64,000 nt of DNA from Allocoleopsis franciscana PCC 7113 (GCF_000317515.1 NC_019738.1:409501-473500); one strand, 5' to 3'; shown: positions 1 to 64,000, counted from the stretch's first letter. Notes: generated by a model not told the origin, from the sequence alone. Program-made: numbers and translations.

Positions 1-1906
1 TCATCGCGCCCTCATTACCCAGGTAACGGCACCAACCAAAGCTAGAAGCGGCTTCTACAGCTAAGCGCTTAGTGACAGCTTTAGGCAATACGGATTCACG
101 GTAAGCTTCATCCTGCTCATCGAACAGTTCCCAACAAGGCATCGAGACGACGCGGACATTCTTCCCTTCAGCGCGTAGCTTCTCAGCTGCGTCAACACAG
201 AGGTAGGTTTCGCCACCGGTACCGATGAGGATCAGGTCGGGTGTCCCTTCGCTATCGGAGAGGATGTAAGCCCCTTTGGCAACGTGATCAATACCACTTC
301 CTGCTAATTGCGGTAAGTTTTGCCGCGAGAAGGCCATTAGAGTTGGGCGGTTTTCACTAGCCGCTTGGATAGCCACCTTGTAAGCACCAGAGGTTTCGTT
401 GCCGTCAGCCGGACGAATCACCAACAGGTTAGGAATGGCTCGTAGGGAAGCAATCGTTTCCACGGGTTGGTGGGTGGGGCCATCTTCGCCTAAAGCAATG
501 GAGTCGTGAGTCATGACGTAGATGACTCCCGCTTGCGACAAGGCAGAAAGACGAATCGCCGCCCGCATGTAGTCGGCAAATACCAGGAAGGTAGCACAGT
601 AGGGAATCAATCCAGAACTGTGCAGGGCAATCCCGTTACAAATCGAACCCATGCCATGTTCCCGCACCCCAAAGCGCAGGTTACGGTTGGCGTACTGTCC
701 TTTTTGGAAGTCACCAAATCCTTTGAGCAAGGTGTAGTTAGAGTGGGTCAAGTCAGCGGAACCACCGATGAGTTCTGGCAATACGGGAGCCAGAGCGTTC
801 AGCGTCATTTCCGAAGTCTTGCGAGTTGCCAGAGCCTTGTCTTCTGGAGTATAGGTGGGGAGAGCTTTTTCCCATCCTTCGGGGAGTTTGTTGCTGGCGA
901 ACCGCTCAAACTCAGCTGCTTCTTCGGGATACTTGGCTTTGTAGTCGGCTAGAGCTTGATCCCATTCGGTCTCTAAGTTGGCACCGCGTTCTACCGCCTT
1001 CCGGAAGTGCTTGAGGGCGTCTTCTGGCACCTCGAACTCAGGGTATTCCCAACCCAGGTTCTCGCGAGTTGCTTTGACTTCATCCTTACCGAGAGCTGCA
1101 CCGTGAACGTCGGCGGTATTGGATTTGTTGGGAGAACCGTATCCAATGATGGTGGTTACCTTAATCAAGGAAGGCTTGTCGGTGACAGCTTTGGCAGCTT
1201 CGATCGCTTTGGCGATCGCGTCCAGGTCACTATTACCATCTTCTACATGTTGAACGTGCCAACCGTAAGCTTCAAACCGCTTCCCTACATCTTCGGTAAA
1301 GGAGACATCCGTAGAACCGTCGATGGAAATGTGGTTGTCGTCGTATAGAGCAATTAACTTGCCCAATCCCAAGTGTCCTGCCAAGGAACAGGCTTCACCA
1401 GAAACCCCTTCCATGTTGCAACCATCACCCAGAATCACATAGGTATAGTGGTCAACAATCTTGGCATCGGGCTTGTTGAACTTGGCAGCCAAATGGGCTT
1501 CTGCCATTGCTAAACCGACCCCATTGGCAATTCCTTGTCCTAATGGGCCTGTGGTGACTTCTACACCGAGTGTCTCGAAGTTTTCCGGGTGTCCAGGGGT
1601 TTTAGAACCCCACTGCCGGAACTGTTTGATGTCGTCCAGCGTCACGCTATCGTAGCCTGTCAGGTGGAGTAGGGCGTACTGTAACATACAGCCGTGACCC
1701 GCCGACAAGACAAAGCGATCGCGATTAAACCACTTGGGATTTTTCGGGTTAAACCGCATAAATCGGTCCCAAAGCACGAATGCCATAGGAGCCGCGCCCA
1801 TTGGCAGCCCTGGATGACCAGAATTCGCTTTCTGTACCGCATCAATGGCTAGAAAGCGGATGGAATTAATGCACAGTTCTTCGAGAGATTGGGTTGCAAC
1901 GGCCAT
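1..1906 (-). CDS. tkt: Transketolase (3' end cut by window edge)
   Basis: Thiamine-diphosphate transketolase of the Calvin cycle and pentose phosphate pathway. It moves two-carbon ketol units between sugar phosphates. The reverse strand is open from the ATG at 1906 to the window edge, about 635 codons; the family is usually near 670, so only the last few dozen residues are missing. Visible family motifs are the N-terminal [13 protein letters not shown], the thiamine-diphosphate motif [13 protein letters not shown], and the pyrimidine-domain stretches GSADLTHSN and [10 protein letters not shown]. It follows acpP and fabF on the same strand, an order common in cyanobacteria. The 218-bp gap to fabF suggests it may have its own promoter. 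Nothing looks damaged. Confidence 0.97.
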
Positions 1907-2124
1907 AATTTTTCTTTAAATGACTTTAGGAATGTACGGTTTAACGCAAGATATGTGTGAGCTAAAACTCAATGGCTCTCGGTCGCCCCAAGGCTATACC
2001 CCCATCATCCCATTACCGGGATCGATGGGCAAGGCAGAAAGAGACTAGGTATTTATACCATACCGATTTTTGTCGGCAATTTGCAAATACCGAAATGGAT
2101 GGAGTGCCTAATCTCGAATTGCCA

Positions 2125-3381
2125 TTACTCTTGCTTGTATTTCTTGAATGCTAGCGTGACATTGTGACCGCCAAACCCAAAAGAATTTGAAAGTGCCACT
2201 TCTACGGGTTGAGTGCGGCTCTTGTGGGGTACATAATCGAGGTCACAAGCTGGGTCAGGGTTCTCCAAATTAATCGTCGGTGGAATTTGATCATTAGCCA
2301 CCGCCATTACCGTTGCAACGGCTTCAATACCACCAGAGCCACCCAACAGATGACCGGTCATTGACTTGGTGGAGCTAACCGCCACCTGATAAGCCGACTG
2401 ACCTAAAGCTGTTTTAATCGCTGCCGTTTCTGTCGAGTCGTTAGCGGGTGTACTGGTACCATGAGCGTTGATATAACTCACCTGCTCTGGCGTAATCCCT
2501 GCATCTTTCAGCGCTAGTTGTATGGCTCGACACGCCCCTTCTCCACCCGGAACGGGTGAAGTGATGTGATAAGCATCGCAGGTCATGCCGTAGCCAACTA
2601 TTTCGGCATAAATTTTAGCTCCACGGCTGAGGGCATGTTCGAGTTCTTCCAGAATGAGAATCCCTGACCCTTCCCCCATGACAAAACCGTCGCGATCGCG
2701 ATCAAAGGGACGACAAGCCTGAGTTGGGTCATCGTTGCGACAGGAAAGCGCTTTACACGCTGCAAAACCCGCTAATGATAGAGGCGTAACGGCTGCTTCT
2801 GTGCCTCCACAAATCATGGCCTGAGCATAGCCGCGCTGCACCAAACGAAATGCATCCCCAATAGCATTAGACCCCGCCGCACAAGCGGTAACCGTACAGT
2901 TGTTCGGTCCTTTTGCCCCCGTATGAATGGCTGTTAGACCCGCTGCCATATTGGCAATCATCATCGGAATCATAAATGGACTACACCGATCCGGGCCGCG
3001 AGTGAGGTAGATTTCCTGCTGGTCTTCTAATACCTTGAGACCCCCAATACCAGTCCCAATAATGACACCCACCTGTTCTGCGTTCAGGTCATTAATTACA
3101 AACTGTGCATCGGCTAAGGCCTGCTGGCTTGCTGATACGCCAAATTGAGCAAAACGATCCATCCGCTTTGCTTCTTTACGCTCCATATATAGATGAGGGT
3201 CAAAGCCCTTCACCTCACCGGCAATCCGGCAATCATGGCGGAATGGATCAAACAACGTAATCGGTCCAATACCGTTGCGTCCACTCAACAACCCTTCCCA
3301 GTACTCAGCTAGAGTGTTGCCTATTGGTGTAATCGCGCCGAGACCTGTAACAACGACGCGTTTTAATTCAGTGTTTGTCAT
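2125..3381 (-). CDS. fabF: 3-oxoacyl-[acyl-carrier-protein] synthase II
   Basis: Elongating condensing enzyme of type II fatty acid synthesis, joining malonyl-ACP to an acyl-ACP. The protein has 418 residues, the usual FabF length. The Cys-His-His triad is visible: C167 in TACAAGS, H307 in [12 protein letters not shown] and H344 in SMTGHLLGG. The C-terminal NSFGFGGHN motif is also present. The ATG start fits the family N-terminus ([14 protein letters not shown]). It lies 74 bp downstream of acpP on the same strand and is probably cotranscribed with it. Confidence 0.98.
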
Positions 3382-3455
3382 GATGCCAGTAAAACAGGGC
3401 TTACTTACCCAGAACGCAGAACTTCCTTACTCCTTACTAAAGACGGTTGCTTCGT

Positions 3456-3704
3456 TTAAGCGGGAGCTTCGACTTTATTGCTAATATAGTCTACTGCCGA
3501 TTGAACGGTGGCGATTTGTTCAGCCGCTTCGTCGGGGATTTCAATATCGAACTCTTCTTCTAAAGCCATTACCAATTCAACGGTATCCAAAGAGTCGGCA
3601 TTTAGGTCGGTGGCAAAGTTGGCTTGAGGTGTGACCGTCTCTGGCTCAACTTCCAGTTGCTCGATTACAATTTTCTTAACTCTATCGAAAATTTCTTGGC
3701 TCAT
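3456..3704 (-). CDS. acpP: Acyl carrier protein
   Basis: Carrier of growing acyl chains in fatty acid synthesis. The 82-residue acidic protein has the standard phosphopantetheine attachment motif [12 protein letters not shown], with the modified serine at S38. A purine-rich stretch (TGAGGAACA on the coding strand) lies just upstream of the ATG. It is the first gene of an acpP-fabF unit, with tkt further downstream. The roughly 300 bp upstream (3705-4001) holds no gene I recognise and presumably contains its promoter. Confidence 0.98.
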
Positions 3705-4001
3705 AAAATGTTCCTCAACCTAGACGCTTGAATGGTTCAAACCGTATTAACTGGTTCTAAGCATTTTTTAATCTTATCGGAAAGAGGGACGATTACAGAT
3801 CTCTGATAGTCGCTTCTGCAAGTGGCACCTAAGAAGTCGGTTCGGTTTTCATACCCTAGATGGCGGTCTTAAGGAGATCAGGCGAGAGGGAGATAGAGAG
3901 CAGGCGTTTTGAGCCGGATGTGAAAATTTTAGGTTCAAATCTGGCTAAATCACGATAATCTAGTAAAATTGTGAATTATTGATTGTCGATCAGTGCGATC
4001 G

Positions 4002-4229
4002 CTAAAGGCTCGAAGAACTCGCAGCACACAGGTGAAGAGAGTCCATCAACTGACGAGACTCTTGTCTAACCAGCCCAGTCATTGCCGATTCCTGCAAGGT
4101 CATAAAGGCGTTAAGCTCTTTCAATCCATACTTAGTTGTTTGTAATAGCAGTCGTAGTTGGTTTTCGGCCTCTACTGTTAGGTGGCCTGTGGCAAGAGCC
4201 TGTTGGACAATTTCACAAATACTAGTCAT
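4002..4229 (-). CDS. Small conserved cyanobacterial protein of unknown function
   Basis: A 75-residue soluble protein with no signal peptide or membrane segment. It resembles a small cyanobacterial family from memory: an N-terminal helix rich in Leu and Glu (LTVEAENQLRLLL), then a segment with AMTGLVRQESRQLMDSL. It appears helical throughout. No function is known to me. It stands alone between acpP and the radical SAM gene, with 300-400 bp gaps on both sides. Length and composition support a real gene, but the family recognition is from memory only. Confidence 0.65.
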   Translation of the reverse strand: MTSICEIVQQALATGHLTVEAENQLRLLLQTTKYGLKELNAFMTLQESAMTGLVRQESRQLMDSLHLCAASSSSL

Positions 4230-4638
4230 TTGCTTGATCTGTCACGCCTTTAGAAACTTCAGATATTCATAAAACATCTATGTCTATGGCTCACCTTCGG
4301 TTGAATTGTTTAACTTGACGTCCGTTGCAGCGAATAGAGGTACAGCGGAAGTCCGGGTTCTGACCAGGCAAGCCTATGAAAACTCTGACAACAGGAATAC
4401 CCCTATCTGTAATCTGGACTACCTTTCGGTATACTATCGATAGAATAGGGCGATCTCTAGCTAAGCAAAATTGTCACCTCAAACACTTCACCCATTCGGG
4501 TCATTGGGTCAGGCATCTATGAATAGGGTTCTGTTGCTTATGCTCATCCTATTCGTGTAAAAGCCCTCTATGCCAAAAGAAAAGAGTCAGTTCCAGAGGC
4601 AGTAATATCTCCCCCTATCCGTGATTGTGACAACCGAA
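4230..4638. other. Intergenic region without recognised gene
   Basis: About 400 bp between two reverse-strand genes. I see no open frame with coding character, no tRNA-like fold and no strong hairpin. It probably contains the promoter of the small gene on its left. Confidence 0.4.
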
Positions 4639-5976
4639 TCACTGTTCACTGATAACCGATTGAATCAGTTCTTCAATACCATTGATCGGTCGGATCGGAA
4701 TCCCCAAATAATGGGTGAGTTCTTCAACCGTCATATCATCTAAAAATCGCGTATCCCCCTGTTTAAGCATCAAAGACGGCAATAGAATACCATCGCCCAA
4801 ATCTTTCCCCTTCAACCCCTCCAGCAAATCCTGTCCAGTCAGCAAACCTGTTACCGTAATTTCCTGCCCCCAGTAATTACTATGCAGTGGTGCCAATCTG
4901 ACTTCCAATCCTTCCACAGCATTTAACATCTGCACCAGTGGCTCAAAAGCTTTTTCAACAGCATTGCCCACTACCCAGGTAAAGCGGCGAGGTATCTCCA
5001 ACTTGGGGGGAAGTTGTTGGGAGGCGATGTCTTGAAACTGCTTGAGGAACTGACGAATCGAACCGACACCGTTACCGATTTGAGGGTAGTCTTCATAATG
5101 GGATTCTGGCGGCAATTCCTGTCGGGCAATCAGAAACCATTCATCGGCTAACCAAGCGAAAGTCGTCCCCAACTGGCGAGAAAATTTCTTCTGAAGTGCT
5201 TGAACTTGGCGTATCACTTCCTCTGCCTTCTCGTGACTCACTGGTATCAGTTCATCTTCTGTTGGTCGAAAGCGTGTTAACCCGACAGGTACCACCGCCG
5301 CAGAAGCCACAGTAGGCACAGATCCCTTGTGGAACTGCGCCAAATCTAACAGAGTACGCTCCAAGTGAATGCCATCGTTAATTCCCGGACAAACGACAAC
5401 CTGAGCATGAATTTGTAGCCGTCGTTTCTGAAACCATTTCAAATGCTCTAAAATCTGCCCAGCACGCTGATTTTTGAGCAAGCGGATGCGAATATCCGGT
5501 TCAGTCGCATGAACGGAGACATAGAGGGGAGAAACGCGCATTTGCTCGATTCTGTCCCACTCTTTTTGCGTGAGATTGGTTAGGGTTAAGTACGAACCAT
5601 AGAGAAAGCTGAGGCGGTAGTCATCGTCTTTGAGGTATAAACTCTGCCGCTTACCCGGTGGTTGTTGGTCAATAAAACAAAAAGGACAGTGGTTATTGCA
5701 CTGAATCAAGCCATCAAACAACGCTGTCTCAAATTCCAGTCCTAAATCTTCGTCGTAGTCTTTCTCAATTTCGACTACATGAGTCTTACCTGCCCTATCC
5801 AGGACTTGTAGTTCGAGGACTTCATCCGCACATAAGAACTGATAGTCAATTAGGTCACGGGGATGCGTGCCGTTAATTGCCATGATCGCATCCCCAGGCT
5901 CAAACCCTACCTCAGCGGCAATCGAATCAGGAAGAACTTTGGTAATTAGGGCAGGACGAATAGAAGATTCACTCAT
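4639..5976 (-). CDS. Radical SAM protein, TIGR03279/DUF512 family
   Basis: Putative Fe-S oxidoreductase of a family widespread in cyanobacteria. The 445-residue protein begins with a PDZ-like domain (about residues 10-70, including AAEVGFEPGDAIMAINGTHPRD). A radical SAM cluster motif follows, CNNHCPFC, with C93, C97 and C100 (CX3CX2C). The C-terminal half matches the DUF512 region (WVVGNAVEKAF, GQEITVTGLLTGQDL). The substrate is unknown to me. The ATG at 5976 places the PDZ-like start correctly. It lies just downstream of uppP on the same strand, with an 88-bp gap, so the two may be cotranscribed. Confidence 0.9.
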   Translation of the reverse strand: MSESSIRPALITKVLPDSIAAEVGFEPGDAIMAINGTHPRDLIDYQFLCADEVLELQVLDRAGKTHVVEIEKDYDEDLGLEFETALFDGLIQCNNHCPFCFIDQQPPGKRQSLYLKDDDYRLSFLYGSYLTLTNLTQKEWDRIEQMRVSPLYVSVHATEPDIRIRLLKNQRAGQILEHLKWFQKRRLQIHAQVVVCPGINDGIHLERTLLDLAQFHKGSVPTVASAAVVPVGLTRFRPTEDELIPVSHEKAEEVIRQVQALQKKFSRQLGTTFAWLADEWFLIARQELPPESHYEDYPQIGNGVGSIRQFLKQFQDIASQQLPPKLEIPRRFTWVVGNAVEKAFEPLVQMLNAVEGLEVRLAPLHSNYWGQEITVTGLLTGQDLLEGLKGKDLGDGILLPSLMLKQGDTRFLDDMTVEELTHYLGIPIRPINGIEELIQSVISEQ

Positions 5977-6064
5977 GTCTGCTTGGTCGCAATCTTAAGG
6001 CTACACCCACGATTATTGTAAGCTTCTGGGCAGACTTGAATTGTAACTAGAGTGTTTGAGTCCT

Positions 6065-7060
6065 TTATGTATTTCTTAACAACCCGGTGGCGATCGCACT
6101 CAAAATGGCTACCCCAAATGCCAAACGATACCAGACAAATACCCAGGTACTTTGTCGCTGCAAGAAACCCAACAGCCAAGCGATGGACAGATAAGAAAAG
6201 ACAAATGCTGATAATGTCCCTACAATCACCAAGGAGATGTCAATCTTACCCAACGCTTCGTTAAAAAATTGGTAAAGCGTAGCAATGCCAAGGGCTGGCA
6301 TTCCCAACAGAAAGGAAAATCGAGCGGCTGTTTGCCGTTCCAGCCCTAGAAACAACCCAGTGGTTATAGTCGAGCCAGAACGGGAAACACCAGGGACTAG
6401 AGCTAGCATTTGACCTAACCCCATTAGGATGCCATCTTGAATCTGCAAGTTCTCAAAATTCCGCTTGCGCTTGCCGATCTGCTCGGCTAATCCCAGCAAG
6501 AGTGCCATCACAATTGAAACAATCGCAATGGTCGTCATGCTATTAATTGACGATTGTTCGTCATTGAGAGCATTCTTCAGGAGAAGTCCACCCACCAAAA
6601 TCGGCAATGTCCCTACAGCTATCCCAACAATGATTTTCCACTCCTCTCGCTCCCAATCTTTTTCACGGATAGCTTTTAATCCTCCCGTAAAAATTAGGGT
6701 GAGATCTTGCCAAAAATAGATTAAGACGGCCACAACGCTGCCAAATTGAATCGTGGCGAGAAATGGCTTTCCGGCTACCATTTCCCAGTTCAGCGCTTTA
6801 GTAAAAACTTCCAGATGAGCAGTACTACTAATAGGCAAGAATTCTGTTAACCCTTGGACAATCCCTAAAATAAAGGCTTGGAACAGTCCCACTAACAAAT
6901 TCCCTTCACTGGCTGGGTTTGCCTGTCCAAGGAGCAGATTCCCTCCACCAGAAAGCATCAGAGCCAATCCTGCGCTTACTTCTTGCCAGCCGCTACCATC
7001 AGCCGCTAAAAAAATTGTCGCCATCCACTCGACTCCTAAAATTTCTACGTAATTAATCAC
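6065..7060 (-). CDS. uppP: Undecaprenyl-diphosphatase (BacA/UppP)
   Basis: Membrane phosphatase that recycles undecaprenyl diphosphate to the monophosphate carrier used in peptidoglycan and polysaccharide export. The 331-residue hydrophobic protein carries both signature motifs: GIVQGLTEFLPISSTAHLE (about residues 67-84) and PGVSRSGST (223-231). An N-terminal extension of about 55 residues precedes the core, as in several cyanobacterial homologues; the second Met (residue 13, start near 7024) is an alternative start. A degraded second copy of the 3' end lies about 180 bp upstream (7239-7420). Confidence 0.95.
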   Translation of the reverse strand: MINYVEILGVEWMATIFLAADGSGWQEVSAGLALMLSGGGNLLLGQANPASEGNLLVGLFQAFILGIVQGLTEFLPISSTAHLEVFTKALNWEMVAGKPFLATIQFGSVVAVLIYFWQDLTLIFTGGLKAIREKDWEREEWKIIVGIAVGTLPILVGGLLLKNALNDEQSSINSMTTIAIVSIVMALLLGLAEQIGKRKRNFENLQIQDGILMGLGQMLALVPGVSRSGSTITTGLFLGLERQTAARFSFLLGMPALGIATLYQFFNEALGKIDISLVIVGTLSAFVFSYLSIAWLLGFLQRQSTWVFVWYRLAFGVAILSAIATGLLRNT

Positions 7061-7238
7061 TGGACACTATTTAAGCCTTCGCCCATCACTGAATGGCTAA
7101 ATTGCTCAAACAACCAACGTGGCACTCTGATCCTGTCTTCCTGTATTTACCTAAATTAAGTCATGTCCACAGTTCAATAATTCTTGGTATTCATTAAGTT
7201 TAGTAAACTGCTCATTAATGACTAGCCCGTGACGGCTA

Positions 7239-7420
7239 TTAAACATTCTTTAAAAGCCCTGTAGCAATCGTGCTGAGAATTGCCACCCAAATACCAATCG
7301 ATACCAGACAAATATGCAAGTATTGTGGGGCTAGCAGGAAGCTTAGTAGCCCTACTTTCACTACCTAGGAGAACACTAGGCACAGATGAACCCGACAACT
7401 AGCGGCACTAGCTTAGCATT
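7239..7420 (-). pseudogene. Decayed fragment of a second uppP copy
   Basis: Read on the reverse strand from about 7282 to the stop at 7239, it encodes VAILSTIATGLLKNV-stop. The end of the intact uppP is VAILSAIATGLLRNT-stop. Further upstream the similarity continues in a shifted frame (ICLVSIGIW; the same words occur in the alternative frame of uppP), so there is at least one frameshift. From about 7365 to 7420, weaker nucleotide similarity covers the PGVSRSGSTITTG region, implying an internal deletion. This is the relic of a tandem duplication or of a paralogue. Confidence 0.7.
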
Positions 7421-7665
7421 CCCTACCCTTGTGTTAGTTTCCGTAAATCGTCAACTGACCTTTCTGATGTAGCTTACCGAAATCATCAACAGCATCCGGA
7501 ATTCCACCTCAGTTTTTATTGTTTTTCTCTGATCGGGCTGTCCTTTAACTGGTCAGCTCCTCAAAACTAGATTAAGATTAGAACTAATATCCCCCTAGGG
7601 GGGATAATCCGTCTCATGTGATATCTTGAGATATGTAAAGAAAAATAAACAATATTAAAGTCATC
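7421..7665. other. Intergenic region upstream of the DUF3120 gene
   Basis: AT-rich stretch after the uppP relic. No coding frame is recognised. It ends in a TTG codon used as the start of the DUF3120 gene and probably holds its promoter. Confidence 0.35.
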
Positions 7666-8427
7666 TTGTTTAACAATACTTGGTTCTCATCTTCTGCCTC
7701 AGACTATCTCAGTCAGGCTGAGAAACTTCCCGCCTCTGGTGAAGCCTTATTAAATATTGGTAATTGCCCTAGCGAAGCGTTAGCAAGCCCACGAACATCA
7801 GCTTGGATGGTATTTGCGTCTGCGGCTTTTTTGGTGAGTGTGCCAGTGTTCGTTCAAGCACCTCTGGTAAGGCAGCTACCCTTTGTCAGTTTAGTAATGA
7901 CAGTGGGTTGGGTGTGGTTAGGAATAGCCCTGTTCAAGCGCAAGGAAACCCAAGTGTGGGGCGACTTACTGCTGGGATTTAGCTGGAGTTGGCTAGCGGG
8001 ATCAATTTATTGGGGATGGCTACGATGGGAACCCTTGATTCACCTGCCTGTAGAGGCAATTGGTTTGCCTTTTGCCTTGTGGAGTTTGCAGCGGGGTTGG
8101 GGGAAAGTAGGGAATTTGTTTTACCTGGGTTCTCTGTTTGGTACTGTGCTGACCGATGTATATTTTTATTTGACGGATTTAATTCCTTACTGGCGTCAGG
8201 TGATGCGAGTTGACCCAGCCTTAGCGACGCCCATTTTTCAAAGTGCGATCGCGCAAGTGCAGACCCCTTGGGGTATAACGTTAGCCGTGGTACTAGTCGC
8301 TACACTTTTCAGTGTGGGGATTTGGTCATTAGCCAAAAGGCAGTTGCATTGGTGGGCTTTTAGTGGAGCCGTCTTGAGTACAATTTTGGTAGATACGTTA
8401 TTCTGGGTGGCAGCCTCTATGGCCTGA
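7666..8427 (+). CDS. DUF3120 family integral membrane protein
   Basis: A cyanobacterial membrane protein of unknown function, 253 residues from a TTG start, with about six to seven hydrophobic segments. The conserved core begins near residue 46 (SAWMVFASAAFLVSVPVF) and includes FSWSWLAGSIYWGWLRWEP and GTVLTDVYFYLTDLIPYWR, which I recognise as DUF3120. The first 45 residues are variable. They contain PSEALASP, encoded by a short dispersed repeat (TAGCGAAGCGTTAGCAAG), so the N-terminus may be partly repeat-derived and the start is uncertain. It stands alone upstream of the FHA-cyclase gene. Confidence 0.85.
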   Translation: MFNNTWFSSSASDYLSQAEKLPASGEALLNIGNCPSEALASPRTSAWMVFASAAFLVSVPVFVQAPLVRQLPFVSLVMTVGWVWLGIALFKRKETQVWGDLLLGFSWSWLAGSIYWGWLRWEPLIHLPVEAIGLPFALWSLQRGWGKVGNLFYLGSLFGTVLTDVYFYLTDLIPYWRQVMRVDPALATPIFQSAIAQVQTPWGITLAVVLVATLFSVGIWSLAKRQLHWWAFSGAVLSTILVDTLFWVAASMA

Positions 8428-8561
8428 ATGCTACTAATGATTAACGTATGTATAATTCTTTCGGTCAGGTCTAGTTAGCAGGTTATTTTTCCGGAATCAC
8501 TAGGATGGCTCAAGAATGCATCTACTAAAATAACATTTGTTTTAAACCCATTTTTGCTTCT

Positions 8562-9581
8562 GTGCCTGTGGTGACTCTGCGATCCACTCCCTATTTGCTT
8601 CTCCCGACCGACACCGGTAATCGCTATCTGCCGTTAGTCGGTAGCAATTGCTGGACAGTTGGTCGCAGTGATGATAATAATTTTGTGCTGTCTGATCGCT
8701 GGATTTCTCGAAATCACGCGATGTTACAGTGTACGGAGACTGGCGACTTTTATCTGATTGATTTAGGCAGCCGTAATGGCTCCTTTGTCAATGGAAGACG
8801 AGTCAGTATTCCGGTGACGATACGAAATGGCGACCGCCTGATGTTTGGTCAGACGGAAATGGAATTTCATTGCCCAGCTAACGACCGTCATTCGGATGTC
8901 CTCCAAGTGCCGGATAAAGAAACCCTGACTTCGACTTTGCATGTGCGTCGCTTGATTTCGGTGATGGTGATCGACATCCGCGACTTTACCGTGCTGACTC
9001 GCCAACTGGATGAAAAAATCCTCTCAGCCGTGATTGGAACTTGGTTTCGTCAGTCGGGAGATATTATCCGAAGATCTGGCAGTTGGGTCGATAAATATAT
9101 TGGTGATGCGGTCATGGCGATTTGGTTTCATAGCTCTCAAGGGGTTAGCCATGCTCATGGAGTTAGCTCTCAAGAAGCCCTGAATATTATGTGGGCGGTG
9201 AGTTCTCTGCATAAAATGACATCGGCGCTGAGTCAGCAGTACCCTTTGCCCTTCCCTTTACGAATTGGGACGGGACTCAATACAGGCTATGCCATGGTGG
9301 GGAACACCGGTAGTGGCGATCGCCCCGACTATACGGCGATTGGGGATACGGTTAATGCTGCCTTTCGTCTAGAATCCTCTACTAAGCAACTTGGCTTAGA
9401 TATTGCGTTGGGAGAAGACACATACCGTTACCTTTCAGTTATAGGTCAACAGCCGCTTGACTTTAAGCAGCATACGGTTCATCTCAAGGGATATGACTCT
9501 CCCACAACCACCTATGCTGGCACCTATGGGGATTTAGATCATTTCTTGCAGCTCAACGATCTAGGGCCACAAACTTGTTAA
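8562..9581 (+). CDS. FHA domain-adenylate/guanylate cyclase fusion
   Basis: A 339-residue signalling protein. Residues about 20-100 form a forkhead-associated (phosphothreonine-binding) domain: [18 protein letters not shown] and [12 protein letters not shown] are all present. Residues about 128-325 form a class III nucleotide cyclase domain. The two metal-binding aspartates are D138 (VIDIRDF) and D182 ([10 protein letters not shown]), with the later motifs [15 protein letters not shown] and [16 protein letters not shown]. cAMP production is the likely activity, but I cannot exclude cGMP. The start is GTG. Its 3' end overlaps the convergent lipB by 21 bp. Confidence 0.92.
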
Positions 9582-10247
9582 AGTTGAGTGTTTAAATTTA
9601 ACCTCGATCAGCTCAACGTCAAAAACCGCTGCAAACTGGGCGGCAACTAACTGACGTACTTCCTCAACACGAATAGCAGGGAGAAACTGGGCAAGGCTAC
9701 CGACCGGTTTCTCAGCGATGCCACAGGGGACAATACGCTCAAAGCCAATGAGTTCAGGGCACACATTTAAAGCAAAGCCATGCATTGTAATCCAGCGTGA
9801 CACTTTGATGCCGATCGCAGCCACTTTGCGTCCCTCTAGCCAGACACCGGTCATTCCTGGAATGCGATCGCCTTGGAGTCCCAAATCATTTAAGACCTGA
9901 ATTAAGACCTCCTCCAACTGTCGCAGATACCAATGTAAGTCTTGTTGGTAATGCCGTAAATTCAGAATGGGGTAGCCAACTAACTGACCCGGACAATGGT
10001 AAGTTACTTCACCCCCACGTTCCACTTGGTAAAGCTGGGCGCTGGATTCGGTGGGGTCAAATTTGAGAAACTCAAGACTTGAACCCTGACCCAGGGTGTA
10101 AACAGGCGGATGCTCCAACAACAGCAGGATATCATCCAGTGTTGGGTCTTTGACACGCTGGGCAAAGAGCGATCTCTGCCAATCCCAAGCGACGGCATAA
10201 GGCACTAACCCTTGATTATCTAACAAACATCGACGCCGCACAGTCAT
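9561..10247 (-). CDS. lipB: Octanoyl-[acyl-carrier-protein]:protein N-octanoyltransferase
   Basis: Transfers octanoate from ACP to the lipoyl domains of 2-oxoacid dehydrogenases and GcvH, the first step of lipoate synthesis. The 228-residue protein shows the family motifs [19 protein letters not shown], the catalytic-lysine region [15 protein letters not shown] and the catalytic-cysteine region IVPCGI. The ATG start fits the family length. It converges with the cyclase gene, and the two stop codons lie inside each other's reading frames. Everything expected is present. Confidence 0.95.
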
Positions 10248-10594
10248 AGGAATTTGTGTTCAAACGGGATAGAGCAGAAATAGGAAGAGAGCAAGGCGAG
10301 CAACTGATAAAGATTATTTTCTCAACCTTGAACCTTTAACCCTCAATCTTCAAACTTTCAACCCTTGACAAACTTTGATTTTCAGGCATTAAGCCTTTAA
10401 CTGTTCGGCAAATGTCAAAGAATGCAAAGGAATCTGAAGAGAAGTCAAAGGCTTATGTTCACTAGAATACAAAGTGCTACCGTGAGAGTATCATCCAAGA
10501 GTAGCAATTGAAGGCTGAAGGATAAAGTATGAAGTAGAAAGAGTAGCTTTCAGAGTTGTTGGGAGAAGATTTAAACTCTTAGCAACTGGCGTTT
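10248..10594. other. Intergenic region with short heptamer repeats
   Basis: Non-coding stretch with several near-tandem CAACCTT/CTTTAAC/CAATCTT-type heptamers (about 10320-10375), typical of cyanobacterial short tandemly repeated repetitive sequences. I see no coding frame. Similar words occur near 15340 and 63711-63785. Confidence 0.45.
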
Positions 10595-10823
10595 CCACCC
10601 ATTCAGGGTGGGGGACTCAAGACCCAAAAACAAGTGTGAACTCGGATCGCGTTAGCGTTAACGTTAGCAAGCACAGCAGTGCTTAGCGAATCTTTTTCAG
10701 ACTTTAGCCGGGGCACTGTCCTGACGACACGCGAAGGTAAAGCAAACGCTAACACTCTTCATACATTTGTTGCAGCCCCTGCTGCTTTTTGCGACTCAAA
10801 CAGTACAGGATGGAGTAGTCGGT
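10595..10823 (+). promoter_or_regulatory. Candidate structured leader of hpf/lrtA
   Basis: The non-coding stretch upstream of the ribosome hibernation gene contains a perfect hairpin, CCACCC-ATTCA-GGGTGG (10595-10611). It is followed by GGGGACTCAAGACC and a second stem AAGCAC-AGCA-GTGCTT (10669-10684). In cyanobacteria lrtA is known as a light-repressed transcript with a long untranslated leader that affects dark stability. That this stretch is that leader is an inference from position and structure. Part of it (GCGTTAGCGTTAACGTTAGC) looks like a dispersed repeat. Confidence 0.5.
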
Positions 10824-11474
10824 ATGAAGCTTGTAATCCAGGGCAAAAACATCGAAATCACCGATGCAATTCGTGAGTATGTACATCAAAAAATTGAAAA
10901 GGCGGTTAATCATTTTCAAAATATGACAACTGAGGTAGATGTACATCTATCTGTGGCTCGCAATCCCCGGATCAATTCTAAGCAGACTGCTGAAGTGACT
11001 ATTTATGCGAATGGAACGGTCATTCGCGCTCAAGAGGGCAGTGAAGACCTATATGCCAGCATCGATTTGGTCGCGGATAAGATTCAGCGCCAACTGCGGA
11101 AATACAAAGAAAAACTACAACATAAGAAAACTCACGATCAACCCAAAACAGGTATTGTTGTTGAACAAGTGCCTGTACCCGATGATTTGATTGGTGATCG
11201 CACGGCGGAACTGCCAAGTGATGTTGTGCGAATGAAGTATTTCGCCATGCCCCCCATGACCATGGAGGAAGCCCTGGAACAGCTGCAATTAGTTGATCAC
11301 GACTTTTATATGTTCCGGAATGCCAAAACAGGTGAAATCAATGTGATCTACGAACGTAACCATGGCGGTTATGGAGTCATCCAGCCCCGCAATGGCAATG
11401 GTCATACCCATCACAAAAATGGCAAGACAGCCCAACAGGCTGAATCTACAGGCGAAAAGTCAAGTACGTTTTAA
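10824..11474 (+). CDS. hpf: Ribosome hibernation promoting factor, long form (LrtA)
   Basis: Binds the decoding region of idle ribosomes and drives 100S dimer formation in darkness or starvation; the cyanobacterial name is lrtA. The 216-residue protein has the HPF/YfiA N-terminal domain ([19 protein letters not shown] to about residue 100) and the long-form C-terminal dimerisation domain (about 135-190, including [20 protein letters not shown] and YGVIQP). I chose the ATG at 10824 because the family always starts with the MKLVIQG strand and GGATGGAG lies just upstream; a longer in-frame start at 10767 would add 19 unrelated residues. Confidence 0.95.
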
Positions 11475-11643
11475 CGTCTCTGGCTTAACCTCCAACTGAG
11501 TTTCTTGTCGTTGCTACTCGTTTGGCCTCCAATCAATAGACAGTCAGTCAAAATTCCTGTAAGGGGGTAGAGACTGGCTTTCTTTACTTTGGTTTACTGA
11601 TAATGGCAGTGTGAAGCATCCAACTATTGAAGTGATCACTGTT

Positions 11644-12804
11644 CTAGGCACGACGACGACTTAGCTGTAAAGGCTGCCCCTTGAGAACCTCAGCATAGAG
11701 TTTTTCGAGCTGGGTAATATTACCACTGAGCGTATAGCGTTCTAGAACCCTCTTTCGGGCTTTTTGTCCCAGTAAAGTCGTCCATTCCTGATGGTCTCGA
11801 AATAGAGGCAAAAGGGTGCAAAGTTGGGGGGTGACCCGATGGGTTGTGAGAACGACGCCCGCACCATCCTCCAACACTTCGCCATCCGCTCCCGCATCGG
11901 TTGCCACACAAGCAACCCCGCAAGCCATGGCTTCCAGTAGGGATAAGGATAATCCTTCCAAAAGGGAGGGCAAAATAAACACATCAGCAGCTCTGAGGAT
12001 ATCAATTCGTCGCTGCTCATCTGCCACGAATCCCACCCAAATAATGCCGTATTCCTCTCCATAAAAGGGCATCAACGAGGCACACAGAGGGCCATTCCCC
12101 ACAATAGCCAGCTTACAAGAGTCTCCCAAGTTCGAGCGCTTCCACGCTTTGAGCATGGCTTCCACATTTTTTTCAGTGGCAATTCGACCTTGGTAAACAA
12201 ATAAGCGTTCGGCGTTGAGTTGTAACTTGAAATTTGAGGGGCCAGGAGCATATTTCTGGATATCAACCCCATTGGGAATTACGGCAAGCTTTTCGGGCGG
12301 AACACCTAATCGCACTAGAAAATTCCGCTGGAGTTGAGAGAAGACAATCACCCGGTGATAGTTTGCCAGGAAAGGCGCATAGAGTTGATAAGTGAACAGT
12401 TGCGTTCCTGATTTTAAGTTTCGGCGCTTTCCATCAAAAGGTGGATGAAAAGTCGCAACTAAGGGGATGTTGAGTTCCTCGCAGATTTCCGGGAGAACGA
12501 AATCTAAAGGGGACAAAGTCAGAGAAGCATGGACAATATCCGGTCGCAACTGCTTTAGCGATCGCGTCAATAGCTTGCTCGCTTTGGGTGACGGAATCGT
12601 GTACACCTGAGATTTGTACAGGCAAGGAAGCGAAACTTCCTGGCAACCGAAGGGATTTTGATCGTCTGCTTCTTCTTGTTCTTCTTGGGCGAAGTGAAGG
12701 AAACTAACTTGGTGGCCTCGGTCTAAAAGCGAGTTGGTAACTTCTCGACCGTAAGTGACATTGCCACAAAAGGGTGATTTTTTTCCAATCCAGGCGATAT
12801 GCAT
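11644..12804 (-). CDS. Glycosyltransferase family 4 protein
   Basis: A cytosolic or membrane-associated GT-B fold glycosyltransferase of 386 residues. Family features are the N-terminal HIAWIGKKSPF...GRE segment, HASLTLSPLDFVLP, ATFHPPFDG, IPNGVDIQKYAPG, the donor-site strand LFVYQGRIATEKNVEAML, and the C-terminal EX7E region LLEGLSLSLLEAMACGVACVATDAGADGEVL. The sugar and acceptor cannot be told from sequence; exopolysaccharide or glycolipid synthesis is plausible. It follows the MFS transporter on the same strand with a gap of about 25 bp, so the two probably form an operon. Confidence 0.9.
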   Translation of the reverse strand: MHIAWIGKKSPFCGNVTYGREVTNSLLDRGHQVSFLHFAQEEQEEADDQNPFGCQEVSLPCLYKSQVYTIPSPKASKLLTRSLKQLRPDIVHASLTLSPLDFVLPEICEELNIPLVATFHPPFDGKRRNLKSGTQLFTYQLYAPFLANYHRVIVFSQLQRNFLVRLGVPPEKLAVIPNGVDIQKYAPGPSNFKLQLNAERLFVYQGRIATEKNVEAMLKAWKRSNLGDSCKLAIVGNGPLCASLMPFYGEEYGIIWVGFVADEQRRIDILRAADVFILPSLLEGLSLSLLEAMACGVACVATDAGADGEVLEDGAGVVLTTHRVTPQLCTLLPLFRDHQEWTTLLGQKARKRVLERYTLSGNITQLEKLYAEVLKGQPLQLSRRRA

Positions 12805-12829
12805 TCAGGTTGAGTGGGGTATCGAGTCT

Positions 12830-14290
12830 CTATATGTCAGCTTTGTTTGACATAGTTAATCTTGTACCGGAAATATACCAGTTTAAGACCCCACCGGCGA
12901 TCACTAGTGCTGCTAAACTGAAAAATACAGTTTTTAATCCCAAGATGGTTTCCGCCACACCGGCTAAGGCTAAGGGCAAGCTTAGAGCAATATTGACCGC
13001 GTTATTTTGTAGCCCAAACACCTTGCCTCGCATTTCTTTTGGCGTTTCTGCCTGGATTGTGGTCTGCATGGGGATGCCGACCAAAGCCGCGAAACTGCCC
13101 AACAGGATGGTCATTAAAAGAGTCAGCCAGAGGCTATGGGTAAATAAAGCTATACCTACCAACGAACCAGCCATCCCCATAGAACCATACAAACTCAACT
13201 GGTTGTGAGAGAAGCGTTGACCCCAGTGCCCCAAAATCGCTGCACCGCCAGCCATCCCGATACCGCCCGCTGCGAGCAAAAAACCAAACTGGGACGCTTT
13301 CAAACCAGGTAGCATTTCCGCCAGACGAACCGCGAGAACGGACAAAGCCGCAAACACCGAAAATAAAATCACCAGTTGAATCAAGGCATTGCGGACACGT
13401 CGGTGGTGTCTCACATAGAGCAAACCGTCCAAAATATCCGCAAACACATGAGGAGGTTCTCCCTCATACACCTTTTTCTTCTCACCGGTTTTCAGCAATA
13501 GTAGGAGTAAACCGGCGATCGCATAAGAACCTCCCACCAGCAGTTCTTTACCAAAGTCCCAATTCGGACTGACACTACGCACTAGCGTATCGGCTAATGC
13601 TAACAGGGGTTCGCCCACGGCAAAGCCGACAATCAACGACGCCATCATCGTTGTTGTGTATAAAGAGTTAGCCGAGAGCAAATCTCCACGTTCCACAATC
13701 AGCGGCATCACAGCCTGCTCTGCCGGTGAAAAAAACTGCGTCAACGTAGAAACCAGGAACGTAATTCCTAACAAAATGCAGAAGCCGATCGGCAAATTGT
13801 AGAACGGTGTCCACCCTTGAGTTACCCATAACAATAAGGGCAAAGTTAGCAATAGCACACCTCGCACAATATTACTAGCCACCAGCACGGCTTTTTTAGG
13901 CCATCGGTCTACAAAAACACCCGCTAATGAACCAAATAGCACAGCGGGAATCGTGAACGCCACCATAATCGCGGATACCCAGCCGCTAATGGGTTGATTC
14001 GCGTCTTGAAACCGAGCAGCAATCAAGGCAATCATCAGTACCAGATAAACCTTGTCTGCTAGCTGAGAAAAGACCTGACCGCTCCAGAGCGCTAAAAAAT
14101 TACGGTTTTGCAGAACTGCTGCAAATCCCAGTCTTAACGGCTCATGGGGGGTATCACCCGTATGGGGGAGAAACTCCTCGACCTCACTGGGCTTTGGTGC
14201 TTCGTCTCCAGAGGTGGTTGGCTGAGCCATGGGGTCAGATTTTTCATTACACGGTAGTTTTGTTAATCGTTCAGGGTCGGATAATTGCAT
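12830..14290 (-). CDS. MFS transporter
   Basis: A 486-residue major facilitator with about 12 hydrophobic segments. A polar N-terminal tail of about 55 residues precedes the first helix (NFLALWSGQVFSQLADKVYLVLMIALIAARF). The loop motif DRWPKKAVLVASNIVRG between helices 2 and 3 matches MFS motif A. The type resembles MFS_3/enterobactin exporter-like carriers; the substrate is unknown. It lies upstream of the glycosyltransferase gene in probable cotranscription. Confidence 0.88.
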   Translation of the reverse strand: MQLSDPERLTKLPCNEKSDPMAQPTTSGDEAPKPSEVEEFLPHTGDTPHEPLRLGFAAVLQNRNFLALWSGQVFSQLADKVYLVLMIALIAARFQDANQPISGWVSAIMVAFTIPAVLFGSLAGVFVDRWPKKAVLVASNIVRGVLLLTLPLLLWVTQGWTPFYNLPIGFCILLGITFLVSTLTQFFSPAEQAVMPLIVERGDLLSANSLYTTTMMASLIVGFAVGEPLLALADTLVRSVSPNWDFGKELLVGGSYAIAGLLLLLLKTGEKKKVYEGEPPHVFADILDGLLYVRHHRRVRNALIQLVILFSVFAALSVLAVRLAEMLPGLKASQFGFLLAAGGIGMAGGAAILGHWGQRFSHNQLSLYGSMGMAGSLVGIALFTHSLWLTLLMTILLGSFAALVGIPMQTTIQAETPKEMRGKVFGLQNNAVNIALSLPLALAGVAETILGLKTVFFSLAALVIAGGVLNWYISGTRLTMSNKADI

Positions 14291-14353
14291 TCTTACTGTT
14301 TATGTGATGACAAAAATTCATATTGACGAGACTTTTTTATGAGGGAGTGAATC

Positions 14354-15313
14354 TCAGAAATCCGGAATAGAGAGGGCATCCACTAAGGTCGCTGAGCGAA
14401 TCGTTCGACCATAGTGATATTGGACATACTCTCGTAAAACTCGCTCTACTTTTACCCAAGCCTCATTGATGGATTCCGGATGCAACAGGTTGGTGATCGG
14501 TTCGGGTAAAATCGCCGTTAGTTGCGGTAACTCAGCCGCCGCTAGCTGTTGAAGCAGCGTTAACTCGATCGCATCTAATTTCATATTCACTCTGGGAGGT
14601 GGTGTAGTCGGGACATCGAGCGAGTCGTTCCCCCTCACTTGAGGCTCCCCTTGCCCGACTAGCACAGAACGCTTCAATCGCTCACCCTCCAACGCCTTTG
14701 CCGCTAAGCTGACTGTACCACCGGCGTCAACACTAAAACCAACTCGCCAATCCGGGTCGCTAAAATCCGGTTGGAGCAAGTCCTGGGTAACACAACAAAC
14801 TCGAACCTGAGGCGCGATACCTGCCAACGCCAGCAGATGAAAAACTCCGTGGGATAAGTGAGCCAGTACCGAAGATGCCTCTGAATTCGGATCAGCGCTC
14901 AAGAGCAGGGCTTGGCGATCGCTGGTATAGGGCAAACCCTCCAGACGCCGCAGATGTTCATTGAGTAGCTCGTACAGTTCCTCCTGTGGCTGCTCACTTA
15001 AAGCATGACAGAGAACGACTTCTGCCAAGTATTGACTGGCGGCTAGTTTTCCTAAAGTTTTACTCAATCCGGGGTAAGACTCCAGGGTTTGAGCCTGAGT
15101 AATTTTATCGAGCGATCGCCCTTTCGCCAACAACAGATCATTGACGACAAACAAACCACTTCTACCACCCAATTGCGAGTTTTGTTTGCGAGCGCCCGGG
15201 GCGACGGCTCGGATCAGACCCAACTCCCGCGTCAAAATCGTGACTAGTTTGTCCGCTTCCCCAAGCGGCATACATTTAAGAATAATACCAGTGGCTTTGT
15301 AGGTTCGGCTCAT
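14354..15313 (-). CDS. recO: DNA repair protein RecO
   Basis: Recombination mediator that works with RecF and RecR to load RecA onto SSB-coated gaps. The 319-residue protein has the N-terminal OB fold ([38 protein letters not shown]) and the helical C-terminal domain. The central part includes [16 protein letters not shown]. It is longer than the E. coli protein, as other cyanobacterial RecO proteins are, because of a loop near residues 205-245 rich in Gly, Pro and Val. It lies 86 bp downstream of deoC on the same strand. Confidence 0.93.
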
Positions 15314-15399
15314 CGATCATGGGTCAGAGTGTTGGAGGTTGAAGGTTGAAGGTTTGAATGTTCAATTGGCTTGTCTTGCCAACCTATTAACGCGCTCAC

Positions 15400-16086
15400 C
15401 TATTCCCCATCTTCCTTTTCCAGCGTATCGCGCTGTCGGAGTAAATCAGGCCCGCGAGAGGTTCCCAGACGTGTGGCTCCGGCTTGGACTAACTCAAAAG
15501 CTTGCTCTAATGTGCGTATACCTCCTGCTGCCTTAATGCCAATTTGTCCTTGTGTCACTTTTTTCAAAAGTCGGATATCTGTCACGGTTGCACCTCCGTT
15601 CCAGCCAGTACTCGTTTTCAGAAATTGCACTCCTGCGTCCATACATATTTCCGCAGCGAGGCGCTTCTGAGCATCTGTCAAGAGGGCAGTTTCTAAAATC
15701 GCTTTTACGGTTTGACCCGTTGCCTCACAAATTTGGGCAATTTCTCGGTAGACTTCGTTGGTTTTACCCGCCTTCAATCCACCCAGGTGAATCACCACAT
15801 CGAGTTCTGTTGCGCCATTTTCCACAGCCTCTTGTGCTTCATAAAGCTTGGCGGCTGGAGTGGTTGCCCCTGTGGGAAAACCAATGACTGTACAGACTTT
15901 CGGTTTCTTGCCGCGAAGCAACTCAGTGGCTTGCTTCACATAAACTGGGTAGACGCACACCGTGGCGAAGTTAAATCGATCTGCCTCGCCGCAACACTTT
16001 TCCACTTGTTCGGGTGTGGCGGCTGGATTGAGCAGGGCGTGATCGATTAATGGCGCAAGATCTAGATCTGAGTAGTTGACAGCCAT
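15400..16086 (-). CDS. deoC: Deoxyribose-phosphate aldolase
   Basis: Class I aldolase that cleaves 2-deoxyribose 5-phosphate to glyceraldehyde 3-phosphate and acetaldehyde in deoxynucleoside salvage. The 228-residue TIM barrel shows [35 protein letters not shown], the Schiff-base lysine region [10 protein letters not shown], and [11 protein letters not shown] with the second conserved lysine. The order deoC-recO on one strand is frequent in cyanobacteria. The ATG at 16086 fits the family start. Confidence 0.96.
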
Positions 16087-16190
16087 TGGTTTAGCTTCAA
16101 GCCGCTATTTGTTCACTTTTATTAAAATTTTATGATATTAAGAAAAATCAAAGAATTTAATTTTTGGAAAAACAGCGTTTGAGGGCAAGC

Positions 16191-17279
16191 TCATCGGGTA
16201 GACGTTGTTTTTGGCTTTTGGGTCGCCTCGAAGGCTCTGTACTGACCGCCCAGTGCTTCCACAATAGTACGAGTATTCGCCACCATCATTTTGACGTAGC
16301 TATCCCCTTCCCCCCCTGGTGCGCCAATGGAGTCAGAGTAGAGTTCTCGTGGCGCGAGTTTTACCCCAGCTTCCTGTGCAACAGTTTTAATCAGAGCTGG
16401 GTTAATCGTGGTTTCGGCAAAAATGGCGGGTACGCCCACCGCTTTCACAGAATCAGACAACCGTTTCACGGTTTGGGCACTGGGTTGTTCTTCGGTACTG
16501 ATGCCAATTAGGGTACCTGCAACGGGTATATTGTAGGCACGAGAATAGTACTGAAATGCATCATGTGTGGTTACAAGCTTGCGCTGCTTTTCGGGAATGG
16601 TTTGAATTTGCTGAGTAATCCAAACATCAACTTGCTGCAATTGGGCGGTAAGTTGCGCTGCATTCTGGGTAAATTTCTCTTTGTCTTCGGGTGAAAGTTC
16701 GATTAACTGATCGCGAATGGCATTTACCATCGCGATCGCATTTTTCGCATCCCCCCAGACATGAGGATCAGGAGTTCGTTTCCCACTGTAGTTAAAATCC
16801 AATGGCTTAACGACTTCCCCAACCGCCAATTTCTTCGCCTTTACCCCCGCCGAATTCATCAGCTTAATCAGCCCTGGCTCCAGATTGTAGCCGTTGTAGA
16901 GAATGAGATCGGCATCTTCGAGTACCTGACTATCCATGGGCACAGGTTCATAAACATGGGGGTCTGCACCTGGTTTTAGGATACCCTTCAGTTGAATCTC
17001 GTCTCCCCCCACTTGCTCCGTCCAGTCTGTGATAATCGTGCTGGTAGAAACGACTTGAGGCTTATCGGATTGCTCAGAACCGATTGGCTTGCTCTTGGTG
17101 GAGTTACATCCACTGATTAAAACTCCCAGAATCAAGGTTGTAACGGCTATCCACCCATAGGGTTGGCGTGAAGCGTTGCTACTAACTATCGGAACCAAAC
17201 CTTTTGCCTTCTGCCCTTTGCCTTCTGCCTTCTTCAAGAGTGTCTGCTTTCTTCCTTCAGACTGAGGGTTCACGTTCAT
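16191..17279 (-). CDS. Zinc/manganese ABC transporter substrate-binding lipoprotein (ZnuA/TroA type)
   Basis: Cluster A-I metal-binding lipoprotein of 362 residues. A lipobox (LISGC, C58) follows a hydrophobic segment at about 41-57. Likely ligands are H108 (GADPHVYEP), H173 (DPHVWGD), H239 (TTHDAFQYY) and the aspartate in YSDSIG. A third-position His instead of Glu points to zinc or mixed Zn/Mn rather than strict MntC specificity; there is no His-rich loop. The first 40 residues are odd: residues 13-28 (KKAEGKGQKAKG) are encoded by a CCTTCTGCC-type heptamer repeat, so the N-terminus may be repeat-extended. It is divergent from the ATPase gene. Confidence 0.9.
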   Translation of the reverse strand: MNVNPQSEGRKQTLLKKAEGKGQKAKGLVPIVSSNASRQPYGWIAVTTLILGVLISGCNSTKSKPIGSEQSDKPQVVSTSTIITDWTEQVGGDEIQLKGILKPGADPHVYEPVPMDSQVLEDADLILYNGYNLEPGLIKLMNSAGVKAKKLAVGEVVKPLDFNYSGKRTPDPHVWGDAKNAIAMVNAIRDQLIELSPEDKEKFTQNAAQLTAQLQQVDVWITQQIQTIPEKQRKLVTTHDAFQYYSRAYNIPVAGTLIGISTEEQPSAQTVKRLSDSVKAVGVPAIFAETTINPALIKTVAQEAGVKLAPRELYSDSIGAPGGEGDSYVKMMVANTRTIVEALGGQYRAFEATQKPKTTSTR

Positions 17280-17373
17280 AGCGTTGATACATTTATTTTC
17301 ATATTCTTTTCATTTTTCAGGTTACGATATTTTCATAATTGTTTCATAATTTCGCTCCCAGGACGGCTTCACC
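17280..17373. promoter_or_regulatory. Divergent promoter with phased TTTCAT repeats
   Basis: A 94-bp AT-rich region between the metal-binding lipoprotein gene and the ATPase gene. TTTCAT occurs at 17297, 17308, 17331 and 17342. The spacings are 11, 23 and 11 bp, so the copies lie on one DNA face. TTTCATAATT is directly repeated at 17331 and 17342. Such phased direct repeats are typical of OmpR-type response regulator sites. No good Zur palindrome (TGATAA...TTATCA) is seen. The regulator is unknown. Confidence 0.5.
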
Positions 17374-18183
17374 ATGACAACTGCCACTTTCCGGAAGGTC
17401 GATTCAATGCTTAAAGACTATGAATGCGGAGATAATTGTAGGTCACAGATCAAAACTGTAACCATACAGCAACTCGGTGTGCAGTACCGTATGGTAGAGG
17501 CGCTAAAAAATATCAATTGTGACATCCAGCCTGGTAAGCTTACGGGAGTTATTGGGCCTAATGGTGCGGGGAAAAGTACCCTGATTAAAGCCATGCTGGG
17601 CTTAGTTCCTACCACAAGCGGGACAGCGATGTATCAGGGGCAACCCTTGATGGAGCAGTTGGAAAAAGTTGCTTATGTGCCGCAGCGATCGCAAATTGAT
17701 TGGACTTACCCCGCAACCGTCTGGGATGTGGTGATGATGGGGCGAGTACGCAAGACGGGATGGTTTCGCCGCTTTTCCACAGTATCCCGGCGTTTGGCGG
17801 CAGAGGCGTTGGAACGGGTGGGGATGAGTGAGTTTCGCTCTCGCCCGATTGGACAGCTATCGGGGGGGCAGCAGCAGCGCGTCTTTTTGGCAAGGGCGTT
17901 AACGGAAGAAGCGGAGATTTTCTGCTTTGATGAGCCGTTAGTGGGAATTGATAAGAAAACCGAAGCTGTAATTTTTGATATTTTCCACGAACTGGCTGAC
18001 GCTGGCAAAACATTAGTGGTTGTTAATCATGATTTAGGACAAGCGATTACTAATTTTGATAATTTGATTTTGTTGAATCGTGAGTTAATTGCTAGTGGTT
18101 CGCGTCAAGAAGTGCTGAGTGCGGAGAATTTGCAACGTGCTTATGGGGGGCAGGTTGTGTTCTTTTCGGAACAGGCCGCTTGA
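17374..18183 (+). CDS. Zinc/manganese ABC transporter ATP-binding protein
   Basis: ATPase subunit of the metal uptake transporter, 269 residues. Walker A is GPNGAGKSTL, the signature LSGGQQQRVFLARAL, Walker B IFCFDEPLVGID, and the H-loop VVNHD. An N-terminal extension of about 25 residues (with Cys in YECGDNC) precedes the usual start; the Met at residue 12 is an alternative. The internal MGRVRKTGWFRR is typical of the MntA/ZnuC/TroB group. The permease gene follows after 292 bp, an unusually long intra-operon gap filled by repeats. Confidence 0.93.
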   Translation: MTTATFRKVDSMLKDYECGDNCRSQIKTVTIQQLGVQYRMVEALKNINCDIQPGKLTGVIGPNGAGKSTLIKAMLGLVPTTSGTAMYQGQPLMEQLEKVAYVPQRSQIDWTYPATVWDVVMMGRVRKTGWFRRFSTVSRRLAAEALERVGMSEFRSRPIGQLSGGQQQRVFLARALTEEAEIFCFDEPLVGIDKKTEAVIFDIFHELADAGKTLVVVNHDLGQAITNFDNLILLNRELIASGSRQEVLSAENLQRAYGGQVVFFSEQAA

Positions 18184-18203
18184 GAATACTATACGTTTGG
18201 TTG

Positions 18204-18437
18204 GCGATTGGAAATCGCTGCTACATAAACAAAATCTTCACTAAAGCTTCAGACCTGCGTGGGTTTCAGATGCACTAGTGCAAGAAGGCAGAAAAAAGAA
18301 GGCAGAAGGAAGAAGGTAAGAACGCTTGTACACTAAGCTTTTTAACCTTTTTGGACTGGTGGGTTATTTCTGCCGCGCTGCACTAGTCCGCGCAGGCGGA
18401 CTTAGTCTGTATAGCCCCAGACTTTAGTCTGAGGGCA
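18204..18437. repeat. Dispersed palindromic repeat, copy 1 (interrupted)
   Basis: It begins with GCGATTGGAAATCGCTGCTAC and ends with GTCCGCGCAGGCGGAC followed by TATAGCCCCAGACTTTAGTC. The same components occur in the same order at 41871-41980. Each component is itself a small palindrome. Compared with the second copy the middle is expanded, partly by a 99-bp insert at 18280-18378. It lies between the ATPase and permease genes of the metal transporter. Confidence 0.75.
18271..18387. mobile_element. Putative 99-bp non-autonomous insertion with 9-bp direct repeats
   Basis: TGCACTAGT occurs at 18271-18279 and again at 18379-18387, flanking 99 bp. The insert ends carry GGCAGAAA near the left end and its reverse complement TTTCTGCC near the right end, an imperfect terminal inverted repeat. 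The left part is rich in AGAAGGCAGAA heptamer-type repeats. This fits a miniature element inside the dispersed repeat, but no transposase family can be assigned. Confidence 0.35.
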
Positions 18438-18475
18438 GTAGGTATAAGCAATCAGTAATCGGTTTGTCGGTTCTT

Positions 18476-19363
18476 ATGCTCGAAACTCTAATTGAACCGC
18501 TGCAATATGGATTCATGCAGCGATCGCTAATAGTTGCCGTTTTGGTTGGTATTGTCTGCGCTTCGGTTGGCAGCTATTTGATGGTGCAGCGGTTGGCTTT
18601 ACTGGGAGATGCTATTAGTCATTCGGTGTTACCGGGACTAGCGATCGCGTTTATTGTGGGTGCCGATATTTTTGTGGGGGCATTTATCGCGGGTGTACTC
18701 AGCACGATGGTGATTACTTGGATTAGGACGCGATCGCAAATTAAAGAAGATGCGGCAATGGGCATTGTTTTTTCTGCCTTTTTTGCCTTAGGTATTACTT
18801 TAATTACGGTTGTTCAGAAAGATAATAAAATTGACCTGAATCACTTTCTGTTTGGGAATATCTTGAGTGTTTCGCCTCAAGAGGTGATTAATACAGCCAT
18901 CATTACAGTAATTGTTTTAGCCATTGTCGCGCTTTTGTATAAAGAATTAATGTTTTATACTTTTGACCCGATAGGTGCACAAGCGGCTGGTTTACCTATC
19001 AATTTACTAAACTTTGGCTTAATGATTTTGATTGCTTTGACGATTGTTGCCAGTCTCAAAGCGGTGGGTGTCATCCTAGTCCTAGCCATGCTGATTACTC
19101 CAGGAGCAACGGCTTACTTATTAGTAAGTCGGTTGCATCAAATGATGATTTTGGGTTCGGTAATTGGGGTTATTGCTAGTATTAGCGGGATGTACTTGAG
19201 TTATTTTTTCAATCTACCCTCTGGGCCTGCGATCGTTTTAGTTGCCTTTGGCTTTTTTATGTTGGCATTTCTGTTTAGTCCCAGTCAGGGGGTTTTAACG
19301 CATCCGGTTTCTAAGTCTGGTAAGTCACCCATTTGGCGGGAAATTAAGGGATTGTGGCGTTGA
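18476..19363 (+). CDS. Zinc/manganese ABC transporter permease
   Basis: Cluster 9-family metal permease (ZnuB/MntB type) with about eight or nine hydrophobic segments. Visible motifs include LGDAISHSVLPGLAIAF, DAAMGIVFSAFFALGI and LKAVGVILVLAMLITPGATAYL. I prefer the ATG at 18476, which gives MLETLIEPLQYGFMQRSL as in homologues; a TTG at 18464 would add four residues. It works with the ATPase upstream and the divergently encoded lipoprotein. Confidence 0.92.
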   Translation: MLETLIEPLQYGFMQRSLIVAVLVGIVCASVGSYLMVQRLALLGDAISHSVLPGLAIAFIVGADIFVGAFIAGVLSTMVITWIRTRSQIKEDAAMGIVFSAFFALGITLITVVQKDNKIDLNHFLFGNILSVSPQEVINTAIITVIVLAIVALLYKELMFYTFDPIGAQAAGLPINLLNFGLMILIALTIVASLKAVGVILVLAMLITPGATAYLLVSRLHQMMILGSVIGVIASISGMYLSYFFNLPSGPAIVLVAFGFFMLAFLFSPSQGVLTHPVSKSGKSPIWREIKGLWR

Positions 19364-19744
19364 TGGGTGGAGTTGCGATCGCGCCTTACCCAACCCTCAT
19401 TTTCTTGTTTCCTCTGCAACGAAAACTAACTTAAAATTAGCTTCATAAACTTTGCGTCCCTCTGCGAAAAACTCTGTGCCCCTCTGCGTTAAAAATTTTA
19501 GAGCCTCTCATAATTCTTTAATCAAAGAAATTGTAACCCACCAGCACGAGAAACCGTCTCAGCCCTAATCACCGAACCCGAAAAAACCAATTGGCAGATT
19601 GTCCTCACCCAAATCACCGGAACCCTGACAAATCAGCCTAAACTCAGCAAAATCAAAGAGACACTTGACAAAGTTACATATTGTACTTCATCCGGATGAG
19701 GTTAACTTTCTATTGTTGAAATATCAGCAGTAGAGGTTAAATGA
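19364..19744. other. Intergenic region with a dispersed repeat and a possible gene relic
   Basis: Positions 19451-19500 hold a repeat of the type TTTGCGTCCCTCTGCG...CCTCTGCGTTAAAAATT, also found at 38334-38380 (inverted) and 47664-47716. From about 19523 to 19700 the forward strand stays open without a start codon and encodes a plausible peptide (EKTNWQIVLTQITGTL, then NQPKLSKIKETLDKV). This looks like the tail of a lost gene, which I cannot name. Confidence 0.4.
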
Positions 19745-20032
19745 ATGAATATGTTACTCACACGTCAACAAGCCAAAGCTCAAAAACGAAATGCCAAACG
19801 TTTAGGCCAATTACTCAAAGATGCCAGAACGGAACTCGAACAAAGTCTCGCCGTTCTTGAAGATACCGCTATTGAGGATGGAGGTTGGGGAATACTAGAG
19901 CTTTCTTGCTCACAGGATGCCTACTCTCGGATGGGGCAAATTCTGGCGATCGCAGATAAATGGGAGCAGTGCAACCATTTTGAAATCGATGAGAAACTAT
20001 CCCAGATTGAGAGCAAAATTTATCAATCCTAA
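19745..20032 (+). CDS. Small hypothetical protein
   Basis: A 95-residue soluble, mainly helical protein with no signal peptide or membrane segment. The N-terminal third is strongly basic (TRQQAKAQKRNAKRLGQLLKD), followed by an acidic helical part ending in EIDEKLSQIESKIYQS. I do not recognise a family. Composition and HIP1 usage resemble neighbouring genes. It converges with the protease gene, with 5 bp between the stop codons, which supports it being real. Confidence 0.55.
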   Translation: MNMLLTRQQAKAQKRNAKRLGQLLKDARTELEQSLAVLEDTAIEDGGWGILELSCSQDAYSRMGQILAIADKWEQCNHFEIDEKLSQIESKIYQS

Positions 20033-20037
20033 ACCCC

Positions 20038-20943
20038 TCATTCTTCACCACGAGTCTGAGCCGCTAAAGGCCATCCTACACGGGTTGGTTGTTGATAAAT
20101 TCGTTTCAGGGTATTAATATCTCTCACCGAAATCTGAGGCGAATAGCGGACTTGAGAAAAGTACATGATGTCCGTTTCTAAAGGACTATGCCCCCAAATG
20201 CCCAAAGCATGACCGAGTTCATGACGTGCTGTTGCTAGGGTATAGTGATCGGTTTGGTGGGGACTTAGCTGGATGGTCAACCGTTGTGATAATATTGCCT
20301 GCGCTGCCTTGTCAGTTTGGCGGAGATAAAATTCGTAGCGGGTTTGAGCAGAACGAGCGCGAGGGATGTTGAATTTTCCTGTTTCGCGATCCAATGAGGC
20401 TTGCACAGGCGGGCGATCGCGCAAAATCAATATATCTGCGCCTTCTCGCTGAGTAACTACCTGCAAAGGTAAATAGGTATTCCATTCCCCTACAGCCTGC
20501 AATACGGCATCAACCCACTTCTGGAAACGCTGGTTACTGGCGGATGATTCATTAGGGTCTTTGGGTTGATCTACAAAAATTTTCACAGGAAACTGTGACC
20601 AAACCAAATAGTCTACCGGAGTGAGTTTAATTTCAGAGAAGTAATCACCCGCGTCTGTCACGTCTTGCCATTGTGCTAGAGGCGTTGGCAAAGGGTGAAT
20701 CTGAGGCATTGGCAGGGAAACTGATGCAGAAGATAAATCAGCAGTTTTTAATCGGTACTCTGGGTTTCCTGGCTTAACCCCTATCGCTTCGTCGCTACGG
20801 ATTGTGACGGATTGAGCCTTCAGCGGTTGTAACTGAGACAAGATGAGCCATAGACTGGCAGCGATCGCCACTCCTAATAGTAGAAGGCGTCTCCAGGAAC
20901 TATCCCGGTGACGCCTTAACCTTTGTCTAGTCATTCGTCTCAT
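20038..20943 (-). CDS. Matrixin-like zinc metalloprotease, exported or membrane-anchored
   Basis: A 301-residue protein with an N-terminal basic segment and a hydrophobic helix (about residues 18-38), so it is exported or anchored by an uncleaved signal. The zinc-binding motif HELGHALGIWGH (H241, H245, H252) is followed by IMYFSQ, with the Met-turn methionine at M260. This is the HEXXHXXGXXH...M pattern of metzincins. The preceding domain (VKIFVDQP, FQKWVDAVLQAVGEW, ADILILRDRP) fits the cyanobacterial matrixin-like peptidases. The natural substrate is unknown. Confidence 0.85.
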   Translation of the reverse strand: MRRMTRQRLRRHRDSSWRRLLLLGVAIAASLWLILSQLQPLKAQSVTIRSDEAIGVKPGNPEYRLKTADLSSASVSLPMPQIHPLPTPLAQWQDVTDAGDYFSEIKLTPVDYLVWSQFPVKIFVDQPKDPNESSASNQRFQKWVDAVLQAVGEWNTYLPLQVVTQREGADILILRDRPPVQASLDRETGKFNIPRARSAQTRYEFYLRQTDKAAQAILSQRLTIQLSPHQTDHYTLATARHELGHALGIWGHSPLETDIMYFSQVRYSPQISVRDINTLKRIYQQPTRVGWPLAAQTRGEE

Positions 20944-20956
20944 CTTTCCAATTAAT

Positions 20957-21023
20957 AACCGCAGATATTTTAAGTCAGTGAAATATTGAAATGATCTGGG
21001 TTAATCCGCCTCTATCTGCGGTT
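20957..21023. repeat. Long-armed inverted repeat
   Basis: AACCGCAGATA (20957-20967) pairs with TATCTGCGGTT (21013-21023), 11 bp with a 45-nt spacer, in the gap between secG and the protease gene. It may be a REP-like remnant or part of a terminator for secG transcription. There is no clear T-run. Confidence 0.4.
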
Positions 21024-21095
21024 GTAAAAAGATGTGACTCATGAGACATTCCCTCAACAGAGAACGTATCAAAATGACGGGTAGCGCAGTGATCA

Positions 21096-21329
21096 TCACT
21101 TACCCAACCAACCCGCGCTCAAAACCACAGTAAAACCAATAAAAATTACAGAGAATACCCAGGTAATCCGGTTTAGGGCAGTTTCTGCACTCTTGGTGCT
21201 CGTAAAAAGTTGGGCTTGACCCCCGATGCCCCCAATTCCATCGCCTTTGGGACTATGGAGCAATACCAAAACAATTAAAGCTAAGGCAGATACGGCCCAG
21301 ATAGCTTGTATTACTTGAACAATCGTCAT
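21096..21329 (-). CDS. secG: Preprotein translocase subunit SecG
   Basis: Small accessory subunit of the SecYEG channel, 77 residues with two membrane helices (about 4-22 and 53-72). Between them lies the conserved loop GDGIGGIGGQAQLFTSTKSAETALNRITW. The gpmI-secG order on one strand, separated by 48 bp, is a common cyanobacterial arrangement and suggests cotranscription. Confidence 0.96.
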   Translation of the reverse strand: MTIVQVIQAIWAVSALALIVLVLLHSPKGDGIGGIGGQAQLFTSTKSAETALNRITWVFSVIFIGFTVVLSAGWLGK

Positions 21330-21377
21330 AGTTAAGTGATTGGTTGTTAGTGGTTGGTTGTTAGTCGCAACGAATGA

Positions 21378-22976
21378 CTAAAGAGAAACACGCACAGGTG
21401 TTCGATTAGGCCGGACTTCTAATTCAACGGGTTGTAGCAGAGAGTGACCGGTCATCTCTGGCGGCTGGGGTAATTTTAAAATTTCCAGGATTGTTGGCGC
21501 AAGATCTGCCAAACGCCCGTCGCTGCTTAAGGCAACTTCTGTGCCATATCCGGGGATTTTTAATCCTTCCCCTTCCACTAGGATAAAGGGCACGGGGTTG
21601 GTTGTGTGAGCTGTCCAAGGATTGCCGGCTTCATCCCGCATATACTCAGCATTACCGTGGTCTGCGGTAATCAAGGCTGTACCACCCGCTTTGTTAATGC
21701 TTTCGATGAGTCGTCCCAGGCATCGGTCTACTGTCTCAACCGCTTGCACGGAGGCTGGAATATTCCCGGTATGCCCAACCATGTCAGTATTGGCATAGTT
21801 AATCACAACCAGGGAGTAGATGCGTTTTTCAATTGCTCTTACCGCCACATCTGTGACTTCTTGGGCTGACATCGCCGGTGCCCGGTCATAAGTTGGCACC
21901 ATGGGACTTTGGACGAGTTCCCGGTCTTCACCCTCAAACGGCAGTTCTAAACCGCCATTGAAAAAGTAAGTAACGTGAGCATATTTCTCGGTTTCAGCCG
22001 TGCGAAACTGACGTAAACCGTGTTGAGCAATCACTCCTCCCAGAATATTGTTCAAGTTTTGAGGCTCAAACGCGACCAGTACAGGGAATGACGGGTCATA
22101 TTGGGTAAAGGTAGCGAAAGCAAGGGGCTGGATTTGCTCTCGCTCAAATCCTTGAAAGTTGGGATCAACGAATGCTTGTGTGAGTTGCCGCGCACGGTCG
22201 GGGCGGAAGTTAAAGAAGATGATCCCGTCTCCCGCTTCCACAGCCCCCGTGTCAAGTCGGGTGGGCAGGACAAACTCATCTGTGAGTTCTGCTTGGTAGG
22301 AAGCTTTTAACACCTCAATGGCTGATCGACCATCGCCCATGCCATCCTGGGTCATGACCTGATAAGCTAGCTGAACGCGATCCCAGCGTCGGTCTCGATC
22401 CATGGCGTAGTAGCGACCACTGATAGTGACGATGCGTCCAACACCGAGTTTTTGAATGTGATCTTCAATTTTTTGAATCGCTTCAACCCCATCCATCGGC
22501 TGGGTATCACGACCATCGGTAATGGCGTGGATACAGACATTAGGCAGTTCTTGGGATTTAGCGAAATCCAGCAATCCAAGCAGATGGTCTATGTGAGAAT
22601 GCACCCCACCGTCCGAACACAAACCGACCAGGTGAAGCTTACTGCCTCGATTTTTAACGTCCTGGCAGACTTGCATTAGCGCTTTATTGTCTCTCAACGT
22701 ACCATCTTCTACCGCATCAGAGATACGAACTAATTCTTGCGGAACCACGCGCCCAGCGCCAATATTCAGGTGACCCACTTCTGAGTTACCCATTTGACCC
22801 TCTGGTAGCCCTACAGCCTTCCCGGAAGTGCGAATTAGAGTATGGGGGTAAGCTGCCCAGAGGCTATCCATCACGGGTGTCTTGGCGGCGGCAATGGCAT
22901 TTCCGTCCGTTGCTTCACGGTAGCCCCAGCCGTCCAAGATGACTAGCACCACAGGGGAGACCGGTGCTTGCGTCAT
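21378..22976 (-). CDS. gpmI: 2,3-bisphosphoglycerate-independent phosphoglycerate mutase
   Basis: Manganese-dependent enzyme interconverting 3- and 2-phosphoglycerate in glycolysis. The 532-residue alkaline-phosphatase-fold protein shows VLVILDGWGYRE, the phosphoserine site GNSEVGHLNIGAGRVV, HAITDGRDTQP, and the metal site motifs NYANTDMVGHTG and ITADHGNAE. I chose the ATG at 22976 because AAAGGG lies about 10 bases upstream and the family starts near this point; an upstream in-frame ATG at 23018 would add 14 residues. Confidence 0.96.
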   Translation of the reverse strand: MTQAPVSPVVLVILDGWGYREATDGNAIAAAKTPVMDSLWAAYPHTLIRTSGKAVGLPEGQMGNSEVGHLNIGAGRVVPQELVRISDAVEDGTLRDNKALMQVCQDVKNRGSKLHLVGLCSDGGVHSHIDHLLGLLDFAKSQELPNVCIHAITDGRDTQPMDGVEAIQKIEDHIQKLGVGRIVTISGRYYAMDRDRRWDRVQLAYQVMTQDGMGDGRSAIEVLKASYQAELTDEFVLPTRLDTGAVEAGDGIIFFNFRPDRARQLTQAFVDPNFQGFEREQIQPLAFATFTQYDPSFPVLVAFEPQNLNNILGGVIAQHGLRQFRTAETEKYAHVTYFFNGGLELPFEGEDRELVQSPMVPTYDRAPAMSAQEVTDVAVRAIEKRIYSLVVINYANTDMVGHTGNIPASVQAVETVDRCLGRLIESINKAGGTALITADHGNAEYMRDEAGNPWTAHTTNPVPFILVEGEGLKIPGYGTEVALSSDGRLADLAPTILEILKLPQPPEMTGHSLLQPVELEVRPNRTPVRVSL

Positions 22977-23246
22977 ATGTATTACCCTTTGTTCATGCAT
23001 GAATTTCTCCGCGATCATAGCATTGATGAGTGACTCAACGCCTGAATCTTGCCTTTTCCTTCGGATTTGGGGCTTCAGTCTCTATGGGGAGTTTACACTC
23101 TGCTTTTGGGAAGAGGGTAGGATTGACGCACTGCAACGAAATTGGGTTGTTTTGAGCGTTGTTCAAGAAGCTGGGAACCCCATTCTACCGTTGTCAAATT
23201 GGCTGAGTGCGTAAGTCTGATCGGGGATACAATGACGGAGCTCTGG

Positions 23247-23597
23247 TTAGAGTCTCTTAACAAAGGGGGAGTGGATATGATTGCGTTTTCCTGAAGACTT
23301 GTAGAGGCACGATATATATATTAGGATGTTCTCAGTATGGGTATGGGGATTTACCTTGTCCCGAACCTTATGGCGTGGCGTCGGTTCCGCCCTTAAATTG
23401 GCGGTAAGCTTAGCAAACTGGGAAATTTGCCCCTCTACATTTAATCCCTCAAACGATATCTCACTTAGAGCCAAATCCTTCAATTCTTGCCATCGACTTT
23501 TCAGCCAATTCCACAATCTTGCCATTGAGCGCGATTCTAACCTAGAGGGTAGAGAATCAGGCAGTTGGAAATCTTGTACTAACGCACTCACCCGCAA
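23247..23597 (-). CDS. Doubtful small open reading frame, possible gene relic
   Basis: A 116-codon frame starting at a TTG inside a palindromic repeat. The first 75 residues look protein-like (LPSRLESRSMARLWNWLKSRW, then ELKDLALSEISFEGLNVEG). The remainder becomes low-quality and runs to a chance stop. I recognise no family. It may be the broken end of a gene whose 5' part was replaced by the adjacent repeat. The opposite strand is also open here, which lowers confidence. Confidence 0.3.
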   Translation of the reverse strand: MRVSALVQDFQLPDSLPSRLESRSMARLWNWLKSRWQELKDLALSEISFEGLNVEGQISQFAKLTANLRAEPTPRHKVRDKVNPHTHTENILIYISCLYKSSGKRNHIHSPFVKRL

Positions 23598-23705
23598 GGG
23601 AATTAATTCCCTTGCTAATAGTTCAAGTCCACTGAAGTGGACTCAAACACAGCTCATCAGTCCACTTTAGGGGAATTTCTCTGTAAAGACGGGGAATTGA
23701 TTCCC
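23594..23705. repeat. Palindromic dispersed repeat cluster
   Basis: It holds a perfect 22-bp palindrome at 23594-23615 (half-site GCAAGGGAATT). Next are AGTCCACT-GA-AGTGGACT (23626-23643), another AGTCCACTT near 23659, and GGGGAATTGATTCCC near 23690. Palindrome arrays of this type are dispersed in large cyanobacterial genomes. It lies between the cofG 3' end and the doubtful frame to its left. Confidence 0.65.
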
Positions 23706-23740
23706 TGCCGACTAAGCAGGTGGATGGAGAACTGGCAATT

Positions 23741-24757
23741 TCAGAGTTTCAAAGGACTAGGGCTATCAACAGTTCTGATTGTAGTCCGCCACTCCTCAAC
23801 CAGCGATCGCAAATTCGGTGACAACCAACTGTCATATTGAGGATAAACAGGCAATCTTGGCACCAACTCCCACCCAGCAGGCTCTAAAATTTCTCTGAGT
23901 TCCTGAGCAGTAGGATGAGGATAATCAGGGTTCACCTCATCTTTTGGCCCAATTCCCCCCAAATCCCTAGCACCCGCCTCCAAACACGCTTGTGGGTGCC
24001 CCCCTTGTGGATGTCCTACTAAATTGGGCGGAATTTGAATCGTAATATCCCCTGGCAATATTTCACGCGCTTTGGCAATAACCTCTGGTAATTGGTCGGG
24101 ATCAAAAGCAGGAGCATCCCAACTCTGCTGACTTCCAGGACTATGGGGTTGCAGGATGACTTCTTGGATATGACCATAAGTATAGTGAATCCGTGCGATC
24201 GCCTCCAATGTCTCCCACCAATCCTCTTGAGTCTCCCCAATCCCCAACAATAACCCTGTTGTAAACGGAATCTGCAATTCTCCTGCCCATTCTAACTGTT
24301 GCAGACGTACCCCTGGTATCTTACTGGGAGCCTGACGGTGAACAGTTTGTAGTAACTTGGGCGTTAACTGTTCCAGCATTAATCCCATCGACACATTCAC
24401 CTGTTTGAGGGCTTTCATTTCCTCAAAACTCAGGGGGCCGGCATTGGTATGGGGCAAAAATCCCAAGGATAGGGCGAGTTCACCTAAATCATAAATTCGT
24501 TGGAACCATTCAGCTCGACGTGATGAGTGGGGATGTACCTCCCCACTGAGGATGAGGATTTCACACACACCCTGAGTCTGAAGCTGTTTCAGCTTATTTT
24601 CTGCCTCAGAGAGGCTCAACCAAGGGCTTTTCCCTGAATCGGTGCGAAAATTGCAGTAGGTACAGCGATTAAAGCACTCGTAAGTCGGAACGAGGGTGTA
24701 AGCAGGACTGTAGGTAACGGTTCGGGGGTGGGAAACTGGCATGGGTTCGATCATCAC
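23741..24757 (-). CDS. cofG: 7,8-didemethyl-8-hydroxy-5-deazariboflavin synthase subunit CofG
   Basis: Radical SAM subunit of F0 synthase, which with CofH makes the deazaflavin F0 used as the light-harvesting chromophore of some cyanobacterial photolyases. The 338-residue protein has the radical SAM motif CFNRCTYC near its N-terminus (CX3CX2C), then LSGEVHPHSSRRAEW, HTNAGPLS, TTGLLLGIGETQEDWWE and NLVGHPQGGHP. The expected partner cofH is not in this window. It is a single-gene unit with repeats downstream. Confidence 0.93.
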   Translation of the reverse strand: MMIEPMPVSHPRTVTYSPAYTLVPTYECFNRCTYCNFRTDSGKSPWLSLSEAENKLKQLQTQGVCEILILSGEVHPHSSRRAEWFQRIYDLGELALSLGFLPHTNAGPLSFEEMKALKQVNVSMGLMLEQLTPKLLQTVHRQAPSKIPGVRLQQLEWAGELQIPFTTGLLLGIGETQEDWWETLEAIARIHYTYGHIQEVILQPHSPGSQQSWDAPAFDPDQLPEVIAKAREILPGDITIQIPPNLVGHPQGGHPQACLEAGARDLGGIGPKDEVNPDYPHPTAQELREILEPAGWELVPRLPVYPQYDSWLSPNLRSLVEEWRTTIRTVDSPSPLKL

Positions 24758-24926
24758 ACAGTCATTTATTTAGAAGTGTGACGTATCCAACAACGTTCCG
24801 GTTTTTGTGTAAAATTCTCCAAGACTCAAGGCGTGAATGCAACACTAGAGGACTCCAACGGCTGGGTGAAAAAATCCTCTAGTTACTCAAAAGAAGAGTT
24901 ACAAGCTGAAATTAGGTTGACTCAAA

Positions 24927-25577
24927 CTAACTGATGTCTCGTTCTTCTTGGCTCCAAGCACTGGTTTGTTGTTTGGCGTAAACGTTTTTCAGGTGTTTCT
25001 TGACGGTGTTGGTCGTAATATACAATTTGGCAGCGATTTCTTTATAAGAATAATTGGCACGACGGAGTGACCAAACTTCGGACTCACGAGGAGTCAAATT
25101 ATATTGTTGTGCTTCCGTGAACGCTGTATTTTTAGTAGACTGGCTCCTGTTCTCGAGGGTTATTAACAAGTTAGGCGCATCACTTTGAGCGAACTGGAGC
25201 CATCGAACCCTAACACGTAAAACCTCTGCATTATGCGTGTCTATTTCCGCTTCAATAATCATGGTTTTTTCTGGAAATAGCTCGCGGCTATCGAGCAATG
25301 ATTGGCAAATTCGCCAAATGGGTAGAGGGACTAACTTGGGTTGTAATTGCTCCGAGGAAAATTGCTGACAAATACGAAGCGCACGCTTATTCGCGTGAAT
25401 CAACTCTCCTTGTTCGGTCAAAATTAAAACACCGTCCATAAAACTTTCAATAATGGCTTGCAGCAAATCAGGGTGTTTTGAATGTTGAGAATAAGATGCT
25501 TTGAGCTGTTTGTCAGAAGAATTAAATGTTTCAACAGTTTTAAGGTGACGGTTCAGTTTAGCTGCCAACATGGACAT
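24927..25577 (-). CDS. PAS-LuxR transcriptional regulator, paralogue 1
   Basis: A 216-residue regulator. Residues about 38-145 form a PAS-like sensor (FMDGVLILTEQGELIHANKRALRIC). Residues 161-204 form a LuxR/FixJ-type helix-turn-helix (LTPRESEVWSL, YKEIAAKLYITTNTVKKHLK). There is no phosphoacceptor receiver and no acyl-homoserine-lactone domain. It aligns without gaps through the helix-turn-helix with the protein at 27868-28497. It is divergent from the gene at 26025 across a 447-bp region with phased repeats, and probably controls that promoter; this is inference. Confidence 0.88.
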   Translation of the reverse strand: MSMLAAKLNRHLKTVETFNSSDKQLKASYSQHSKHPDLLQAIIESFMDGVLILTEQGELIHANKRALRICQQFSSEQLQPKLVPLPIWRICQSLLDSRELFPEKTMIIEAEIDTHNAEVLRVRVRWLQFAQSDAPNLLITLENRSQSTKNTAFTEAQQYNLTPRESEVWSLRRANYSYKEIAAKLYITTNTVKKHLKNVYAKQQTSAWSQEERDIS

Positions 25578-25737
25578 CGTGAATCTCCTTCAAAATCACA
25601 ACTGAGGAGTCAAGCGATGGGAGACTCTTCTCAGTTGAGGGTTAAAGTCATTTTGCGTTTTGGTTGGGTGTAGCTACAAGGATTGAATCGGAGATTTCCC
25701 AAACTTACCGAATTCTGTTCTAGAAATAGAGGAAAGC

Positions 25738-25763
25738 TGAATGAGGCTGAAGTAAGGTGAAGT
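25738..25763. promoter_or_regulatory. Triple 10-bp direct repeat, copy 1
   Basis: TGAATG (25738), TGAAGT (25748) and TGAAGT (25758) recur exactly every 10 bp in the divergent promoter region, about 160 bp upstream of the PAS-LuxR gene. The same arrangement is found at 28648-28673 in front of the paralogous pair. The regular spacing places all three on one face of the helix, so this is a candidate regulator-binding site. Confidence 0.6.
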
Positions 25764-26024
25764 TTTTCAGCGATGTAAGGCTTTTGCTAATACAATACGA
25801 AATCATAGGATTTCAGGGTGTTGATCTAGATTGCTTCAGTGATTAGAGGCAATTAGTATCCGTAGTGACTGTTTAAACGAGGATTAAGTTTCGTTCTAAA
25901 ACACGAAATCTGTTTTTAGACGAGACGGATTGCATAAATAGTCAAAAAACAACGATAAGTACTACAGCTACGGAACACGAATTGACTCGACCAAAGTCTC
26001 TATTCGTTCAACAACCTACGGGAT
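25764..26024. other. Intergenic part of divergent promoter region 1
   Basis: AT-rich and non-coding. I can assign no -35/-10 pair with confidence. It carries the promoter of the gene starting at 26025. Confidence 0.35.
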
Positions 26025-27077
26025 ATGAATCCAGAATTGATCGATCAGTGGTTTCCGATTGAGCAACAGCGCAATTACGTTTCAATGCTCCTAAATCCCC
26101 GACGAGTGGGTTTAACACGTCGTCGAGCTGAATGTTTTGTGCGGCTGTGGACTTATCTACTACTCAAGCAGCAACAAGAATTAGGATCTCATTTGAGACA
26201 ACCGTTAACTCAATTGCAACTTCCAAAAGGTTATGTTGCTTGCACCCATCGGGAAGCAGCAGAATTGTTTTATGCTAACAAAGACCGAGGAAGCGATCGC
26301 GCGGCAGGTATGATGATTGATATCTTGGCTGCCCTTGGGTTAATTGATAAAGATTTTGATGGCAATACGATTTGTTTGCAGATTTCCTGTGTGCCGAACC
26401 TGCACGAATCCTTTGAGTCAGCACACCCAATAGAGTTCGTACTCGATGAATTTAACCCCCGAACCGACGCCGTTCCCGTGGCGAGTTTTCTTGCTCACAA
26501 CTACAACTGGCTAAACAAAACGACGGCAACTGTACCCCACAAGATTAAACAATTACTACGCTCTTGGGCAGTACAATATCCCACTGGGATGCGCGTGCTG
26601 CGTCGTTGTGATACCTCTCATCCGGTGGGGTTTTACGTGCTTTATCCCGTCGCGCCGGAATCTGAGGAAAAATTTTCTCTCCCTCCCGGAAGAAGTCTCC
26701 ATTTAAGTTCCGCCTCGGATATCGATCCTGTTCAAATGGCTATCCCCGGTAAGGATGACTGTACCTCAATTATGGTACGTAGCTGGATGATTGATGCGCC
26801 TTATAAAAATTGGCACAATGTGCATCGTTTTTTAGAAGATGTGCAGCATACCTTAAGGCGAATGCAAGCTGATTTTCCCAATCTTTGTGATTTCTACGCG
26901 CTCTTAATCCATCCTAGATATGAAGCACTAGCACAGGCTTTAGGGTTTCAAAAAATTGGGATCGATCCGAAGATAGCGGTCTACTGGTTGTACATGGCAG
27001 TCGATCAGTTTTTAGTTTTAGACATGGCAGAAATCGTTTCAAAGCTTGAGTTTTGCTACCCTTCCCCGGAATTTTAG
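26025..27077 (+). CDS. Unknown protein, winged-helix-like N-terminus and GNAT-like C-terminus, paralogue 1
   Basis: A 350-residue soluble protein that I cannot assign to a named family. Residues about 30-122 read as a winged-helix-type DNA-binding domain (LTRRRAECFVRLWTYLLLKQ, CTHREAAELF, RAAGMMIDILAALGLI). Residues about 135-345 recall a GNAT acyltransferase: VGFYVLYPVAP, IMVRSWMIDAPYKN, DFYALLIHPRYEALAQALGF and a closing YWLYMAVDQFL. It is paralogous to 28842-29852 along its whole length. Shared motifs include GSDRAAGMM and KGMRVLRRCD-type segments. It is divergent from a PAS-LuxR gene. Both domain calls are inference. Confidence 0.8.
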   Translation: MNPELIDQWFPIEQQRNYVSMLLNPRRVGLTRRRAECFVRLWTYLLLKQQQELGSHLRQPLTQLQLPKGYVACTHREAAELFYANKDRGSDRAAGMMIDILAALGLIDKDFDGNTICLQISCVPNLHESFESAHPIEFVLDEFNPRTDAVPVASFLAHNYNWLNKTTATVPHKIKQLLRSWAVQYPTGMRVLRRCDTSHPVGFYVLYPVAPESEEKFSLPPGRSLHLSSASDIDPVQMAIPGKDDCTSIMVRSWMIDAPYKNWHNVHRFLEDVQHTLRRMQADFPNLCDFYALLIHPRYEALAQALGFQKIGIDPKIAVYWLYMAVDQFLVLDMAEIVSKLEFCYPSPEF

Positions 27078-27078
27078 A

Positions 27079-27204
27079 TATCCTGTGAGAGTAGAAAGTA
27101 ACAGGATAAAAGACAGATCAGGCTCTATGAACTACCTGATCTATCCTGTCATACCTTTGTTTCTACCCACAATTTTTTTGAATAAGAGTACCCTCTGGGG
27201 TACT
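27079..27204. repeat. Three stem-loops between paralogue 1 and the Coq4-like gene
   Basis: TATCCTGT...ACAGGATA (27079-27108), AGATCAGG...CCTGATCT (27115-27142) and AGTACCC-TCTG-GGGTACT (27187-27204) follow one another. TATCCTGT is repeated at 27142. The first two could terminate transcription of the upstream gene (no strong T-run); the third could be an operator or attenuator for the gene at 27275. Confidence 0.5.
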
Positions 27205-27274
27205 ATCGCCGATTAGAAAAATTTTTTAATCTACAGACATATTAAAGACAACTCTAAGAAAGAAGGACTTTATC

Positions 27275-27784
27275 ATGCCATTCTGGTTGAAAATTATCTT
27301 GAAGCTTGCTCAGACGGTTAATCCTCAAATTTATCCTGAGCAAGAATTTACAATCACCCCAGAAGAATTGGAAGAATTACGTCAGTTACCGAATGGTACA
27401 TTAGGCCGTGAAGTTGCCTATTTCCTCGATCAAAATGGTTTCAACCCGATTAATAGTGGGGATTTGATTCAGCGAACTCATGATATTTGGCATGTTATTA
27501 CAGGCTTCACCTCCTCACCCCGTGATGAATTTCTGCTTCAGATCTTCACCCGTGCTCAAGTGTTTCGTCCAACGAGTGCGATCGTTGTCTTAGTAGGATG
27601 GCTAAGCGGTATGTGTAATTTTCAAGAAATTAGAAAAGTCCTCAAGATGAGTCGGCAATCCCAATCTTTAATTGATTGGGATATTCAATCCGATTGGCAT
27701 ACTCCATTGGTTGAAGTTCGGAAAAGGCTAAATATCATACCTCTAAATAATGAACAAAGCAGCGTCACTGAAACTCAAAAATAA
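27275..27784 (+). CDS. Coq4-like protein
   Basis: A 169-residue protein resembling Coq4, the quinone-biosynthesis protein that binds a metal and a lipid headgroup. The Coq4 metal motif is visible as HDIWHVITGF followed by the acidic RDEF (HDXXH...E). Cyanobacteria make plastoquinone rather than ubiquinone, and the role of their Coq4-like proteins is unclear to me. An AAGAAGGA element precedes the ATG at good spacing. It sits between the two PAS-LuxR modules and may be part of their regulon. Confidence 0.8.
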   Translation: MPFWLKIILKLAQTVNPQIYPEQEFTITPEELEELRQLPNGTLGREVAYFLDQNGFNPINSGDLIQRTHDIWHVITGFTSSPRDEFLLQIFTRAQVFRPTSAIVVLVGWLSGMCNFQEIRKVLKMSRQSQSLIDWDIQSDWHTPLVEVRKRLNIIPLNNEQSSVTETQK

Positions 27785-27867
27785 TTGGTGATGCAACCCC
27801 CACGACAGAGAGTTAAGCAACCGATGAATTGAACGAAAAAAAGGAGAAATTTAACGATGGCTTATTT

Positions 27868-28497
27868 TCAATTTTCTATAAATCCTTGTTGCTTGGCGTA
27901 AATATTCTTGATGTGCTTTTTGACAGTGTTGAGTGTAATGTACAATTTATCTGCAATTTCTGTGTAAGAAAGCTTAGATTGATGCAGTGACCAAACCTCT
28001 GCTTCACGGCGAGTTAAGCCATATTTTTTAGCGTCTGCAATCGCTTGTATTTTTCTAGCCTGATGTTGGTCTTCGATTGTCACCAAAAAGTAATGACAAG
28101 CACTTTCTTCTAATACCAACCAGCGAACTCGAATCCGAAAACTAAATGAATTTGCAAGTTTAATTTCATTGTTGACAACCATCTCTTGATCAGCAAATGG
28201 CTCAAGGCGAGCAAGCAACAATTCGCAAACACGCCAGATGGCTGATGGTACAAAATTCTTCTGTGATTGATTTGGGGCGAGTTGGTGGCAAATTTGACGC
28301 CCACATTCATTCGCATAAACCCACTCTCCTTGTTGAGTTAGAACCAAAACACCATCAACCAAGCCTTCGATAATATATTGCAACCAATAAGGTTGTTTAG
28401 ATTTTTGAGAGTATATCTCTTTAAAAGCTTTACTGGAATACTTGGATGTTTTTACTGTTTCGATATTGCTCTTGAGTTCACCACTGAAAATGACCAT
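27868..28497 (-). CDS. PAS-LuxR transcriptional regulator, paralogue 2
   Basis: A 209-residue regulator colinear with paralogue 1 and in the same residue register. The PAS-like part is at about 38-145 (LVDGVLVLTQQGEWVYANECG). The LuxR helix-turn-helix is at 161-204 (LTRREAEVWSL, YTEIADKLYITLNTVKKHIK). The recognition helices are nearly identical, so the two may bind the same DNA motif, while the sensor halves have diverged. It is divergent from the gene at 28842 across 344 bp. Confidence 0.88.
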   Translation of the reverse strand: MVIFSGELKSNIETVKTSKYSSKAFKEIYSQKSKQPYWLQYIIEGLVDGVLVLTQQGEWVYANECGRQICHQLAPNQSQKNFVPSAIWRVCELLLARLEPFADQEMVVNNEIKLANSFSFRIRVRWLVLEESACHYFLVTIEDQHQARKIQAIADAKKYGLTRREAEVWSLHQSKLSYTEIADKLYITLNTVKKHIKNIYAKQQGFIEN

Positions 28498-28628
28498 TTT
28501 GAATGTTCTTGAGGATTGTCAACAAAAAAGTTAAGTTGCCGCAAGACTGACCCGTTGAGTATTACTGTCATTCTGCTTTCTGCATCGATGTATCTGCCAT
28601 GAGTCTGTTGTAGATGCCTCAAACGGCC

Positions 28629-28673
28629 TGAAGTGGGTGCTGTCAGATGAAGGGGGGTGAAGTGGCCTGAAGT
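28629..28673. promoter_or_regulatory. Triple 10-bp direct repeat, copy 2, with an extra half-site
   Basis: TGAAGG (28648), TGAAGT (28658) and TGAAGT (28668) repeat every 10 bp; a further TGAAGT lies at 28629. The triple begins about 150 bp upstream of the PAS-LuxR start, nearly the same distance as copy 1 (25738-25763). GGCCTGAAGT occurs twice (28625 and 28664). It is a candidate operator shared by the two divergent modules. Confidence 0.6.
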
Positions 28674-28841
28674 AGAGAGAGTTTTTTATTCTTATCAGAG
28701 TTTTGAAAAGATTCGTATCGCCTATTAGTAGCGAGAGTAACAAAATAGATGAGGCAATCTATCCTCTAGGTTACTTAATGCTTAGAACACTGAATTTCGT
28801 AGTAACATTTTAGGAACCCAAAGCGCAGCAACCTGGATGAT

Positions 28842-29852
28842 ATGGGGCCAGAAGATATCAATGAGTGTTTCCCGATTGAACAACAACAAAAATACATCTC
28901 CAGGATTTGCGAACAGATTACCCTAACGGCGCGTCAGGCTAGATGTTATCTCCGATTGTGGGCTTATCTTATAGTCAAGCAGCGAAAGCTGGGAGAACAC
29001 CTGAAATTTCCACTTACAGAATTGCCACTACCCGATGGTTTTGTCTCTTGTACTCTTCAGGAAGCCGCTACACTTTTCTATTGTGACCAAGATCAGGGAA
29101 GCGATCGCGCGGCGGGAATGATGCTGGATAAGCTGCGTGATCGCGGACTTATCCAGAAAAAATTTGATGGCAATAGTCTTTGTATTCAAATCCTCTATCA
29201 GCTCAAGCCACCGCCATCTCCTCAACCTGTAGAGGTGGATGCTTTCCACCACAGCGATGCTGTCTTCGTGGCAGAAGTTCTATCTAACCTCTATAGCTGG
29301 CTAAACAGCGACACCGCTGCTGTTAAACTCAAGATTGTTAATGTCCTGCGCCGTTGGGTCAAGGAATACCCCAAAGGTATGCGGGTATTGCGTCGTTGTG
29401 ATAACTCCAAGCCTGTAGGATTTTACCTTTTGTATCCTACCGCTGAAGATTGTGAGAAAAATTTCTTTCTCCCTCCCAGCAAAACCCTGCATTTAGGTTC
29501 TAATGCTGAGATCGATCCACTGCAAATCGCTATCCCTCCCGATCCAGATTGCTGTAGTGTCTTTGTACGGAGTTGGAAAATCGATACTCCCTATCAGACT
29601 ACAGAGAATGTGTGTAGATTCTTGAAGGATACGCAAGAAACCTTAAGACAAATGCAGGTGGACTTTCCCAACCTATGCGATTTATATGTGATGATTCTCC
29701 ATCCCGTCTACAGCTATGAGAGCTTAGCAATGGCGTTGGGGTTTGAAAGAATCGGCTCAGATTCACTATCACCAAGTTACTGGATGTACAAACCCGTCAA
29801 CCCGTTTTTGGACTTAGACATGGAAAAAGTTCTCTCCCAGCTTGATTTTTAG
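28842..29852 (+). CDS. Unknown protein, winged-helix-like N-terminus and GNAT-like C-terminus, paralogue 2
   Basis: A 336-residue paralogue of the protein at 26025. Shared landmarks are the N-terminal CFPIEQQQKYIS, LTARQARCYLRLWAYLIVKQ, GSDRAAGMMLDKLRDRGLI, GMRVLRRCDNSKPVGFYLLYP, VRSWKIDTPYQT, MQVDFPNLCDLY and a C-terminal ALGFERIG...YWMYKPVNPFLDLDM. The last block strongly resembles the end of a GNAT domain. The catalytic activity and acceptor are unknown. It has its own PAS-LuxR partner on the other strand. Confidence 0.8.
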   Translation: MGPEDINECFPIEQQQKYISRICEQITLTARQARCYLRLWAYLIVKQRKLGEHLKFPLTELPLPDGFVSCTLQEAATLFYCDQDQGSDRAAGMMLDKLRDRGLIQKKFDGNSLCIQILYQLKPPPSPQPVEVDAFHHSDAVFVAEVLSNLYSWLNSDTAAVKLKIVNVLRRWVKEYPKGMRVLRRCDNSKPVGFYLLYPTAEDCEKNFFLPPSKTLHLGSNAEIDPLQIAIPPDPDCCSVFVRSWKIDTPYQTTENVCRFLKDTQETLRQMQVDFPNLCDLYVMILHPVYSYESLAMALGFERIGSDSLSPSYWMYKPVNPFLDLDMEKVLSQLDF

Positions 29853-30095
29853 ACCCTTCATCCAGATGTGGAAGCCAAAGGCGATACCCATCTCATCGCT
29901 ACATGATTGGGTTGAAGCTGACAGGCATTCAGTTGTGCATGACTCTATTTGGGAAACTAGGCGTGGGATGGGCACCTTGCCTGTCCACCCAGTTAAATTT
30001 AAAAACTTTAAAGCTGACAAGCCTTTCAGGAAAAGGGTTACAGACGATTTTTGATATCAAATTTAATAAAAATGAGAGTAATTACTCAAAATAGC
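29853..30095. other. Intergenic region upstream of psbA
   Basis: Non-coding. It contains a GGGATGGGCACCTTGCC-type short repeat (about 29967-29983) and AT-rich DNA leading into the psbA promoter. I recognise no gene. Confidence 0.4.
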
Positions 30096-30124
30096 TTTAC
30101 AAAACGCAACAGATGGGTTAAGTT
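30096..30124 (+). promoter_or_regulatory. Putative psbA promoter
   Basis: TTTACA (30096-30101), a 17-bp spacer and TAAGTT (30119-30124) form a sigma-70-type promoter about 60 bp upstream of psbA. TTTACA is the usual -35 box of cyanobacterial psbA genes. The -10 box is a weaker match. Confidence 0.5.
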
Positions 30125-30187
30125 AAGTATGGGCGAACACAAAAGCGCCCGCTGAACCTTGAAAAATTATTAAGCCATCATAAAAAC

Positions 30188-31270
30188 ATGACAACCACAT
30201 TACAGCGTCGCGAATCTGCGAACGTGTGGGAACGGTTTTGCGAGTGGGTCACTAGCACCAACAACCGCCTCTATGTAGGCTGGTTCGGTGTCCTGATGAT
30301 TCCTACCCTGCTAACTGCCACTACCTGCTTTATCATCGCCTTCATCGCTGCTCCTCCTGTGGACATCGATGGTATCCGTGAGCCTGTTGCTGGCTCTCTG
30401 CTGTTTGGTAACAACATCATCAGTGGAGCCGTTGTTCCTTCTTCTAACGCCATCGGCTTGCACTTCTACCCAATTTGGGAAGCAGCTAGCTTAGACGAGT
30501 GGCTTTACAACGGTGGCCCTTACCAGTTGGTAATTTTCCACTTCCTCATCGGCGTCTTCTGCTACATGGGACGTGAGTGGGAACTCAGCTACCGCTTAGG
30601 GATGCGCCCTTGGATTGCTGTTGCTTACAGCGCTCCTGTGGCGGCTGCAACCGCTGTATTCCTGATTTACCCCATCGGACAAGGTTCTTTCTCTGATGGT
30701 ATGCCCCTGGGCATCTCTGGAACCTTCAACTTCATGTTCGTGTTCCAAGCTGAGCACAACATCCTGATGCACCCCTTCCACCAACTCGGTGTGGCTGGTG
30801 TGTTCGGCGGTTCCTTGTTCTCTGCAATGCACGGAAGTCTCGTTACCAGCTCTCTGGTTCGTGAGACAACCGAAACCGAATCTCAAAACTACGGTTACAA
30901 GTTCGGTCAAGAAGAAGAAACCTACAACATCGTTGCTGCTCACGGTTACTTCGGTCGGTTGATTTTCCAATATGCTTCTTTCAACAACAGCCGTAGCTTG
31001 CACTTCTTCCTCGCTGCTTGGCCTGTAGTTGGCATTTGGTTCACCGCTTTGGGCATCAGCACCATGGCGTTCAACCTGAATGGATTCAACTTCAACCAGT
31101 CCATCATCGACTCTCAAGGTCGCGTGATTGGTACCTGGGCTGATGTACTCAACCGCGCTAACTTGGGATTTGAAGTAATGCACGAGCGTAACGCTCACAA
31201 CTTCCCCCTCGACTTGGCGGCGGGTGAAGCGGCTCCTGTGGCTCTAACCGCTCCTGTCATCAATGGCTAA
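30188..31270 (+). CDS. psbA: Photosystem II reaction centre protein D1
   Basis: D1 core protein of photosystem II, 360 residues, five membrane helices. Functional residues are in register: Y161, D170, H190, H198, S264, H332, E333, H337, D342, and the processing site after A344. Residue 130 is Glu (YMGRE), as in the high-light/stress isoforms (D1:2, PsbA2/PsbA3 type), not the low-light Gln form. Codon use is strongly biased towards C-ending codons, typical of a highly expressed gene. It is monocistronic, with its own terminator. Confidence 0.99.
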
Positions 31271-31288
31271 TTCTTAAGAACTTAGCTT

Positions 31289-31325
31289 AAAAAAAGCGCT
31301 CTCCGCAAGGGGGGCGCTTTTTTGT
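31289..31325 (+). terminator. psbA intrinsic terminator
   Basis: AAAAAAGCGC and GCGCTTTTTT pair around a CT-to-GG loop, ending in a T-run, just after the psbA stop codon. Confidence 0.88.
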
Positions 31326-31497
31326 TTGTCTGTCTTCGATAAACTCTCTAAATCAGCTATATCTACTAAGTTTGACTGCAACATTGAAACCACTAAGAAA
31401 GAGTTCACAAAATACTTACCTCAGATTTCTGAAGAATTAAGGACGACCGATTCAACAATCCCTCAAAAAGTGATTTCTTCTGTATGAAGAACAAGTA

Positions 31498-31538
31498 AGC
31501 GATCGCATGAGCTTGGGCGGTACTCTTATGCGATCGCT
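31498..31538. repeat. Inverted repeat made of two HIP1 sites
   Basis: AGCGATCGCAT (31498-31508) and ATGCGATCGCT (31528-31538) form a perfect 11-bp stem with a 19-nt loop, 40 bp upstream of aroC. Both arms contain the HIP1 octamer. It may be chance pairing of HIP1 sites or an element in the aroC leader. Confidence 0.5.
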
Positions 31539-31578
31539 GTTAAAATCTTAAGACTCAGGTCTTTTTAATTCAGCCACT

Positions 31579-32673
31579 ATGGGCAACACGTTTGGGCATC
31601 TGTTTCGCATTACAACGTTTGGGGAATCGCACGGGGGAGGCGTTGGCGTCGTGATTGATGGATGTCCACCTCGACTCGAAATTTCTGCCGAAGAAATTCA
31701 AGTCGAACTCGATCGCAGGCGTCCGGGACAAAGCAAAATCACCACACCTCGCAAAGAAGCAGACACTTGCGAGATTATTTCCGGGGTGTTTGAGGGCAAA
31801 ACCCTGGGAACGCCGATCGCGATTATGGTGCGAAATAAAGACACTCGTTCTCAAGATTACGACGAGATGCAACAGACCTATCGCCCGTCTCATGCCGATG
31901 CCACCTATGATGCCAAATATGGGATTCGCAATTGGCAAGGGGGTGGACGTTCTTCGGCACGGGAAACCATTGGACGAGTTGCCGCCGGTGCGATCGCTAA
32001 AAAAATTCTTAAGTTAGTCGCTGACGTAGAAATTATCGGTTACGTTAAGCGGATTCAAGATTTAGAAGGCGTTGTTGACCCCAACACCGTAACTCTAGAA
32101 CAAGTCGAAAGCAATATCGCTCGCTGTCCTGATGCAGAATGTGCAGAACGAATGGTCGAACGGATTGAGCAAATTGGACGGAGTGGAGACTCCTTGGGTG
32201 GTGTGGTTGAATGCGTCGCCCGAAATATGCCTAAAGGGCTAGGAGAACCGGTATTTGATAAGCTAGAAGCAGATTTAGCAAAGGGTGTAATGTCCCTACC
32301 CGCCAGTAAAGGATTTGAAATTGGCTCTGGCTTTGCCGGAACGCTCCTGACTGGTAGTGAACACAACGACGAATTTTATCTCGACGAAACTGGCGCAGTG
32401 CGTACCGTAACCAACCGCTCTGGCGGTATTCAGGGGGGGATTAGTAACGGTGAAGCGATTGTTTTGCGAGTGGCGTTTAAACCCACTGCTACCATACGAA
32501 AAGAACAGCGCACTGTAACCAGCGCAGGTTCAGAAACAATACTAGCCGCTAAAGGCCGTCACGACCCTTGCGTCTTACCCAGAGCAGTGCCTATGGTAGA
32601 AGCAATGGTCGCTTTAGTATTGTGCGATCATCTACTGCGTCATCAGGGTCAATGCCGTACTTTAATGCCTTAG
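31579..32673 (+). CDS. aroC: Chorismate synthase
   Basis: Converts 5-enolpyruvylshikimate 3-phosphate to chorismate, the last shared step to aromatic amino acids, folate and quinones; it needs reduced FMN. The 364-residue protein shows [70 protein letters not shown] and [11 protein letters not shown]. The ATG start and length are standard. The preceding 300 bp contains a possible coding relic (about 31330-31484) and the HIP1 inverted repeat. Confidence 0.98.
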
Positions 32674-32685
32674 TTTAGTTTACCA

Positions 32686-33534
32686 ATGGAAATTAGTCCT
32701 TCCTCTGAGTTTGTTGTCCAATTTTGGGGAGTCCGAGGCAGTGTCCCCTCTCCCGGAAAAGATACTGTTCGTTATGGTGGCAATACCTCTTGTGTAGAAA
32801 TGCACGTTGGTGGAAAGCGCCTAATTTTTGATGGCGGCACGGGGTTGCGGATGTTAGGGAAAAGTTTAGAACCTTTGCAGCCGATTGAAGCCTATTGGTT
32901 TTTTACTCATTATCACTGGGATCACATCCAAGGCGTGCCGTTCTTCATCCCAGCCTTTGCGGAGGGCAATACGTTACATATTCATGGCTCTGCACCAGAA
33001 GGCGCAACCATGCAAGAGCATTTCTGCGATCGCGTTTTGCATATCAATTCCCCCGTACCCTTTAAAGAAATCCAGGCGGACTTAAAGTACTATGACCTCG
33101 TCTGTGGTGAAACCATGATGCTCGATGATATCACCATTGAAACCGGTCGTCTCAACCATCCCAATGGGGCGATGGGCTATCGGGTTTCATGGCAAGGGCA
33201 TTCGGCGTTCTACTGCACCGATACCGAACATTTCCCCGATCGCCCTGATGAAAATGTCCTGCGTCTGGGTCGTGATGCCGACTTGATTATTTATGATGCC
33301 ATGTATACGGACGAGGAATACCACAACCAAAAGACACCGAAGGTGGGTTGGGGACACTCTACATGGCAGGAAGGTGTGAAAGCTGCAAAGGAAACCGGTG
33401 CTAAGCGGTTAGCCATCTTTCACCATGAGCCAAATCACTCCGATGATTTCCTCGATACCGTAGAGGTGGAAGTAAAAGATACCTTTGACGGCGGGTTTCT
33501 CGCACGGGAAGGAATGATTGTTTCCTTAACGTGA
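32686..33534 (+). CDS. Metallo-beta-lactamase-fold hydrolase
   Basis: A 282-residue hydrolase with the metal motif THYHWDHIQG (H75, H77, D79, H80) and the strand FWGVRGSVPSPG near the N-terminus. Later ligand regions are TDTEHFPD, DLIIYDAMYTDEE and FHHEPNHSDD. The family resembles RNase Z/PhnP-like phosphodiesterases often annotated only as MBL-fold hydrolases; the substrate is unknown. It starts 12 bp after aroC and is probably cotranscribed. Confidence 0.9.
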   Translation: MEISPSSEFVVQFWGVRGSVPSPGKDTVRYGGNTSCVEMHVGGKRLIFDGGTGLRMLGKSLEPLQPIEAYWFFTHYHWDHIQGVPFFIPAFAEGNTLHIHGSAPEGATMQEHFCDRVLHINSPVPFKEIQADLKYYDLVCGETMMLDDITIETGRLNHPNGAMGYRVSWQGHSAFYCTDTEHFPDRPDENVLRLGRDADLIIYDAMYTDEEYHNQKTPKVGWGHSTWQEGVKAAKETGAKRLAIFHHEPNHSDDFLDTVEVEVKDTFDGGFLAREGMIVSLT

Positions 33535-33691
33535 TCAATAGGTTGAAGGTTAGACATGTTCGGTCTAATTGGAGAGGCTGACTAGGGTGCATGGACTAGC
33601 ATAATTGGCTAAAAAAGAATTGAGTATGGAGCATTAGCAACCAAGAGTCCAAGAGTTGGGAATCAATACTCAAATCGCATAGGCATCTACG

Positions 33692-35005
33692 ATGAGACTC
33701 ACTTTGATTAAGTTCCGTAAATGGCTTGTCCTTTTGGCACTCGCGATTCTAGTCTTGGTGGGAGTTATTGTTTACCATCAGCCCTCTGTCCTCAATCTAT
33801 CAGCGACGCACCTAAGCGATACGCGAATCAGCACGATACCCACGAAACCCATTGGGCGATCGCTGTTTGGGATGCATATCGCGGATTCTGATAAAATTCC
33901 TTGGCCTGCTGTGCCAATCGCAACTTGGAGATTGTGGGATGCCGCAACTCATCATGGCTTGGCTTTTTGGGCGCATTTGGAGCGACAAAAAGGTGAATGG
34001 GATTTCAGAACCCTAGATTACTGTGTAGAACTCGCTCAGCGTCATGGAGTTGAACTCGTCTACACCCTAGGCATAACCCCCAAATGGGCTGCCGCACGCC
34101 CAGACGACTCCTCTCCTTATGGGGATGGTCCCACTGCCTCTGAACCGAAAAACATGGACGACTGGCGCAACTATGTCCGCACTGTTGCCACTCGTTATCA
34201 AGGTAAAATCCGCTACTACGAAATTTGGAATGAACCCAATCTCAAACATTTTTTTAGTGGTACGGTTGACGAGATGGTCGCCTTAGCCCGTGAGGCTTAC
34301 ACGATTCTCAAGCAAGTCGATCCATCCATTACAGTCGTGTCGCCCTCGTTGTATGCCGATTGGGGTGGGTTCAAGTGGTTTGACGAATATTTTGCTAAGG
34401 GAGGGAACAAATACGCTGATGTGATTGGAGCACACTTTTACATTGGCAAGGAAAAAACCCCTGAAGACAGCCTATCCCTAATTCGAGAAGTGCAAGATGT
34501 CATGGCTAAGCACGGACTTGCTCAAAAGCCGTTATGGAACACTGAAACTGGGTATGGCAATAAAGGCGAAAATGTTTTCTATTCGGCGGAAGATAGTATG
34601 GCTTATGTCGCCCGAACTTACCTCGTGAATTGGGCTTCAGGAATGGAGCGTTTTTACTGGTATGCCTGGGATAACCGTAATGTGGTGACGATGTTGATGG
34701 TGGAGGAGGATAAGAAAACCCTAACCCCTGCCGCTAAGGCTTATGCCGAAATTCAAACATGGTTAATTGGTTCACGGATGAAACGCTGCGAACCCGATCA
34801 AAAGAATACATGGATGTGTGAGTTTACGAGTGAGGAGGGTAAACCCTTCTGGATTGTCTGGAATCCCAAGCAGGAACAAAACTTAGCGATACCTGAAAAT
34901 ACTGGTGTGCGGCAAGTCCACCATTTAGATGGGACAAAAACCGCCCTACCCAATCATCGAAGATTAAAGGTAGGACGATTACCTGTATTGCTGAGCCAAC
35001 GTTGA
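33692..35005 (+). CDS. Clan GH-A glycoside hydrolase (cellulase/GH39-like), membrane-anchored
   Basis: A 437-residue protein with a single N-terminal hydrophobic helix (about residues 10-28), so it is exported or anchored. The TIM-barrel part carries the acid/base E181 in WNEPN and the probable nucleophile E285 in NTETGYG, the spacing expected of clan GH-A. Other signals are YTLGITPKWAAARP and ADVIGAHFYIG. The substrate is not predictable; polysaccharide remodelling at the cell surface is plausible. It converges with the SufU-like gene 25 bp away. Confidence 0.85.
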   Translation: MRLTLIKFRKWLVLLALAILVLVGVIVYHQPSVLNLSATHLSDTRISTIPTKPIGRSLFGMHIADSDKIPWPAVPIATWRLWDAATHHGLAFWAHLERQKGEWDFRTLDYCVELAQRHGVELVYTLGITPKWAAARPDDSSPYGDGPTASEPKNMDDWRNYVRTVATRYQGKIRYYEIWNEPNLKHFFSGTVDEMVALAREAYTILKQVDPSITVVSPSLYADWGGFKWFDEYFAKGGNKYADVIGAHFYIGKEKTPEDSLSLIREVQDVMAKHGLAQKPLWNTETGYGNKGENVFYSAEDSMAYVARTYLVNWASGMERFYWYAWDNRNVVTMLMVEEDKKTLTPAAKAYAEIQTWLIGSRMKRCEPDQKNTWMCEFTSEEGKPFWIVWNPKQEQNLAIPENTGVRQVHHLDGTKTALPNHRRLKVGRLPVLLSQR

Positions 35006-35030
35006 AAGTGTTTCTGAAAAAAGTTGAGGT

Positions 35031-35501
35031 TTATTGCTCACTTTCCACAGTAGAAGTATGGACTTGGGATGATTCCAGTGCTGCTTTTAGAGTATGCCAA
35101 CATAGTGTCGCACACTTAATACGTATAGGAAACTGGGAGATACCTTGCAAGACATTTAATTTACGCACATCAAGAGGAAACTCTGCTTTTCCTTGCATCA
35201 TGTTACGGAATTGTTGCACCATCTCTAAAGCTTCTTGGATGCTTTTGCCCTGCACCGCATCCGCCATCAAATCCGCTGAGGCGATCGCGATCGCACACCC
35301 TTCTCCTTCAAATTTGACATCTTCAATTCTGTCGCCTGTCTGATTTAGTTTTACAGTTAGTTCAATTGTGTCACCACACATCGGATTATGACCTCGATGA
35401 TACCCATGCACCGGGTCTGTTTTGCCTTGATGTCGAGGTTTCTTTGAGTGTTCGAGAATAACTTGTTGGTACAAACTGCGCTGATGGATTGAAGAAGTCA
35501 T
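35031..35501 (-). CDS. SufU/NifU N-terminal type Fe-S cluster scaffold
   Basis: A 156-residue scaffold-type protein of the IscU/SufU/NifU-N fold. The cluster or zinc ligands are in place: C42 and D44 (MCGD), C69 (GEGCAIA) and C130 (KCATLC, also C134). The N-terminal LYQQVILEHSKKPRHQG is diagnostic. It belongs to the SUF or a related assembly route, and may supply clusters to the Fe-S and molybdenum enzymes nearby; that link is inference. It lies 58 bp downstream of the MocA-like gene on the same strand. Confidence 0.9.
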   Translation of the reverse strand: MTSSIHQRSLYQQVILEHSKKPRHQGKTDPVHGYHRGHNPMCGDTIELTVKLNQTGDRIEDVKFEGEGCAIAIASADLMADAVQGKSIQEALEMVQQFRNMMQGKAEFPLDVRKLNVLQGISQFPIRIKCATLCWHTLKAALESSQVHTSTVESEQ

Positions 35502-35559
35502 AATAATTCAGAATCCAAAATCAAGACGATATTCCCGACTTTTTTAAGAAGTCGGGGAT

Positions 35560-36156
35560 TTAAATAAACTGTAATTGCTCATAATCATTTGGTGTATCAA
35601 TATCAATTGCACCACCAGGAAAAGGAATACTATAAACTTCATGAATGTGTCTTTTAATCAATTGTTTTGCCCCTTCATTACTCTTGAGAGTCATGAGTTC
35701 TGAAAACATAGTACGGCTGAATAAAGCGGGTACACCGAATGTTTCTGAATACTCGGACGCAATAATCGGTTTCCGTGTTAAATGGTATGCTTCAACAAGT
35801 TGATTGAGCGTTTGGGACAAAACAAAGGGCTGATCGCAAAGTGCGATCGCAACGGCATCTAAGTTTTGATTCACAGCAAGTAGCGCTTCGAGTCCAACCC
35901 GTATCGAAGCACTCATCCCCTCCTCCCAGTCTTGATTTTCTACGATTTGTACGGGGAACTGGCTAATTTCAGGCTTAATTCGTTCCACATTTGCCCCAAG
36001 AACGACAGCAATAGGTTGACAGAGGGAGGCGACTGCAACTTCTATGATGTGGTGAACAAAACTACATCCTCGATAGGTTAACAATTGCTTTGGAGTACCC
36101 ATGCGAGTAGATGCTCCTGCTGCTAAAATCATCAGACCAACAGTGCGAGAATTCAT
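35560..36156 (-). CDS. MocA/MobA-like molybdenum cofactor nucleotidyltransferase
   Basis: A 198-residue nucleotidyltransferase. The NTP-binding signature is LAAGASTRMGTPKQLL. IALCDQPFV and a C-terminal IDIDTPNDYEQL match the molybdopterin cytidylyltransferase (MocA) group rather than MobA. It would attach CMP to molybdopterin to make the MCD cofactor used by xanthine dehydrogenase-family enzymes. It lies 8 bp downstream of the XdhC-like gene, so they form one operon, in support of the PaoABC-type enzyme at 43730-47567. Confidence 0.9.
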   Translation of the reverse strand: MNSRTVGLMILAAGASTRMGTPKQLLTYRGCSFVHHIIEVAVASLCQPIAVVLGANVERIKPEISQFPVQIVENQDWEEGMSASIRVGLEALLAVNQNLDAVAIALCDQPFVLSQTLNQLVEAYHLTRKPIIASEYSETFGVPALFSRTMFSELMTLKSNEGAKQLIKRHIHEVYSIPFPGGAIDIDTPNDYEQLQFI

Positions 36157-36164
36157 ACTATCCC

Positions 36165-37406
36165 TTAGTCATGAATGGGGCCTAATTTATTTTTGAGTGA
36201 CCCTCCTGAGTGATTGGTAAGAACGGCTTTAATTTCAGCCACTATTGATAGAGCAATTTCTTCCGGCGTATCCGCACCAATGTTAAGTCCAACGGGACTG
36301 TATAAGCGTTGTAATTGATTTTCAGTTGGAATAATTTCCTGTTCTTGCAAGTCTTGAAGTAGCTTTTCGGTGCGGCTTTTGGGGCCGAGAATACCTAAAT
36401 ATCGCACAGGAGAAGGCAAAAGGATTTTTAATATTTCAAGGTCGTGAAGGTAATTATGAGTCATGACTACAGCCATTGTGCGGTTGTTGATGTGAATGCA
36501 ATTACCTATACTCTCTGGACGGGAAAGAATGACTTCATCTGCACTTGAAAACCGCTCTCGTGTAGTCTCAACTTTTCGGCTATCAACTAGGGTTATATAC
36601 CATCCCAATTCTTGCGCCAAGTGTACCAATGGTACGGCATCGTGACCAGCTCCAAAAATCATCAGCGGCACTGGCGGCTGGATGACTTCGATAAAAACCT
36701 CGGCTTTACCCGTCGGTAAGGGATAGGATTTTACCGTTGAACGACTCTCATCAAGCACTTTCCAGGCATCATCGCGGATTTGAGCCACTAAATCGGCATC
36801 TTCGATGTTACTCATGAGTGTCCCATCTGGATACACCATTAAACGGGTTGCAACTTCTGCCTTAACTTGCCCCTCAACGTGAAACACCGTTGCCAGAATT
36901 CCTGCTTGCCGTTGGTGGAGGCACTCAGCCAAAAACGCCAGATGGTTTACCCCCCTCAGTCCCCCCTTACTAAGGGGGGAAGGCAATTTTGAGTCAGAGT
37001 TCCCCTCTTGATAAGCCGGAGCTTTAGTAAGGATGAGGAGGTTAGGGGGGTGGTGCAAGATAGGAGTTAACGGACTCTCTTCTTCTACTCGCTCGATAAG
37101 AATCTGAACAATGCCATTGCAGCCCAGTCCAAGTCCCCAGATAATGTCATCATCGGACATAGTATCGTACTGCACAACGATGGGTTTGCCCGAATCCATG
37201 ACAACTTGAGCCTGCTCAAACACATCACCCTCTAAACAACCGCCACTAAGGGAACCCACCATCTGTCCTTGTGATGTCATCAACATTCGCGCACCGGGGC
37301 GTCGATAAGTAGAACCTTGGGCTTTGACAAGGGTAGCGAGGGCTATACTTTGACCATAATTCTTATTTTGCTCAAATATTTTGAGGATGTTTTGTAACTC
37401 TTTCAT
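36165..37406 (-). CDS. XdhC/CoxI family molybdenum-enzyme maturation protein
   Basis: Chaperone that binds MCD/sulfurated cofactor and inserts it into xanthine dehydrogenase-type enzymes. The N-terminal XdhC/CoxI domain includes ATLVKAQGSTYRRPGARMLM, GSLSGGCLEGDVF and WGLGLGCNG. The C-terminal Rossmann domain includes MIFGAGHDAVPLVHLAQELGW and YLGILGPKSR. Between them, residues about 116-155 (36942-37061) are an insertion that includes LPSPLSKGGLRGV, encoded by a GC-rich dispersed palindrome. I chose the ATG at 37406; an upstream TTG at 37424 is possible. Confidence 0.9.
   Translation of the reverse strand: MKELQNILKIFEQNKNYGQSIALATLVKAQGSTYRRPGARMLMTSQGQMVGSLSGGCLEGDVFEQAQVVMDSGKPIVVQYDTMSDDDIIWGLGLGCNGIVQILIERVEEESPLTPILHHPPNLLILTKAPAYQEGNSDSKLPSPLSKGGLRGVNHLAFLAECLHQRQAGILATVFHVEGQVKAEVATRLMVYPDGTLMSNIEDADLVAQIRDDAWKVLDESRSTVKSYPLPTGKAEVFIEVIQPPVPLMIFGAGHDAVPLVHLAQELGWYITLVDSRKVETTRERFSSADEVILSRPESIGNCIHINNRTMAVVMTHNYLHDLEILKILLPSPVRYLGILGPKSRTEKLLQDLQEQEIIPTENQLQRLYSPVGLNIGADTPEEIALSIVAEIKAVLTNHSGGSLKNKLGPIHD
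36942..37061. repeat. Dispersed repeat inserted in frame in the xdhC-like gene
   Basis: CCCCCCTTACTAAGGGGGG (about 36961-36979) and flanking pyrimidine/purine-rich DNA lie within the gene. A related copy is at 54334-54377 (GCCCCCCTTGGTAAGGGGGG). The segment is a multiple of three and has no stop codon, so the protein is lengthened by about 40 residues between its two domains. Confidence 0.65.
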
Positions 37407-37602
37407 AGGTTTTCGGGTAATCAAGAATACCCCATTCCAGTAGTAGAGGGGTATCTAACTCAGCCAACAATTTAACCATTTATTGAGGGTTTATAGTTAC
37501 ACAGCCAATCTTGAAAATCATTGTTAAAAGATACCCCATTCCATAGTGTCTCATCTTCAGTCCTAGAGAGGTAGCTACTCAACCTACATAAAGTCCAACG
37601 GG

Positions 37603-38304
37603 TTAAGCGGTTGCACTCAAGACAGCATTATTGGCTAACTTGCCATCTTCCATCTGTACAATGCGATCGGCAACATCTAGAATCCGATTGTCATGGGTAA
37701 CGAGCAAAATTGTGCAACCCTGTTCCTTCGCTAACGTTTGCATTAGGTTTACCACATCTCGACCTGATTTACTATCCAGGGCGGCGGTTGGTTCATCGGC
37801 AAGCACAATTTTGGGATGACTGACTAATGCACGTGCGATCGCTACTCGTTGTTTTTGTCCGCCAGAAAGGTCATCAGGATAGTAGTTGAGGCGATGCCCT
37901 AAACCAACCTGTTCTAACATTTGAGCAGAACGCTCTTTCATTTCTTGCAACGACAAATGATTGTGCAATTCTAAACCCATTTTGACGTTTTGTAGAGCGG
38001 TTAAACTGCCGTGCAAATTATGCGCCTGGAAGATATAGCCATTATTCCGACGTGCTAAAGTGAGCTGCTTTTCACTAGCACCACAAAGTTCTCGCCCCAA
38101 GACTTTTAAGTTACCAAATTGGGCAGAACGTAAGCCACCGACGAGTGTGAGTAATGTGGTTTTCCCAGAACCGGAAGGGCCAGTCATGATTACAATTTCG
38201 CCTGCGTTAATTTCTAGGTTGATATCGAATAGAACTTGTTTTCGTAATTGACTGTGACCGAAGAAGTGATTGAGGTTTTGGATAGAAATTACGGGTTTAG
38301 ACAT
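37603..38304 (-). CDS. devA: DevA-type ABC exporter ATP-binding protein
   Basis: ATPase of a DevBCA-type tripartite exporter, 233 residues. Walker A is GPSGSGKTTLLT, the signature LSGGQKQRVAIARAL and Walker B IVLADEPTAALDS. The MacB/LolD-like length and the motif YIFQAHNLHGSLTALQNV match the DevA group. In heterocyst-forming species DevBCA exports envelope glycolipids; the substrate here is unknown. It is the third gene of the reverse-strand devB-devC-devA order, 143 bp after devC, and the gap holds a dispersed repeat. Confidence 0.92.
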   Translation of the reverse strand: MSKPVISIQNLNHFFGHSQLRKQVLFDINLEINAGEIVIMTGPSGSGKTTLLTLVGGLRSAQFGNLKVLGRELCGASEKQLTLARRNNGYIFQAHNLHGSLTALQNVKMGLELHNHLSLQEMKERSAQMLEQVGLGHRLNYYPDDLSGGQKQRVAIARALVSHPKIVLADEPTAALDSKSGRDVVNLMQTLAKEQGCTILLVTHDNRILDVADRIVQMEDGKLANNAVLSATA

Positions 38305-38333
38305 AGTAGGATTAGGTGATTGAAATTATATTC

Positions 38334-38380
38334 TTAACGCAGAGAGCGCTGAGGGAGACGCAGAGGGACGCGGAGTTTTT
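38334..38380. repeat. Short dispersed CGCAGAGGGACGCGGAG repeat
   Basis: AACGCAGAGAGCGCTGAGGG followed by AGACGCAGAGGGACGCGGAG, in the gap between devC and devA. It is the reverse complement of the repeats at 19451-19500 and 47664-47716. Confidence 0.65.
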
Positions 38381-38447
38381 TGAAATATTCCGGGGCAAAT
38401 GGGAGTGAGATAATTGGTGATGAAAGTCTTGCTTCTCCCTCCATTGC

Positions 38448-39623
38448 CTAAAACATATCCGCAGGGTCGGCGGATTGAAGTTTTCGAGTAGCGATCGCTC
38501 CAGAAATAGCGCACATCACGATGGTCAGAATTAAGACGAGTACGGCTCGCGAAGCTTTCATGTAGATGGGAAGTGCGGTTGCATTGGCAGCTAATTGGTA
38601 AAGCCCAATAGGTAAGACTAAACCGGGAATGAAGCCTAAAAAGGCGAGAATAATTGCTTCTTCAAACACTACGGCGAGGAGGTATTGGTTGCGATAACCT
38701 ATCGCTTTGAATGTGGCATATTCTTTCATGTGGCTGTTAACATCCGTTGAAAGCACTTGGTAAACAATCACTACTCCCACCATAAATGCCATGCCTGTCC
38801 CTAACCCGAAAATGAATCCAATCGGGCTTTCTTGTTTCCAGTAGCTTTCCTCAAACTCGATATATTGTTGATGGGTGAGAACTCTTACATCATTGGGGAG
38901 ATGAGACTTAAGGGCGGTGGCAATTTGTTCGGGATTGTAGCCTGGTTCGAGTTTAATTAAGCCGAGGTTGATGCTAACAGCTTGCCGACGAGGAAATAGT
39001 CGTAAGAAGGTTTGATCGCTGGTGACTAGAATTCCATCGGCTCCAAATGAGGCTCCTAGTGAAAATACTCCGGCAATCGTGATGGTACGCCGCTCCACTT
39101 CGGTTGTGACGGCTTTGCCTTGTTCAATCTGAGCGATCGCCTTTTTGTAATTGCCTCTGGATTTGCGATCGAATAAGACAACATCAGGTAACTTAATTTT
39201 GTCGAGTTGTTGATTGACTTCTGGCAGATTCAAAACTGGCTGTTCGGGATTAAGTCCAAGGGCTTGAATCGAGGTTTCTTTACGAGTATCTGGATGCTTC
39301 CAAGTGATGATATTAGAATAAAATGCTTCTGCTGATTTGACCCCCGGAACATCCTTTGCCTGATACAATCGTCGTCGTGAAAATGTAGATAAATTTTGCG
39401 TGTTTCGAGCTTGGGGACTGACTAAAACAATGTCAGCGTCTAAGGCACGACTGAGTTTAGTATTGCTGTCGTACAGAGCTGATTGAAAACCTAACTGCAT
39501 GAACATCAAGACATCGGCAAAGGCAATGCCTGATAATGCTACAAGCAGACGGCTTTTTTCACGACTAAGTTGCAGCCATCCCAAGGGGGTGCGTCGTTGC
39601 AATTGCTGGATGAATCCAATCAT
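38448..39623 (-). CDS. devC: DevC-type ABC exporter permease
   Basis: Membrane subunit of the exporter, 391 residues: an N-terminal helix, a large periplasmic domain, and three C-terminal helices (FtsX-like). Recognisable stretches are TPLGWLQLSREKSRLLVALSGIAFADVL, MKEYATFKAIGYRNQYLL and a C-terminal SADPADMF. Its start overlaps the devB stop by 4 bp, so the two are translationally coupled. Confidence 0.93.
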   Translation of the reverse strand: MIGFIQQLQRRTPLGWLQLSREKSRLLVALSGIAFADVLMFMQLGFQSALYDSNTKLSRALDADIVLVSPQARNTQNLSTFSRRRLYQAKDVPGVKSAEAFYSNIITWKHPDTRKETSIQALGLNPEQPVLNLPEVNQQLDKIKLPDVVLFDRKSRGNYKKAIAQIEQGKAVTTEVERRTITIAGVFSLGASFGADGILVTSDQTFLRLFPRRQAVSINLGLIKLEPGYNPEQIATALKSHLPNDVRVLTHQQYIEFEESYWKQESPIGFIFGLGTGMAFMVGVVIVYQVLSTDVNSHMKEYATFKAIGYRNQYLLAVVFEEAIILAFLGFIPGLVLPIGLYQLAANATALPIYMKASRAVLVLILTIVMCAISGAIATRKLQSADPADMF

Positions 39624-40828
39624 AGTTCGATCGCTGCCGTAACTTGCAAGTTGGTAAATTTAGCCGCTTTTTTGCTCGATGCTGCATCCAAAGCTACGTG
39701 TACTTCAATCACCCTACTGTCAATATTGGTGCTAGGGTCAGTATTGACAATGGTTTGTCGCCGCACTTGGGAGTCGATGCGTTCTACGGTTCCTACCAGT
39801 TCACCAGGAATGGAATCGCTCGTCACTCGTACCTGTTGTCCCGGTTTCACTTTACTAATGTCGCTCTGATAAACTTCGGCAATGGCATACATGCGCTCGG
39901 TTTGCCCAATCTCGGCAATGCCATCATTAGAAACGACTTCACCCGCACGGGTATGAATATCGAGAATCTCACCATCAATGGGCGATCGCACGTATGCTTT
40001 CTCTAGTTCCGCTTTTGCCTGCTTCATGGCTGCAACTGCGCGATCGATCTCAACTTGATTCGCCTTCACATCAACCGGACGTACTTCAGCAATTCGCTCT
40101 AGATTTGCTCTTGCCTGATTTAGTTGTGCCGGACTGGTGGATCGAATGCGTTCTAATACCGCCTGTGCTTCTTGCAGATTTTTTTGCGCGGTTTCCAGGG
40201 TGAGGCGTTTACTATCCCGATTTGATGCAGAGATTGCGCCTTCCTGATACAAGGATTGGTAACGAGAGTATTCAGTTTCAGCGTTTCGCAATTCTGACTG
40301 TAATCGAGCAACGGTTGCCGCTTGAGCTTCAATATCTCCCTGGCGTTGGGCTTCTAAACGGGTAATTTCAGCGCGTTGGGCTTTGATTTCTCCTTGTTTG
40401 GCTCCCGCTTGGGTAATCGCCAGCTTTGCCTGGGCAACTCGTACATCTTCCTGTGCTTGCTCAAATGCCGCTTGGAGGCGATCGCGACTATCCAAAATCG
40501 CAATTGTCTGCCCAGCTTTGATGCGATCGCCTTCTTTCACCAGCAATTGCTCCACCCGATTGCTGTTATTGGAGGTTGGAGCGGATAGTTTAATCACTTC
40601 TCCCTGAGGTTCCAGTCGTCCTAAGGCTGTGACTGTTTTAATTTTGGGTGGCTCGACGACTGTTGTTGGAGGTTGTGTCACCTGCGTGGATTGCAACCGC
40701 CATACATTGTAGGCAAAGACTCCACCCCCAAATAGTAAAGCAGCGATCGCCAATCCCGTCCATCGAGGTGTTTTAGCAGAGGAACCGTTAGCGGATACAT
40801 CTTGCAGCATGGGCAAGCTCCCGATCAT
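39620..40828 (-). CDS. devB: DevB-type membrane fusion protein (HlyD family)
   Basis: Periplasmic adaptor of the exporter, 402 residues. One N-terminal membrane helix (about residues 23-42) is followed by the lipoyl/barrel-sandwich start (VTALGRLEPQGEVIKLSAP, LLVKEGDRIKAGQTIAILD). A long coiled-coil hairpin is rich in Gln, Glu and Ala (about 120-265). The C-terminal part is AYVRSPIDGEILDIHTRAGEVV. It is the first gene of the operon. Two palindromes just upstream are probable operators of the divergent TetR regulator. Confidence 0.94.
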   Translation of the reverse strand: MIGSLPMLQDVSANGSSAKTPRWTGLAIAALLFGGGVFAYNVWRLQSTQVTQPPTTVVEPPKIKTVTALGRLEPQGEVIKLSAPTSNNSNRVEQLLVKEGDRIKAGQTIAILDSRDRLQAAFEQAQEDVRVAQAKLAITQAGAKQGEIKAQRAEITRLEAQRQGDIEAQAATVARLQSELRNAETEYSRYQSLYQEGAISASNRDSKRLTLETAQKNLQEAQAVLERIRSTSPAQLNQARANLERIAEVRPVDVKANQVEIDRAVAAMKQAKAELEKAYVRSPIDGEILDIHTRAGEVVSNDGIAEIGQTERMYAIAEVYQSDISKVKPGQQVRVTSDSIPGELVGTVERIDSQVRRQTIVNTDPSTNIDSRVIEVHVALDAASSKKAAKFTNLQVTAAIEL

Positions 40829-40840
40829 CGTAGTACAAAA

Positions 40841-40886
40841 ACTAAACTGTCTAGTTTAGTTATGTTTTTAAACTAAACGGTTTAGT
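40841..40886. promoter_or_regulatory. Two TetR-type operator palindromes
   Basis: ACTAAAC-N6-GTTTAGT (40841-40860) and ACTAAAC-G-GTTTAGT (40872-40886) lie between devB and the divergent tetR-family gene. The same half-site is used four times. The position, 13 bp upstream of devB and about 95 bp before the regulator, fits control of the exporter by the TetR protein. Confidence 0.75.
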
Positions 40887-40980
40887 ATGATTAAGTCAAG
40901 AGGTATGCTTCAAACAGATCGGGAGTTACGCAAATAGCATCGTGTAAGCCTCCCCAGGCTTGGGAAATCAAAATTGAACT

Positions 40981-41610
40981 ATGAAAAAGACTAAGAGTGT
41001 AGACCGTGAACTGTCAGCCGAGAAGACCAACGCTATCCTAGATGGTGCGATGCAAGAATTTTTAGCCAACGGCTACGCTGCCACCAGCATGGATAAGGTG
41101 GCTGCTGCCGCAGGTGTTTCTAAAGCAACGGTTTACAGCCACTTTCAGGGCAAACAGGGGTTGTTTACAGCACTCGTGCAGCGATTAGCATGTAAGAAAG
41201 AAATCTTCAGTTTAGAAAGGCTGCAATCGGTACAGGACGATCCAGCTTCGTTTTTGAGACGCTTTGCGATCGGGATGCTGGAGAATGTCGCTGACGATCC
41301 CCAGGTTCTTACGTTTCTCAGAATTATTATTGGCGAGTCAGGACGATTTCCTGAGTTAGCACGGGCGTTCGTGCAGAACATCGAAAAACCAACCCTTGAG
41401 CTACTCTCGCAATACTTTGCATCCCATCCTGAACTACAGATTCCCGATCCAGAAGTCGCGGCACGAATGTTTGTTGGGACACTGGTTCATTTCGTGATTC
41501 TGCGGGATGTGTTGCATAGTGGTGATCTTGTGCCAATGGAACGCGATCGGCTTCTCGATAACTTACTGCACGTAATTATTGGTAACAAGGGTGGAGGAGG
41601 TCATACTTAA
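40981..41610 (+). CDS. TetR/AcrR family transcriptional regulator
   Basis: A 209-residue repressor-type regulator. The helix-turn-helix lies at about residues 35-55 (TSMDKVAAAAGVSKATVYSHF), followed by an AcrR/TetR_C ligand domain (FLRRFAIGMLENVADDPQVL, RIIIGESGRFPELARAF). It is divergent from devBCA and almost certainly regulates it. The inducing ligand is unknown. Its 3' end overlaps the stop of an XisI relic on the other strand by 3 bp. Confidence 0.92.
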   Translation: MKKTKSVDRELSAEKTNAILDGAMQEFLANGYAATSMDKVAAAAGVSKATVYSHFQGKQGLFTALVQRLACKKEIFSLERLQSVQDDPASFLRRFAIGMLENVADDPQVLTFLRIIIGESGRFPELARAFVQNIEKPTLELLSQYFASHPELQIPDPEVAARMFVGTLVHFVILRDVLHSGDLVPMERDRLLDNLLHVIIGNKGGGGHT

Positions 41611-41720
41611 GCAGTAGCAAAGTCGGAATACTCACGCATAGAAGGATGATGGAAGCCCACTACGATTTTTTTCTTAGAGATGCCCATCTCTTCGAGTTCT
41701 TTATCGACTTCAACAGCCGA
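41607..41720 (-). pseudogene. XisI family 3' fragment
   Basis: On the reverse strand the last 35 codons read VEVDKELEEMGISKKK, then IVVGFHHPSMREYSDFATA-stop. This is the characteristic end of XisI (fdxN element excision controlling factor) proteins. The upstream two thirds of the gene are missing. Confidence 0.7.
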
Positions 41721-41870
41721 AGGTATCGATCACTTTGACGCAAGGGCTATATTTGCTTGGTGCGAGATATTGATATTTGGCATCGCTGATACTAGAACTT
41801 CTTATTATAGTTATAGTTCAAGTGTACTTAAAATGCGCTCACAGTACATTCACCAGAGCAAAAATACCTG

Positions 41871-41980
41871 GCGATTGTAAATCGCGGCTACAAAAACAAA
41901 GCCTGCCTCCGCAGGCTAAATTGAGTCCGCGTAGGCGGACTTCGTTTTTATAGCCCCAGACTTTTAGTCTGTGGGCGATT
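41871..41980. repeat. Dispersed palindromic repeat, copy 2
   Basis: A string of palindromes: GCGATTGTAAATCGC, GCCTGCCTCCGCAGGC, GTCCGCGTAGGCGGAC and CAGACTTTTAGTCTG, with TATAGCCCCAGAC. It matches components of 18204-18437 in order. It lies between two Xis-derived relics. Confidence 0.75.
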
Positions 41981-41981
41981 T

Positions 41982-42086
41982 GCTTTCTTCAATCAAGATG
42001 TAATTCAACTTATCCTCAATAAACATCAATTGCCACTTATTGTTGTGGATACAGAGCTAGAGGAGATTGTGCAATGGATAAACTAA
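41982..42086 (+). pseudogene. XisH family 3' fragment
   Basis: The frame reads AFFNQDVIQLILNKHQLPL followed by IVVDTELEEIVQWIN-stop, the typical end of XisH proteins. The 5' part is replaced by the dispersed repeat. Its stop overlaps the start of the XisI relic, as in intact xisH-xisI pairs. Confidence 0.7.
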
Positions 42087-42218
42087 TTGAATATCCAAAG
42101 CTATTGAAGCGTATTTTGACTGAGTATATTGAGTTGTGCTGGTCTTCCTAAAGAAGACATTGTGTTGGCATTCCATGACCCTAAAACTCGACAGTACACT
42201 GATTTTGCCGTGGCGTGA
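42074..42218 (+). pseudogene. XisI family relic with internal deletion
   Basis: It begins MDKLIEYPKLLKRILTEYIEL. After a deletion and frame change it continues GLPKEDIVLAFHDPKTRQYT and ends DFAVA-stop. Both ends match XisI and the middle of the gene is absent. This is a second, independent XisI relic besides 41607-41720. Confidence 0.75.
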
Positions 42219-42323
42219 GCCGTTCCAGCAAGCTAACAGTGAAGTTAGGCTGCTGTGAATACACGGGCTATCCCTGAGAATGTTAGCCTAACAATAACTT
42301 TGAGCCAAAGGACTTTCATTACC

Positions 42324-42572
42324 ATGCAGATTAGCATTGAACTTCCAGATAGTGTTTTTTCAGCACTCCGTAGTAATCCAGAAACGTTTGTTCAAGAAAT
42401 GCGTTTAGCTGCTGGTGTCAAATGGTATGAGCTTGGCATTGTCTCCCAATCTAAGGCAGCTGAAATCGCAGGTGTCAGCCGTCACCAATTTTTGGAAGCC
42501 CTTAACCGCTTTAACGTTTCCCCCTTTCAAGTCACTCCCGAAGAATTAGCAGAGGAATTGGCGCGTGAATAG
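42324..42572 (+). CDS. UPF0175 family antitoxin-like protein
   Basis: An 82-residue protein of UPF0175, a family commonly paired with PIN-like DUF3368 toxins. It shows ISIELPDSVFSALR, FVQEMRLAAGVKWYELGIVSQ and a helix-turn-helix-like KAAEIAGVSRHQFLEALNRF. I chose the ATG at 42324 (MQISIELPD), the family start; an upstream in-frame start at 42255 would add 23 unrelated residues. It overlaps the truncated toxin gene by 8 bp. Confidence 0.85.
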   Translation: MQISIELPDSVFSALRSNPETFVQEMRLAAGVKWYELGIVSQSKAAEIAGVSRHQFLEALNRFNVSPFQVTPEELAEELARE

Positions 42573-42753
42573 ACGATGGGTGGTAAATGCTTCCCCATTG
42601 ATTGTGCTTGCCAAGATTAGTCAGATTCATCTGCTCTCGGAACTTTGTGGTGACATCATTGTTCCTAATGGTGTTGTCGCAGAAATCAACATTGCACCGG
42701 ATGATAATCCTGCTAAACTCTGGATGGTAGCACTTAGACTTGTTGATGAGTAG
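42565..42753 (+). pseudogene. Truncated DUF3368 (PIN-like) toxin
   Basis: A GTG start overlapping the antitoxin gene gives NRRWVVNASPLIVLAKISQI, then HLLSELCGDIIVPNGVVAEI. This is the N-terminus of DUF3368 proteins, with the first PIN-type aspartate replaced by Asn as is usual in this group. The frame stops after 62 codons, whereas the family has about 150-160. The catalytic C-terminal acidic residues are lost, so it is probably inactive. Confidence 0.75.
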
Positions 42754-42759
42754 TAAGGA

Positions 42760-43101
42760 TTACTCATAGCGTACTTTCTTAGATTTAATTACCTCAATTA
42801 CATCATCGTGTCTTTGCCCCTCAATAATGTCCTTTAGATGAATTTGTCCATTGATGTATTGAACGTGAATGCGCCAACCTGAGACTTTATCAATATCAGC
42901 ACGATAAATTGCCTGCTTCACACCCTTTACTTTGTGTAGTCTCGTTTTGGGAAAGTTCCTTGTTCTGTGACACTCGTTGTCTTCAAGCTCTGCCAAAGCT
43001 TCAAGAAAACCAATCTTTAGCTCGTCATCTGGCAAAATCTTCATGGCTTCGTGAATAATGCCAAATTCATCACATAGAGTCAGGGTTTGTGCCATAAACA
43101 A
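42760..43101 (-). CDS. Small protein with RelE-like C-terminal features
   Basis: A 113-residue protein of unknown function. The C-terminal half (TRLHKVKGVKQAIYRADI, WRIHVQYINGQIHLKDIIEG) has the strand pattern and basic/aromatic residues seen in RelE/HigB-type nucleases. It ends in a basic tail (IKSKKVRYE). The N-terminal part is acidic and helical. It follows the gene at 43104 by 2 bp, so the two form a translationally coupled pair. I cannot say which member, if either, is toxic. Confidence 0.6.
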   Translation of the reverse strand: MFMAQTLTLCDEFGIIHEAMKILPDDELKIGFLEALAELEDNECHRTRNFPKTRLHKVKGVKQAIYRADIDKVSGWRIHVQYINGQIHLKDIIEGQRHDDVIEVIKSKKVRYE

Positions 43102-43103
43102 AC

Positions 43104-43502
43104 TTACGAAATTTGGGCAGCTTCTCGATTGTGGTGAAGTAGATTTTGATACAAAGACTCGGCTACACTTTTATACGCTTGATCGAGTTCATTGTGTTTA
43201 ACTACTCGGAAAAGAGTAAAGATAACTTGCCCAAAAATTGGATCTTCGTCAACGGTCAAAATCATTCTTAGTTTTTGAGAAAGCCGAAGCGTGTAAAGCG
43301 AAGATTCGTAATCATTAAGGGTTGATGCTATGGGTAGACGACGCAGCTTACGATACACATTAGCTTTCTGAGTTGGGAAAAGGCTAGCGCAATCGTTGAT
43401 TTTTTGTATAGCTACTGCTTTCTCATTTTCACTCAGTCTGGCAAGATCCTTTTCAAAAGCCTTTGTTGACTCAATTAGAACATCCACTTTACAAACCGCC
43501 AA
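43104..43502 (-). CDS. RelE/ParE-like small protein
   Basis: A 132-residue protein resembling the RelE/ParE fold: an N-terminal helical hairpin (STKAFEKDLARLSENEKAVAIQKI), then strands with YTLRLSQKLRMILTVDED and VIFTLFRVVKHNELDQAY. The start is uncertain: a TTG at 43502 gives MAVCKVDVL, and a GTG at 43487 is equally possible. It is the upstream gene of a two-gene unit. No Phd, RHH or HigA-type antitoxin is encoded next to it. Confidence 0.6.
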   Translation of the reverse strand: MAVCKVDVLIESTKAFEKDLARLSENEKAVAIQKINDCASLFPTQKANVYRKLRRLPIASTLNDYESSLYTLRLSQKLRMILTVDEDPIFGQVIFTLFRVVKHNELDQAYKSVAESLYQNLLHHNREAAQIS

Positions 43503-43729
43503 TTCTGAATTTAACTACTTATCCTCAAGCCCTAGCTTAACAACAAAACCTTCCCATGCTCTCCCATTTCCTCGCTTGCCTACCTCTTCACCTCCCTTTC
43601 ATCTTATTGCAACCGCACCGATCGCTTTTAACATAACTTTCTGTGCTTTCGTTCTCACAGCGTAATCGGTGCGGTCTAGCACTTAATTTCTTATGCTAAA
43701 CCGCATCCTAAAATCGAAGTTTCCCAACT

Positions 43730-45847
43730 TCAACCAATCAACTTATCCGGTGTCAACGGCAAACTCCGCAACCGCTTACCCGTCGCATGGTAAACCGCAT
43801 TAGCAACAGCAGCCGAAACCCCCGTAATTCCAATTTCACCCACACCTCTTGCGCCCACTGGGTTAAAGTTCAAATCGGGTTCACCGACGAACGCTACCTC
43901 AATGCGCGGAATATCTGCGTGAGCTGGAAAATGATAAGTTGCCAGGTCATAAACCACGGGATTACCGAGATTAGGGTCAAAGTGACACTCCTCCATCAAG
44001 GCTTGCCCAATCCCCATGATTACCCCACCCCGCACCTGACTTGCGGCAGTCTTGGCATTCATCACTCGCCCAACGTCCATCACCGACACCCAGCGCGTTA
44101 CCCGCAGGCGTCCGATTTCTTCATCTACGGCAACCTCGCAGAAGTGAGCACCCCAAGACTGAAACGCCCATTTCTTCCCCTCCTCACCGGGAGCAGAAGA
44201 AGCTGTTGCCTCAAACGCTGCACGTCCGGATTGACGCAAGGCTGCACAGGCATCTGATGCGGTTGTACAGTTAGCGGCTTTGAGTACGTCCTGACAGGCT
44301 TGCATCACAGCAGGAGCCAAGGATGCGGTCATCATGGAACCCCCAGCGAGTCCACCATCCGGGAGTAGCGAGTCGCCCATCTCTACCCGCACGTTTTCCA
44401 CAGGAACTCCTAATGTCTCGGCTGCTGTCACCGCAACTACCGTATAGGAACCTGTACCCATGTCATTTCCAGAAGTGAGGACATGGACTTTACCGTCTGG
44501 CAACAGCCGCACCTTGACGGATGCTTTGCCGCGCAATCCAGGGAATGTTGCAGCAGCCATGCCCCAACCAATGAGTTTACCGTCGCGGGTTAGCGCACGA
44601 GTTTCCATTTTTCGGTCTTTCCAGCCGAACTTTTCTGCACCCACCTTGAGGCAATCGGCAAAATGCTTGGCTGAGAACGGTAACCCCTTCTTCTGGTGTT
44701 CTTTCGTCTCGTTTTTCAGGCGCAGTTCTACCGGGTCTAGCTTCAACGCCCAGGCGAGTTCATCCATTGCAGATTCCATCGCCCACATGCCCGGATTTTC
44801 CCCTGGTGCCCGCATGAATGTTGGGGTGCCTACGTTCATCACGGCGAGTTCCTGGTTCAGCCGCAGGTTGGGGGCAGCGTACATCGCTGGGGTGATGCCT
44901 GTACAAGGTTCTGAGAAGGATTCTACTGGTGACGTGCAGGATTTCGCCTCGTGGGAAATGGCACTCAGCATACCATCTGCATTTGCCGCCAAACGAATTG
45001 TTTGCTCAGTTTCAGACCGATGTCCGGCGTTGGCGGTTACCTGCCGTCGGTGGAGGACAACCTTAAGAGGACGTTGGAGTTGACGTGCTGCTGCTGTACA
45101 GAGAATGCCGTGAGGCCACGGGAAGGCTTTAGAACCGAAACCGCCACCGAGGAAGGGCGTAACAATCCGTACCTTTTCCGCAGGAAGACCGAATAAATCA
45201 GCGTAGGTGCGCTGACAGCCCATTACCCACTGGGAGGGTTCGTAAACGGTAAGCGAGTCCTGTCCTTGCCACTGAGCAATGGTAGCATGGGGTTCCATCG
45301 CGGCGTGTAGTTCGGTGGAAGTCGTGTAAGTCGCCTCAATCTTCGTGGCGGCGTTTGCCATCCCTGCCGCAAACTGGCCCTTCTCGAACTTAAACTCCTC
45401 ACCCATCTGGGGCGGAGCTTCTTTGAACGTCGCGTTCTTCGCTTCAACTACTGGCTTTTGCGTCTCGTATTCAACTTTAACTAAGTGTGCGGCGTGACGC
45501 GATCGCTCCAATGTATCTGCCACCACTAAGCCGATAATTTGCCCACCATAGTGAACTTTATCATCCGACAAGGGCAGACGCGCCTCGTAAATTTTCGAGG
45601 TCATGAAGTTATTAGCGGGCGTGAACACCTTGGGGGCGTTCTTATGGGTGAAAACAGCAATTACCCCCGGTGCCTTTTGAGCTGCACTGGTATCGATGCT
45701 TTTAATCCGCCCGTTGGCAATCGTCGCTGTGACTAAATACCCGTGAATTAGTCCCGGAATTTGGTGTTCTGCCGCGTAAGTCGCTGTACCCGTTACCTTA
45801 GCGCGTCCATCCTTGCGCGACACAGCAGTGCCAATTACTTTGTTCAT
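43730..45847 (-). CDS. Xanthine dehydrogenase-family molybdopterin-binding subunit (PaoC/YagR type)
   Basis: Large catalytic subunit, 705 residues, of a periplasmic-type aldehyde oxidoreductase. Motifs include KVTGTATYAAEHQIPGLIHG, the cofactor regions PFLGGGFGSKAF, FMRAPGENPGMWAMESAMDEL and DMGTGSYTV, and the catalytic glutamate in GARGVGEIGITG near the C-terminus. It oxidises aldehydes or N-heterocycles; the true substrate is unknown. It overlaps the FAD subunit gene by 4 bp. MCD cofactor is expected, made by the MocA/XdhC proteins at 35560-37406. Confidence 0.93.
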   Translation of the reverse strand: MNKVIGTAVSRKDGRAKVTGTATYAAEHQIPGLIHGYLVTATIANGRIKSIDTSAAQKAPGVIAVFTHKNAPKVFTPANNFMTSKIYEARLPLSDDKVHYGGQIIGLVVADTLERSRHAAHLVKVEYETQKPVVEAKNATFKEAPPQMGEEFKFEKGQFAAGMANAATKIEATYTTSTELHAAMEPHATIAQWQGQDSLTVYEPSQWVMGCQRTYADLFGLPAEKVRIVTPFLGGGFGSKAFPWPHGILCTAAARQLQRPLKVVLHRRQVTANAGHRSETEQTIRLAANADGMLSAISHEAKSCTSPVESFSEPCTGITPAMYAAPNLRLNQELAVMNVGTPTFMRAPGENPGMWAMESAMDELAWALKLDPVELRLKNETKEHQKKGLPFSAKHFADCLKVGAEKFGWKDRKMETRALTRDGKLIGWGMAAATFPGLRGKASVKVRLLPDGKVHVLTSGNDMGTGSYTVVAVTAAETLGVPVENVRVEMGDSLLPDGGLAGGSMMTASLAPAVMQACQDVLKAANCTTASDACAALRQSGRAAFEATASSAPGEEGKKWAFQSWGAHFCEVAVDEEIGRLRVTRWVSVMDVGRVMNAKTAASQVRGGVIMGIGQALMEECHFDPNLGNPVVYDLATYHFPAHADIPRIEVAFVGEPDLNFNPVGARGVGEIGITGVSAAVANAVYHATGKRLRSLPLTPDKLIG

Positions 45848-46839
45848 GCTACACCTCCTCCTTTGGCTGATACTGTGAGCGATCGCTTAATGGCACGTTT
45901 AGCTAATTCGACTTTGAAGCTGTTGTGAGTCAGGGGTTTGGCTCCCTGTAGGGCAATCTCCGCCGCCTGCTGGAATGTTTCGGCATTAGCGGGTTTGCCA
46001 ATCAAAAACTTCTCTGCTTCCGTGGGACGCCAAGGTTTGTGAGCAACCCCACCCATTGCTAGACGTACATCTTTAATACTGTCACCAGCAACATCAATAG
46101 CAGCCGCAACGGAAATTAAGGCAAAAGCATAGGAAGCCCTATCCCGCAACTTGAGATAAACACCCGACTTGGCAAACGGCACAGGGGGCACCACAACAGC
46201 AGTAATCAGTTCCCCTGGCTCTAAATTACTGTCCTGTTGGGGCATGTTACCCGGTAAACGGTGGAACTCTGTAAACGGGATTTGCCGCTTACCCTTTGGC
46301 CCTTCCACTTCAACAATGGCATCCAACGCTGCTAGGGGAACGCACATATCCGAGGGATGAACAGCGATACACTGGTCGCTAGCTCCAAACAGCGCGTGCA
46401 TTCGGTTAATTCCCGTTGCCGCAGGACAGCCGCTTCCCGGTTCCCGTTTATTGCAAGCAAATGCCGTGTCGTAGTAGTAGGGGCAACGGGTACGTTGCAG
46501 GAGATTACCGCCAACCGAGGCGACATTGCGAATTTGCTGAGAGGCACCAGAGAGAATTGCACGGGATAGCATGGGATAGTTGCGTCGGACATCGGGATGG
46601 TCAGCCACTGCGGTATTACTCACCAATGCGCCGATGCGTAAACCCCCCCCAGCTATTGGCTCAATGCGCTGCATCTGAAGCCGGGAAATGTCGATGAGTT
46701 GCGATGGCTCATCTAGAAAAACTTTCATCCGGTCAACTAGGTTCGTGCCACCCGCGATAAACAGGGCATTCTCGTCAGTAGACGCCCGTTGCACCGCATC
46801 TTTGACAGAAGTGGCACGAATGTAGGAAAATTTGTTCAT
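45844..46839 (-). CDS. Xanthine dehydrogenase-family FAD-binding subunit (PaoB/YagS type)
   Basis: FAD subunit of 331 residues. The FAD motif is FIAGGTNLVDRMK and a second is QIRNVASVGGNLLQRTRCPYYY. The cysteines around RCPYYYDTAFACNKREPGSGC form the extra 4Fe-4S site typical of PaoB-like subunits. The C-terminal CO-dehydrogenase flavoprotein domain is present. It overlaps its neighbours by 4 bp on both sides (ATGA-type), so the three subunits are translationally coupled. Confidence 0.94.
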   Translation of the reverse strand: MNKFSYIRATSVKDAVQRASTDENALFIAGGTNLVDRMKVFLDEPSQLIDISRLQMQRIEPIAGGGLRIGALVSNTAVADHPDVRRNYPMLSRAILSGASQQIRNVASVGGNLLQRTRCPYYYDTAFACNKREPGSGCPAATGINRMHALFGASDQCIAVHPSDMCVPLAALDAIVEVEGPKGKRQIPFTEFHRLPGNMPQQDSNLEPGELITAVVVPPVPFAKSGVYLKLRDRASYAFALISVAAAIDVAGDSIKDVRLAMGGVAHKPWRPTEAEKFLIGKPANAETFQQAAEIALQGAKPLTHNSFKVELAKRAIKRSLTVSAKGGGVA

Positions 46840-47567
46840 GCTGGCATCTCCTGTGCTTCAGTTACCATCATGGTTGCAGCGGCAGAGGGAGGGGTTTGTC
46901 CAGCCGCTTGTTGTACGGCGGCAACAATACCGTTGTAAGCACTACACCGACAGAGATTACCACTCAACCGCTCTTTAATTTCCGCTTCGGAGAGTTCCCC
47001 AAGTTGGGGAGGACGGTTTAAATCTGAGGTAACCGAGCTGGCACAACCTCGTTTAACTTCATCGAGGAGAGCAACTGATGCACAAATCTGTCCCGGTGTA
47101 CAGTAGCCGCACTGAAATCCATCATTATCGATAAACGCCGCTTGCACGGGATGGAGAACATCGCCTTTTGCCAGTCCTTCAACGGTGACAATTTGCTTAC
47201 CTTCCTGCATCACAGCAAGGGAGAGACAAGAGTACACCCGTTGTCCATCAACGAGAACGGTACAAGCTCCACACTGTCCATGATCGCAGCCTTTTTTACT
47301 GCCTGTGAGCTCTAGACGTTCCCGCAGAGCATCGAGGAGTGTCACTCGTGGTTCAATGGTAAGCGATCGCATCTCACCATTTACTGTCAGTGTTATTGGC
47401 ATTTCACCTTCAGGGGATTGCATAGAGCGAGCTTCCTTTGCTGCTGTAGCCTGATTGAGCAATGTAGGGGCAGCTATCGCCGTTCCTGCGGCGGTTAGTG
47501 CCTGCCCCAAAAAATTACGCCGAGATGTTCGTTTCGGCTTTCCTTCATGATGTTCCATCGATTGCAC
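46836..47567 (-). CDS. Xanthine dehydrogenase-family 2Fe-2S subunit with Tat signal (PaoA/YagT type)
   Basis: Small iron-sulfur subunit of 243 residues. A twin-arginine signal (TSRRNFLGQALTAAGTAIAAP, about residues 14-33) suggests export of the folded complex. The plant-type 2Fe-2S site is CDHGQCGACTVLVDG with a following Cys in YSCLS. The second cluster domain has CGYCTPGQIC and GNLCRCSAYNGIV. It is the first gene of the three-gene operon and the only subunit with a signal peptide, so the others probably travel with it. Confidence 0.94.
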   Translation of the reverse strand: MQSMEHHEGKPKRTSRRNFLGQALTAAGTAIAAPTLLNQATAAKEARSMQSPEGEMPITLTVNGEMRSLTIEPRVTLLDALRERLELTGSKKGCDHGQCGACTVLVDGQRVYSCLSLAVMQEGKQIVTVEGLAKGDVLHPVQAAFIDNDGFQCGYCTPGQICASVALLDEVKRGCASSVTSDLNRPPQLGELSEAEIKERLSGNLCRCSAYNGIVAAVQQAAGQTPPSAAATMMVTEAQEMPA

Positions 47568-47663
47568 CTCCTGCTAGTGTCCAATTGGCTCCCTCGTGGG
47601 AGATGAGTTCATGCTGATGTCATTGTCGAGTAATATCATTTTCAATGCTATTGGAATGAGGCA

Positions 47664-47716
47664 AAAACCTCCGCGTTCCTCTGCGTCACCCTCCGCGCTC
47701 TTTGCGTTAAAAATTT
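47664..47716. repeat. Short dispersed CTCTGCG repeat
   Basis: CCTCCGCGTTCCTCTGCG, CCCTCCGCGC and TTTGCGTTAAAAATT upstream of the PaoA-type gene. Related copies are at 19451-19500 and, inverted, at 38334-38380. Confidence 0.65.
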
Positions 47717-47778
47717 ATGATTCCAATGCCAACGGATTGATATAGTTCCTGGAAAATATGCCATAGCAGAATGTCATC

Positions 47779-48744
47779 TTAACGATTAACTTCCATCCTT
47801 GCAGAATCCCGAATTTGTTCAAGGGTAAGGATACCAACCACATCCTCACCATCGAGTACCGTTAACTTCTGTGCACCCGTTCGTAGCAACACGGATAACG
47901 CTTGACGCAAGTTATCATATCGTCCGATTGTGTGTTCATTTTGAGGTTGATAATCTGGTGAGACGCTTGCCATTGCCGTCTCCACTCGCAGCAAACTCAA
48001 TTGGCGTACCCGATCATCCGCACCCATCAATTCATATATAAAAGGATTAGCGGGTCGTGTGAGGATATTCAAGGGTGTATCAAACTGCACAATCTGCCCT
48101 TTTTGCAGAATCATGATTTTGTCAGCAAGACGCAGCGCTTCCTCAACATCATGAGACACAAACAGAATCGTTTTCTTAAGCTGACGCTGGAGACGCAAAA
48201 TCTCATCCTGTAACGTCTGGCGAGTAATCGCGTCAATGGCTCCAAATGGCTCATCCATTAACATAACTTTCGGATCACCCGCCAAAGCACGCGCCAATCC
48301 AACTCGTTGCTGCTGTCCTCCAGAGAGTTGCGCCGGGTAGCGATCGCGGTATTCTTGAGGGGATAGTTCCACGAGCATCAACAACTCATCCACTCGTGCT
48401 TGGTACTGCACCCTCGACCAACCCAACAGCTTCGGCACTACAGCAATATTCTCTGCCACTGTCATGTGAGGAAACAACCCAGACTGCTGAATCACGTAAC
48501 CCATCTGCCGACGTAACTGGGTAACTTGTATCTTTTGGATGTCAGTACCATCGAGGTAAATTCTACCCGAAGTTGGCTCATATAAGCGATTGACCATCTT
48601 CAGCAGGGTTGTTTTCCCACAACCCGATGGCCCCAAAATCACGACTAATTGACCGGCTTCGATTTTACAAGTGCAGCCATTTACCGCTGGGTGGGATACA
48701 CCAGGAAATTTTAGGAACACCTCCTCAAACCGTATTGCACTCAC
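47779..48744 (-). CDS. Osmoprotectant ABC transporter ATP-binding protein (OpuBA/OsmV type)
   Basis: ATPase of 321 residues of the quaternary amine (glycine betaine/choline) uptake family. Walker A is GPSGCGKTTLLKMVNRL, the signature LSGGQQQRVGLARAL and Walker B VMLMDEPFGAID. A C-terminal regulatory region of about 80 residues ends in a CBS-like segment (LDGEDVVGILTLEQIRDSA). The gene follows the binding-protein gene by 36 bp, but no permease gene of this system is in the window. Confidence 0.92.
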   Translation of the reverse strand: MSAIRFEEVFLKFPGVSHPAVNGCTCKIEAGQLVVILGPSGCGKTTLLKMVNRLYEPTSGRIYLDGTDIQKIQVTQLRRQMGYVIQQSGLFPHMTVAENIAVVPKLLGWSRVQYQARVDELLMLVELSPQEYRDRYPAQLSGGQQQRVGLARALAGDPKVMLMDEPFGAIDAITRQTLQDEILRLQRQLKKTILFVSHDVEEALRLADKIMILQKGQIVQFDTPLNILTRPANPFIYELMGADDRVRQLSLLRVETAMASVSPDYQPQNEHTIGRYDNLRQALSVLLRTGAQKLTVLDGEDVVGILTLEQIRDSARMEVNR

Positions 48745-48780
48745 TGATTTTTCCTCAGCCTTGTTGCTTACCGATTTTAA

Positions 48781-49680
48781 CTAAGGCTTTTTTAACAATC
48801 CTTCTTGAGTCAAAAATTCCTTAGCCACTTCCGCCGGTTCACGTTGTTTACCACTAACCTCGTAGTTTAGGCGCTGCATGGTTTCGGTTGTCAGTTTCGG
48901 AGATAAGGTATTGAGAGCGTCTCGAATCCCTGGATTTTGATCTAGCGTTTCTTGACGTATGACTGGAGCCACTTGATAAGGTGGAAACAAGTTTTTATCA
49001 TCTTCTAAAACCACCAATTTTAAGGCACTAATTTCACCATCTGTCCCAAAGGCAACTGCAACATCGGCTTGAGCATTGTTTAGGGTTTTATACCTTAAAC
49101 CTGGATCGGCGGGAATGAATTTTTTGAGCTTAAAATCCCCATAAGCTTTTTTCAAACCGGGTAATCCATCCTCACGTGCCTCAAATTCAGGTGGCCCAAT
49201 CATTGTTAATTGGCTGGCTTTAGCAACCATTTGAGAAATTGTCTTAATTCCATATTTTTTAGAGCCTTCTTGAGTCATTACCAGTGCTTGAGTATTATTC
49301 ATCGGAGCAGGTTCAAGCCAGACTAAGTTAAATTTTTCTCGATAGGCTTTAGCCACTGTATTAAATACCGACTTTTGGTTACTTTGAGCGGGTTGTTTAA
49401 TTACTGTTAATAAACCCGTTCCCGTATATTCTGGATACAAATCAATTTGACCACTTTCCAAACCAGCTTGAGCTACAGGTGTACCACCGAGGTTAAGTTT
49501 ACGTTCTACTTTCAAGCCTTGATTTTCTAGCACTAGGGCATACATTTCCCCCAAAATAAATTGTTCGGTGAAATCTTTCGAGCCGACTTTAATGCCAGTG
49601 CTACTGTTGCAAGCGATTGCGCTTAACATCGTCAGTAGCGTTAGCAGAAGTAGCACAACTAGGCGACGAAGGAATTGCAT
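48781..49680 (-). CDS. Osmoprotectant ABC transporter substrate-binding lipoprotein (OpuBC/OsmF type)
   Basis: A 299-residue binding protein with a lipoprotein signal (lipobox LSAIAC). The mature part has KVGSKDFTEQFILGEMYALVLE and DLYPEYTGTGL, characteristic of the OpuAC/OsmX domain. VAVAFGTDGEI and a C-terminal LRYKTLNNAQADV-type region are also present. It probably binds glycine betaine, choline or a similar compatible solute. It is cotranscribed with the ATPase gene downstream. Confidence 0.92.
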   Translation of the reverse strand: MQFLRRLVVLLLLTLLTMLSAIACNSSTGIKVGSKDFTEQFILGEMYALVLENQGLKVERKLNLGGTPVAQAGLESGQIDLYPEYTGTGLLTVIKQPAQSNQKSVFNTVAKAYREKFNLVWLEPAPMNNTQALVMTQEGSKKYGIKTISQMVAKASQLTMIGPPEFEAREDGLPGLKKAYGDFKLKKFIPADPGLRYKTLNNAQADVAVAFGTDGEISALKLVVLEDDKNLFPPYQVAPVIRQETLDQNPGIRDALNTLSPKLTTETMQRLNYEVSGKQREPAEVAKEFLTQEGLLKKP

Positions 49681-49748
49681 CTGAAAAAAATTGGATACTA
49701 TACCGCTTATTATATTAATATATCTCCACTTAACCCCTGAATAACATC

Positions 49749-50477
49749 ATGCAATACGAAGTCAAAATCATCGAACCTACAGATTTATGGTATTTGCAAA
49801 ATAACATTAACAAAGAAACAAACAAATTTTACCATCCCACCCGATCTATTCCCTTTGTTCAGCAAGTTGAAATTCACCTAGATAATTCTGGAGTAATTAT
49901 TCAAAAAGGTGCTCTACACAGTTGTATTGGTCAATTGAGTTATGGTGTTTATAAAAGCGATAACCGTCTGAAAGATTTGTGGGTAGCGTTGAGGACGGAA
50001 ATGGATTACAACGCTCCTCTGTATAAAGGGACAGGTCGAGTTCACCTGGAACCTAGACAAAAAGGATATTTCTTGCATTACACACCAATTGAGCTTTCAG
50101 ATTCAGAACAATGGGAATTTGATGATGCTATCTTTCAGTTTTGTTCTGACAATGTAGTGATAGGTGCTAAACGATTAAAATTCCGGCAAATGGCTGGTTC
50201 TAATGATGGTCGATGGAGGATTGTTCTAAAATCTTTACCGGAGAACAAATCTCAAGTTATAGCTGGTACCTCTTCACCCGCTAAAGTTATCAAACTTAAG
50301 CGAGGTGAAACGTTGATTGCTGATTGTGACATTGTTAAAGGATTTACCAACGGAATTGAAGAAGATTATCGAAAAATAGGTCATTTTGGAAAAGGCGGTG
50401 GCGAGGGGTATGTATGGTTTTATCAAGGCGAAGGTAAATTATTAATCTCTGAAACCGATGGCATGGGTCTGGGATGA
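49749..50477 (+). CDS. AIM24-like protein
   Basis: A 242-residue soluble protein. The stretch PFVQQVEIHLDNSGVIIQKGALHSCIGQL resembles the start of AIM24/TIGR00266 proteins. The remaining beta-rich sequence with VIKLKRGETLIADCDIVKGF and a final WFYQGEGKLLISETDG fits their double beta-helix fold. The role in bacteria is unknown. The assignment is by pattern only. It is a single gene, followed by a stem-loop. Confidence 0.6.
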   Translation: MQYEVKIIEPTDLWYLQNNINKETNKFYHPTRSIPFVQQVEIHLDNSGVIIQKGALHSCIGQLSYGVYKSDNRLKDLWVALRTEMDYNAPLYKGTGRVHLEPRQKGYFLHYTPIELSDSEQWEFDDAIFQFCSDNVVIGAKRLKFRQMAGSNDGRWRIVLKSLPENKSQVIAGTSSPAKVIKLKRGETLIADCDIVKGFTNGIEEDYRKIGHFGKGGGEGYVWFYQGEGKLLISETDGMGLG

Positions 50478-50484
50478 GCTACCT

Positions 50485-50513
50485 CTCCTCGCCTAGTAGA
50501 GAAGGGCGAGGAG
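50485..50513 (+). terminator. Stem-loop after the AIM24-like gene
   Basis: CTCCTCGCC (50485-50493) pairs with GGCGAGGAG (50505-50513) with an 11-nt loop, followed by TTTATAG. It is a strong stem with only a short T-run, so a probable terminator. Confidence 0.6.
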
Positions 50514-50737
50514 TTTATAGAAATCAGAACCCATATTTATTTCTAGTGAGAGAATTTAAAACTTTATCAAATCAATAAAAAAGCTTGCTCAAAAAAGAAA
50601 GTTATTAATTATATCTTTATGTGTCCTGGCTAGACTAGTAATAGAAGGTTAATAGGTTTTGGGATTTTTAAATATTTATTACGGGATTGAAATATTTAAT
50701 AATTCCAAAATTCGTCATTGGCATGAGGAGAGTGGTG

Positions 50738-50923
50738 ATGAAAAGGCTAATAGAAGCAATGATTATAACAATAGTACTAGCCATAGCCGCTGACCCGGCA
50801 CTGGTCACCATGGGTGTTACATTTTTTCAGGTATCGAGCCAGCCGATTGGCATCAACTCCAAGAATATAGCTCTTGAACCAGTCCAAATACCAAATGAGC
50901 AATTAGATCAGGTGCCTTTTTAA
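50738..50923 (+). CDS. Small hypothetical protein with one hydrophobic helix
   Basis: A 61-residue protein with a single N-terminal hydrophobic segment (IEAMIITIVLAIAADPALVTM) and a short polar tail (NIALEPVQIPNEQLDQVPF). It could be a small membrane or exported peptide. I chose the ATG at 50738 because AGGAG lies about 8 bp upstream; a TTG at 50687 would extend it by 17 residues. I recognise no family. Confidence 0.4.
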   Translation: MKRLIEAMIITIVLAIAADPALVTMGVTFFQVSSQPIGINSKNIALEPVQIPNEQLDQVPF

Positions 50924-51034
50924 GTAGGTATCAAGGTTAAGCAAATAGACAATTTATCCCAGAAAATAAAGCTTTTTTGCTCGAAAGTGAAAGCTATTTC
51001 AATCCATGAATTTAAGAGTGCTTTGATGTACTAT

Positions 51035-51775
51035 TCAATTCCAAATAAACTTGGAATTGAGATGACGTTCTTGATCTAATTGCCTTTGCAATTTTGAGAT
51101 TTGCTGACGTAGCTGTGAAACCTGGGTACGAAGTTCTATTTCTTGAGTGGATGCCTGGAATCCAAAACTATTTCTCTCCAATCTTGTCTGTGTGTAGCCA
51201 ATGGGTATGACCAATTCCTCTCTCACTTCATAGCGGTTTGATCTGTTACCCGGCAAGCTACTGATTAATTCCGATGGGAAATTTAGTGCTAAGAGATTTT
51301 GCAGGTAATTGAGGGCTTGTTCCTTTTTCCAAGACGCACCCAAAAACTCTTCTCGCCCATCGGGATGGATATAAAAAATGCACCATTGACGAGCAGCATT
51401 CAGTTCGATACCTTGAGGAATAGTTTCTGATTGGTTATGAGGATTCTCATCAGGGCTTGGGGTTGGATGCTTACCGTCCCAAGGTCTTGTATTACTGGCA
51501 CTGAGCTTTTTAGCCGTATCTAGCAAGTTTTCGACCGTTAAGTCTTCAGTAAAACCTAAGTCAGCAGATCTTTGCTGCTCTTTGACACGTCGATAAGCTA
51601 TCCAAAATGTTTCTTCCCCTTGCTGCTCTTTACAAGCGATAAAAGACCCCCAAAATGATTCATACCTGAAGCTTTTGTTCTGGGCTAACCAATGCAGCCA
51701 ACTTCCTGTACCAATTTTGATGTAGGTGCTATCAACATGGTCATAGTAAACGAGCGGAGCTATAGAACGAATCAT
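51035..51775 (-). CDS. Hypothetical protein with C-terminal coiled coil
   Basis: A 246-residue protein without signal peptide. The N-terminal part (STYIKIGTGSWLHWLAQNKSF, WGSFIACKEQQGEETFWIAYRR, then LGFTEDLTVENL) resembles a conserved N-terminal segment found in some cyanobacterial regulators and integrase-like proteins, where it recalls an arm-type DNA-binding module; this is a tentative recollection. A Pro/Asn-rich linker follows. The last 45 residues (TQVSQLRQQISKLQRQLDQE) form a coiled coil. The function is unknown. Confidence 0.6.
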   Translation of the reverse strand: MIRSIAPLVYYDHVDSTYIKIGTGSWLHWLAQNKSFRYESFWGSFIACKEQQGEETFWIAYRRVKEQQRSADLGFTEDLTVENLLDTAKKLSASNTRPWDGKHPTPSPDENPHNQSETIPQGIELNAARQWCIFYIHPDGREEFLGASWKKEQALNYLQNLLALNFPSELISSLPGNRSNRYEVREELVIPIGYTQTRLERNSFGFQASTQEIELRTQVSQLRQQISKLQRQLDQERHLNSKFIWN

Positions 51776-52231
51776 AATTCACTCTCCCAATAATTAAAAC
51801 TTCACAAAAATCCGGTGAGTGAGGCTCGACGAGTTGAGAGTCTTCACAAAATTAGGCTCAGACTTATCGCTTCTTGACTTTTTAATCAAGAACCTAAATT
51901 GATGTTCGACTCATTAATTGTGGGGGTAATGAGGAGATGATGGTTAGAGAATTAAAATCTAGTAATTAATGTTAAACTCTATCAACTCCAAACAATGTAC
52001 GAATAGACCAGATTAATAACTGTCACTCTCCCAAGAGCTACTTTAACGCTTGTAGGTATCCTACAAACGCTCTCCAATCTAATAGCTAAAAAATTTATTG
52101 GCGGCACCCAAATTTCAGGTATTTATCATCCCCAAGGCTGAGCCACACATCCTTGTCTCTATGTTAAATTCTTTACCCAAAAACTTTACACTTTTCTCTA
52201 ATAAGCTTTCAGAGGAAAAGAGGAAAAGCGA
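51776..52231. other. Intergenic region with one hairpin
   Basis: Non-coding. The hairpin TTGTAGG-TAT-CCTACAA (52050-52066) is the only notable structure; it has no T-run and could be an operator. The region presumably contains promoters for both flanking divergent genes. Confidence 0.4.
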
Positions 52232-53122
52232 TTGAGAAAAATCATGTTATTGAGCTTGAGCTTAATGGGGTTCGGAATTCTGCTCTCCTGTAAACCTGAT
52301 CGCAAACCAACCTCTTTTCCCTCTTCAGCCGTTTCGCCTTCTGCCGAACAAGGTCTCCAATACCAAACCCACCGCATACAACAAAGCGTAGTTCACACCC
52401 TGTTAATTCCCGCATCAAGTCGTTTTGGGGTGACTCCCGCCATCTCCTCAGGGTTAAGTTCCCTAGAAAGCTTTGCCCAGAAACACGGAGCGATCGCAGC
52501 CATCAATGGAGGCTTTTTCGATCCAGAAAATCAACAATCGACCTCCTATGTGATGCAGCAAGGCGTCTGGGTGGCAGACCCTAGGCAGAACAAGCGACTG
52601 ATGAACAATCCTAAATTAATGCCTTACTTTCAGAAAATCCTCAACCGGACAGAATTCCGACGCTACCGTTGTGGTCAAACAATTCGTTATGATATTGCCC
52701 TTCACAGCCAAGCTCCTCCCACCGGATGCCAACTCTTGGATGCCCTAGGGGGTGGCCCCCGCTTATTGCCAGAGTTGACTGAAATTCCAGAAGGTTTTCT
52801 CGCGTTTGCCAACGGTAAAATCATACGAGACCCACTGGGGAGCAAGCAACCTAATGCTCGAAGTGCGATCGGGATTACCCGTGATGGCAGCCTGCTCGTG
52901 GTCATGGTGGCTCAAAAGCCAGAAGCGCCCACCGCCTCCGGGTTATCCTTGCCAGCATTAGCCGCCTTCATGAAAGCTCAAGGCGTGGAGCAAGCCATGA
53001 ATCTGGATGGGGGAAGCTCCTCTAGTTTCTATTACAAAGGCAAAACGGTTTACGGGAAAGTAAATGAAAAGGGAACTTGGGTCAAGAGGGAACTTTTTTC
53101 TGTTTTACTGATTCAGGAGTGA
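52232..53122 (+). CDS. Phosphodiester glycosidase (NAGPA) family lipoprotein
   Basis: A 296-residue lipoprotein (signal MRKIMLLSLSLMGFGILLSC) with a NAGPA-like domain. Motifs include AAINGGFFDPENQQSTSYVMQ, DALGGGPRLLPE, ARSAIGITRDGSLLVVMV and AMNLDGGSSSSFYYKGK. The last two are diagnostic. The bacterial substrate is unknown; phosphodiester-linked sugars of cell-surface glycans are plausible. The start is TTG, supported by AGAGGAAAAGCGA upstream and by giving a proper basic n-region to the signal; an ATG 12 bp later is the alternative. Confidence 0.88.
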   Translation: MRKIMLLSLSLMGFGILLSCKPDRKPTSFPSSAVSPSAEQGLQYQTHRIQQSVVHTLLIPASSRFGVTPAISSGLSSLESFAQKHGAIAAINGGFFDPENQQSTSYVMQQGVWVADPRQNKRLMNNPKLMPYFQKILNRTEFRRYRCGQTIRYDIALHSQAPPTGCQLLDALGGGPRLLPELTEIPEGFLAFANGKIIRDPLGSKQPNARSAIGITRDGSLLVVMVAQKPEAPTASGLSLPALAAFMKAQGVEQAMNLDGGSSSSFYYKGKTVYGKVNEKGTWVKRELFSVLLIQE

Positions 53123-53191
53123 AACAAACATACATCTCTACCGTTGACCTGAAAAAGCAGATACTGGCTTAGAGAGAAAAAGGGGAAATCT

Positions 53192-53599
53192 ATGATGTTG
53201 AAACAAAGTGCTTTGGCTTGTGTAACCGTGCTGACGGCTTTAACGCTTGGTTCATTGCCTCTTGTCGCCCAGACACCCACTACGACTGAGGGTACTCCAA
53301 CGACCGAGCGTAGACTAGACCGCAGCGTTCTCATTGACCTCAATCGCGCCAAAAATTTAGCACGGCAAGCGGCGGAAAGGGCTAATGGAGGTTTAGGTTT
53401 CTATCGCGCTGAAAGCTCCATGCATGGGCCGGCTGCTCAGTCCCCCTATGTAGACAATGGGAATGGTACCTGGACATTTACGTTCAGAGGGACGATGCCA
53501 GGTGAGACGATTCCCTCCTATGAGAGCGTGGTTACCGTTTCTACAGAAGGCAATGTAACGATGGACTACAACGGCCCTGTCCGTGCGAGTACGCCCTAA
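53192..53599 (+). CDS. Small exported hypothetical protein
   Basis: A 135-residue protein with a clear signal peptide (basic MMLKQS, hydrophobic LACVTVLTALTLG, cleavage near LVAQT). A Thr-rich linker follows. The conserved-looking body has LIDLNRAKNLARQAAERANGG, YRAESSMHGP and GTWTFTFRGTMPG. I have seen similar small secreted proteins in cyanobacteria but cannot name the family. AAGGGGAAATCT precedes the ATG. It is 70 bp downstream of the NAGPA gene on the same strand. Confidence 0.7.
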   Translation: MMLKQSALACVTVLTALTLGSLPLVAQTPTTTEGTPTTERRLDRSVLIDLNRAKNLARQAAERANGGLGFYRAESSMHGPAAQSPYVDNGNGTWTFTFRGTMPGETIPSYESVVTVSTEGNVTMDYNGPVRASTP

Positions 53600-54149
53600 C
53601 CGCTACACATCGGTTAAGGGTTTGAATCCTATTCGTTTTGGTCAGGGTTGAGGAGTGTTTTTTTGTCTATACCATCGCTTCTGCCCTGACAGCTTTATCC
53701 TCCGTTAAACAAATTTATGTAACAGAGACTAGCCTGTATTGAAAAGACTTGATATCTTGATAGTAGGCACAGAAATCAATCGGGATTCGGGGTTGTGCCT
53801 CCTGCCCTGAGCCACTTACAGCTTACTATAGCTTGGTAGAAAGACTAAAAAAGGACGGCGCGTGTTTTAAATTAACTTGTGGCAAAGCTGATGTATAAAG
53901 TTCAGCGGTGAGTAGCTAACAATGCGGTTAAAACAGAGAGCCAAACCAAACTAAAAACCGAGGAACGGAAGAATACTCAAGACTGTTTAGTGAAGGCTGT
54001 AAGCATCTGTAAACTTTAGTTGCATAGTGTATTGAATAAGTTTTGCGTGAACCAGGTAACCTTACCTGGTTCACTGAGTTTTGGGGGGTATTCACGGTTA
54101 ACTTACAAGCCTCCAGTAAACAACAAAATTTAAGTCAACAACAAAGTCT
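53600..54149. other. Intergenic region with a strong perfect hairpin
   Basis: No coding frame is recognised in this 550 bp. At 54047-54074 GTGAACCAGGTAA pairs perfectly with TTACCTGGTTCAC around two bases. The hairpin may end a small transcript or be a repeat relic. The rest is featureless to me. Confidence 0.45.
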
Positions 54150-54287
54150 TTAGTGCAAGTGGTTTGTGCTATGGGATTGAGACGCTGCAATCACACTCAA
54201 TTTCTGCCACAATTCAGCTTTTGTCATATTCCGTCGAAGCTGTTGCCGTTTCGCTTTCTCGGATGTTCTGTTATAAATTTGGGTCAT
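54150..54287 (-). pseudogene. Truncated DUF559 (endonuclease-like) gene
   Basis: On the reverse strand the ATG at 54287 gives MTQIYNRTSEKAKRQQLRR, then NMTKAELWQKL. This is the standard start of DUF559 (VSR-like nuclease fold) proteins. After about 32 residues the sequence loses similarity and stops at codon 46; the family is about 110-130 residues. The expected continuation after AELLLW is missing, so it is a relic. Confidence 0.7.
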
Positions 54288-54333
54288 TGCTGTAGTGGGA
54301 TTTTATAGAGAGTTAATCGTTATCAGTGTTTTT

Positions 54334-54377
54334 ACCCCCCCCCGCCCCCCTTGGTAAGGGGGGAGCAAGAGAGGGGA
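54334..54377. repeat. GC-rich dispersed palindrome
   Basis: GCCCCCCTTGGTAAGGGGGG followed by AGCAAGAGAGGGGAGG. It is a relative of the element inserted in the xdhC-like gene (36942-37061). It lies between the DUF559 relic and the RelE/ParE toxin gene. Confidence 0.65.
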
Positions 54378-54415
54378 GGCGATCGCTTGTTTGTGGGGAG
54401 AAGTGCGCTCTCGGT

Positions 54416-54766
54416 TTAAGTTTCTGGTTCATCACCGAAGAGTTGATCTATACTTTGAAGTGCTTGTTGAGAACAATGACGCACACGATGAATACGCACA
54501 ATTCCTTGCTCTTGCTCAACTATTTCACTAACAGTAAATAAAATATTGAATTGCTTTTTATAGAGAAGTTGCCGTACCTCTATTCCCATATACTCACTTT
54601 CGATCGCCAAAGCACAACGCCGGGGAAAATTTTCCAGCGTCAACATAATTTCATAACACCCTCTTACCCAGCGATAAGCATTTTCCGGTGAATCCTCCTT
54701 AATCCAAAGAAAAATGCTTTCTATATCAGCCACCGCAGTAGGAGATATTTCAATCTGGTAAACCAT
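54416..54766 (-). CDS. RelE/ParE family toxin
   Basis: A 116-residue type II toxin. It begins VYQIEISPTAVADIESIFLWI and shows RRCALAIESEYMGIEVRQLLY, KKQFNILFTVSE and a terminal VRIHRVRHCSQQAL, the ParE/RelE pattern with its basic and aromatic surface residues. I chose the ATG at 54766, which overlaps the antitoxin gene by 17 bp; an ATG at 54787 is in frame but adds residues foreign to the family. It probably inhibits translation or gyrase unless bound by its partner. Confidence 0.88.
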   Translation of the reverse strand: MVYQIEISPTAVADIESIFLWIKEDSPENAYRWVRGCYEIMLTLENFPRRCALAIESEYMGIEVRQLLYKKQFNILFTVSEIVEQEQGIVRIHRVRHCSQQALQSIDQLFGDEPET

Positions 54767-55037
54767 ACTTTTCCCGAAGTTCTGCAAATGCTTGCTTCAG
54801 AGGTATCCCTTTACCTTGCTCAAATTCTTCAATACTTTTGCGGATACCCACAATAGACTCCAGTAACTCAATCCTATCGAGAAGTTGCTGGTAGCCTTCA
54901 GCATCTTGAACAACGGCAGTAGCTTTACCATTAACCGTTAGAACTATGGGTGCTTTAGTTTCTTTGAGTCTTGCCAGGAAAGCTTTCGCACCCCGCTGGA
55001 ACTCCGAGAGAGGATAAATGTCACTTAGACTGAGCAT
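54750..55037 (-). CDS. Phd/YefM family antitoxin
   Basis: A 95-residue antitoxin with the Phd/YefM DNA-binding N-terminus (YPLSEFQRGAKAFLARLKETKAPIVLTVNGKATAVVQDAEGYQQLLDRI). The C-terminal part (GIRKSIEEFEQGKGIPLKQAF) would wrap the toxin. It is the first gene of the pair and typically represses its own promoter. Confidence 0.9.
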   Translation of the reverse strand: MLSLSDIYPLSEFQRGAKAFLARLKETKAPIVLTVNGKATAVVQDAEGYQQLLDRIELLESIVGIRKSIEEFEQGKGIPLKQAFAELREKYGLPD

Positions 55038-55201
55038 GAAATTTTCAAAGAATGATTTGATAATTTCATGCTAACAGTTGGCAATTGTTGTGTCTATGTG
55101 CGATTGTATGCGATCGAGTTGATGATGGTAGATTGAGGGGCGATCACACATGCTATCACTGACCTATTAACTAGATGAAAAGTTATGTAACGAAAAAATA
55201 A

Positions 55202-55221
55202 CGACCCAGCCCTCTGGGTCG
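55202..55221 (-). terminator. Terminator of the GST-like gene
   Basis: CGACCCAG pairs with CTGGGTCG around a 4-nt loop. On the reverse strand it is followed by TTATTTTTT, the normal form of an intrinsic terminator, about 40 bp after the gene ending at 55262. Confidence 0.82.
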
Positions 55222-55261
55222 GTAAATATTATCAATTAATCAAGCGTTTGAGCCAAACGAC

Positions 55262-56053
55262 CTAATCAATCTCGATGGATGTCGGTGCAGAACCGTTTGT
55301 TCCAGTAGAAATCAGAGGCTTGCGATAAGCGGCATAAAGGCGGTCGCGCCAGTTAAAGAAGGTTTCGTACACGCTACTATCGGCTAAACCAGGAATTCCC
55401 TTACCTTTAATGTTTTCAGGCAAATCCAGGTAAGGACCTTCGGGAAACTTGAGCAACAGGCTAACACCCGCGACTGCAAAATCAGCTAAGGTAGGTTGGT
55501 TTCCGACCAGATAAGGACTATCCAGAAGCAGCAGACTCAGGGCTTCCAAGTCTTGCTTTAGGGCATCTTTAGCATCTTTTACCGCATCTGGGCCAGCCCC
55601 AACACCTGTACCCAACATCTCAAGTACTTCTGGCGGGACGGCACCGACTATGGTTTTGAGAAAGTCAGGTGTCGTGTTGGGCAAAACCGATGTCCGGAAA
55701 GTGGGACTTTGGCTCATTGCCCCATAGAGTACCTTCCGACTTTTAACCCCAATCGACTCATCCGCCCACTCTTCGATGAGCAAGCACAGCCCCCGTTGTT
55801 TGGGATCGGTGGGAATTAGCGGTCTGTCGGGATACTTGCGATCCAAATACATGGCGATCGCCGTAGAATCACTAATTACAGTATCCCCATCTTTAAGCAC
55901 GGGTAGCTTCCGTTGACCAGATAGCTGGAAGACTTCTAGCTGCCCTACTCCTGGCGTCACTTCGATTTTTCGATAAGCTAGCCCTTTATAGTCCAGGATG
56001 AGCCGTACTTTTTCAGAGTATTGCGATAGCTCAAATTGGTACAACTCCAGCAT
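55262..56053 (-). CDS. Glutathione S-transferase family protein
   Basis: A 263-residue GST-fold protein. The thioredoxin-like N-terminal domain has LYQFELSQYSEKVRLILDYKGL, RKLPVLKDGDTVISDSTAIAMYLD. The helical C-terminal domain (about 90-245) includes YLVGNQPTLADFAVAGVSLLL. The SxxSxKVR start resembles Ser- or Cys-type GSTs; no particular substrate can be predicted. It is a monocistronic gene with its own terminator. Confidence 0.9.
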   Translation of the reverse strand: MLELYQFELSQYSEKVRLILDYKGLAYRKIEVTPGVGQLEVFQLSGQRKLPVLKDGDTVISDSTAIAMYLDRKYPDRPLIPTDPKQRGLCLLIEEWADESIGVKSRKVLYGAMSQSPTFRTSVLPNTTPDFLKTIVGAVPPEVLEMLGTGVGAGPDAVKDAKDALKQDLEALSLLLLDSPYLVGNQPTLADFAVAGVSLLLKFPEGPYLDLPENIKGKGIPGLADSSVYETFFNWRDRLYAAYRKPLISTGTNGSAPTSIEID

Positions 56054-56239
56054 TCTATATCTCCTTGCTGTTTATTTAGAGACCATTGTCAATTTAACGT
56101 CTCCAGCTTAGTGTATTTCCCTTGTCCAGTCCGGAAATTCCTAATTGCTCATCCCCAATCCCTTTGGAAGTCAAAATTTTAAGTCTCACAAGACCAGAAA
56201 AACCTTAATGTGGAGAGGGAAAATTTATTTATGTAAAAA

Positions 56240-56260
56240 CCCCCATCGTTAACATGGGGG
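56240..56260 (-). terminator. Terminator downstream of the GlsB/YeaQ-like pair
   Basis: CCCCCAT pairs with ATGGGGG around a 7-nt loop. On the reverse strand TTTTTACAT follows the stem. It lies about 50 bp after the stop at 56309. Confidence 0.8.
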
Positions 56261-56308
56261 ATAAGGCGTCAGCAGAGCCTGAAATGGAGTTTTTCCAAAG
56301 GTTGAGGT

Positions 56309-56587
56309 TTAGAGAGCGCGTCTGGTCAATAAACCCCAAATGAAGATCACCACAATCGCACCCAGAACTGCAAAAATAATGCTAGGTAGCGTCAAAGCTC
56401 CTACTGATGCTGCTGCCGCCCCCGAACCTGGGAGCAACACGCTACCCAACCATCCCCCTACTAACGCACCCAGAATTCCTAAACCAATTGTTGCAAAGAT
56501 TCCACCGCCTTGAGGACCGGGATAGATGGCTTTGGCGATCGCACCAGCAATCAGACCCAAAATGATCCACGCGAGAATACCCGTCAT
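56309..56587 (-). CDS. GlsB/YeaQ/YmgE family membrane protein, paralogue 1
   Basis: A 92-residue transglycosylase-associated-type membrane protein with three hydrophobic segments. Conserved pieces are WIILGLIAGAIAKAIYPGPQGGG, FATIGLGILGALVGGWLGS and the C-terminal IWGLLTRRAL. The family is linked to stress responses; the exact role is unknown. It is the second gene of a tandem pair and is closely similar to the gene at 56658. Confidence 0.92.
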   Translation of the reverse strand: MTGILAWIILGLIAGAIAKAIYPGPQGGGIFATIGLGILGALVGGWLGSVLLPGSGAAAASVGALTLPSIIFAVLGAIVVIFIWGLLTRRAL

Positions 56588-56657
56588 GTTGATTTTCCCC
56601 CTCGTTACTTAACGTCTTTTTCCGAGCTTGATTGATACCGAGCTTAGAACGAGACAG

Positions 56658-56933
56658 TTACGCAGCCCGTCTGGTGAACAAGCCCCACAGGAAGAGCAGA
56701 ACTAAGGCCCCGATAATAGCGAAGATAACACTGGGTATACTTAAAGCGCCTGCTGTGGCTCCTGCCGTGGTTCCCAAGAAGAGATTACCCAGCCAGCCTC
56801 CAACCATAGCACCCAAAATTCCTAAACCAATTGTTGCAAAGATTCCACCACCTTGGTGACCCGGATAAATAGCTTTGGCGATCGCACCAGCAATCAGACC
56901 TAAAACGAGCCAAGCAATAACATTAATTACCAT
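56658..56933 (-). CDS. GlsB/YeaQ/YmgE family membrane protein, paralogue 2
   Basis: A 91-residue protein nearly colinear with its neighbour: WLVLGLIAGAIAKAIYPGHQGGG, FATIGLGILGAMVGGWLGN and a final LWGLFTRRAA. The long identical nucleotide blocks in the first third of both genes indicate a recent tandem duplication or gene conversion. The two genes are separated by 70 bp and share a downstream terminator. Confidence 0.92.
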   Translation of the reverse strand: MVINVIAWLVLGLIAGAIAKAIYPGHQGGGIFATIGLGILGAMVGGWLGNLFLGTTAGATAGALSIPSVIFAIIGALVLLFLWGLFTRRAA

Positions 56934-57792
56934 TTTGATTTTCTCCGTTTTTGATTAAATATTTTCTTGCTTTGTATATTCACAATATCAAGCTGAACAG
57001 CTTCGTCACCTCTATCAGAGGGTATAATCGAAAGGTAGAGAAATCTTAAGCTTTTTCGGAATGTTTTCTATCTAAAGTCAAAGAGTATTGTTCACACTTT
57101 ACACTTCATAATTATTTCGCCCTGACTGCCATAAGAAAAATGAAGCTTTGTATTAATTCTGCTGTAAGAGGCTTGACATGAATTCTCGTTTAGATTGCCA
57201 AAAATACAGGTAGCCGCCCTTAACGAGCTATTGGGGATAAAAGGACGCTTGCTCAACAACGAAGCCGTTCTCGAAGATCTAGTGTTCCGACCCGGTGGCT
57301 CTCGAAAGCCTCTAAGCCATAGGCCGAGAAATATCACAACTTTATAGATAAAACTCCCTCAAACGGCTCATACAGCATCGATGGACTAGATAAAGTCCCC
57401 AACAAGTAGATGAATGTAGTGATTGATACGATTCATCACAAGAGAACCGAAAAAGCTTCCCATGATGCAGGGGATGAAGAGTATCCCAATGAGCTACTCT
57501 TGAGTTCAGTTCACCTTATAGCCAGAAGATAATTTGACGATTAGAACAAGATATGTCTTTATCTCCATTTCTGAAATCTCCGAGTCATGATTTTGTTGTT
57601 TGTAGAACATGACTTCGGTTACATCCTTCGAGGATATTATCTCCTACTCTTACTTGCCCTGATTATCATTATCAGTTCCATTTATTCCTTTAAGCCAATT
57701 GTTAAATTAAAACTGAAGCTAATCCGTCAATATGCGATCGCAATCCCAAAGGTTAGGATGTCGTCCTTAGATGAAAGTCCATCTTTTTGAAC
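56934..57792. other. Intergenic region, no convincing gene
   Basis: About 860 bp. One short forward frame (57587-57790) would encode a 67-residue peptide with a strongly hydrophobic segment (YYLLLLLALIIIISSIYSF), but it has no ribosome binding site and I recognise no family. A reverse frame at 57092-57337 looks non-coding. No RNA gene is recognised. Confidence 0.4.
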
Positions 57793-57824
57793 AAGACTGA
57801 GCGTCTTGCCAAGGCGTCAGTCTT
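57793..57824. terminator. Bidirectional stem-loop
   Basis: AAGACTGA (57793-57800) pairs with TCAGTCTT (57817-57824). The loop GCGTCTTGCCAAGGCG is itself partly self-complementary. It lies 5 bp beyond the stop of the reverse-strand hydroxylase gene, so it probably terminates it. Confidence 0.6.
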
Positions 57825-57829
57825 ATGGA

Positions 57830-58591
57830 TTACCGTCTGAGAACCAAATCAAACTCATTCTCATAATTAGGGTCGTCAGTACCGAGCATCTTGTCCCAGA
57901 ACGTGAAGTAAAGCCCGTAGTGTACTGTGTACTTGCGATGATGGATGGAGTGATGCGTCGAACCGATGAACCACTGTCCCAGCCAGTGGCGGGGAAACGA
58001 TGAGGGAAATAACTCGAATCCCAGATGATTCAACACAGACCATACCGTCATCGTCAGGAGTACGGCAATCAAGGTGATGAAATGGATCGGTACGACAAAA
58101 ATTACACTGACAAAGAAGATCGCTTGAATCAGTGCCTCTGGTAGGTCGAACGCAAAGGATGTCCACGGTGTCGGGTCTCCCGAACGGTGATGACCCTGGT
58201 GCAGCCACTTTAGGAGCAAGGGATGATGAAACATCCGATGCATGAAATAAAAGTACGTATCCTGGAGGATCAGCACCCCAACAAAGCTAACCCCCAAATA
58301 CCACAGCCCATACTGGCGTGGGTCAGTGTACAAGCGAGTGACTTCCAAACCGTACTCTGACATCATCAATGCAGCGCACAGGGCAAAAACTACCGCAGAC
58401 AGAACAGATAATTCCAAATCCTTTTGGATCGACCTCCATAGGGGTGGCGATCGACGCAACCCTCGCTTGGGGAAGCGCTTCCCCAGATCCGAATAGAAGA
58501 TCAAGTAGGTTCCCCCAGCGATGAGAAAGTAACGGGCAAGAATAGCCCCGAAAAAGACGAAGCAATAGTATAAAAATGAGTGGTCTGCCAA
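57830..58591 (-). CDS. Sterol desaturase/fatty acid hydroxylase family protein
   Basis: A 253-residue membrane di-iron oxygenase with four to five hydrophobic segments. The histidine boxes are visible: HRMFHH, HQGHHRSGDPTPW and HHSIHHRKYTVHYG. Together they match the FA_hydroxylase family (HX3HH, HX2HH, HHX2HH). In cyanobacteria members hydroxylate or desaturate carotenoids, lipids or hopanoids; the substrate here is open. It is a single gene. Confidence 0.9.
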   Translation of the reverse strand: MADHSFLYYCFVFFGAILARYFLIAGGTYLIFYSDLGKRFPKRGLRRSPPLWRSIQKDLELSVLSAVVFALCAALMMSEYGLEVTRLYTDPRQYGLWYLGVSFVGVLILQDTYFYFMHRMFHHPLLLKWLHQGHHRSGDPTPWTSFAFDLPEALIQAIFFVSVIFVVPIHFITLIAVLLTMTVWSVLNHLGFELFPSSFPRHWLGQWFIGSTHHSIHHRKYTVHYGLYFTFWDKMLGTDDPNYENEFDLVLRR

Positions 58592-58679
58592 TTTAACGTT
58601 TCCTCTTTGAAGTCAGATGGTAGTTTACCTCTTCCGCCGAGTTGCATTCAAAGATAGTAGAGCGGTGGGATGGGGGAGT

Positions 58680-58777
58680 GAGGTCGGAGCTAAGCATGAG
58701 GATGGGAGAAGTGGGAGAATGGAGCCAAAGCTAAGCATGAGGATGAAAGAAGTGGGAAGAGATTGTCCAGACGCTTA
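58680..58777. repeat. Short direct repeat pair
   Basis: AGCTAAGCATGAGGATG followed by GGAGAAGTGGGA or AAAGAAGTGGGA occurs twice, about 40 bp apart, between the ftsH terminator and the hydroxylase gene. Non-coding; possibly a local slippage duplication. Confidence 0.55.
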
Positions 58778-58823
58778 AAAAATGGATCTATAAGTCGGAT
58801 TGGGTATCAAACTTCATGGGAAA

Positions 58824-58853
58824 AGGTGTGGAATATCAACCTATCCCACACCT
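58824..58853 (-). terminator. ftsH terminator
   Basis: AGGTGTGG (58824-58831) pairs with CCACACCT (58846-58853). On the reverse strand the stem runs into TTTTCCC. It lies about 20 bp after the ftsH stop. Confidence 0.72.
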
Positions 58854-58874
58854 CACTGTTCAACTTCAGCTACT

Positions 58875-60755
58875 TTAAACAGTCGCAGGCACCTTTTCTA
58901 TAGAGCGGACTTGAGTGAGGAGATTTTGTAATTCCTCACCTTCGATGACCTCAACATCTAAGATTCTCTGTGCAATTTTTTCCAGCAAATCTCGATTGTT
59001 GTTGAGAATATCTAAGGCTTGCTGATGTGCGCCTTCAACAATCTCCTTCACCTCTTCATCGATCGCTTTTGCGGTTTCATCACTCACCATCCGGCGGGGA
59101 TTCATCATTGCACCATCCCCCAAGAAGTTATTCTGTTGACCCTTCTCGTAAGCGAGGGGGCCGAGTACCTTGCTCATGCCGTAGGTGGTGACCATCCGTT
59201 CTGCCAAATCAGTCGCCCGCTGCAAGTCATTGGCGGCACCTGTTGTAATGCTACCAAAGACAACCTCTTCGGCGGAACGTCCACCCAACAGTGTGGCAAT
59301 CTGACCCCGAAGTTCGCCTTCATCCATCAAAAAGCGGTCTTCTGTGGGTAGTTGTAAGGTGTAACCAAGCGCTGCCATCCCGCGAGGCACGATGGAGATT
59401 TTCGCCACCTTACTTCCTCCCGGCATCAGCGCACCCACGATAGCGTGACCTACTTCGTGGTAAGCCACAATCTTTTTCTCTTTTTCATTGAGGACGCGGC
59501 TTTTCTTCTCTAAACCTGCCACGACTCGCTCGATCGCTTCGTTAAAGTCTGCCTGAGAAACGGTTTCATGCCTTGCGCGTGCGGCTAATAACGCGGCTTC
59601 ATTGACCAAATTCGCCAAATCTGCACCGGCAAAACCAGGGGTACGAGCGGCGAGCGCATGTAAGTCTATATCATCACCCAGCTTCACCTTCTGAGCGTAG
59701 ATATTTAAAATCGCTTCCCGTCCCGATAAATCAGGGCGATCCACTAACACCTGACGGTCAAAGCGTCCCGGACGTAACAATGCAGGGTCTAAGGATTCAG
59801 GACGGTTGGTCGCTGCTAGCACAATCACTGTGGTATTACTTGCCGCAAAACCATCCATCTCCGTCAGCAACTGGTTCAGGGTTTGTTCCCGCTCATCGTT
59901 ACCCCCCATGAACCCACCACTGGCACGAGACTTGCCAATCGCATCCAATTCATCAATGAACACAATGCAAGGTGCTTTCTGTTTCGCCTGTTCAAACAAA
60001 TCCCGTACTCGTGCCGCACCCGCACCGACAAACAGTTCCACAAATTCGGAACCAGAGATACTGAAGAAGGGTACACCCGCTTCTCCCGCTACCGCTTTAG
60101 CTAAGAGGGTTTTACCGGTTCCTGGAGGACCAACCAGTAGCACACCTTTGGGAATACGAGCTCCAATATTCGTAAACCGCTGCGGAGTTTTCAGGAAATC
60201 AACAATTTCTACTAATTCAGTCTTCGCTTCTTCTACCCCAGCCACATCGGCAAAGGTGATTTTTGTCGATTCGCCTTCTACATAAACTTTAGCCTTGCTT
60301 TTGGTAAAGGAGAGCGCACCTTGTGGGCCACCGCCACCAAAGCGTCCTGCAAAGAACTGCAAAATACCCACGAAAATCAGGGGAGGAATCACCCAACCTA
60401 GGAGCGTGGTAAACCAGTTTCCCTTTGCCGGTGGAGCCGCAGCGAACTGAACCCCTTTATCTTCTAGCCGTTTGGGTAAATCTAGGTCGAAGATGGGGGT
60501 GGTAGAGAGGACTTGTCCGGGTTGGTCGCCTTCCCCTTTAAGCTGGTAGCGAATCTGGTCTTGCCCGACGTAAGCCTGCGCCACTTTACCATCTTGCACT
60601 TGGTCGATGAATATGCTATAGGGGACTCGCTGAGTCTGTGGTCCCAAAAAGGCAGGCAAAAATAAGTTTGCCACCAAGAACAAACCTGCCACTAAGAATA
60701 GAATATTGGCAATCTGCCGACTGCGAGGGAGTTGAGGTTTATCTTTAATACTCAT
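58875..60755 (-). CDS. ftsH: ATP-dependent zinc metalloprotease FtsH
   Basis: Thylakoid or cytoplasmic membrane AAA protease of 626 residues, important for D1 turnover and protein quality control. There are two N-terminal membrane helices (about 16-36 and 115-135). Walker A is GPPGTGKT (209-216), Walker [12 protein letters not shown], the second region of homology includes [22 protein letters not shown], and the zinc site is HEVGH (433-437). All key residues are present. Which of the usual four cyanobacterial FtsH proteins it corresponds to cannot be told for certain. Confidence 0.97.
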
Positions 60756-61338
60756 AGGTTTAAAGCTGTTTTATGAAACCGTTACTTTAATAATTGTAAA
60801 ATTTCTTAACCCAACTGGACTCCCTCTAGAGTCGGCGATCGCTCCACTAAAATGGTTCGGGTTTCCACCATTACGAGAGGTTACAACTACGGCTATGGAA
60901 CCCAAAAAGCTGGGATTTTGGCTAAACGATTGGGGGAAAATTGATCAAAAACACAGAGAAAGAAGAATTGGAGTCTGTTGATAATTTTAGGATTTTCTCA
61001 GATCGGAATCTCTGTAAGACTGAACCAAAAAGCGTTTAATTGTAATGCATAAGCTTTTAAGAGAGCAAACTTTTACAGAAAATTAAGGCACGATAAGAGC
61101 TGAAATTCTATAAATTTTGTCAGGGAAGCGTAAGCCCGATCGTAAAACCTCTTACTAGAGGTAATGAGCTGCCGAAATCAGTGATTCAAAGAACTTCTGA
61201 ATTCAACGGATACACAGGCGACGTGGATTACCCCTTAAGGGTTAACCTGATCGGGAGTTCCTCAGCAATCAGGATTATTCGTCGGTAAATCTTCGAGCTA
61301 AACTAGTGCTTATTCATGAGTGAGGTAACATTAAAACT
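60756..61338. other. Intergenic region between divergent ftsH and a PG-binding protein gene
   Basis: About 580 bp without a recognisable gene or RNA. It must contain both divergent promoters, but no motif stands out. Confidence 0.35.
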
Positions 61339-62484
61339 ATGGAAACGCTTGCTTACCTTCATGTGGCTGCCGCCAATGAAGAATCAACAGACACCCATTA
61401 CGCCTTGGCGGCGATCTGGAAGAACCCTAAACTTTTAACTTGTCTTAATTCACCCCAGTTCTCAACACGTGCAGCCGTTCCTCTGCTATCTCTAACTGTC
61501 GTGCTCGGTATCTTAGGATTAGCGAAACAGGCGTTTGCCCTGGTTAAACCAGGCGATCGCAACTCGGAAGTAATGGCTCTCCAACAGCGTTTGCAGAGAC
61601 TGGGCTACTTTAACGGCCCGACAACTGGCTATTACGGCCCACTGACCAAGCAAGCGGTTCTTAGATATCAGCGAGCTAAGGGACTGGCAGCCGATGGTGT
61701 GGTAGGAACCAGCACTAAATCCGCCCTACAGGGACAACGAAAGCAAGCGGTAGAGGAGCCTTCTCACCCAATTTGGAAAATCGGCGATCGCGACTCGAAA
61801 GTCGGTGAAATTCAGAAAATATTGGCAGATTCCGGCTATCCCAGCAGTACCAACGGCGTTTTTGATCAGGAAACCCAAGAAGCGGTTCGTCTATTCCAAC
61901 AAGCCAAAGGACTCAAAGTGGATGGGATTGTTGGCAAGGAGACACTGACAGCCTTATCAGACAAGTCGGAATCCAGAACGCTGGCAAATGAGTCAAATCC
62001 TGATGAGTTGAAGCTGAATCAACCAAAGCCTGATGAATTTAAGCTGAATCAACCAACTCCTGATGAAGTGACACTGAATCAGCCAAAGCCTGATGAGTTG
62101 ACACTGAATCAGCCAAAGCCTGATGGGAAGAAGAGTATCCGTTGGGAATCCATAGAGGAGCCTGAGACTCAAGCGGTAGATGAATCGACGAAGAGTTTTT
62201 GGCAAATCGGTGATCGCGGCTCGAAAGTCAGTGAGATTCAGAAACAGTTGGCAACCGCAGGTTTTCAGAATGATGCCAACGGCGTCTTCGATATAAAAAC
62301 CCAAGAAGCCGTCCGCCTATTCCAGCGATCAAAAGGACTCAAAGTGGATGGCATTGTGGGAGAACAAACCCTAACAGCCTTGTCAGATAAAGATAAGCCT
62401 AAAACCCAGTTACAGCCTGAACCGGAGCAAACAACCCCGTGGTATGAGGACAATTCGGCTCCTCTTAACCCCTTTACCCGGTAG
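61339..62484 (+). CDS. Peptidoglycan-binding protein with three PG_binding_1 modules
   Basis: A 381-residue envelope protein. A hydrophobic segment near residues 48-68 (VPLLSLTVVLGILGLAKQAFA) acts as a signal or anchor after a 45-residue N-terminal tail. Three PG_binding_1 modules follow: about 71-130 (VMALQQRLQRLGYF, GVVGTSTKSAL), 148-210 (VGEIQKILADSGY, GIVGKETLTAL) and 290-350 (VSEIQKQLATAGF, GIVGEQTLTAL). Modules 2 and 3 are near-identical in places. They are joined by a repetitive linker (61999-62118). No catalytic domain is present. Confidence 0.9.
   Translation: METLAYLHVAAANEESTDTHYALAAIWKNPKLLTCLNSPQFSTRAAVPLLSLTVVLGILGLAKQAFALVKPGDRNSEVMALQQRLQRLGYFNGPTTGYYGPLTKQAVLRYQRAKGLAADGVVGTSTKSALQGQRKQAVEEPSHPIWKIGDRDSKVGEIQKILADSGYPSSTNGVFDQETQEAVRLFQQAKGLKVDGIVGKETLTALSDKSESRTLANESNPDELKLNQPKPDEFKLNQPTPDEVTLNQPKPDELTLNQPKPDGKKSIRWESIEEPETQAVDESTKSFWQIGDRGSKVSEIQKQLATAGFQNDANGVFDIKTQEAVRLFQRSKGLKVDGIVGEQTLTALSDKDKPKTQLQPEPEQTTPWYEDNSAPLNPFTR
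61999..62118 (+). repeat. Four 30-bp tandem repeats coding a linker
   Basis: Four units of ten codons (PDELKLNQPK, PDEFKLNQPT, PDEVTLNQPK, PDELTLNQPK) inside the PG-binding protein gene. They lie between modules 2 and 3. The copy number may vary by slippage. Confidence 0.85.
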
Positions 62485-62498
62485 CTCAGTTTAGCGAA

Positions 62499-63692
62499 AT
62501 GGATCTGAGCCTGTGCATGATTGTCAAAAATGAGGAAGCCTCTTTGTCCCAATGCTTGAGGAGTGTCCAGGATGTTGTCGATGAGATGGTAATCCTAGAT
62601 ACTGGTTCTGGTGATCGCACGGTTGAAATTGCCCAAAAATTCGGAGCTGGGGTGTATCACTTTGAGTGGTGCAACGATTTTTCGGCGGCTCGGAATCACG
62701 CTCTCAACCATGTGCAGGGAAAGTGGGTGCTGGTATTGGATGCGGATGAAGTACTAAATCCAGAAATTGTGCCTCAGATACAGCAGGCGATCGCGTTTGA
62801 TCATAACCTGGTGATTAACCTGGTACGCAAAGAAGTGGGTGCTTCTCAATCTCCCTATTCTCTCGTTTCCCGGTTATTTCGCAATCATCCGCAGATTCGC
62901 TTTTCTCGCCCTTATCACGCCATGATCGATGACAGCGTGCAAGCGTTGTTACAGCGAGAACCTCAATGGCAAGTTGTTTCTTTGTCTACTGTGGCGATCG
63001 AACACTATGGCTACCAACCCGGTGCGATCGCCGCACGGGATAAATACACCAAAGCGCGACAAGCGATGGAAGGATATCTGAACCAGCATCCCCAGGACGC
63101 TTATGTATGCAGCAAATTGGGAGCGCTGTATATTCAGATCAATCAGGTCAGCGAAGGGGTCAAACTCTTGGAACGGGGATTGAGGGCGATTCCAGTAGAG
63201 GCTCCGGTGTTATTTGAACTTCACTACCATCTCGGTAATGCTTACACGCGCTTAAAAAATCTTGAGTTCGCCGTAGAGCATTATCAATCTGCCATCCAGC
63301 AACCGATTCTCCTGTCGTTGAAACTTGGCGCTTACAACAACTTGGGTAACTTGCTGTTGGGCGTGGGCGATTTAACCCATGCCAAAATGGCCTATGAAAC
63401 CACGTTAAAGATTGACCCCAGTTTTGCCGCAGGACACAATAATTTGGGGATGACCTTAAAGGCACTAGGGCAGTTGGAGGGGGCAATCGCATCCTACCAG
63501 AAAGCGATTCAACTCAACCCTGACTATGCCGACGCTCAGCAAAACCTGGGAGTGGTATTGCTGAAACTGGGTAAAGTACCAGAAAGTTTAGCGGCATTTA
63601 AGAGTGCGATCGCCCTCCACGAAGCACAAAAAAACTTGGCGGAAGCTCAACGCCTCCGCCAGGGACTACAAGAAATGGGCTTTCAGGTTTAA
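62499..63692 (+). CDS. Glycosyltransferase family 2-TPR protein
   Basis: A 397-residue fusion. The N-terminal GT2 part (SLCMIVKNEEASLSQCLRSV, MVILDTGSGDRT, WVLVLDADEVL) belongs to the SunS/glycan type with its DXD-like DADE. TPR units follow from about residue 200 to the end (AGHNNLGMTLKALGQLEGAI, YADAQQNLGVVLLKLGKV). Such proteins glycosylate peptides, proteins or lipids; the acceptor is unknown. It starts 14 bp after the PG-binding protein gene, so the pair is probably cotranscribed. Confidence 0.9.
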   Translation: MDLSLCMIVKNEEASLSQCLRSVQDVVDEMVILDTGSGDRTVEIAQKFGAGVYHFEWCNDFSAARNHALNHVQGKWVLVLDADEVLNPEIVPQIQQAIAFDHNLVINLVRKEVGASQSPYSLVSRLFRNHPQIRFSRPYHAMIDDSVQALLQREPQWQVVSLSTVAIEHYGYQPGAIAARDKYTKARQAMEGYLNQHPQDAYVCSKLGALYIQINQVSEGVKLLERGLRAIPVEAPVLFELHYHLGNAYTRLKNLEFAVEHYQSAIQQPILLSLKLGAYNNLGNLLLGVGDLTHAKMAYETTLKIDPSFAAGHNNLGMTLKALGQLEGAIASYQKAIQLNPDYADAQQNLGVVLLKLGKVPESLAAFKSAIALHEAQKNLAEAQRLRQGLQEMGFQV

Positions 63693-63791
63693 TGGGGTTG
63701 AAAGTTAGCAAGTTGACCTGTTAAACCTTGCAACCGACCCTTCGGGTACTCCTGTGAAGTACAACCTTCAACCGTCAATCTTCAAAGCAGA

Positions 63792-64000
63792 TTAGACATC
63801 ATCATCGAGATCATCATCATCATCATCATCGTCAAAAGCGCCATCCTCTACTCCCATTAGTTCGGAGATTTCTTCTTCATTATCAAGGAAAGAGGCATCG
63901 TCACTATCACGAGCGACTAGGCGATTATTGGTTTCTAGCCAATCCAACAGTGAAGTCTCTTGCTTCACAGGAATGACATCAGCGAGTTGATCTCGAGGTT
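63792..64000 (-). CDS. DUF3134 family protein (5' part beyond window edge)
   Basis: On the reverse strand the frame is open from the window edge to the stop at 63792. It reads VIPVKQETSLLDWLETNNRL, VARDSDDASFLDNEEEISEL and an Asp-rich tail (a run of eight Asp, then Leu, three Asp and Val). I recognise this as the small cyanobacterial DUF3134 family of unknown function. The start lies outside the window. The GAT-repeat tail is a possible slippage site. Confidence 0.85.
   Translation of the reverse strand, partial: PRDQLADVIPVKQETSLLDWLETNNRLVARDSDDASFLDNEEEISELMGVEDGAFDDDDDDDDLDDDV

Follow-up and report, generated by a model that had tools for sequence, protein, structure and literature searches.

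The window analyzed here is a stretch of 64,000 nucleotides from the chromosome of the cyanobacterium Allocoleopsis franciscana PCC 7113 (7.97-Mb assembly; GCF_000317515.1 NC_019738.1:409501-473500), and the region studied spans positions 24927-29852. Five reading frames, with start codons chosen by homology and first starts, are all open at the coordinates and on the strands given below. LuxA (24927..25577, minus strand, 216 aa) is a regulator with PAS and LuxR-type helix-turn-helix (HTH) parts, and LuxB (27868..28497, minus strand, 209 aa) is the second PAS-LuxR regulator. Facing LuxA is UnkA (26025..27077, plus strand, 350 aa), characterized by AF2 models, fold searches, and a tree as a predicted winged-helix and degenerate GNAT-fold protein, and facing LuxB is UnkB (28842..29852, plus strand, 336 aa), the second such protein. 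Between the two pairs lies coq4 (27275..27784, plus strand), which encodes a Coq4-family protein of 169 aa (Pfam PF05019). In both copies, the LuxR gene is on the minus strand and the Unk gene on the plus strand, separated by 447 bp (copy A) and 344 bp (copy B), and the two intergenic regions also align with each other. The module is flanked by cofG upstream and psbA downstream. The preliminary description had recognized a duplicated divergent module around a Coq4-like gene, and this arrangement was borne out: the same geometry occurs twice, and the coq4 product scored 46.9 bits against PF05019 (Pfam cut-off 22.9). LuxA and LuxB aligned with zero gaps, as had been reported, with 47% identity over 204 aa (E 2e-67). 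UnkA and UnkB, which had been said to share motifs, are indeed related, but their identity runs along the whole length (53% over 345 aa, E 2e-131).

Both PAS-LuxR proteins passed the Pfam cut-off for the GerE HTH domain (23.5 bits), with scores of 34.9 bits for LuxA and 30.0 bits for LuxB. The PAS domain named for both in the preliminary description was above cut-off in LuxA only (PAS_8, 23.6 bits; cut-off 21.8) and sub-threshold in LuxB. Two cysteines are near-invariant in the PAS part of the family, C70 in 47 and C91 in 49 of 52 sequences. PAS-LuxR genes also occur without an Unk gene (orphan PAS-LuxR genes), and the A. franciscana genome has one further close PAS-LuxR gene outside the module.

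We then consider the Unk proteins. No match was found among Pfam, NCBIfam, or PDB-sequence models, which agrees with the earlier view of an undescribed family, and no description of the family was found in the open-licence papers searched. The Unk protein represents an undescribed family spread over many cyanobacterial genera. Homologues were detected in 31 of 386 sampled cyanobacterial genomes (26 of these with a match of at least 150 residues) and in 79 of 389 genomes within the order. The A. franciscana genome itself has two copies only, UnkA and UnkB. None was found in phages, and the only plasmid match was a homologue carried by a Pseudanabaena plasmid.

A structure model of the Unk protein was built from an alignment of 35 homologues (mean pLDDT 83.5), and the first 124 residues were also predicted separately (mean pLDDT 84.6). 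In the predicted model, the N-terminal domain shows two helices followed by a recognition helix and a beta wing, with a DALI-like Z above 8, and is thus a winged helix, as had been proposed; its best Z against solved winged-helix domains was 9.3, for RepA_N initiator domains, and LexA gave 7.8. Residues ~133-332 of the model adopt the GNAT fold (Z ~14), again in line with the original proposal, and the C-terminal GNAT-like signature LGF...YWMY is conserved in the family. The CoA pyrophosphate motif R/Q-x-x-G-x-G/A was found at the beta4-alpha3 position in none of the 35 homologues. In the alignment of these 35, conservation peaks in the winged helix and in beta2-beta3, and the CoA-loop (P-loop) position is among the least conserved. 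Since the model shows the fold and the loop is absent in 35/35, the guess of a GNAT fold was right, and that of an acyltransferase was probably wrong. The fold comparisons identified no ligand for the GNAT-like domain. Cys73 and Cys246 are invariant and Cys288 is present in 32 of the 35 homologues, so that a thiol signal is conceivable for the Unk protein.

The tree of Unk proteins has two clear clades. In clade 1, the gene order is cofG(-), PAS-LuxR(-), Unk(+), often followed by psbA(+) and aroC, whereas in clade 2 no LuxR gene adjoins the Unk gene and YiaA (PF05360) often takes the divergent position. A homologue search and a count of adjacency gave a mixed answer on the proposed linkage to PAS-LuxR: where a sampled genome has both genes, they are divergent neighbors in 11 of 12 cases, but a whole clade of homologues is without PAS-LuxR. 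The latter indicates that PAS-LuxR is no obligatory component but belongs to a set of targets or partners that includes YiaA and Coq4. Duplication of the module was also found in the genus-mate G464, which has two copies, and in Coleofasciculus sp. S288. UnkA is the slower-evolving and UnkB the faster-evolving copy, and in the tree UnkB clusters with the second Coleofasciculus sp. S288 copy (support 99/96), which indicates that the duplication is older than the split from that strain.

An operator-like array was first noticed as a repetition of TGAAGT on reading the regions upstream of Unk genes. Array A (25738..25763, plus strand) consists of the 10-bp direct repeats TGAATGAGGC TGAAGTAAGG TGAAGT, and array B (28648..28673, plus strand) of TGAAGGGGGG TGAAGTGGCC TGAAGT. 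The consensus TGAAGYnnGG TGAAGT, in 10-bp direct repeats, lies upstream of nearly every homologue, and the units extend further 5' in the same 10-bp phase. Across 1.04 Mb of loci, 39 two-repeat matches were counted; 38 of these lay immediately upstream of an Unk gene, and none occurred in 27 orphan PAS-LuxR loci. Each upstream region was then scored by its best TGAAGT-n4-TGAAGT pair, out of 12. A score of at least 11/12 was obtained for 29 of 35 regions upstream of Unk genes versus 0.43% of dinucleotide shuffles, and for none of 35 downstream regions, 29 orphan LuxR upstream regions, or 12 psbA upstream regions. Among 39 later loci outside the array definition, 31 scored at least 11/12 and 36 at least 10/12. 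A clear array is missing in 3 of the 35 first loci and 3 of the 39 later ones. The genomes are related, and the counts of loci and genomes are not independent.

Furthermore, 52 genomes were scanned with a model of the array. Every site with E <= 1e-3 lay at an Unk gene (one decayed copy counted) or, once, at coq4, the Unk promoter sites being mostly in the training set and the coq4 sites outside it; the best E in genomes without an Unk gene was 0.006. There is close to one strong site per genome, and nothing of comparable strength was seen in genomes without the Unk gene. Weak sites in G000 were at background level, and extra matches near AAA_35 genes in G360, where the promoter element described below is absent, were not assigned to the regulon.

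The array is accompanied by an element, RCAATGAG, on the 5' side of the repeats at a distance of 23, 33, 43, 53, 63, or 73 bp, a series of the form 3 (or 2) + 10n bp; a distance of 2 or 3 + 10n bp was also observed in 33 of the 34 later loci with the element. Combined with CATTnT, 27 bp further 5', RCAATGAG forms a composite with 21 occurrences in 1.44 Mb, all upstream of an Unk gene. Read leftward, the composite is TTGYnn, 17/18 bp, nAnAAT; at many loci, a leader with a ribosome site comes next and then LuxR or YiaA begins, and on the basis of this succession the element was taken to be the divergent gene's promoter. The putative LuxA promoter element (25649..25682, minus strand, reading leftward) has a -35-like TTGTAG and a -10-like CAAAAT ~17-18 bp apart; it lies 72 bp from array A, and a leader of 79 nt with a GAAGGAG ribosome site stands between it and the LuxA ATG. 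The putative LuxB element (28569..28603, minus strand), assigned by comparison, is diverged, the plus strand reading CATTCTG ... GCCATGAG with the 27-bp spacing kept, and lies 62 bp from array B, in the 10-bp phase. Neither the -35 nor the -10 is more than a modest match, and a generic promoter scan gave nothing above chance in the window region. We infer from these sequences that the composite would serve as the divergent promoter, with the array upstream of it and facing the same side of the helix. Another arrangement, with the array as the -35 of the Unk gene's own promoter, was dropped; the statistic for the offset of a -10 located downstream of the array was weak, and the upstream composite fits the geometry better. 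At some loci the array lies 21-40 bp before the Unk start codon and might just as well serve to repress the Unk gene.

The Coq4 protein of the window contains the Coq4 metal motif HDxxH-x11-E, read directly as HDIWHVITGFTSSPRDE. Cyanobacteria are not known to make ubiquinone. The close Coq4 subfamily was found in 8 of 386 genomes, all among the 26 with the Unk gene; the p value for this co-occurrence is 1.4e-10 unadjusted for relatedness and ~1e-4 by genus. In G000, G305, and G118, and in the later genomes L281 and L288, coq4 is near the Unk gene. In five genomes of another genus, coq4 lies away from the Unk gene and beside a small LuxR gene, and here too the same array precedes coq4, in trans, at exactly 73 bp from the promoter element described above. 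In one of the five (G354), the coq4 frame has an internal stop and the array is weakened. These five genomes gave no PAS-LuxR match, so the array cannot be a PAS-LuxR operator there. At the g11 coq4 loci, the target could instead be the gene for an exported protein across the array. The lipid/quinone link suspected in the preliminary description is thus strengthened by evidence that its reader could not see, as the Coq4 subfamily tracks the Unk gene across genomes and bears the same operator in trans.

Taken together, we consider it probable that the Unk protein acts as a one-component regulator: bound to the array, it would activate coq4 as well as the divergent gene, and it would repress or tune its own gene. 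The winged helix would contact the 10-bp direct-repeat array upstream of the protein's own gene, and the protein would oligomerize along it. The C-terminal GNAT-fold domain, having lost the canonical CoA loop, would probably serve in ligand or redox (thiol) sensing and in oligomerization. Because the array is 5' of the divergent promoter and faces the same side of the helix as its -35, the bound protein most likely activates that promoter, which would drive PAS-LuxR here and YiaA in other lineages, and it may repress or tune the Unk gene itself. A further target would be coq4 (with the small LuxR gene in the five genomes), through the array in trans; in the window, the whole module would have been duplicated around coq4. 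The fold models, the loss of the loop, the array with its phase, conservation, and near-uniqueness in the genome, and the tie to coq4 are results of sequence analysis, structure prediction, and genome comparison; which protein binds the array, whether it activates or represses, and what it senses are inferences. More tentatively, the family may represent a class of pseudo-enzyme regulators that assemble cooperatively on a phased 10-bp array, from its high-affinity end to the promoter and over units ranging from weak to strong, and that control a small set of genes with a quinone or lipid link (PAS-LuxR, Coq4-like, YiaA). An assembly reaching from the high-affinity end to the promoter would allow the promoter distance to evolve in whole turns only.

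Four other explanations were weighed against a one-component regulator. A factor other than the Unk protein could bind the array, which would then be the operator of, e.g., PAS-LuxR or an SphR-like response regulator, with the Unk gene merely regulated. We regard this as rather unlikely. PAS-LuxR adjoins the array in one clade; nevertheless, the array is present in lineages where no PAS-LuxR gene was detected, so it is not the operator of LuxR, and it was seen at none of the orphan PAS-LuxR genes; that assignment was rejected. The SphR binding site, direct repeats of CTTAACCT joined by a 3-bp linker (PMC1906773), superficially resembles the array complement CTTCACC, but the period here is 10 and not 11 bp and the sequence differs, and a Pho box was rejected on these grounds. 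In addition, strong sites at about one per genome, with none comparable where the Unk gene is lacking, are unlike a general regulon. It is unlikely that the Unk protein is an active acyltransferase brought by its winged helix to DNA or to a LuxR partner that becomes acetylated: the GNAT fold and the conserved LGF...YWMY signature suit such an enzyme, whereas the missing RxxGxG/A motif, the variability of the loop segment, and the half of the family without a LuxR partner argue against it.

The presence of psbA downstream of the module in 12 loci, the window included, would suit a light-stress switch acting on psbA, which we judge distinctly unlikely. Of 20 loci that lack the module there, 13 have cofG directly next to a divergent psbA, so that the module was most likely inserted into that gap and the adjacency, probably inherited, needs no functional reason. 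This finding and the absence of the array at psbA (0/12) led us to reject psbA as a target; moreover, the module-linked psbA genes are not of one D1 type, residue 130 being E or Q. Finally, a GNAT toxin with an antitoxin, or a RepA_N-type plasmid replication initiator now in the chromosome, is very improbable. The fold resembles a GNAT toxin entry and the RepA_N initiator domains, direct repeats resemble iterons, and one homologue is on a plasmid; against this, there is no conserved small partner, the partner gene differs between the clades, the CoA loop and a RepA_N Pfam match are absent, the genes are chromosomal in complete genomes, and the array is phased to a promoter element.

Relative to the preliminary description, the new element is a presumed DNA target, the phased array, for the Unk protein. 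A function, a target on the DNA, and a small regulon can thereby be proposed for an unannotated cyanobacterial family, and an orphan Coq4-like protein is tied to a candidate regulatory circuit. The Unk protein stands out as a candidate case of an enzyme fold recruited as the sensor of a transcription regulator, and the array-promoter distance, kept in whole 10-bp steps over many genera, offers a natural experiment on helical phasing.

In LysR-like arrangements, a one-component regulator is encoded divergently from its target with a common operator between them. The Unk gene likewise faces its presumed target across a putative operator, but the protein families are unrelated. The HTH of LuxA and LuxB is related to that of PedR, the cyanobacterial LuxR redox regulator (NCBIfam PedR, 21-24 bits), and the redox theme is common to both; however, the NCBIfam model covers 74 positions, LuxA and LuxB score far under its 120-bit cut-off, and both have an additional PAS-like region. 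The C-terminal domain of the Unk protein shares its fold (Z ~14) with GNAT acyltransferases such as archaeal Ard1 (4pv6) and the CurA GNAT-like domain (2ree), from which it differs by the absence of the CoA pyrophosphate loop, an identity of ~10-14%, and fusion to a winged helix. The top winged-helix match was the N-terminal domain of RepA_N initiators (4pt7, 4pql, 5kbj; Z 9.3, 2.4 A, 92 residues), which bind several Rep boxes (PMC5703833); no member of the Unk family matches the RepA_N domain PF06970 by sequence, and unlike these initiators, the Unk protein is chromosomally encoded in complete genomes, has a GNAT-like C-terminal domain, and is associated with repeats phased to a promoter-like element. 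PhoB/SphR-type activators likewise recognize direct repeats (Pho boxes) in register with the promoter (PMC1906773), whereas the Unk protein is not a response regulator and its array has another sequence, a 10-bp rather than an 11-bp period, and nearly one site per genome.

The short PAS region of the PAS-LuxR family contains two near-invariant cysteines, C70 (47/52) and C91 (49/52) in LuxA numbering. This near-invariance in the aligned sequences suggests that PAS-LuxR may be a redox or metal sensor. Six PAS-LuxR copies were found in genome G360, and seven orphan PAS-LuxR genes were each adjoined by a large gene, all of one family. In G360, good three-unit TGAAGT arrays were also detected 5' of AAA_35-domain genes at L242:3825-3855 and L243:3105-3135, and the RCAATGAG element was absent at both arrays. 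In genome G312, the unknown gene (winged helix plus degenerate GNAT fold, predicted) was a truncated remnant (L073, ~8583-8934), yet the array persisted there with three units, and the divergently oriented yiaA was also retained.

The D1 protein encoded by psbA of the window (30188-31270) was identical to that of a distant copy on the same chromosome (G000:C1:1679333-1680412). Six D1 genes are present in this genome, one of which is only 84% identical. In genome G019, the psbA adjoining cofG was split into two pieces (L256:7502-8666) separated by ~227 bp, possibly an insertion or an intron.

Across the array from coq4, a putative exported protein of ~240 aa is encoded at L208:6626-7348 and L210:6863-7582, for which no Pfam family was found above the cut-off; its gene could be co-regulated. 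In genus g11 (L055-L060), the unknown gene faces a divergent gene whose product, judged from reading its sequence, resembles a beta-ketoacyl-ACP synthase III. Together with Coq4, this resemblance may point to lipids or quinones as a common theme.
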